Notes under the pieces: generated by a model
What the model was told of the DNA's origin: nothing
What the model saw: the letters and a program-made list of their open reading frames with translations, nothing else
Database searches by the model: none
Assembly (NCBI GenBank): GCA_031279875.1
Contig: JAITHS010000137.1
Span: 1 to 29,687, forward strand
DNA: 29,687 bases
Direction: 5' to 3'
Source: Tannerella sp.
Lineage (GTDB): Bacteria > Bacteroidota > Bacteroidia > Bacteroidales > Tannerellaceae
Position numbers and translations under genes: made by a program
Shown: positions 1 through 29,687 of the stretch, in pieces
Layout: every line of letters begins with the position of its first letter
How positions within the stretch are numbered: position 1 is the stretch's first letter

Positions 1-60
1 CAAACTGACGAGGAACAAGACGGAAAGAAACAGCAATATAAATTCGATAGTAATATTCAT
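1..60 (-). CDS. 5' end of a membrane protein gene (partial)
   Basis: On the minus strand an ATG at 58-60 opens a frame that reads to the window edge with no stop. It encodes an N-terminus beginning MNITIEFILLF and continuing with about 20 mostly hydrophobic residues. This looks like the first membrane helix of a transporter. The wording resembles the N-terminus of bacterial K+/H+ antiporters of the NhaP2/CvrA type, but 20 residues are too few to be sure. A TAnnTTTG -7 box lies 56 nt upstream on the same strand, which supports this start. The function is a guess; the presence of a gene start is better supported. Confidence 0.45.
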   Translation of the reverse strand, partial: MNITIEFILLFLSVLFLVSL

Positions 61-80
61 GCCTTAAAATTTTCTAACAG

Positions 81-98
81 CGCAACTTTTCTGTTGCG
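81..98 (-). other. Hairpin in the leader of the leftward gene
   Basis: A perfect 6-bp inverted repeat (CGCAAC and GTTGCG, positions 81-86 and 93-98) with a 6-nt loop sits between the -7 box at 116-123 and the ATG at 60. It would lie in the 5' untranslated leader of the leftward gene. No ligand or regulator is suggested by the sequence. Confidence 0.35.
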
Positions 99-115
99 AA
101 GCGATTTTGAGACTG

Positions 116-123
116 CAAAGATA
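116..123 (-). promoter_or_regulatory. -7 promoter box for the leftward gene at 60
   Basis: Read on the minus strand this is TATCTTTG, an exact match to the Bacteroidota -7 consensus TAnnTTTG. It lies 56 nt upstream of the ATG at 60. No clear -33 TTTG is seen at the usual distance, so strength is uncertain. Confidence 0.5.
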
Positions 124-138
124 AGAAAAAAAAATAAG

Positions 139-159
139 AATGACGAATGCCCTGTACGT
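139..159. repeat. Fragment of the dispersed hairpin repeat (right flank only)
   Basis: These 21 bases match 29061-29081 at 20 of 21 positions. There the same sequence forms the outer end of the right arm of the long hairpin repeat and the bases just beyond it. Here the rest of the hairpin is missing, so this looks like a truncated copy between the two leftward genes. Confidence 0.6.
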
Positions 160-197
160 TAGAAGAGAGTGTCGCAGCAAACTAAAAAGGACTAACA

Positions 198-235
198 ACT
201 TGGGAAAAGTCTGAAAATTTTGATTTTTTCCAAGT
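198..235. terminator. Palindrome after the ATPase stop codon, terminator-like
   Basis: Positions 198-209 can pair with 224-235 in a 12-bp stem that includes two G-T pairs, with a 14-nt loop. It starts 2 nt beyond the stop codon of the leftward ATPase gene (stop at 238-240). A T run flanks it on the plus-strand side; the minus-strand side has no clean T tract. A bidirectional terminator role is plausible but not proven. The structure overlaps the left inverted repeat at 205-246. Confidence 0.4.
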
Positions 236-246
236 TTTTAGTAATT
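205..246. repeat. Left inverted repeat flanking the ATPase gene
   Basis: The 42 bases match the reverse complement of 1571-1612 at 39 positions. The repeat includes the stop codon and last two codons of the ATPase gene. The pair encloses almost the entire coding sequence. It could be the end of a mobile cassette or one of two oppositely oriented copies of a palindromic repeat. Confidence 0.75.
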
Positions 247-1542
247 ATTGAGGCAGAAAAGAGCATAAAAGGGGATGGATTTTATGTTATTTTCAAAGCC
301 AAAATGTTTTTGTGAGATACGAATTGCATAAGGCGATTTATATTTTTTGACAAACATTGCCAAACTCGTCGAACGTGTGTGTACCCCCTTTTTTACTTCC
401 ACAGGAACAACGTCTATACCAATTTGCAACACAAAATCGACTTCTGCCGTGTCTTCGCTTTTCCAATAAAAAAGTGGAATTTTTATTGCTGCAAGTTGCT
501 GTGCCACAAAATTTTCCGCCATTCCTCCCATAAAAGTATTGTCCGTTACGCTTGACGAAAGCAACATTTGCGCAGGTAAGCCGGAGTGCATAGTAAGCAT
601 ACCCGTATCGCCCATATAAAGTTTGAAATCGCTCAAATTCTGATATGCTTTTATTGGTATAAAGCCATGTTCAAGTCGCTGATTTTTAAGCGTTATACCT
701 GCCAATAACAGCCACTCAATAGCTTCGCCGAAAAGCGTTGCCGTGCCGCCTTTTTGCACAATTTTATATTGAAACTTTTTATTTTCCTTTGCTAACTGTG
801 TGGGAATAGACTTGTAGCATCCGTAAATTTTTGCCGTAGTAGCAGGTTTTGCATATTTCGACATGTCTGCAATATATTCGTTTAAAATTCTGTTTTGCAA
901 GTCTTTGATAGTCAAAAAACTTTGTTTTTGGCGGAAATCATTGATTACGGCAGGCATTCCGCCAATTATGCAATAATAATTGTATAATTCGAGTGCCTGT
1001 TTGTGCAGAATTTCGGGCATCGGCTTAAATTCTGCAAAGTGTATTTTTATTTCATCGGCCAACATTTCTCTGTCCATTGCCCAAAGAAACTCCTCAAAAT
1101 CAAGTGGAAACATATTAATCTCGTCAATTTTTCCGACAGGGAAAGAGTATTTCTCTCGATTAATCGCAACGCCCAAAAGCGAACCCGCAGCGACAACATA
1201 ATATTGCGGTGCTTGCTCGCAAAAATACTTTAATGAGGTCAAAGCTCGCTCACTCGCCTGAATTTCGTCTAAAAAAAGCAGTGTTTCGCCTTCAATGATT
1301 CTCATATTGGTAGAACTTTCAAGCAGGCGTACAATACGTGCAGGAGAAATGTCGCCTTCAAATATTTGGCGAATATCAGGGTTTGTTTCCAAATTGATAT
1401 AAACGGTATTCGCAAATTCATTTTCGCCAAACTCACTAATACTAAATGTTTTACCTATTTGGCGCGCTCCATTCACAATCAAAGGCATACGCCCCTGTTT
1501 GTTTTTCCATGCCACAAGTTGATTAAAAACTTTTCGTTTCAT
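238..1542 (-). CDS. AAA+ ATPase with DUF4143-type C-terminal domain
   Basis: This 434-residue protein is a P-loop ATPase of the common ArchATPase-like type with a DUF4143 region. Walker A is GARQIGKT at residues 25-32, and Walker B is LLFLDEIQ with D92 and E93. The C-terminus has a PD-(D/E)xK-like pattern (AEVDFVL followed by VPVEVKKG near residues 367-387), as is usual in this family. Its length is normal and it appears intact. The cellular role of the family is not established. The gene stands alone, facing away from the PUL, and has its own promoter upstream (-33 TTTG, 19-nt spacer, -7 TAATTTTG). It is bracketed by inverted repeats at 205-246 and 1571-1612, which suggests it moved as a unit. 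No role in glycan use is implied. Confidence 0.9.
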   Translation of the reverse strand: MKRKVFNQLVAWKNKQGRMPLIVNGARQIGKTFSISEFGENEFANTVYINLETNPDIRQIFEGDISPARIVRLLESSTNMRIIEGETLLFLDEIQASERALTSLKYFCEQAPQYYVVAAGSLLGVAINREKYSFPVGKIDEINMFPLDFEEFLWAMDREMLADEIKIHFAEFKPMPEILHKQALELYNYYCIIGGMPAVINDFRQKQSFLTIKDLQNRILNEYIADMSKYAKPATTAKIYGCYKSIPTQLAKENKKFQYKIVQKGGTATLFGEAIEWLLLAGITLKNQRLEHGFIPIKAYQNLSDFKLYMGDTGMLTMHSGLPAQMLLSSSVTDNTFMGGMAENFVAQQLAAIKIPLFYWKSEDTAEVDFVLQIGIDVVPVEVKKGVHTRSTSLAMFVKKYKSPYAIRISQKHFGFENNIKSIPFYALFCLNNY

Positions 1543-1567
1543 AATAGAACATATATTTAAATCGCTG

Positions 1568-1598
1568 CAAAATTACTAATATCTTGGGAAAAATCAAA
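1568..1598 (-). promoter_or_regulatory. Promoter of the AAA+ ATPase gene
   Basis: Read on the minus strand, TTTG at 1595-1598 and TAATTTTG at 1568-1575 match the Bacteroidota -33 and -7 boxes with a 19-nt spacer. The start codon lies 25 nt further downstream. Both boxes lie mostly inside the right inverted repeat, so the promoter would travel with the gene. Confidence 0.65.
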
Positions 1599-1612
1599 AT
1601 TTTCAGACTTTT
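1571..1612. repeat. Right inverted repeat flanking the ATPase gene
   Basis: This is the partner of 205-246, in reverse orientation with 39 of 42 matches. It lies directly upstream of the ATPase start and carries most of its promoter. It is also partly self-complementary, but less so than the left copy. I see no convincing target-site duplication just outside the pair. Confidence 0.75.
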
Positions 1613-1693
1613 TGTTCAAATCGGCCGTCGCTTAACAATCTTTAACTAAAAAATCATGAAACTTTTTCGTTCATTAATCCTCCTGTTAATCGT

Positions 1694-1720
1694 TTTGTTA
1701 ATCTTCTTCGCTTATCTTTG
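1694..1720 (+). promoter_or_regulatory. Likely PUL promoter upstream of susC
   Basis: TATCTTTG at 1713-1720 matches the Bacteroidota -7 consensus exactly. A TTTG at 1694-1697 could serve as the -33 box, but the 15-nt spacer is shorter than usual, as might be expected of an activator-dependent promoter. The susC ATG at 1804 would leave a leader of about 75 nt. The 261-bp gap 1543-1803 otherwise shows only AT-rich sequence and the right inverted repeat. Confidence 0.5.
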
Positions 1721-1803
1721 CGACGTTTTTCAGAAAACACGCGCCAAATATGCATTTTTTAACATAATATACATTAATAATATTCAAACAATTTTACACA
1801 ACA

Positions 1804-4800
1804 ATGAGAAGCAAATTATTGAAAATGCTGATTTCAGCAATTGCACTTTGTGCGTTGCCGTTCACGATGGCGGCCCAGGAACGGATTACTGTTTCCGGTG
1901 TCGTTACCGATGAAACAGGCGAGACGTTACCGGGGGTGCAGGTCGTTATCCAAGGCTCGACTCGCGGAGTATCGACCGACCTTGACGGTACATTTACATT
2001 AATCAACGTTAAGCAGGACGACGTCCTCGAATTTTCCTACATCGGATACACAACGTATTCGGTCAAAGTAGGTACGCAGCGACAGTTTAACGTATCATTA
2101 GTTCCAAAGCCCAACGAGCTTGACGAGGTAACGGTTGTTGCATTCGCCAAACAGAAGAAAGAGAGCGTCATAGCCGCTGTTACGACCGTCAAGCCGAGCG
2201 ATCTGAAAGTGCCGTCGAGCAACCTCACGACGGCGTTTGCAGGTCGTATTGCGGGGCTTATCTCCTACCAGCGAACAGGAGAGCCGGGTCAGGACAACGC
2301 CCAGTTCTTCATTCGCGGCGTAACAAATTTCGGTACCGGCAAGAAAGACCCGCTGATATTGATCGACGGCGTTGAGATGGGAACAGGAGATTTGTCGCGT
2401 CTTACTACCGACGACATTGCCTCGTTCTCGATCATGAAAGACGCCAATGCCACTGCGCTTTACGGTGCGAGGGGAGCTAACGGCGTAATCCTCATCAACA
2501 CCAAAGAAGGGCGCGAGGGAACGGCTAAAATACAGTTTCGCGCCGAAGGCTCATGGTCGTCGCCTACCGAAAATGTAGCAATAGCCGACCCCGTCAGTTA
2601 TATGAAATATCATAACGAAGCGGTCATAACACGCACTCCCGGACGCACTTTGCCATATTCTCAAAAGAAGATAGCATACACCGAAAGAGGCATCGACCCT
2701 GTCCGCTATCCGGCTAACGACTGGCAAGAAATGCTGTTCGACAAGCAGACTTTTAATCAGCGCTACAACCTCAGTGTAAGCGGTGGCGGCACTGTGGCGC
2801 GGTATTACGTTGCCGCTTCATACGCCATAGACCAGGGCATCATCAAAAACGATAATCGACAGAGTTTCAATACCAACATTGATATTCGCAAATATTCTTT
2901 GCGCTCAAATGTGAACGTCAATCTGACTAAAACGACCGAGCTGATAGTACGTTTAAACGGTTCGTTCGACGACTATCAAGGCCCTATAGACGGCGGTACC
3001 GACCTTTATACAAAGGCTATCAACGCCAATCCTGTTTATTTTCGACCTTATTACGAACCCGACGAAGCCAATATCTACACCAAACATATCCTTTTCGGCA
3101 ATTACAACACAGGTGCGTATCTAAACCCTTACGCCGAAATGCTGAAAGGATACAAGACAGAAGACCGGTCAAAAATGTATGCACAGTTTGAGGTGCGCCA
3201 AAACCTTGATTTCATTACAAAAGGGCTTGCGTTAAGAGGGCTGTTCAACGTTGACAGATACTCGCTGCTACCTATCCGACGACAATATTTCCCCTTTTAT
3301 TACGCTCTGGCTGAAACCGGCAACCCCAACGATTACATTCTAAGCCCGCTCAACCCCGATGCCGGAACCGATTTCCTCAACTTCATACCTTCCGACAGGC
3401 AACTCGAAAGCACACTCTATTTTGAGGGCGCTGTTACCTACAACCGCAACTTTTTAGAGAAACACGACGTATCGGGTCTGTTAGTAAGCACAGTCCGCGA
3501 ACTGCACAACGGTACGACCAACGATTATCAGTTGTCGTTACCTCGCCGCAACCTCGGCCTGTCGGGACGTTTCACTTATAGTTACGACAGCCGCTATTTT
3601 ATAGAACTCAACTTCGGGTACAACGGCTCGGAACGCTTCCACAGCAGTCAGCGATGGGGTTTCTTCCCTTCAGGAGGCTTGGGATACATCGTATCGAACG
3701 AGGAGTTTTGGGAACCGTTGAAAGAGAAAATAACCAAACTGAAACTGAAAGCCACCTACGGACTTGTAGGTAACGACCAGATAGGCAGCGACAATGACAG
3801 ATTTTTCTACATGTCGTCGGTCAACATGTTCGACGGCGGCAGAGGATATCGTGTAGGCGACGAGTTCGGTTTTTCCCGCAGCGGTATATCCATCAGCCGT
3901 TACGCCGACCCCAATATCACATGGGAAATAGCAAAAAAACAAAACTACGGCATTGAGTTAAACTTGTGGAACAGCCTCGAAATACAGATAGACCATTTCC
4001 GCGAAAAACGCACCAACATTTTGCAGGAACGTACTTCTATCCCTACTACAATGGGATTACAGGTCAATCCGCGCGCTAATATCGGCGAAGCAAGCGGCAG
4101 CGGCTGGGAAGTATCGATTGATTACAGCAAATCGTTTACTCCTGAACTCTGGACTTTGATACGCGGCAATTTCACTTATGCTTCGAGCAAATACCAAATA
4201 TTTGAAGAACCCGACTATTTTGCCGCAGGCGCTCCGTGGCGCTCACGAGTAGGCAATAAACTGTCGCAAGTTTACGGCTACGTCGCCGAGCGTCTCTTTA
4301 TCGACGATGAAGAAGTAGCAAACTCGCCTACCCAGACTTTCGGTGAATACGGCGCCGGCGACATCAAATACAAAGACATCAACGGCGACATGCGCATCGA
4401 CCAGAACGACCAGGTACCTATCGGCTTCCCTACTACGCCCGAAATTATCTACGGCTTCGGTCTTTCCGGCGGTTACAAAAATTTTGACGCCAACATCTTC
4501 TTCCAAGGCTCGGCACGCTCGTCGTTCTGGATAAATCCGGGCAGCACAGCACCTTTCGTCGGTGGAAGCGGCACAAACCGCGCCATGCTTAAAGTTTACG
4601 CCGACAGCCACTGGACTGAAGACGACCGCGATATTTACGCAGTATGGCCACGACTATCGGAAACGGCTATCTCCAACAACCAGCAAACAAGTACTTGGTT
4701 TATGCGCAACGGCTCTTTTTTGAGAGTTAAAACGGCCGAAATAGGCTATACTCTTCCGAAAAATATTGCCACAAAAGCAAAAGTCGCCAATCTGCGTTTA

Positions 4801-4926
4801 TACGCTTCGGGAAACAATTTAGGCGTCATTTCTGCGTTTAAAATGTGGGACCCCGAAATGGGCGACAATGGTCTGGCTTATCCCCTGCAAAGGGTCTTGA
4901 ATATTGGTTTAAATATTGAGTTTTAA
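1804..4926 (+). CDS. SusC-family TonB-dependent outer-membrane transporter
   Basis: This 1040-residue protein imports oligosaccharides across the outer membrane using energy from TonB. Residues 1-24 form a signal peptide ending near FTMAA. Residues 27-105 are a carboxypeptidase-D-regulatory-like domain (start ITVSGVVTDETGETLPGVQV). A TonB-box-like ELDEVTVVAF follows, then the plug with the SusC signatures LILIDGVEMG and ALYGARGANGVILI. The rest is the beta-barrel, ending in the typical terminal phenylalanine (LNIGLNIEF). There is no STN domain, so signalling through an ECF anti-sigma factor is unlikely. The length is normal. The susD partner starts 20 nt downstream, and the pair opens the PUL behind the promoter at 1694-1720. 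The substrate cannot be read from the sequence. Confidence 0.95.
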   Translation: MRSKLLKMLISAIALCALPFTMAAQERITVSGVVTDETGETLPGVQVVIQGSTRGVSTDLDGTFTLINVKQDDVLEFSYIGYTTYSVKVGTQRQFNVSLVPKPNELDEVTVVAFAKQKKESVIAAVTTVKPSDLKVPSSNLTTAFAGRIAGLISYQRTGEPGQDNAQFFIRGVTNFGTGKKDPLILIDGVEMGTGDLSRLTTDDIASFSIMKDANATALYGARGANGVILINTKEGREGTAKIQFRAEGSWSSPTENVAIADPVSYMKYHNEAVITRTPGRTLPYSQKKIAYTERGIDPVRYPANDWQEMLFDKQTFNQRYNLSVSGGGTVARYYVAASYAIDQGIIKNDNRQSFNTNIDIRKYSLRSNVNVNLTKTTELIVRLNGSFDDYQGPIDGGTDLYTKAINANPVYFRPYYEPDEANIYTKHILFGNYNTGAYLNPYAEMLKGYKTEDRSKMYAQFEVRQNLDFITKGLALRGLFNVDRYSLLPIRRQYFPFYYALAETGNPNDYILSPLNPDAGTDFLNFIPSDRQLESTLYFEGAVTYNRNFLEKHDVSGLLVSTVRELHNGTTNDYQLSLPRRNLGLSGRFTYSYDSRYFIELNFGYNGSERFHSSQRWGFFPSGGLGYIVSNEEFWEPLKEKITKLKLKATYGLVGNDQIGSDNDRFFYMSSVNMFDGGRGYRVGDEFGFSRSGISISRYADPNITWEIAKKQNYGIELNLWNSLEIQIDHFREKRTNILQERTSIPTTMGLQVNPRANIGEASGSGWEVSIDYSKSFTPELWTLIRGNFTYASSKYQIFEEPDYFAAGAPWRSRVGNKLSQVYGYVAERLFIDDEEVANSPTQTFGEYGAGDIKYKDINGDMRIDQNDQVPIGFPTTPEIIYGFGLSGGYKNFDANIFFQGSARSSFWINPGSTAPFVGGSGTNRAMLKVYADSHWTEDDRDIYAVWPRLSETAISNNQQTSTWFMRNGSFLRVKTAEIGYTLPKNIATKAKVANLRLYASGNNLGVISAFKMWDPEMGDNGLAYPLQRVLNIGLNIEF

Positions 4927-4946
4927 CCTTTTAATAATAAAAATTT

Positions 4947-6911
4947 ATGAAGAATTATTTAAAATATACTTTATTGATAATGAGCGTGATATTGTTCAGC
5001 CGCTGTGCCGACTATCTTGATGTTGTGCCGGAAGGAACGGCTACGCTCGACAACGCTTTCTCGAACCGTATGAACTCGGAACGGTTTTTCTACGGATGCT
5101 ATAACTATTTGCCTAACATGTCGTTAGCGTTTGATTATCCGGGATATATTGCCGGAGGCGACGAGATGTGGTTTGACGTCGATAACGGGATGAAAAACAA
5201 TAGCGGGTCGCGTATTGCGCAAGGGCAACAAAACGTTACCGCCCCTTACCTCAACTATTGGGACGGCGCTAACGGCGGCAAACGTATGTGGATAGGCATT
5301 CGCGACTGCAATATCTTCCTCGAAAATATCGACAAAGTTCCCGACCTGTCGAATACCGAAAGAGAGCGCTGGAAAGCCGAAGTTAAAACTCTCAAGGCTT
5401 ATTTCCACCTCTTTTTGATGCAACTTTACGGTCCTATTCCTATCGTTGACCGCAATATCGACGTAAGTGCGCCGCCCGAAGAAGTGCGCGTATATCGCGA
5501 ACCAGTTGACAGCGTGGTGAATTTCATCTGCCGTCTGACCGACGATGCGTTGCCCAATCTTCCCGTCGCCATTCAGGAGATAACGACCGAAACAGGGCGC
5601 TGCACCCAAGCCGTTGCTAAGGCTATCAAGGCAAGAGCGCTGATATGGGCTGCCAGCCCGCTTTTTAACGGCAGTTATATCTTCTACAAGGATTTCAAAG
5701 ACAAAAGAGGAGTGCAGTTGATAGCCAACAACGACGACCCGACCGTTATCAAAGCCCGCTGGGCACGTGCCGCCGACGCCGTTAAAGACGCTATCGATGC
5801 CGCACATCTCGCCGGACACAGCCTGTTTCGCTACCCCGTTGGGTACGACATTATGTCGGATACGACAGCGCTGAAATATACGCTGCGAGGATGTGTTTCG
5901 GAACGTTTTACTACAAACCGTGAAAGTATATGGCTCTGTAATTTTAATAACAATCAGTTCCAGAACTGGTGTACCCCAAAAATATACACTTCCTACGCCG
6001 GTACTGCCGAGTTGAGCGCTACTCTCAAAATGGCCGAAACTTACTACACCCGCAACGGTATTCCTATCGACGAAGACCCGTACTGGGACTATGAACATCG
6101 CTACGAAACGCGCACCAACACCGTTCCGTTGCCTAACGAAGACCCCGACGCCGAACCTACCGAAGAAGAAATTTCGTTCAATTGGCATAAATATTACATC
6201 GGCGCAGGCGAAACGACGGCTTCTCTCAACTATTTCCGCGAACCGCGCTTCTACGCCCATCTTTGCTTCGACAGAGGTATATACGAACTCCTCGCCACGC
6301 CTGATGACGGCACGCAGTTGGTCATTAAAAACCGCTCCGGTGATATTCACGGTCTCGTATTTCAGGACTGCCATCCTTCGACCGGCTATTTCCTCAAAAA
6401 ATTGGTCAGTTTCAGGATACCGATTACCACACAGGCTCCGTCGCCAAGAGATTTCGCAATGCCGATATTTCGTCTTGCCGACCTCTATTTGCTTTATGCC
6501 GAAGCGCTTAACGAAACTATGGATGCGCCTAACAACACCGTCCGCGACTATGTTGACAGCATCCGTTTTCGTGCCGGTCTCAACAGCGTAGTCAACTCGT
6601 GGCAGTTTGCCAAAGACCCGCAAAAACCTTTCGACAAAGAAGGTATGAGACAGATTATCAAACGCGAACGTCTTATCGAACTTGCTTTTGAAGGTCAACG
6701 TCCTTTCGATCTCCGCCGATGGCGTGATGCCGAAAAAGATTTGAACGACCCCGTGCGCGGTTGGGATTTTCAAGGACAAAAACTCGAAGATTATTATCTT
6801 ACCAGAGTTTATTTCAGTAACAGGAAATTTTCCTACAAAGACTACTTGTGGCCTATTCAAACTAACGCTCTGACCGTAAACAGCAATCTTGTTCAAAATC
6901 CGGGCTGGTAA
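4947..6911 (+). CDS. SusD-family surface glycan-binding lipoprotein
   Basis: This 654-residue lipoprotein forms the lid of the SusC transporter and binds glycan at the cell surface. The signal peptide ends at Cys20 (ILFSRC), followed by ADYLDVVPEG, a classic SusD opening. The C-terminal RagB/SusD region is clear: LADLYLLYAEALNE, then DYVDSIRFRAGL, then ERLIELAFEGQRPFDLRRW. The protein is at the long end for the family. It sits 20 nt after susC and 43 nt before the next lipoprotein. A long open frame on the opposite strand (5124-6896) is a codon-bias shadow. Confidence 0.95.
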   Translation: MKNYLKYTLLIMSVILFSRCADYLDVVPEGTATLDNAFSNRMNSERFFYGCYNYLPNMSLAFDYPGYIAGGDEMWFDVDNGMKNNSGSRIAQGQQNVTAPYLNYWDGANGGKRMWIGIRDCNIFLENIDKVPDLSNTERERWKAEVKTLKAYFHLFLMQLYGPIPIVDRNIDVSAPPEEVRVYREPVDSVVNFICRLTDDALPNLPVAIQEITTETGRCTQAVAKAIKARALIWAASPLFNGSYIFYKDFKDKRGVQLIANNDDPTVIKARWARAADAVKDAIDAAHLAGHSLFRYPVGYDIMSDTTALKYTLRGCVSERFTTNRESIWLCNFNNNQFQNWCTPKIYTSYAGTAELSATLKMAETYYTRNGIPIDEDPYWDYEHRYETRTNTVPLPNEDPDAEPTEEEISFNWHKYYIGAGETTASLNYFREPRFYAHLCFDRGIYELLATPDDGTQLVIKNRSGDIHGLVFQDCHPSTGYFLKKLVSFRIPITTQAPSPRDFAMPIFRLADLYLLYAEALNETMDAPNNTVRDYVDSIRFRAGLNSVVNSWQFAKDPQKPFDKEGMRQIIKRERLIELAFEGQRPFDLRRWRDAEKDLNDPVRGWDFQGQKLEDYYLTRVYFSNRKFSYKDYLWPIQTNALTVNSNLVQNPGW

Positions 6912-6954
6912 CGGCAGGCAAATTAATTATTAAAATTTTTTAAAAAGTAAAGAC

Positions 6955-8175
6955 ATGAAAATAAAATTCTTTAATTATTCTTTGGCGCTGATATTTACAA
7001 CCGTTTTCGGTTGCTCGGAACTGCCTGTCGGACAAACGCCAACCGACAGCAACGCGCCGTCGCCTCTTTTAAACGTTGTTGTTACGCCAATCAACGGGGG
7101 CGCTCATATTACTTATTCTTTGCCGAAAGACGATGAAGACATATCGTATGTCAAATGCGAGTTTACCTACAACGGCAAAATGCGCGTCGTTCGCTCTTCA
7201 ATCTACAAAAACTATCTTGATGTTGACGGCATCGGCGAACCGGAAGAAATAGAACTGCGGCTCTACGTTGTTGACCACAGCGAAAACCTCTCGCAGCCAT
7301 ACGTCAAGAAGTTTACACCTCTCGAACCGCCGATGAAGGCTATCCTTAACTCTTTCAAAATTGAACCGACTTTCGGCGGAGTAGTTATAACGTGGGACAA
7401 TCCGGCGCAGGCAATGGCGGGCATCTCAATACTCGCTTCCGACGATAACGGCGAGTTGCAACTTCAAGACATGATTTTCTCGTCGCTACCAAGCGATATG
7501 AAGCGTTTGCGCGGCTTCGACACACAAGAACGTACTTTTGCTTTGAGTATCACCGACAAATACGAAAACGAATCGGATACTTTCAAAATCAAAGTATCGC
7601 CATGGTATGAGATATTGCTCGACAAAAGCAAATTCAGCACTCCGGCGCTCATCGGCGATAATACTTCGGTTAACGACAATCGCCCTATCGAAAAGATATG
7701 GGACGGCGTTCTCGACGACCCCGACAAGTACCACGGCTGGCATACCGACGCGGCAGCAGGGTTTACTATTCCGCAGTATTTCACGATAGACCTCGGACAA
7801 TTGACGCTGTTGACACATTTTATATGGTTTGAGAGAGGTGAAATTTATCCTTTCGCACAGCATAATTTGAGATTGTTTGACGTTTATGGCACCGACGAAC
7901 TGACGCACCCGCGCGACGATGCGGCTTATTTCAACACCGACGAGTGGAAAAAAGACTGGACGCTGCTCGCCAAGTGCGAGATAGTTAAACCGTCGGGATT
8001 GCCGCCCGGAACCAACACTCCCGAAGACCTCGCCGCTCATAATGCCGGTTTCGACTTCGATTTCAAACAGGGCGTACCCAAAATGCGCTATCTGAGGTTT
8101 GAAGTCCACGACACATGGGCGCACACTCCGGCTATGCACGCCGCTGAAATTAACGTTTACGGCGATGACAGATAA
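6955..8175 (+). CDS. Surface lipoprotein, DUF4959-DUF5126-DUF5000 architecture
   Basis: This 406-residue lipoprotein is probably an accessory surface glycan-binding protein. The signal peptide ends at Cys20 (TTVFGC). Residues 35-125 fit DUF4959 (GGAHITYSLPKDDEDISYVK, VRSSIYKNYL). Residues 126-230 fit DUF5126. Residues 235-406 are a DUF5000 discoidin-like module with IEKIWDG and FTIDLGQ, ending in AEINVYGDD. DUF5000 resembles F5/8 type C carbohydrate-binding folds. It lies between susD and a second DUF5000 protein, the usual place for such lipoproteins in Bacteroidales PULs. Ligand binding is inferred from family and position. Confidence 0.88.
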   Translation: MKIKFFNYSLALIFTTVFGCSELPVGQTPTDSNAPSPLLNVVVTPINGGAHITYSLPKDDEDISYVKCEFTYNGKMRVVRSSIYKNYLDVDGIGEPEEIELRLYVVDHSENLSQPYVKKFTPLEPPMKAILNSFKIEPTFGGVVITWDNPAQAMAGISILASDDNGELQLQDMIFSSLPSDMKRLRGFDTQERTFALSITDKYENESDTFKIKVSPWYEILLDKSKFSTPALIGDNTSVNDNRPIEKIWDGVLDDPDKYHGWHTDAAAGFTIPQYFTIDLGQLTLLTHFIWFERGEIYPFAQHNLRLFDVYGTDELTHPRDDAAYFNTDEWKKDWTLLAKCEIVKPSGLPPGTNTPEDLAAHNAGFDFDFKQGVPKMRYLRFEVHDTWAHTPAMHAAEINVYGDDR

Positions 8176-8204
8176 TCAATTACCAACTTTAAACTGTTTA
8201 TAAA

Positions 8205-9692
8205 ATGAAAAAATATAATTTTATCAAATTTCTTACGGCATTATGCGCCGTAACGCTCTGTATCCTCTATGCTTGTGATAATATGAACACTATACATGAG
8301 GAATACGTCGATCGCGGCGAAACGCTCTATATCGGTGTCGCCGATTCTATTACGGTGCGTTCGGGACTGAATAAAATCGGCTTCGAATGGAAAATCAACG
8401 CCGACCCGCGTATCTCTAAAACGGTGATTTACTGGAATCAGCGTAATAATAAAGTAGAAGTACCCGTTGAACGTACCTCCGAAAGCGAAATGTGGCTCTC
8501 GACAGTTGTCAATAACCTTGAAGAAGGTGAATATATCTTTGAATTTGAAATGCACGACAACAAAGGTAATATTTCAAAAGCGATAGAGATTTCGGGACTT
8601 GTTCTCGGCGACGTCTATATCGAAAACCTGCGCAGTCGCGGTATCAAAGAAATTTCCAAACTCGTTACCGGCGACATGCAAATATCGTGGGAACCGGTAT
8701 CGGCAACGGCTGTAACACTGCTTCATACCGTAGTTGAATATATCAACAAAAACGACGAAAAACAGTTGATAGAAATACCTAATGATGAGACGGTTACATT
8801 GCTCGAAAATCTTGAAACAGGCGATATTGTCGATATTTATGCCGTTCACATGCCCGAAAACGGTTTTGAGGAGTTTAACTCTCTTGCCCGCAAGTTTACG
8901 ATGCCTAAATTTGAACGTGAAATATCCAAATCACGCTTCGTAGCTGCTTTTAAGCCGGGTGATAACACTACTCCGCATCCGGGAGGCGGCATCAACGACT
9001 GGCAAAAGCCTATCACCGACTTCGGCGTAGGGCAACGCAGCCTTGCCAAAATTTGGGACGGCGGTACACGCAACAATACCAACGGAGCAACTATTCTCCA
9101 CACCGAAGACCAGTCGGGCAATGCTAACGCTCCGTTTAAATTCCCGCACAAGTTTACTATCGACCTCGGCATTCCCGCAACATTGTCGCGCATACGCTTG
9201 TGGGCAAGAGTTGATAACGGCTCTTTTTCAGGCCACAGCCCGCGCTTCTTTGAGGTATGGGCTACCGACGCTCCGAAAGAAATAGATGATTTTGCCTCGC
9301 AAGCCGATTTTGAAACTTACTATCGTACAACATACGTGGTTCAGAAAAATCCCGCTAACTATGTGGCTAATAACGAACTATATACCGATAAGATTAGTAA
9401 TTTCGACTCCCGCGCTCTTACTTTCCTCGCTCCCGACCCCGCACCCGGAATAAACAATTGGCAGCAGGACTGGAAGAAAATAGGAGATTTTGAGATGACT
9501 AAACCGTCAGGCCTCATTTATAATCAGCGTAACGACGCCGATAATGCGATATGGACTGATGGTCAGGAGTTTAATTTTATTGACATCGGCCTGCGTGTCC
9601 GCTACATACGTCTTGTTATCAAATTTCCCAACTGGCAGACCACCAATTGTATCAACCTCGGCGAAATAACACTCTACGGAGATGATATTTAA
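8205..9692 (+). CDS. Surface lipoprotein, DUF4998 plus DUF5000-like domain
   Basis: This 495-residue lipoprotein is a second likely glycan-binding protein. The signal peptide ends at Cys24 (ILYAC). The next residues (DNMNTIHEEYVDRGE, then a DPRISKTVIYWN motif) are typical of DUF4998, which covers about 24-220. The C-terminal 240 residues form a DUF5000/discoidin-like module that repeats the landmarks of the upstream protein: LAKIWDGG, FTIDLG, MTKPSGL, and a terminal GEITLYGDD. It closes the first block of the PUL. The palindrome-rich gap 9693-10046 follows at once, and the enzyme genes come after it. Confidence 0.87.
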   Translation: MKKYNFIKFLTALCAVTLCILYACDNMNTIHEEYVDRGETLYIGVADSITVRSGLNKIGFEWKINADPRISKTVIYWNQRNNKVEVPVERTSESEMWLSTVVNNLEEGEYIFEFEMHDNKGNISKAIEISGLVLGDVYIENLRSRGIKEISKLVTGDMQISWEPVSATAVTLLHTVVEYINKNDEKQLIEIPNDETVTLLENLETGDIVDIYAVHMPENGFEEFNSLARKFTMPKFEREISKSRFVAAFKPGDNTTPHPGGGINDWQKPITDFGVGQRSLAKIWDGGTRNNTNGATILHTEDQSGNANAPFKFPHKFTIDLGIPATLSRIRLWARVDNGSFSGHSPRFFEVWATDAPKEIDDFASQADFETYYRTTYVVQKNPANYVANNELYTDKISNFDSRALTFLAPDPAPGINNWQQDWKKIGDFEMTKPSGLIYNQRNDADNAIWTDGQEFNFIDIGLRVRYIRLVIKFPNWQTTNCINLGEITLYGDDI

Positions 9693-9701
9693 TATGGTAC
9701 C

Positions 9702-9742
9702 CCAAACCCTTGCAGTGGTTTTAAACCCTGCAAGTGGTTTGG
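9702..9742. repeat. Imperfect dyad just after the DUF4998 gene
   Basis: Positions 9702-9721 and 9723-9742 are imperfect inverted copies of a roughly 20-bp sequence, with two one-base indels. A hairpin in the mRNA starting 9 nt after the stop codon is possible. It could act as a weak terminator or a 3'-end stabiliser; there is no T tract after it. Confidence 0.5.
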
Positions 9743-9747
9743 AGAAA

Positions 9748-9768
9748 GCAGAAAGCAGAAAGCAGAAG
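9748..9768. repeat. Three tandem 7-bp units (GCAGAAA)
   Basis: Two GCAGAAA units and a third ending in G lead directly into the left arm of the long hairpin. The same 7-bp units precede the second hairpin copy at 28952-28972, so this microsatellite belongs to the dispersed compound repeat. Confidence 0.7.
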
Positions 9769-9871
9769 GTACCACGTCATTGCGAGGAACGAAGCAATCC
9801 AGGAATACAGGAAGTAATCCGGAAGGAAAAGAACGCTGGATTGCTTCGTTTCTCGCAATGACGTGGTACCT
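9767..9871. repeat. Dispersed long-hairpin repeat, copy 1
   Basis: Positions 9767-9801 and 9837-9871 are 35-bp inverted arms with one mismatch; a further G-C pair at 9802/9836 extends the stem. The loop is about 33 nt. Arms and loop both recur at 28979-29067, and a single arm recurs at 15891-15925. The core (CATTGCGAGGAACGAAGC) is of a type I have seen widely dispersed in bacterial genomes and often mistranslated as small proteins. It looks like a MITE- or REP-like element. In mRNA it would form a very stable stem between the lipoprotein genes and the enzyme genes. Confidence 0.85.
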
Positions 9872-9884
9872 GTTTTCCGCTGTT

Positions 9885-9994
9885 CGGACAAGGTTCTACC
9901 TTGTCTGCTCTATCCACGCAGGCTTTGCCTGCATTGACATATTTCTTAGCAGGCACAGCCTGCCAAGATAAACCTGACGAGGCTCAGCCTCGTC
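9885..9994. repeat. Cluster of four short palindromes
   Basis: Four hairpins follow each other at about 30-nt intervals. They lie at 9885-9907 (arms GACAAGGT/ACCTTGTC), 9918-9932 (GCAGGC/GCCTGC), 9945-9967 (the same GCAGGC/GCCTGC arms plus outer CTT/AAG) and 9976-9994 (GACGAGG/CCTCGTC). The remaining bases up to the ATG at 10047 hold no promoter box I can recognise. Together with the hairpin at 9767-9871 they fill the only large gap inside the PUL. Confidence 0.7.
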
Positions 9995-10046
9995 CGAACC
10001 ACAGCAAAAAAACGCATCATTATAAACCTCAACAACAGAAATTAAA

Positions 10047-12974
10047 ATGAAACATCTTTGTCTTACTTTGCTGATAGCAGCATCATTAACAACTACTGTA
10101 ACTGCTGCCGACCGTTTCCTTGTCGGAACGGCAAAAATCAATATCACACCGCCTAAACCCAAGTATCCGGTGCATGATTCAATCTTCGCTCGCAGCCTCA
10201 TCATCGAAGCGGGCGGTGTTCGCATCGCTTTCGTTGCGCTCGACCTTGGAGGATACACAAACATCCCGCTTGCCGAAGCGTTAAAAAAACAGTTTGACCT
10301 GACGGAAATTTATTTCTGTCCGCAGCACACACATTCGTCGGAGCGCGCTCCTAACGAATGGCTCAACGTCAGGATAACCGAAGTGATGCAACAGGCAAGC
10401 GAAGGAATGTTTGAAGCCGTCGTCTCCGGCGGACACAGATATTTCCCGCAGTTAAGTTTCAACCGTCTCATACTGCGTGAAGACGGTCGCGCACGCGAAT
10501 CGTGGCTCGGCGACGAACACTATCGCGCCGTCAACCCAGAACGCATCCCGCACGGGCCGGTTGACAATGCCGTCGGCATCATTAAGTTTGACGACATATC
10601 AGGCAAAACTCGCGCCGTAATCATGAACTATGCCTGCCACCCCGACGTGGCTTGGAATAATTTCGAGATTTCGGGCGATTATGTCGGATACGCCACCAAA
10701 TATACCGAAGAAGCCTTTGACAATCAGCTCAATTGTCTCTTTGTGCAAGGTGGAGGCGGCAATCAGGCGCCGCTCTTCAAAGACGGCGGACGACAAAGCC
10801 CCGACGACCCGCGTCCGTCGAACTACGACCTGATAGACCGAATGGGTAAGTTGCTCTCCATCGAAGCCGTCAAACTCACTAACGAACTATATCCCAACCC
10901 CCACGACCGCGCTGATATTAAGGTGAAAACCGATTCGCTGTTCTTCACCGGACGCTTCGACAAGTCGCTCAACGTTAACGTTCACTTTTCCGTCATAACG
11001 CTCAACAACCGCTATGTCATAGCCACTGTCCCCGGCGAGCCGTTTATCAAGTTCCAGATAGACTGGAAGCGCGAATTTCAACCCTACGGACTTGTACCGT
11101 TTCTGTTCGGATATACTTGGAACGGCGGCAAATGGCCTGTTTATTTGCCCGACATACGCTCTTCTGCCTACGGCGGATATGGCGCCGACCACGGACCCGA
11201 CTTGATTGAAATAGGAGCAGGTGAAAAAATCATGCTACGGCAATTGGAAAATTATTATCATCTGACGAAAGTCTATAAAGAAGATATTGTTTCTTCTCAA
11301 CCTTCTCAACCTTCTCAACCTTCTCAACCGCGTATTGTCGCCAATCCGATGAACCTCAACTATCGTTTTGCCGTCAAAGACAACTCTACGAGCCGTCGCG
11401 AAGCGGCCGACCCCGTCTGCGAATATTTCAAAGGAAAATATTACCTTTTCGCCTCAAAATCAGGCGGATATTGGACTTCGCCCGACCTCGCCGAGTGGAC
11501 TTACATCCCCTGTAAAACGATTGACCTTATCGAACAGTATGCGCCTACCGTGCTTGTTATGGATGATGCGATGTACTATATCAGCTCCGGTAATCCCAAA
11601 ATCTACAAATCAACAGATCCCTCACGCGACGAATGGGTTGACATCAACGCAAAATTTCAATTCCAACTTACAGGCAACACCGACCCCTGCTTCTTTCGCG
11701 ACGACGACGGCAAAGTTTACATCTACTGGGGATGTTCCGACAAAGACCCGATTATCGGCGTCGAAGTTGACCCCACAGACGGTTTTAAGGTTATCGGCGA
11801 AGCAAAAATACTCATTACACACAACTACCTCAAATACGGCTGGGAAGAGAAAGGGCCTACCAACAATCTCGGAAAAGACGGCTACAACGAAGGCCCCTGC
11901 ATGTTGAAGTACAAAGGCAAATACTACCTTCAATACGCCGCTCCGGGTACCGAAGTGCGCGTTTACGGCGATGGTATCTATACGTCCGACAGCCCGTTAG
12001 GGCCTTACGTTTATGAGGAAAGCAACCCGTTTTCGTTCAAACCGGGAGGGTTTATCGGCGGCGCAGGACACGGTCATACTTTTAAAGATAAATACGGCAA
12101 CTTCTGGCATGTGGCGAGCATGACTATCTCCGTTCGACATATTTTTGAACGGCGTCTGGGACTATTTCCGGTCTATTTTACCGACGATAACAAAATTGCG
12201 GAACATACCGTAATGACAGACCACCCGTTTGAAATTCCTACTAAAAAGATTGATTTTCAAAAGAATGACTTGTCGTTGGGATGGAACATACTCTCTTTTG
12301 ACAAGCCTGCGACGGCATCGTCATCTTTACCGAATTTTGAAGCCCTACTTGCCAACGACGAAAAGGTCGAAACGTGGTGGTCGGCGGCAACAGGCAACAA
12401 AGGTGAATGGTGGCAGGTGGACTTGGGTAAAGCAATGGAAGTAAGCGCATTACAGGTCAATTTCGCTGACAACGATTTTAATCTTGCCGCTGATTCGCAT
12501 CTGTCGTATTTCTATTATCAATATTCGGTAGAAGGCTCAACCGACGGTCGGTCGTGGACGCAAATCGTTGACCGTAAGGATAATGTGACGGATGCGCCGC
12601 ATGAACTTATCACATTCGCTAAACCGCTGGTAATCAGATATTTACGTATTATTAATCAGCGCGACATAAGCAAATACGGAAAATTTTCGCTTTTTGACTT
12701 CCGCGTTTTCGGACACGGCAAAGGCAACAAACCTGCTTCCGTCCGTAATTTTAAGGCTGTCCGCAACAATGCCGACGCACGACGTTTCCGCTTTACATGG
12801 GACAAAGCCGACAACGCCGTCGGATACATAATTCGCTGGGGTACAGACAAAAACAGCCTCCGTAACGCCGTCATGGTGATGGGAGCAAACAACTACGAAG
12901 CCGGTTTCTTTAACCGCGATTCAAAATATTATTTCTCAATAGAGTCATTCAACGAAAACGGCATAAAAAAATGA
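10047..12974 (+). CDS. Ceramidase-like domain fused to GH43, F5/8 type C and Fn3-like domains
   Basis: This 975-residue secreted protein has a signal peptide ending near residue 20 (TVTA). Residues 22-410 resemble the neutral/alkaline ceramidase N-terminal family. HTHS with H94 and H96, and ACHPD with H198, fit its zinc ligands. However, the usual GDVSPN-type nucleophile loop is replaced by QGGGGNQAP (234-242), so ceramidase activity is doubtful. A linker of SQP repeats (about 416-428) leads to a GH43 five-blade propeller, about 435-735. The probable GH43 triad is D455 (AADP), D546 (TDP) and E615 (EGP). An F5/8 type C (CBM32-like) module (about 743-895) and an Fn3-like tail follow. GH43 enzymes are mostly arabinofuranosidases, xylosidases or galactanases. 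The stop overlaps the GH3 start by 4 nt (ATGA), suggesting translational coupling. Confidence 0.82.
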   Translation: MKHLCLTLLIAASLTTTVTAADRFLVGTAKINITPPKPKYPVHDSIFARSLIIEAGGVRIAFVALDLGGYTNIPLAEALKKQFDLTEIYFCPQHTHSSERAPNEWLNVRITEVMQQASEGMFEAVVSGGHRYFPQLSFNRLILREDGRARESWLGDEHYRAVNPERIPHGPVDNAVGIIKFDDISGKTRAVIMNYACHPDVAWNNFEISGDYVGYATKYTEEAFDNQLNCLFVQGGGGNQAPLFKDGGRQSPDDPRPSNYDLIDRMGKLLSIEAVKLTNELYPNPHDRADIKVKTDSLFFTGRFDKSLNVNVHFSVITLNNRYVIATVPGEPFIKFQIDWKREFQPYGLVPFLFGYTWNGGKWPVYLPDIRSSAYGGYGADHGPDLIEIGAGEKIMLRQLENYYHLTKVYKEDIVSSQPSQPSQPSQPRIVANPMNLNYRFAVKDNSTSRREAADPVCEYFKGKYYLFASKSGGYWTSPDLAEWTYIPCKTIDLIEQYAPTVLVMDDAMYYISSGNPKIYKSTDPSRDEWVDINAKFQFQLTGNTDPCFFRDDDGKVYIYWGCSDKDPIIGVEVDPTDGFKVIGEAKILITHNYLKYGWEEKGPTNNLGKDGYNEGPCMLKYKGKYYLQYAAPGTEVRVYGDGIYTSDSPLGPYVYEESNPFSFKPGGFIGGAGHGHTFKDKYGNFWHVASMTISVRHIFERRLGLFPVYFTDDNKIAEHTVMTDHPFEIPTKKIDFQKNDLSLGWNILSFDKPATASSSLPNFEALLANDEKVETWWSAATGNKGEWWQVDLGKAMEVSALQVNFADNDFNLAADSHLSYFYYQYSVEGSTDGRSWTQIVDRKDNVTDAPHELITFAKPLVIRYLRIINQRDISKYGKFSLFDFRVFGHGKGNKPASVRNFKAVRNNADARRFRFTWDKADNAVGYIIRWGTDKNSLRNAVMVMGANNYEAGFFNRDSKYYFSIESFNENGIKK
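11294..11329 (+). repeat. Four perfect 9-bp tandem repeats in the interdomain linker
   Basis: The unit TTCTCAACC occurs four times without a mismatch and encodes the SQP linker between the ceramidase-like and GH43 domains. Each unit is three codons, so gain or loss of copies would change linker length without breaking the frame. Confidence 0.9.
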
Positions 12975-15829
12975 AACATTTATTTTTTAACATCATCTTC
13001 CTTTTTATAATATCAATTGCTTCATTATCAGCTCAAAAAAAAGGAATAACATCAGTTGCGGCAACGACGGCGCTCAACCCCGGCACTGTGCTTTTAGACG
13101 GCAATCCGAAAACCGTCCTGACGCTACAATCCGAAGATCTCAAAGCAGAGCAGCGGTTGTCGTTTACTCTACAAACGCCCTCTAATGTCGAAAGCGTAGC
13201 AATTGATATTAAGGGCATTACAAAAGAAATGCTGCAAAAATGGCTCGACATCTATGTTACTTACGACCCAATGAATCCGGGCGAAGCAGTCAAATACGGT
13301 CTTTCCGGTAATTTTACACTGAAATTTCCGCCTCAATACGGCGCTCATGTCATCCTGATTTTCAAAGGCGGAGTTGTTACCAAACAACTGTCTATAAGCG
13401 AAATAGAGTTAGGATTTGAGAAAACCGCGACGGAAACCGCCTCTGCCGTCGACACGCCTACGGATAAGCCTTGGATGAACGCTCAACTGCCTGTTGATGA
13501 GCGCGTTGAACTGCTGCTTGCCGTTATGACGCCCGCCGACAAGATGGAACTCATCCGCGAAGGGTGGGGCATTCCGGGCATTCCCAAACTCGGCATACCC
13601 GACATCAAAAAAGTAGAAGCGGTGCATGGCTTTTCTTACGGCAGCGGAGCGACGATTTTTCCGCAGGCAATAGCGCTCGGTGCGGCTTGGAACAAACGGC
13701 TTGCGGAGAAAGTTGCCGAAACGGTCGGCGATGAAACCAGAGTTGCAGGCGCTATTCAGGCATGGTCGCCCGTACTCGACGTTGCGCAGGACGCACGCTG
13801 GGGAAGATGCGAGGAAACTTTCGGTGAAGACCCGATACTCGTTTCGGAGATTGGCGGAGCGTGGATAAAAGGCTATCAATCAAAAGGTTTGATGACTACT
13901 CCCAAACATTTTGCCATTCACGGCGCACCGCTCGGCGGCCGAGATTCTCACGACGTAGGTCTGTCGGAGAGAGAGATACGCGAAGTTCATCTCGTTCCTT
14001 TCCGCCACGTGATACGCAAATATAACTGTCAATCGTTGATGATGGCGTATTCCGATTATCTCGGTGTGCCGGTAGCCAAAAGCGCCGAACTGCTTATCGG
14101 CATCCTGCGCGAAGAATGGGGCTTTAACGGCTTCATTGTCAGCGATTGCGGCGCTATCGGCAACCTCACGGCACGCAAACATTACACTGCCGAAAATTTA
14201 GTCGAAGCCGCCAATCAATCGCTCGCCGCCGGTATTGCTACCAATTGCGGCAATACATATAATAATAAGGATGTCATAGAAGCGGCAAAAAACGGTGGTA
14301 TCGATATGCAAAACCTTGATATGGTGTGCCGTACACTGCTTTCAACCATGCTTCGTAACGGTCTGTTTGAAAATAATCCGTCGAAAGCGCTCGACTGGAA
14401 CAAAATTTACCCCGGATGGCAATCGCCCGAACATCTGGCTGTTGCACGCGAAGCGGCACGTCAGTCTATCGTCCTTTTAGAAAATAAAAACAACATCTTG
14501 CCGATAGTTAAAACCACAGGAACAATTGCCGTTATCGGGCCGGGCGCCGACGACTTGCAACCCGGCGACTACTCCCCAAAATTGCAGGAAGGGCAGTTGA
14601 AATCTGTCCTTACAGGCATCAAAGCCGCTGTCGGCGCTCAAACAAAAATCATCTACGAAAAAGGGTGTGAATTTACTGCTTCCGACAATTACGAGGGCGA
14701 AAAAGCGCGTCAGGCAGCGCTCAAAGCCGATGTCGTAGTGATGGTTCTTGGCGACTGCACGCAAGGAAACCGCGTTAATTACAACACAACAGGCGAAAAT
14801 CACGACTATGCTACCCTCGAACTGCCGGGCAAACAGGGCGAACTGCTGCGCGAAGTTTGCGCCACAGGCAAGCCCGTAGTGCTGGTAATGCAAATCGGAC
14901 GTCCCTACAACCTGACTTACGCCGCCGAACATTGCGCTGCGATGCTCGTTAACTGGCTGCCCGGTCAGGAAGGCGGATATGCCACCGCCGATGTTTTGTT
15001 CGGCGATTACAATCCCGCAGGTCGCCTGCCGATGACCTTTCCGCGACATGTAGGACAATTGCCTCATTATTACAATTTTAAAACATCAGGACGACGTTAT
15101 GAATACTCTGATTTGGAATATTATCCTCTTTATCGCTTCGGATACGGGATTAGTTATACGAAATTTGAATATTCCAACCTGCAAACATCGGTTAATTCGG
15201 ACGGCAACGTTACAATCAAGGCGGATGTGAAAAATACCGGTTCGCGACAGGGCGATGAAGTTGTGCAACTGTATCTTACCGACATGTACGCTTCGGTTAA
15301 AACGCGGGTTATGGAACTCAAAGATTTTGAGCGTATTACGTTGGCTGCGGGCGAGTCTGAAACAGTTGCTTTCACGTTATCGCCTTATCAATTGTCGCTG
15401 CTGAACGACAAAATGGACAGGGTTGTTGAGCCGGGCGACTTCAAGATTTGTGTCGGTGGGCGCAGTCCGTCATATAAAGCGGGCGACCGCATTAAGGAGA
15501 GTGTCGGTTACGGCGACAAATCCGAAGGAGTAAGCGCAATACTCAATTACAAAGGCTCTTACGCCGCCGATTTCAATTTAACATTGTCGGGGACAGAAGA
15601 AAAACTTGCCGACGGTTCCAAAAAAGTCTTTGTGAAAGTTAAAAATACCGGCAATTTGATGGACACCGGCAAACTTTATCTCTATGCCGACGGCGTCCGC
15701 ACCAACGAAATACACCACTATGAACTCGCCGCAGGAGAAGAAAAACAAATTGCTTTTTTTCTTCCTGTGTCGCAAACAAAACAGTTTTCTTTAACAAGTA
15801 AATATAGACAAATAACAATTAATTTGTAA
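12971..15829 (+). CDS. GH3 family beta-glycosidase
   Basis: This 952-residue secreted enzyme probably removes beta-linked glucose, xylose or similar residues from the non-reducing end. The signal peptide is 1-21 (SLSA). Residues 22-155 form an extra beta-sandwich-like domain before the catalytic part. The GH3 N-terminal barrel (about 175-420) has the KH motif (K312, H313 in TTPKHF) and the nucleophile D392 in IVSDCGAI. The GH3 C-terminal domain starts near 502 (VLLENKNNILPI). An Fn3-like domain follows (about 740-830), and an added beta-rich tail ends the protein at 952. The N- and C-terminal extensions make it longer than most GH3s. It overlaps the upstream gene by 4 nt and is followed 20 nt later by the beta-helix/GH2 gene. 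The exact substrate is not predictable. Confidence 0.92.
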   Translation: MKHLFFNIIFLFIISIASLSAQKKGITSVAATTALNPGTVLLDGNPKTVLTLQSEDLKAEQRLSFTLQTPSNVESVAIDIKGITKEMLQKWLDIYVTYDPMNPGEAVKYGLSGNFTLKFPPQYGAHVILIFKGGVVTKQLSISEIELGFEKTATETASAVDTPTDKPWMNAQLPVDERVELLLAVMTPADKMELIREGWGIPGIPKLGIPDIKKVEAVHGFSYGSGATIFPQAIALGAAWNKRLAEKVAETVGDETRVAGAIQAWSPVLDVAQDARWGRCEETFGEDPILVSEIGGAWIKGYQSKGLMTTPKHFAIHGAPLGGRDSHDVGLSEREIREVHLVPFRHVIRKYNCQSLMMAYSDYLGVPVAKSAELLIGILREEWGFNGFIVSDCGAIGNLTARKHYTAENLVEAANQSLAAGIATNCGNTYNNKDVIEAAKNGGIDMQNLDMVCRTLLSTMLRNGLFENNPSKALDWNKIYPGWQSPEHLAVAREAARQSIVLLENKNNILPIVKTTGTIAVIGPGADDLQPGDYSPKLQEGQLKSVLTGIKAAVGAQTKIIYEKGCEFTASDNYEGEKARQAALKADVVVMVLGDCTQGNRVNYNTTGENHDYATLELPGKQGELLREVCATGKPVVLVMQIGRPYNLTYAAEHCAAMLVNWLPGQEGGYATADVLFGDYNPAGRLPMTFPRHVGQLPHYYNFKTSGRRYEYSDLEYYPLYRFGYGISYTKFEYSNLQTSVNSDGNVTIKADVKNTGSRQGDEVVQLYLTDMYASVKTRVMELKDFERITLAAGESETVAFTLSPYQLSLLNDKMDRVVEPGDFKICVGGRSPSYKAGDRIKESVGYGDKSEGVSAILNYKGSYAADFNLTLSGTEEKLADGSKKVFVKVKNTGNLMDTGKLYLYADGVRTNEIHHYELAAGEEKQIAFFLPVSQTKQFSLTSKYRQITINL

Positions 15830-15849
15830 AATTTAAGTTATATAATATT

Positions 15850-18800
15850 ATGAAACGTTTTTCTTATTTGATGACGGTTTTTTTATTTTGCTGGATTGCT
15901 TCGTGCCTCGCAATGACGTGGTACCGTCATCCCATTGCTGCTTTTGCACAATCCATAAAGACCATTTATCCAACAAAAGATTGGGCTATATCCGATTTTG
16001 TAGTAACAGACGCTAAATACGGCGCAAAAGCTCAGGCAGGATTTGATAACAGAGCGGCTTTTCAGGCGGCTATTGATGCGGCATACAACGCAGGCGGCGG
16101 CGTAGTCTATATTCCTGCCGGCAATTATGAGTTTCGCAGTACGCAAACCGGTAGCCGAAATGTCAGAGTGCGTCGAGGCAGTGATGAAACACGCAAATCA
16201 TATAATTACGAATATGTTTTGCAACTTCCCGCAGGAGTACAGCTACGTGGCGATTGGGCAAATCCGGAGTTGAATAACGGAAAAGTTCTCGGCACTATCC
16301 TTGAAGTAAGGGTAGGAAAGGATTCTCCCAATTATGACGGAACGGTCGAAAGTTGGTGGAACGACAGTCAGGCCGACAACGCACTGCGCACTACGCATAC
16401 CAGCATAGCCGACAGGTTTATAGAGATGAGAGAAGGGACAGGAGTAACGAATTTGTCGATTTGGTATCCGGAGCAAACTATCAAAGATATTAAGCCATAT
16501 CCATGGACATTATATCAAACATCAGGAGATTGCGCAACAGTTGAAAACGTTACTCTTGTAAATGCGTACAACGGTTTTTATTCTGCTCCGAGCGAACTGC
16601 ATTATGTGATGAACAGTTATATGACGGCTCTCAAAACAGGAATAGAAGTTCATATCTGTACCGACATCGGACGAATTGAAAATGTCAGGATAAACCCCAA
16701 ATATTGGGCTGATTCGGGGCTTCCGGGTTCACCGTCGCTCAATGAAATTACTGCTTATACGAAAGCTAACGGTACAGGTTTTCAAATGCACCGTTCCGAT
16801 TGGGAATATGTATCTTATTTGTATGTTTCAGGTTATAAAAACGGTATGTGGATAGGTAAAGAACCGGGTTATAGCGACGCCCCGAATGCGCAGTTTACCG
16901 AAATACACATCAATAACTGCGATACAGGTTTATATGTGCAAGCTGTTAACCCATACGGTTTGCTTTTTTCCAATTCTACTTTCGGCTCTAATGCCGACGG
17001 TATTGCCGCTTATTTCTTCAATGATTTCACAACTTCAACTCAATTTAACGGAGTAGATTTCACGGGACCTGTCGTAAGCGACGGCAGCGATGGCGTTATC
17101 TCGTTTGAAAGTTGCACATTCGACAAATACAACGAATATGCGCTTAAAATAAATAACGGTAACGTATTGATTACTCAATCTGATTTTAAACAACCTGTCG
17201 GTCATGTCTTTCTGGGTGCTAACGTGAATACGCTTAAATCAATGAACTCAGGATATAAACGCAAATTGGAAATCAAAAACAACGGCAAGACGGCAAAAGT
17301 TGAGATTCTTACGGACGATAAATACCTGTTTGAGCCTATTACTAAAAATATTAAAACAAATATTGATGTACACCCAAGACCGGCGTCAAACAATGTGTTG
17401 AAAGTAGATTTGCCGCGATCTGTCGGATTTAATAACGATGCTCCGACCGAAGATGTCTCGGCTAAATTGCAGGACGCATTAAATGCTGTTAAGGCGTCCG
17501 GCGGTGGAACGGTTTATCTGTCGGCAGGCAGATATTTAGTCGATAATCCCATTACCATTCCTTCGGGAGTTGAATTGAGAGGAACATGGGACGTACAACA
17601 TCATACCCAAAGCGGTGGTACCGCGATATTTACAAATTATAGCGGAGGTGCCGCAGGTGAAAAAGGTTCTTCGCTTATACAGATCGAATCGCAGGCCGGC
17701 ATCAGAGGGTTGAACATTTTACAGTTTAATATTGCTACCGGCGAATATAACAATAATAACCCACGACCTACTCCGTTCCTGATACAGGGGAAAGGGCCGA
17801 ATGTATATATAATTAATGTAACCATACCGGCAGGCGATAAAGGTATAGACCTCGCTTCTTACAACACAAGCGGACATTACGTTGATTATTTCGCCGGTGT
17901 AGTAGCAAGAGCAGGTATTTGGGTTGGAGGAGGCGCCGAAGGTGGGTTTATCAGGAATATGCAGTTCAATCCTCACTACGGCACACGACTGCCGCAAAAA
18001 GGACAAGGGTATCCGAATGTGCCTTTGATGAGATACGTGCAAGCTCATTGCAGTCAGTTGAAATTTGCCGATGTTAAAAAACAAACTGTTTTTAACAATT
18101 TTGTTTATGGCTCTGTTTATGGCATTCATTTTTTGAAAGACGCAATAACAGGTAACTACCCCGGAGAAATGACCGTCGTAGGGCATGGTTCGGACGGATG
18201 CACCTATTCTTTATTTGTTGAAGACGCCGATGAAAATACTAAAATAATTGCTATCAACTCCGAATTGGTTAATACGAAAATTGCAGGACAAGCCGTTAGA
18301 TCTTACGTTTTGATGGGTAACGAAATAAATACGAAAAAGGTTCATCCTAACGCTAAATTAATACTGTATAATACTGCTTTTTGGGGTAGCCCTACGGTGG
18401 GCGGTATAGTAAACAACGGTATTGTGCGGTATCAACAGGCTAATTTTCAGCGCTCCGGCGCTACAGGCGTAGATGTAAGAGGAGGAAAAGCTTTTGTATA
18501 TTCTTCTTTTTTTGCACAAAATGTGTACACTGATGCCGACGAAAATAATGCGTATGCCAAGTTGCATGAGACAGGCAACTCAATAGAACTCACCAATAAT
18601 TATTACCTGTCGGGACTGAAAAATAATAGCGCTAAACCGGACGGAATCTATGGCTCCGATATAGTCGCAAGCAATTTAAACAGGCTCTATTATCCACATA
18701 TTTTTGCGCCGTCGGAAGGATATGTCGGCAAGGTTGAGAAGCCGTTGCGGAAAGAGATTTGCCTTAACGGACGGTGGGATTTTCAGCCTGTCGCGCTGCC

Positions 18801-21798
18801 GCAAGACTACCGTCAGGGCAAAGGCATCGCTCCCGAACTTCCGTTGCCGCAAGCCGACAAATGGGACAAAACACAAATCAAAATCCCATCGCCGTGGAAT
18901 ATTAACTCCTTTGCTAACAGAGAATTAGAAGGCCCCGACCACCGCAACTATCCGTCTTATCCCAAAGAATGGGACGGCGTTAAAATGGCGTGGATGCGCA
19001 AATCGGTACAAATACCTATCGACTGGGGCGGCAACCGCTTAATGCTTCATTTTGAGGCTGTTGCAGGACATACGCAGGTGTTGGTAAACGGCAAAAAGGC
19101 GGCTGAAAACTTCGACCTCTTCCTGCCTTTCGACGTCGATATTACCGACATCGTCAAAGCCGGTGAGCAAGCCGAAATCCTTGTAGGAGTGCGCAGTCAA
19201 GCGCTTTTTGAGGACAATTCTACCAAAGGTCGTCGTATTGTGCCTGCCGGTTCGATGTGGGGGTATCATGTTAATGGCATCTGGCAGGATGTTTATCTGA
19301 TTGCCGTTCCTCAAATTAGCATTAACAACGTATATATCAAGCCGTTAGTGTCGCAACGCAAACTCGAACTGGAATTGACGGTCAGCAATTTTAGCGGTAA
19401 ACCGGCCGAATTGTTGCTCGGCGGTGATATACGTAAATGGCTCAACAATGCCGGTACTACCGTCAATTCTGCGCCTGTTCCCGACTGGAAACTTGCCTCG
19501 ACGCCTGCCGTCGTCATACCGGCCCAAAAGTTGAAACTGCCTGTCGGAGAAACTAAAACGACACTTTCTCTTGATATAGCCGACAACACGCTCGAACTAT
19601 GGTCGCCGGAATATCCAAATCTCTACGGACTGTCTCTACAAATCTCTACAAAAAAATCGCAACCTGTTGATATTAAGTACGAAAGGTTCGGATGGCGTGA
19701 GTGGACTTTTGAGGGAACGACGCAGTTGCTTAACGGCAAACCGTATTCTCTCAAAGGCGATTCGTGGCATTTTATGGGCGTTCCGCAACTGACACGACGT
19801 TATGCTTACGCATGGTTTAAAGCCTTGAAAGACGCCAACGCCAATGCTGTACGCCCTCACGCTCAAATATATCCGCAGTTTTATTTCGACGTAGCCGACG
19901 AGATGGGCATCTGCATTCTCGCCGAGACTGCAAACTGGGCGAGCGACGGCGGCCCGAAGATGGATTCGCCGACTTTCTGGGAAAACTCCAAAGACCACCT
20001 GCGACGAATGGTCGTGCGCGACCGCAACCACCCTTCGGTGTTTGGTTGGAGCGTCAGCAACGAAAACAAACCTGTTATCCTTCACGTCTTTAACAAACCC
20101 GAATGGATGGATTATCAAAAGCAGGCATGGCGCGACTGGGTCGCTATCGTGCGTGAATACGATACTACCCGACCGTGGATTTCGAGCGACGGCGAAGAAG
20201 ACGGAGAAGGGATATTGCCCTCAACGATAGGTCATTACGGTGATGAAAATTCGCTCAAAAACTGGGCTGCGCTCGGTAAACCGTGGGGCGTCGGCGAAAC
20301 AAGCATGGCGTATTACGGCACGCCCGAACAGGTAGCGAAGTTTAACGGCGAACGTGCTTACGAATCAATGGAAGGACGCATGGAAGGGCTTGCTTACGAG
20401 TGTTACCGCCTTATCCGGCAGCAGCGCGAAGCAGGAGCGTCTTACTCGTCGGTCTTCAACATCGCGTGGTATGCTTTGCAGCCGCTGCCGTTCGGAAAAC
20501 GTAATTTGACTGCGACGCCTTCGCTCGACGACGGGATATGGTTTGGCGAATATGTTGAAAATCAGACCGGTATCCAGCCCGAACGCATCGGCGCCTATTG
20601 CTCTACTTTCAACCCGGGATATGACCCTACGTTGCCTCTCTACCGCACATGGCCGATGTTTGATGCCATCAAAGCCGCTAACGAAGGCAACAGCCCCGCA
20701 TGGTCGCAATGGGCTGCTTTGCCGGTTAAAACGCTGATTGCCAAGCTCGACAAGCCTGCAAAACAATATTCGGAAATAACGTTTTTCGGAGCGTCCGACA
20801 GTCGTGTCAAGCAAATATTTGAAAATCAGGCAGTTGCTTTGGTGCATGGTGGAAAAGTTCAAACTAACAGAGTTCAAACTAACAGCAAGAAACTAATCAT
20901 CATTGACGGCACATACACTCTCACGGAAGCCGAACGGAAAGCAATAAAACAGCAAACCGACAACGGCGCCGACATTTGGCTTTGGTCGCCTAAACCGGAA
21001 ACTGCCGCTTCATACGCTTCTTTCCTGCCTCAACCGCTGCGACTGGAAGAACGCAAGGCTTCATCTTTTATCCCCGAACACAAGTCTTGGCTGAAAAATA
21101 CCGTTAATTCCGATTTCTATTTCTCTGAAATTCAGACCGAAAACGCATCCGAATATGTCATTGCAGGAATGCTTGCCGATGAAGGCGAAATCCTCTTGCG
21201 AGCCTGCAAAACCAACTGGCGTCGCTGGAACAAACGCCCCGAAGAATTGAAAACAGCCGCCGTACTGCGCAGCGAAAACGAAGCCTCTACGCATGATGCT
21301 GTGTTTATCAAATATCACGCCGGTAATTATACGCTGTATATCAGTACGTTAGATGATTTTACAACATCCGAAAAAGGATATAAAACGCTTCGTAAAATAC
21401 TGCACAGTGCCGGTATTGCTTCAACCGAAAGCAACGATAGCAGTGCCGACATCAAACTTATTGACAACGATGGCAACATACTTCTTAACAAACTGCTAAT
21501 CAACGTTATCGATAATCGACGCTACTACAATCTTTGGGTTTACAGCCCCCGTCCGCTCGACGACCTGCTCATCGAACCCGATATGCCGAAATTGGAAATC
21601 GTAACCGAAGAACGTATCGAAATTCGCCTCAACAACAAGCGTTTACAGTCATTAAAAGACCTGCCGCTCAAACAGGGCTGGAACAAATTCGACATCACCG
21701 TTCCAAACAACTCTGCCGCCGCTGCCAAACCTGTCCGCTTTTCCAGTTCTAACCGACCGGAATATATAAAAGTCTTACAAACAGCATTATACAGATGA
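15850..21798 (+). CDS. Twin beta-helix (pectate-lyase-3/GH55-like) fused to GH2 glycosidase
   Basis: This 1982-residue protein joins two enzymes. The N-terminal 950 residues hold two parallel beta-helix units, each opening with a motif like AAFQAAIDAAYNAGGGVVYI (about 70) or a degenerate version (ALNAVKASGGGTVYL, about 533). Two such units in tandem resemble GH55 and Pectate_lyase_3 proteins. From about 965 (LRKEICLNGRWDF) a GH2 begins: sugar-binding domain, Ig-like domain and barrel. The acid/base is E1405 in SVSNEN and the nucleophile is probably E1483 in GVGET. About 300 more residues follow. GH2 members are beta-galactosidases, glucuronidases or mannosidases. GC content jumps from about 32% to over 60% in samples either side of the junction, which suggests a fusion. 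The signal region contains one arm of the dispersed repeat and has both a lipobox (IASC, C19) and a possible signal peptidase I site (AFA before Q34). Confidence 0.87.
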   Translation: MKRFSYLMTVFLFCWIASCLAMTWYRHPIAAFAQSIKTIYPTKDWAISDFVVTDAKYGAKAQAGFDNRAAFQAAIDAAYNAGGGVVYIPAGNYEFRSTQTGSRNVRVRRGSDETRKSYNYEYVLQLPAGVQLRGDWANPELNNGKVLGTILEVRVGKDSPNYDGTVESWWNDSQADNALRTTHTSIADRFIEMREGTGVTNLSIWYPEQTIKDIKPYPWTLYQTSGDCATVENVTLVNAYNGFYSAPSELHYVMNSYMTALKTGIEVHICTDIGRIENVRINPKYWADSGLPGSPSLNEITAYTKANGTGFQMHRSDWEYVSYLYVSGYKNGMWIGKEPGYSDAPNAQFTEIHINNCDTGLYVQAVNPYGLLFSNSTFGSNADGIAAYFFNDFTTSTQFNGVDFTGPVVSDGSDGVISFESCTFDKYNEYALKINNGNVLITQSDFKQPVGHVFLGANVNTLKSMNSGYKRKLEIKNNGKTAKVEILTDDKYLFEPITKNIKTNIDVHPRPASNNVLKVDLPRSVGFNNDAPTEDVSAKLQDALNAVKASGGGTVYLSAGRYLVDNPITIPSGVELRGTWDVQHHTQSGGTAIFTNYSGGAAGEKGSSLIQIESQAGIRGLNILQFNIATGEYNNNNPRPTPFLIQGKGPNVYIINVTIPAGDKGIDLASYNTSGHYVDYFAGVVARAGIWVGGGAEGGFIRNMQFNPHYGTRLPQKGQGYPNVPLMRYVQAHCSQLKFADVKKQTVFNNFVYGSVYGIHFLKDAITGNYPGEMTVVGHGSDGCTYSLFVEDADENTKIIAINSELVNTKIAGQAVRSYVLMGNEINTKKVHPNAKLILYNTAFWGSPTVGGIVNNGIVRYQQANFQRSGATGVDVRGGKAFVYSSFFAQNVYTDADENNAYAKLHETGNSIELTNNYYLSGLKNNSAKPDGIYGSDIVASNLNRLYYPHIFAPSEGYVGKVEKPLRKEICLNGRWDFQPVALPQDYRQGKGIAPELPLPQADKWDKTQIKIPSPWNINSFANRELEGPDHRNYPSYPKEWDGVKMAWMRKSVQIPIDWGGNRLMLHFEAVAGHTQVLVNGKKAAENFDLFLPFDVDITDIVKAGEQAEILVGVRSQALFEDNSTKGRRIVPAGSMWGYHVNGIWQDVYLIAVPQISINNVYIKPLVSQRKLELELTVSNFSGKPAELLLGGDIRKWLNNAGTTVNSAPVPDWKLASTPAVVIPAQKLKLPVGETKTTLSLDIADNTLELWSPEYPNLYGLSLQISTKKSQPVDIKYERFGWREWTFEGTTQLLNGKPYSLKGDSWHFMGVPQLTRRYAYAWFKALKDANANAVRPHAQIYPQFYFDVADEMGICILAETANWASDGGPKMDSPTFWENSKDHLRRMVVRDRNHPSVFGWSVSNENKPVILHVFNKPEWMDYQKQAWRDWVAIVREYDTTRPWISSDGEEDGEGILPSTIGHYGDENSLKNWAALGKPWGVGETSMAYYGTPEQVAKFNGERAYESMEGRMEGLAYECYRLIRQQREAGASYSSVFNIAWYALQPLPFGKRNLTATPSLDDGIWFGEYVENQTGIQPERIGAYCSTFNPGYDPTLPLYRTWPMFDAIKAANEGNSPAWSQWAALPVKTLIAKLDKPAKQYSEITFFGASDSRVKQIFENQAVALVHGGKVQTNRVQTNSKKLIIIDGTYTLTEAERKAIKQQTDNGADIWLWSPKPETAASYASFLPQPLRLEERKASSFIPEHKSWLKNTVNSDFYFSEIQTENASEYVIAGMLADEGEILLRACKTNWRRWNKRPEELKTAAVLRSENEASTHDAVFIKYHAGNYTLYISTLDDFTTSEKGYKTLRKILHSAGIASTESNDSSADIKLIDNDGNILLNKLLINVIDNRRYYNLWVYSPRPLDDLLIEPDMPKLEIVTEERIEIRLNNKRLQSLKDLPLKQGWNKFDITVPNNSAAAAKPVRFSSSNRPEYIKVLQTALYR
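15870..15931. repeat. 9-bp inverted repeat around the hairpin-arm insert
   Basis: GATGACGGT at 15870-15878 and its exact reverse complement at 15923-15931 enclose most of the repeat-derived stretch inside the signal-peptide codons. The right copy overlaps the last bases of the arm. It may be chance or part of how the segment arose. Confidence 0.45.
15891..15925 (+). repeat. Single arm of the dispersed hairpin repeat inside a coding sequence
   Basis: These 35 bases match the right arm of copy 1 (9836-9870) at 33 positions, and the first 28 match the right arm of copy 2 (29040-29067) at 27. The left arm and loop are absent. The stretch is translated in frame as WIASCLAMTWY, within the signal peptide of the beta-helix/GH2 protein. 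Confidence 0.88.
20858..20887 (+). repeat. Two-copy 15-bp tandem repeat in the GH2 C-terminal region
   Basis: GTTCAAACTAACAGA and GTTCAAACTAACAGC lie side by side and encode VQTNR-VQTNS. The duplication adds five residues in frame in a region outside the catalytic barrel. Confidence 0.7.
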
Positions 21799-21817
21799 TT
21801 TTTCAAATAAAAAACAC

Positions 21818-23272
21818 ATGAATGCAATACACAATTTACAACGGCTGCTTGCAACCATATTTATTATTGTACTTTCTACAACAATTGTCGCCCAAACCCG
21901 CATTACTTGCATCGGGGCAAGCATTACCGAAGGTGCGCGCATCAAAAACAAGAAAGAAAATTCCTATCCGGGGCAGTTGCAAACGCTGTTGGGGACGGAT
22001 TATATTGTCGAAAATTGTGGCGTATCAGGCACAACGATGCAGCGAAAAGGCAATTCGCCCTATTGGAAAACCGAAGCCTACCGGAAAGCCCTCAATAGCA
22101 AGCCGGACATCGTGTTTATTGACCTCGGCGGCAACGACGCAAAAGCCGTTAATCGCCCGTTTTACAACGAGTTAGAGCAGGATTGTCGCGATATGATACG
22201 GGCTTTCAAGGATTTACCTACTCATCCGCGCGTCATTGTATTGCTGCCGACGGTGTTTTTTGTAACCGACAGTAACGGAATCTATGACCCAGTGAGTAAA
22301 AATCAGGTTGCGCCACGTCTCCAACGTGCTGCTTTTGAGGAGAATGTGGAAGTTGTAGATATGCGTCCGCTGCTTATCGACCGTCCTGACCTTATCCCCG
22401 ACGCTATCCATCCCGAAGAAAAAGGCTCGGAAATCATCGCCAAACGACTGTTTCAGCAAGTAACTTTACAAATAGACGAACAGTTTGATGTTTTTAAACA
22501 TCTTGATAATAAGAATATTACTTATAAAGTTGTCAATTTTGCGGGTTATTATTGCGCCGAATTTAAACTCAAAGGACGCGACTGCAAGGTAGTAAAACCG
22601 CATAAAACATCAGTCGGACGGCCTTGGATTTGGCGTACAAGATTTTGGGCGCATGAACCGCAAACCGACATTACTTTGCTCGAAAAAGGTTATCATCTCG
22701 TATATTGCGACCAAGCCGAACGCATGGGCAACAAACAGAATATCGAAGAATGGAACGAATTTTATAAAATTCTTCACGAAGGCGGTCTTAATCAGCGAGT
22801 TGTAATGGAAGGGATGAGTCGCGGCGGCGTGTATGTGTTTAACTGGGCGGCTGCTAATCCCGACAAAGTGGCGGCTGTGTATGTGGATAATCCGCTTCTT
22901 GACATGAAAGCGATGTATTACGGACCTGACGGCAAGGAAAAGCCTGAAAATGAGATAACAAAAGGCATTCGCGAAAATTACGGCGTTGAACGTCAAGATA
23001 TTAACAATTTCCGCGAAAGCCCAATAGATAAGATCGGCGACATCGTAAAAGGGCATTATCCTATTTTGATACTCTGCGCCGAACTCGACAATGCGGCCGT
23101 CAACTCGCAAAACGCTTTTCCGTTTGAGAAATTAATTCGAGAAAAAGGCGGCGAAATTATTGTCGTTGAGAAGAAAGGATTTAAACATCATCCGCACAGT
23201 TTTCCTAATCCGACACCAATTGTTGACTTTATTGAGAATGCCGTCGTGCGTTGGATTATTGCAACACTGTAA
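21818..23272 (+). CDS. Bi-modular esterase: SGNH hydrolase plus alpha/beta-hydrolase
   Basis: This 484-residue secreted protein carries two hydrolase folds. The signal peptide is 1-25. Residues 27-215 are an SGNH/GDSL domain with S35 in GASITEG, N106 in GGND, and D195/H198 in DAIHP, so its catalytic set looks complete. Residues about 230-484 form an alpha/beta-hydrolase with a nucleophile elbow GMSRGG (S334), a likely acid D424 (AELD) and a histidine-rich HHPHS (457-461). SGNH proteins in PULs often remove acetyl groups from glycans, and alpha/beta-hydrolases may remove other esters. Two deacylating activities on one chain is therefore a reasonable inference. It sits 19 nt after the GH2 fusion and 50 nt before the GH43-GH95 gene. 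Which esters are cleaved cannot be told from the sequence. Confidence 0.85.
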   Translation: MNAIHNLQRLLATIFIIVLSTTIVAQTRITCIGASITEGARIKNKKENSYPGQLQTLLGTDYIVENCGVSGTTMQRKGNSPYWKTEAYRKALNSKPDIVFIDLGGNDAKAVNRPFYNELEQDCRDMIRAFKDLPTHPRVIVLLPTVFFVTDSNGIYDPVSKNQVAPRLQRAAFEENVEVVDMRPLLIDRPDLIPDAIHPEEKGSEIIAKRLFQQVTLQIDEQFDVFKHLDNKNITYKVVNFAGYYCAEFKLKGRDCKVVKPHKTSVGRPWIWRTRFWAHEPQTDITLLEKGYHLVYCDQAERMGNKQNIEEWNEFYKILHEGGLNQRVVMEGMSRGGVYVFNWAAANPDKVAAVYVDNPLLDMKAMYYGPDGKEKPENEITKGIRENYGVERQDINNFRESPIDKIGDIVKGHYPILILCAELDNAAVNSQNAFPFEKLIREKGGEIIVVEKKGFKHHPHSFPNPTPIVDFIENAVVRWIIATL

Positions 23273-23311
23273 CGATAAAAATTTTAATTATTGCAACATA
23301 GTAACAATAAA
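23255..23311 (+). repeat. 25-bp direct repeat spanning the esterase stop codon
   Basis: Positions 23255-23279 and 23287-23311 match at 22 of 25 positions. The first copy contains the last codons and stop of the esterase gene; the second fills the short gap before the GH43-GH95 gene. It looks like a local duplication. Confidence 0.65.
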
Positions 23312-23322
23312 CAATATATACA

Positions 23323-26300
23323 ATGAACAAATCAACATTAATCGCAGTACTGTTATTAACGGCTGCCGTAACCTGCCTTGCGCAGAACAATCCTTTTGTC
23401 AGAGATTTATACACTGCCGACCCTTCGGCGCATGTTTGGGACGACGGACGACTGTATGTTTATCCGTCGCACGATTTTGATCCGCCTCGCGGATGCGACC
23501 TGATGGACGGCTACCACGTCTATTCGACCGACGATATGGTCAACTGGACTGACCACGGCGAGATTCTCCACTCGTCGCAGGTGGAATGGGGTCGCAAAGA
23601 AGGTGGCTTTATGTGGGCGCCCGACTGCGCTTACAAAAACGGTACCTACTATTTTTATTTCCCGCATCCGAGCGGCACAGACTGGAATAATACGTGGAAA
23701 ATCGGCGTGGCGACGAGCAAAAGTCCGGTGAAAGACTTTAAAGTGCAGGGCTATTTCGCAGGCATAGACTCGTTTGCGATGATTGACCCGTCCGTTTATA
23801 TCGACACCGACGGCAAGGCGTATTTCTACTATGGCGGCGGCTCGAAATGCAAGGGCGGCAAATTGAAAGACAACATGACCGAACTCGACGGCGCTTTGCA
23901 GGATATGACCGGACTGGAAGATTTCCACGAAGCGGCATGGGTTTTTAAGCGTAACGGCGTTTATTACATGCTTTATGCCGACAACTCACGCGGTCACAAC
24001 AAATTGCGCTATGCCACAAGCGACAGGCCTCTCGGACCGTGGATTTCAAAAGGCATTGTACTCGACGGCGTCAGTTCCGACACCAATCACGGCTCAATAG
24101 TAGAATACAAAGGTCAGTGGTATCTTTTCTATCACACGTGCGACATTTCGGGTCAAGGTAATTTGCGCTCGATATGCTACGACAAACTGTCGTTTAACGC
24201 CGACGGCACAATCCAAAAAGTTATCCCTACGGTTTCTCTCGGCGCAAGTTTCCGCAAAGGCAACATCGGCGCAGCATGGACGGACCGGACTGTTTTTGCT
24301 GATGAAAACGGATTGAAACCCGACGGAAAATACATGTTGTGGTATCGACGTTCGGCAAAAGCGTGGGAAGAAGCCCTTCCGCTTGGCAACGGACATCTCG
24401 GAGCAATGGTTTTCGGCGGCGTAGCGGATGAGCGTATTCAATTGAATGAGAATACTTTATGGGATGGCAAACCGCTTGACCCGAATAATCCCGAAGGACT
24501 TAAAGCGCTGCCCGAAGTACAACGACTGCTGTTTGAAAACAAAAACAACGAAGCCGTCAAACTTGCCGAACAAACGATGATGGGCAATCCGAAAGGCGTT
24601 AAATCGTATCAGTCGCTCGGCGAACTGTGGTTTGATACTCCCGAAAAATCGGCTTCAAACTATGTCCGAAGCCTTGACCTCGCAACAGGCATCGCCCGCG
24701 TGCAATATTCCGCCGACGGAGTTAATTATACCCGCGAATATTTCGCTTCCGCACCCGAAAATGTTGTGGTTGTGAGGATTACGGCTTCACAAAGCAAGAA
24801 AATCAATCTCTCGCTTACTTTAAGACGCGAAAAAGACGCTCGCGTACAGGCTGTCGAAAACGATCCTAACTCACTGATACTTAACGGACATATCTCGCAG
24901 GGCGGCGGAAATCGCGGACGACAACAACAGCAAAACAACGACGGCTGGAAAGGATTGAGTTTTGCAGCGCAGGTAAAGGCAGTAGCCGACAACGGCACGG
25001 TAAAAGTATTGAAAGATCCGTTCTCGCACACTGATTTACTGACTGTTAAAGATGCCGACGCACTGACGCTCTATATCGCCGGTGCAACCGATTATCCCGG
25101 ATTGGAAGCGGCCGCAAAAGGTGATTTTAGTCTCAAAGGCGACCCTGCCGCCAAATGCGCTAAAACAATTGCCGAAGCCATCACAAAGCCCTACAATGCC
25201 CTTAAAACCGCTCACATAGCCGACCATAAGAAATATTTCGACCGCGTGGACATCACGCTCGGCGCAGTACCGGCTGATATTGAGGCGCTTCCTTCTAATG
25301 AACGGCTCGCTTTGGCGAAGAAAAAAGGCTCGCCGGACCCCGGATTGGTAGAGAAATATTTCCAATTCGGACGCTATCTGCTTTTGGCTTCATCGCGACC
25401 GGGTGGTATGCCTGCCAACTTGCAAGGTCTCTGGGCATGGCAGATGAACGCTCCTTGGAACGCTGATTTTCACACTAATATCAATTTCCAGATGAACTAC
25501 TGGCCTTCAGAAATCACTAATCTGTCGGAACTTCACATCCCGATGTTCGACCTGATGGATGTAATGGTTCGTCCGGGCGAAAAATCGGCTAAAACCATCT
25601 ACGGAGCGCGTGGGTGGGTTGTTCATCACCTTACCGACGCTTGGGGCTTTACCGCTCCTGCCGACGGGCCGCAAGGTATCTGGCCGGTTGGCTCGGCATG
25701 GCTGGCACAGCATCCGTGGGAACATTACGCATTTACGGGCGACAAACAGTTTCTCGCTACCCGCGCTTTCCCGATTATGAAAGGCGCTGCACGTTTTATC
25801 ATGGATTTCCTTGTCGAAGCACCCGCAGGAACGGCATACGCAGGTAAATTGGTAACAAATCCGTCGTATTCGCCTGAAAATACGTTCATTATGCAGGACG
25901 GACAACGCTCCGTATTTACTTACGGCGCAACAATGGACCTCGAAATAATACATAACTTGCTGAATAACTGTATCGCCGCATGTAAAATACTGAAAACCGA
26001 TGCCGACTTTCAAAAAGAATGTGAGAAAACTCTTTCTCGCCTGCCTGCCATTCAAATAAGCAAGACGACGGGGCGCATACTCGAATGGGCGGAAGATTAC
26101 AAGGAAGCAGAACCGCATCATCGCCACACGTCGCATCTGTTCGGACTTCACCCAGGCAATCAAATCACCGTTACAGGTACGCCCGCGCTGGCCGAAGCAG
26201 CCCGCAAAACACTTACCGCACGCGGCGACGACGGTACCGGCTGGGGCTTGGCGTGGAAAATCAATATGTGGGGAAGGCTTCACGACGGCGACCACGCTTT

Positions 26301-26694
26301 CAAACTGCTTTCGGTGCTGTTAAGCAACAAAACTTTACCTAACTTGTTCGACGACCACCCGCCATTTCAGATTGACGGTAATTTCGGCGCTACCGCCGCC
26401 ATAGCGGAAATGCTTGTACAGAGCCAGTTACAAACTAAAAACGGCAGTTACGAAATCGAATTGCTGCCTTCTTTGCCTACTGCCTTTCCGTCCGGATCGG
26501 TACGCGGCTTGCGCGCACGAGGAGGATTTACCGTTGACATCACTTGGGATAACGGCAAATTGACCACAGCAACTATCGTATCTACACTCGGCGGAAAGTT
26601 GTGCCTGCGTAACGGCGCTAATTATAAGGTTTATAATACCAAAGTAGGGGAAACTGTTTCGGTTGACAACTCTTTAAAAATCAGTAGAAAATAA
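23323..26694 (+). CDS. GH43-GH95 fusion enzyme
   Basis: This 1123-residue secreted protein joins two exo-acting glycosidases. The signal peptide is 1-20 (TCLA). The N-terminal GH43 propeller (about 22-325) has D33 in TADPSAH, D155 in MIDPS and E203 in FHEAAW as the probable triad. A full-length GH95 starts near 338 ([20 protein letters not shown]). Its active site appears intact: N719 and N721 in TNIN, acid E921 in ILEW, and D1018 in FQIDGNFG, equivalent by motif to the residues known from bifidobacterial 1,2-alpha-L-fucosidase. GH43 commonly releases arabinose or xylose; GH95 releases alpha-1,2-fucose or alpha-L-galactose. The fusion suggests both sugars decorate the same target. A QQQQ-rich stretch lies inside the GH95 N-terminal domain. 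GH92 follows 13 nt later. Confidence 0.92.
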
Positions 26695-26707
26695 AAATTT
26701 TAACACA

Positions 26708-28951
26708 ATGAAACATTTAATTATCTTTTTTTGCGCGGCAACGTTAGTCGCATGTCAAAACCAAAATTGCTCAACCAGCTCGTCGAAAAAGCAGCCCGTT
26801 GATTATGTTAACCCTTACATGGGTAACATCAGCCACCTGCTCGTGCCGACATATCCTACCGTGCATCTGCCTAACAGCATGTTGCGCGTTTATCCCGAAC
26901 GCGGCGATTACACAACCGACAAGATCAGAGGTCTTCCGGTTGTCGTTACAAGTCATCGCGGCAGCAGCGCTTTCAGTATCAGTCCGTTAACTATAACCGA
27001 CGACAAGACCGAACTTAAACCTGTCATCAATTATTCTTACGATAACGAAAAAATAACCCCATATCGCTATTCCGTTTATCTTGATGAGGCTGATATTCAA
27101 GTAGATTATGCACCGTCGGAACGTTCGGGCGTTTATAACATTACATTTCCGAATAAAAATAATAATGTTCTGATTATCAACACTCGCAACGGCAAAATAG
27201 AGACCGACGGAACGACTGTTTCCGGTGAGCAGTTTATCAACCGCGACACCCGCGTATTTCTCTACCTCGAAACCGACTTGAGACCTCTCAAAACCGAAGA
27301 AATCAACACGCAAGAGCGTAGCAGAAACAAAGTCATAGTACTGACATTCAACGAAAAAGACGTCAAAATCAGATACGGCGTCTCGTTTATCAGCGCAGAG
27401 CAGGCGAAAATTAATCTCCAAAACGAAATCAAGACTTATGACGTTGATGCAATAGCTCAAAAAGGACGCGAAATATGGAATAATGCGCTCGGCAAAATAG
27501 AAGTTGAGGGCGGCTCCGACAACGATAAGACCGTTTTCTACACTTCGCTATACCGTGTCTATGAGCGTATGATCAATATCTCTGAATACGGAAATTATTA
27601 CAGCGCCACAGATAATCAGATACATAGCGACGAGGGCAGACCGTTTTACACCGACGACTGGATTTGGGATACTTACCGCGCCGCTCACCCTTTAAGAGTG
27701 CTGATAGAGCCTGATAAAGAGACTGATATGATACGTTCTTATATCCGTATGGCGCAGCAGAGCGCGGACGGCTGGATGCCGACGTTCCCCGAAATAACAG
27801 GAGACTCGCATCGCATGAACGGCAATCATGCCGTCAGCGTTATTCAAGGTGCTTACATTAAGGGTTTGCGCGATTTTGACCTCGAAGCCGCATTCAAAGC
27901 CTGCAAAGGGGCGCTGACCGAAAAATCGCTCCTCCCATGGGTCAAAGTGCCTAATACCGAACTCGACGTTATTTATCACGAAAAAGGTTACTATCCATCT
28001 CTGTATGAGGGCGAAACGGAATATATCAAAGAGGTAAATCTCGGCGAAAAACGTCAAACTGTGGCAGTAACCCTCGCCGCCTGCTACGATTTCTGGTGCA
28101 TCGCACAAATAGCCCGACAACTTGGTAAAAATGATGATTATCAATATTTTATGAACGGATCCTATAATTATCGCAATATTTATAATCGGGAGACAGCCTT
28201 TTTTCACCCCAAAGACCGCGACGGCAATTTTATTCAACCGTTTGATTATAAGTTTTCCGGCGGTCAGGGCGCACGCGATTATTACGACGAAAACAACGCC
28301 TGGACATACCGCTGGGACGTGCCTCATAACCCCGCCGACCTTATCAGCCTGATGGGTTCGCCGGAAAATTTTGCCGCTAACCTCGACAACACTTTTGCCG
28401 AATCTCTGGGCACAAGTAAGTTTCAGTTTTATTCCCAACTGCCCGACCAAACCGGCAATGTAGGGCAGTTCTCGATGGCTAACGAGCCGTCGCTCCACAT
28501 TCCCTACCTCTACAACTACGCTTCACAGCCGTGGAAGACCCAGAAACGCATCCGCACGCTACTACGACAGTGGTTTCGTAACGACCTCATGGGCGTGCCG
28601 GGCGACGAAGACGGCGGCGGCCTCTCTGCTTTCGTAGTCTTTTCCGCTATGGGCTTCTATCCCGTAAACCCCGCCTCGCCGAATTATTGCATCGGCAGCC
28701 CTATTTTCAACAAAGTAAAAATTCATTTAGCCAACGGCAAAACCTTTGAAATTGAAGCCCTTAACTGCTCCGATGACAACAAATACATTCAGTCTGCCAC
28801 CCTCAACGGCGCCGAATGGAACAAATCATGGTTTTCACACGACGCCATCGCCAACGGCGGCAAACTGACCCTCCAAATGAGCCACAAAGCCAACCGCCGC
28901 TGGGGTAATGCCACCACCCCTCCGCCTCCGTCGGCAGAAAAAGTAGAATAG
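26708..28951 (+). CDS. GH92 family alpha-mannosidase-like lipoprotein
   Basis: This 747-residue protein belongs to GH92, calcium-dependent inverting exo-alpha-mannosidases. The signal peptide ends at Cys16 (TLVAC), so it is a lipoprotein. The N-terminal beta-sandwich opens with DYVNPYMGN. The catalytic domain shows TDDWIWDTYRAAHP, the probable acid E528 in DENNAWTYRWDVP, and the acidic pair D633/D635 in GDEDGGG. Most GH92s have GNDDxG at the last site, so this is a variant. The substrate could be alpha-mannosides, but the divergence leaves room for another alpha-linked sugar. The C-terminus ends in a proline-rich tail (TTPPPPSAEKVE), and the stop codon directly abuts the dispersed repeat. It is the last gene of the PUL operon. 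Confidence 0.9.
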   Translation: MKHLIIFFCAATLVACQNQNCSTSSSKKQPVDYVNPYMGNISHLLVPTYPTVHLPNSMLRVYPERGDYTTDKIRGLPVVVTSHRGSSAFSISPLTITDDKTELKPVINYSYDNEKITPYRYSVYLDEADIQVDYAPSERSGVYNITFPNKNNNVLIINTRNGKIETDGTTVSGEQFINRDTRVFLYLETDLRPLKTEEINTQERSRNKVIVLTFNEKDVKIRYGVSFISAEQAKINLQNEIKTYDVDAIAQKGREIWNNALGKIEVEGGSDNDKTVFYTSLYRVYERMINISEYGNYYSATDNQIHSDEGRPFYTDDWIWDTYRAAHPLRVLIEPDKETDMIRSYIRMAQQSADGWMPTFPEITGDSHRMNGNHAVSVIQGAYIKGLRDFDLEAAFKACKGALTEKSLLPWVKVPNTELDVIYHEKGYYPSLYEGETEYIKEVNLGEKRQTVAVTLAACYDFWCIAQIARQLGKNDDYQYFMNGSYNYRNIYNRETAFFHPKDRDGNFIQPFDYKFSGGQGARDYYDENNAWTYRWDVPHNPADLISLMGSPENFAANLDNTFAESLGTSKFQFYSQLPDQTGNVGQFSMANEPSLHIPYLYNYASQPWKTQKRIRTLLRQWFRNDLMGVPGDEDGGGLSAFVVFSAMGFYPVNPASPNYCIGSPIFNKVKIHLANGKTFEIEALNCSDDNKYIQSATLNGAEWNKSWFSHDAIANGGKLTLQMSHKANRRWGNATTPPPPSAEKVE

Positions 28952-28972
28952 GCAGAAAGCAGAAAGCAGAAA
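28952..28972. repeat. Three tandem 7-bp units (GCAGAAA)
   Basis: Three perfect GCAGAAA units start directly after the GH92 stop codon and run into the left arm of hairpin copy 2. A fourth unit occurs at 28934-28940 inside the last GH92 codons, hinting that the repeat has shaped the end of the gene. Confidence 0.75.
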
Positions 28973-28978
28973 GTACCA

Positions 28979-29067
28979 CGTCATTGCGAGGAACGAAGCA
29001 ATCCAGAATACAGGAAGTAATCCGGAAGGAAAAGGCACGCTGGATTGCTTCGTTCCTCGCAATGACG
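28979..29067. repeat. Dispersed long-hairpin repeat, copy 2
   Basis: Positions 28979-29006 and 29040-29067 are perfect 28-bp inverted arms with a 33-nt loop. Arms and loop closely match copy 1 at 9767-9871. It lies 27 nt after the GH92 stop codon and could serve as the 3'-end structure of the PUL transcript. Beyond the right arm the sequence differs from copy 1 and instead matches the fragment at 139-159. Confidence 0.85.
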
Positions 29068-29128
29068 AATGCCTTGTACGTCATTGGTAGGGTACGAAGC
29101 GACTTTATGGACAGATACCAAATAATAT

Positions 29129-29189
29129 GCAAACATAATGTAAACAATATGTAAACATAATGTAAACATAATGTAAACATAATGTAAAT
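29129..29189. repeat. 11-bp tandem repeat array
   Basis: About five units of GTAAACATAAT, one of them variant, run head to tail. The period is close to one helical turn. The array is AT-rich and lies in the 366-bp gap 28952-29317, upstream of the final gene. It may be a simple microsatellite or a phased binding region. Confidence 0.8.
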
Positions 29190-29212
29190 AATTCCCCTCG
29201 TCCCCTCGTTTC

Positions 29213-29246
29213 GTAATTCGTAATTTGTAATTCGTAATTTGTAATT
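29213..29246. repeat. 7-bp tandem repeat array
   Basis: Units GTAATTC and GTAATTT alternate for almost five copies. The array is bordered by two near-identical CCCCTCGTCCCC stretches and followed by two TTTCCTAA units. This whole segment is a mosaic of short tandem repeats with no gene. Confidence 0.8.
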
Positions 29247-29286
29247 GCCCCTCGTCCCCTTATTTCCTAATTTCCTAATTTTTTTC

Positions 29287-29294
29287 TACCTTTG
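29287..29294 (+). promoter_or_regulatory. -7 promoter box for the last gene
   Basis: TACCTTTG matches the Bacteroidota -7 consensus TAnnTTTG and lies 23 nt before the ATG at 29318. No -33 TTTG is found at the expected distance in the AT-rich sequence upstream. It implies the last gene is transcribed separately from the PUL. Confidence 0.5.
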
Positions 29295-29317
29295 CAGCCG
29301 CAAACAGGACAAAAGAA

Positions 29318-29687
29318 ATGATTCAAGGTTTGATATTTACGGTTCAGAGTTGGGTTATGAGACCCATTTACTACGGAAAGGTTAAAAATCTTTCCCTGAA
29401 ATGGTCTGTACTTTGTTGTATGGTAGTTTGCGTTTTTTTAATCTTTACGGGATGCAAAGTTACGAAAAATGCCGTTAAGACTAATGTTGAAGCAAATGTT
29501 GAGGCTAATGTTGAGGCTACGAAACATGACAACAATACCCATTTCGTACCCATTTTGACGGAAGATTTGGCAACAGATACCATTGATAATCAAATAACTG
29601 ATATTGATCCCATAACGCCTGACAGCCTCGCAACGCCCGACAATTCCTTAACGCCCGACAGCCTCGCAACAATCGACAATTCCATCC
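29318..29687 (+). CDS. Repeat-containing lipoprotein-like protein (partial, 3' end off window)
   Basis: A frame opens with ATG at 29318 and stays open to the window edge (123 codons). An alternative start is ATG 29357. Either start leads to a hydrophobic stretch (SVLCCMVVCVFLIF) ending in FTGC (Cys46 from the first start), a possible lipobox. After it come three NVEA units, then an acidic, Thr/Asp-rich region with a 12-residue repeat (LTPDSLATPDNS, LTPDSLATIDNS). I do not recognise the family. The features suggest an exported protein with a low-complexity linker before a domain that lies beyond the window. A -7 box just upstream supports a separate promoter. Confidence 0.6.
   Translation, partial: MIQGLIFTVQSWVMRPIYYGKVKNLSLKWSVLCCMVVCVFLIFTGCKVTKNAVKTNVEANVEANVEATKHDNNTHFVPILTEDLATDTIDNQITDIDPITPDSLATPDNSLTPDSLATIDNSI
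29483..29518 (+). repeat. Three 12-bp tandem repeats encoding NVEA
   Basis: The units are AATGTTGAAGCA followed by two identical AATGTTGAGGCT. They are in frame with the partial gene at 29318 and lie soon after the possible lipobox. Confidence 0.85.
29613..29683 (+). repeat. 36-bp tandem repeat encoding a 12-residue unit
   Basis: Positions 29613-29648 and 29649-29683 are near-identical copies, the second possibly continuing past the window. Each encodes a Thr-Pro-Asp-Ser-Leu type unit. The array may be longer than the two copies visible here. Confidence 0.75.

Follow-up and report, generated by a model that had tools for sequence, protein, structure and literature searches.

The window, by which we mean the whole stretch of 29,687 nucleotides analysed here, carries a large plus-strand ORF whose product begins with a putative export signal (Table 1). 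This ORF starts with the ATG at 15850, the first ATG, GTG or TTG past a stop codon located nine codons upstream; later in-frame ATGs are found at M8 (15871) and at M22 (15913), the latter within the short repeat that is the subject of this analysis. A large ORF that looks GH3-like by eye (12971-15829) stops 20 nt upstream of 15850. Elsewhere in the window, an ORF that looks ATPase-like by eye (238-1542, minus strand) is flanked by a 42-nt inverted repeat (205-246 and 1571-1612, 93% complementary), arranged as in a small mobile cassette.

Table 1. Features discussed in the text, in window coordinates
Feature	Position	Strand	Remarks
1982-aa ORF	15850..21798	+	export signal, two Pect-lyase_RHGA_epim stretches, GH2 domains (ORF list; Pfam)
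Solitary REP-like unit	15891..15925	-	codes on the plus strand: end of C14 to start of R26
Lipobox-like I16-A17-S18-C19	15895..15906	+	encoded by the repeat
Candidate signal peptidase I site A31-F32-A33/Q34	15940..15951	+	by eye; P0001 has ALAQS at the corresponding position
9-nt inverted repeat around the unit	15870..15931		GATGACGGT (15870-15878) / ACCGTCATC (15923-15931); unexplained
Inverted dimer of the REP-like unit	9767..9871		arms of 36 nt, 97% complementary, 33 nt between them
Second inverted dimer of the REP-like unit	28973..29067		

The sequence of the solitary unit is CTGGATTGCTTCGTGCCTCGCAATGACGTGGTACC on the plus strand and GGTACCACGTCATTGCGAGGCACGAAGCAATCCAG on the minus strand. 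Its 30-nt core (15892-15921) is also found at 9772-9801 (minus), 9837-9866 (plus) and 28976-29005 (minus), with one or two mismatches each, and gave zero matches in 100 dinucleotide shuffles of the window. The initial annotation had reported that 33 of its 35 positions match the right arm of a first full copy (9836-9870); when we recounted we obtained the same figure, and the identity rises to 34/35 against the reverse complement of the left arm. It had also read the repeat in frame inside the export signal, and this reading holds: C19 is encoded by the codon 15904-15906, in MKRFSYLMTVFLFC-WIASCLAMTWYR-HPIAAFAQS. As it had stated too, both full dimers of the window read IASF where the solitary copy reads IASC. 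The first dimer is predicted to fold as one single long hairpin (-69.9 kcal/mol), with 0/200 shuffles as good. The second is adjoined by a tandem 11-nt repeat, AAACATAATGT (29120-29196), and is spanned by a minus-strand ORF of 125 aa (28803-29180; VIARNEAIQ ... LDCFVPRND), which is probably no real gene.

We also looked at the immediate surroundings of the solitary unit. When its 6-nt overlap into the unit is counted, the 9-nt inverted repeat has a length reached by only 2 of 1000 random window places; scored without the overlap, the site gives 6, and 10 other solitary copies tested in this way give 3 to 7. Nine of 200 shuffles fold as well as the RNA of 15850-15960. There is weak evidence that this inverted repeat is more than chance. 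We also considered whether a decayed further copy lies next to the repeat and rejected this: in each of four comparisons, between 205 and 1835 of 2000 shuffles reached the local-alignment score of the flanks.

The unit belongs to a family that is abundant in this genome (2.79 Mb in 410 contigs, about 80% complete). By searching a 25-nt core with up to 3 mismatches we found 214 copies, 105 forward and 109 reverse; the reversed core, used as a control at the same threshold, gave no match genome-wide. The anatomy of the unit was read from 125 distinct copies of the 214, taken from the window and from fetched stretches. A neighbour lies at most 130 nt away in 111 of them, mostly in inverted orientation and with the tags outward at 40-44, 60-63 or 71-72 nt, and 14 copies are solitary, 15891-15925 included. 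C precedes GTC in 121/121 copies with both flanks (GTC itself is part of the search pattern), and behind AATCC the tail has A in 95/121 and then G in 119/121, so that it is mostly CCAG. The variable codon of the unit encodes Phe in 79 of the 125 copies and Tyr in 33; a Cys is encoded by 7 copies, among them the one at 15891-15925, and 6 encode other residues. The letters of this codon are GAA in 72, AAA in 7, GTA in 33, GCA in 7 and others in 6.

When 2 mismatches were allowed, the unit was detected in 26/61 genomes, all of the window's genus (its own and 25 of 36 further ones), and in 0/24 genomes from other families of the order; within the genus the copy number per genome varies from 0 to about 200. 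At a threshold of 1 mismatch it is found in 25/123 genomes of the family, distributed over 2/16 genera, and one genome of the second genus (G071) contains 199 copies. Such a patchy distribution suggests bursts and, together with the copy number, points to a unit that has probably been mobile. A single match to Y1_Tnp was found in the genome, as far as this is complete (about 80%). It corresponds to an ORF of 180 aa, and in the 4000 nt read at this place, on a contig that begins 141 nt before the ORF, a search allowing 4 mismatches found no unit. In a REPtron, where a RAYT mobilises the REPs, units would flank the Y1 transposase gene.

REPs with a CGTC tag, some of them inside ORFs, were described by Di Nocera, De Gregorio and Rocco in 2013 (PMC3733652). 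As described there, they share several properties with our unit: the CGTC tag and a CCA-type tail, frequent inverted dimers (theirs with 20-100-bp spacers), Bacteroidetes among the host phyla, some units in frame within genes, and no dedicated transposase. Indeed, the copies that we read have the CGTC tag, a short tail and mostly the form of inverted dimers. The stem of 8-9 bp with a loop of 4-5 nt is, however, not seen in the single unit: the fold of 27 nt gives five pairs (AUUGC/GCAAU) and a 10-nt loop, with 85/200 shuffles as good, its first two pairs being A-U as in the published description. Because the 8-9-bp stem is absent in the fold, we call the unit REP-like and not a CGTC REP; the family resembles the REPs of PMC3733652 as their text describes them.

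Other known elements are also related to this case. The Rickettsia palindromic elements (Ogata 2000, as described in parts of PMC2229807 and PMC3733652) are inserted in frame inside conserved genes, and PMC3733652 counts RPE-4 and RPE-6 among the CGTC repeats. As summarized in PMC2229807, they have in common with our unit that they are palindromic, in frame and tolerated by the protein; the likeness is one of description, and their hosts are Alphaproteobacteria, unlike the host of our unit. A signal peptide built by a MITE has already been published (PMC2759123). In that report, the element measures 168 bp, lies at the extreme N-terminus of a putative protein of 144 aa and has no lipobox, whereas the unit described here has 35 nt and sits in the export signal of an enzyme that is large and has many homologues. 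Signal peptides and lipoboxes are not mentioned in the part of PMC3733652 that was consulted, no REP-made lipobox was found in the titles and abstracts of the open literature searched, and the same literature yielded no paper with the sequence letters of the unit. Intragenic repeats and a repeat-built signal peptide are already known kinds, and this case adds one more.

To compare the export signal with those of related proteins, we used the first 939 residues as query and considered candidates whose length was 0.55-1.75 times that of the query. Of those listed, the best 120 homologues have 915-1005 aa, with no GH2 domain listed. When the N-termini were aligned, a comparison proposed by the initial annotation, we observed that the repeat peptide is shared by 0/120 of these homologues; N-terminal residues like those of the window in a homologue lacking the repeat, which would have spoken against the initial annotation, were thus sought among them without success. 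The closest two among them, P0121 (86%) and P0122 (83%), have signals without the repeat and without Cys, starting with MYKKSVFFIVLFFLSFVSLWA/RS and MNKKFISPIVFIFIAFSNLLA/QS respectively (cuts by eye); the N-terminus of P0121 matches locus L055, from a Bacteroidales MAG. In a tree built from 60 of the 120 listed homologues plus the window protein, the latter is joined with P0121 and P0122 with an SH-aLRT of 100.

Removal of 36 nt leaves a signal of 21 residues, MKRFSYLMTVFLFC followed directly by HPIAAFA, equal in length to those of P0121 and P0122 (cuts by eye). Behind the repeat, AQSIKTIYPTKDW is common to the window and P0001, and P0001 has ALAQSIKTIYPTKDW at the position of the window's AFAQSIKTIYPTKDW; since this homologue has a counterpart, the stretch behind the repeat is old. 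The pectate-lyase-like part, fused to GH2 in the window ORF, is in P0001 fused behind a GH3-type part instead. We tried to read the ancestral DNA off the closest relative, L055, which was impossible: DNA homology begins only at 15954, so that the empty site cannot be placed exactly. In addition, the window is without about four residues that are present just after the cut in P0121 and P0122. Taken with the late beginning of the L055 homology, these missing residues make a replacement instead of a clean insertion possible.

It is likely, in our opinion, that a 35-36-nt unit of the CGTC-tagged REP-like family landed in frame in a Sec signal peptide of the ordinary type, where it now separates the hydrophobic core from the cleavage region, and that the signal would thus have gained about 12 residues. 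The in-frame position in an intact ORF of 1982 aa with Pfam domains counts for this explanation, as does the existence of a genome-wide family of 214 copies. Since the unit encodes in this frame the mildly hydrophobic WIAS[F/Y/C]LAMTWY, the signal would remain usable and the change would be tolerated; this copy, being of the Cys-coding type, also carries the lipobox-like IASC. That the repeat forms part of the export signal of the enzyme is well supported.

What the repeat does to the mature end of the protein is a separate question. A cut by signal peptidase I at AFA/Q has, in our estimate, about an even chance; this site had been proposed as a competitor of the lipobox and, judged by eye, it is still plausible next to the repeat. 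The initial annotation had further proposed that the repeat created a lipid attachment site at C19. One part of this proposal stands, namely that the repeat supplied IASC, as the Cys codon is a minority variant of the repeat (7/125 copies); either a Cys variant landed or a single base changed afterwards. The other part, lipidation itself, we can retain only tentatively and at clearly less than even chances. It would mean that Lgt modifies C19, that LspA cuts before it and that a secreted enzyme was turned by the repeat into a lipoprotein held in a membrane.

IASC fits the PROSITE-type lipobox rule. For comparison, we used 57 lipobox-type N-termini from Bacteroidota loci, which were picked by rule and not by experiment and were scored by leave-one-out; 27 Firmicutes, Planctomycetes, Pontiella and other loci were left out. 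By this measure positions -3 to -1 of C19 are ordinary, with 19/57 reference N-termini scoring no better, and residue 19 is the commonest place of the Cys in the reference set (13/56), a Cys that P0121 and P0122 do not have. On the other hand, Trp at -4 occurs in 0/57, and owing to this Trp the -4 to -1 score of the window lies under those of all 57 references. The segment from +1 to +6 also scores low: 7/57 references score as low or lower, and only 1/57 is, like the window, free of every D/E/K/R/N/Q/S/G. In an earlier, self-scored set, the surroundings of C19 were below all 56 references. Lipidation also has to be weighed against the candidate signal peptidase I site and against the fact that 15/120 listed homologues have a lipobox-like motif without the repeat (within 45 residues, where 32/120 have any Cys). 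The family therefore gains or loses such motifs independently of the repeat. Elsewhere on the tree the lipobox forms are scattered, and FVSC occurs at residue 19 in G008, a genus-mate, without a repeat. It is possible that the repeat re-anchors the enzyme, as far as the N-terminal sequence can tell.

The longer hydrophobic stretch might instead act as an uncleaved signal anchor or be cut elsewhere, for example behind SCLA, an outcome that we regard as unlikely. The run without D/E/K/R/H/N/Q/P has 22 residues in the window, whereas among the 120 listed homologues its median is 12 and its maximum 19; the window's run also exceeds that of every one of the 57 lipobox-type N-termini, so it could hinder cleavage. 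However, this stretch includes W, T, Y and S, the 7-residue means drop from 2.8 to 0 so that its second half is moderately hydrophobic, and R-H-P followed by IAAFA resembles a normal cleavage region. Finally, translation that begins behind or inside the repeat, which would then be a leader element outside the protein, seems very improbable to us: the unit does contain an ATG (15913) and PMC3733652 cautions that REPs at N-termini may in many cases escape translation, but an M22 start would leave MTWYRHPIAAFAQ, which judged from its sequence is without the hydrophobic core that most listed homologues have, and the 13 codons ahead of the repeat look like the start of a signal.

The presence of the unit in frame is not confined to this enzyme. 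We drew a gene-blind sample consisting of 65 sites in the window's genome (G000), 17 copies in G016, 8 in G020 and 5 in G024. The QueA protein of the window's genome (contig C173, L151:6446-7789; Pfam Queuosine_synth) contains an in-frame pair of units, about 36-40 extra residues; this piece is absent from 11/11 aligned relatives, and most other close QueA matches listed split into two parts around it. An ORF with a FecR domain (contig C157, L147:1277-2503, minus strand) also runs through units, as does a sulfatase ORF in its C-terminal tail (contig C198, L156:1812-3476, minus strand).

In the genus-mate G016 we read every one of the 17 copies found. A TolC-type protein encoded there (Pfam OEP) starts MRKRILYI-GIASYLAMT, with the unit in its export signal, and the 10 relatives read have different, repeat-free N-termini. 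The same genome encodes a lipoprotein (database twin P0241, named DUF4249 domain-containing) with the unit ahead of its lipobox and the Cys at 37; among 101 records scored by a simple motif (P0241 included) the median Cys position is 18, and 6/101 have it at 35 or later. Two other N-termini of G016, L173 and L279, are unit cases with ambiguous starts and were left out of the firm count. By a targeted search we also found, in the genus-mate G036, a PL8 lyase (contig C218, L222:1491-3923) whose signal region contains three units in tandem (LDCFVPRND), whereas its sole close relative found, L257 (69%), has no units; this case was left out of the sampled count. No unit in an export signal was seen among the 8 copies of G020 and the 5 of G024.

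Among the sampled units that lie in genes, three are supported in export signals (the window, the TolC-type protein and the DUF4249-type lipoprotein) and seven lie elsewhere in long ORFs, the latter, QueA apart, resting on ORF length. By a crude rule, signals are encoded by 1.9% of the DNA sampled from G000, or 2.2% when only coding DNA is counted. With in-gene units spread evenly across coding DNA, the probability of at least 3/10 lying in signals would be 0.0011, a figure that depends on this rough rule and on a question asked post hoc. The straightforward interpretation is that an insertion is better tolerated in a signal than in a folded domain. A more far-reaching proposal, which we consider doubtful, is that export signals are in this genus a preferred or unusually permissive landing place: one frame of the unit would give a ready-made hydrophobic core (WIAS[F/Y/C]LAMTW), a minority variant would add a lipobox, and the repeat would recurrently reshuffle signals and occasionally the anchoring of proteins. 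The pattern of in-signal units is worth a survey across the genus.

For annotation, the unit explains odd peptides such as WIASFLAMT, LDCFVPRND and VIARNEAIQ in predicted proteins. If units keep entering signals in frame, the genus would offer a series of natural experiments that show how much change a signal peptide can bear, and their recurrence there would provide a one-step route from a secreted to a cell-bound enzyme. In the case of a polysaccharide-degrading enzyme such as this one, anchoring, if it occurs, would decide whether the products are kept or shared.
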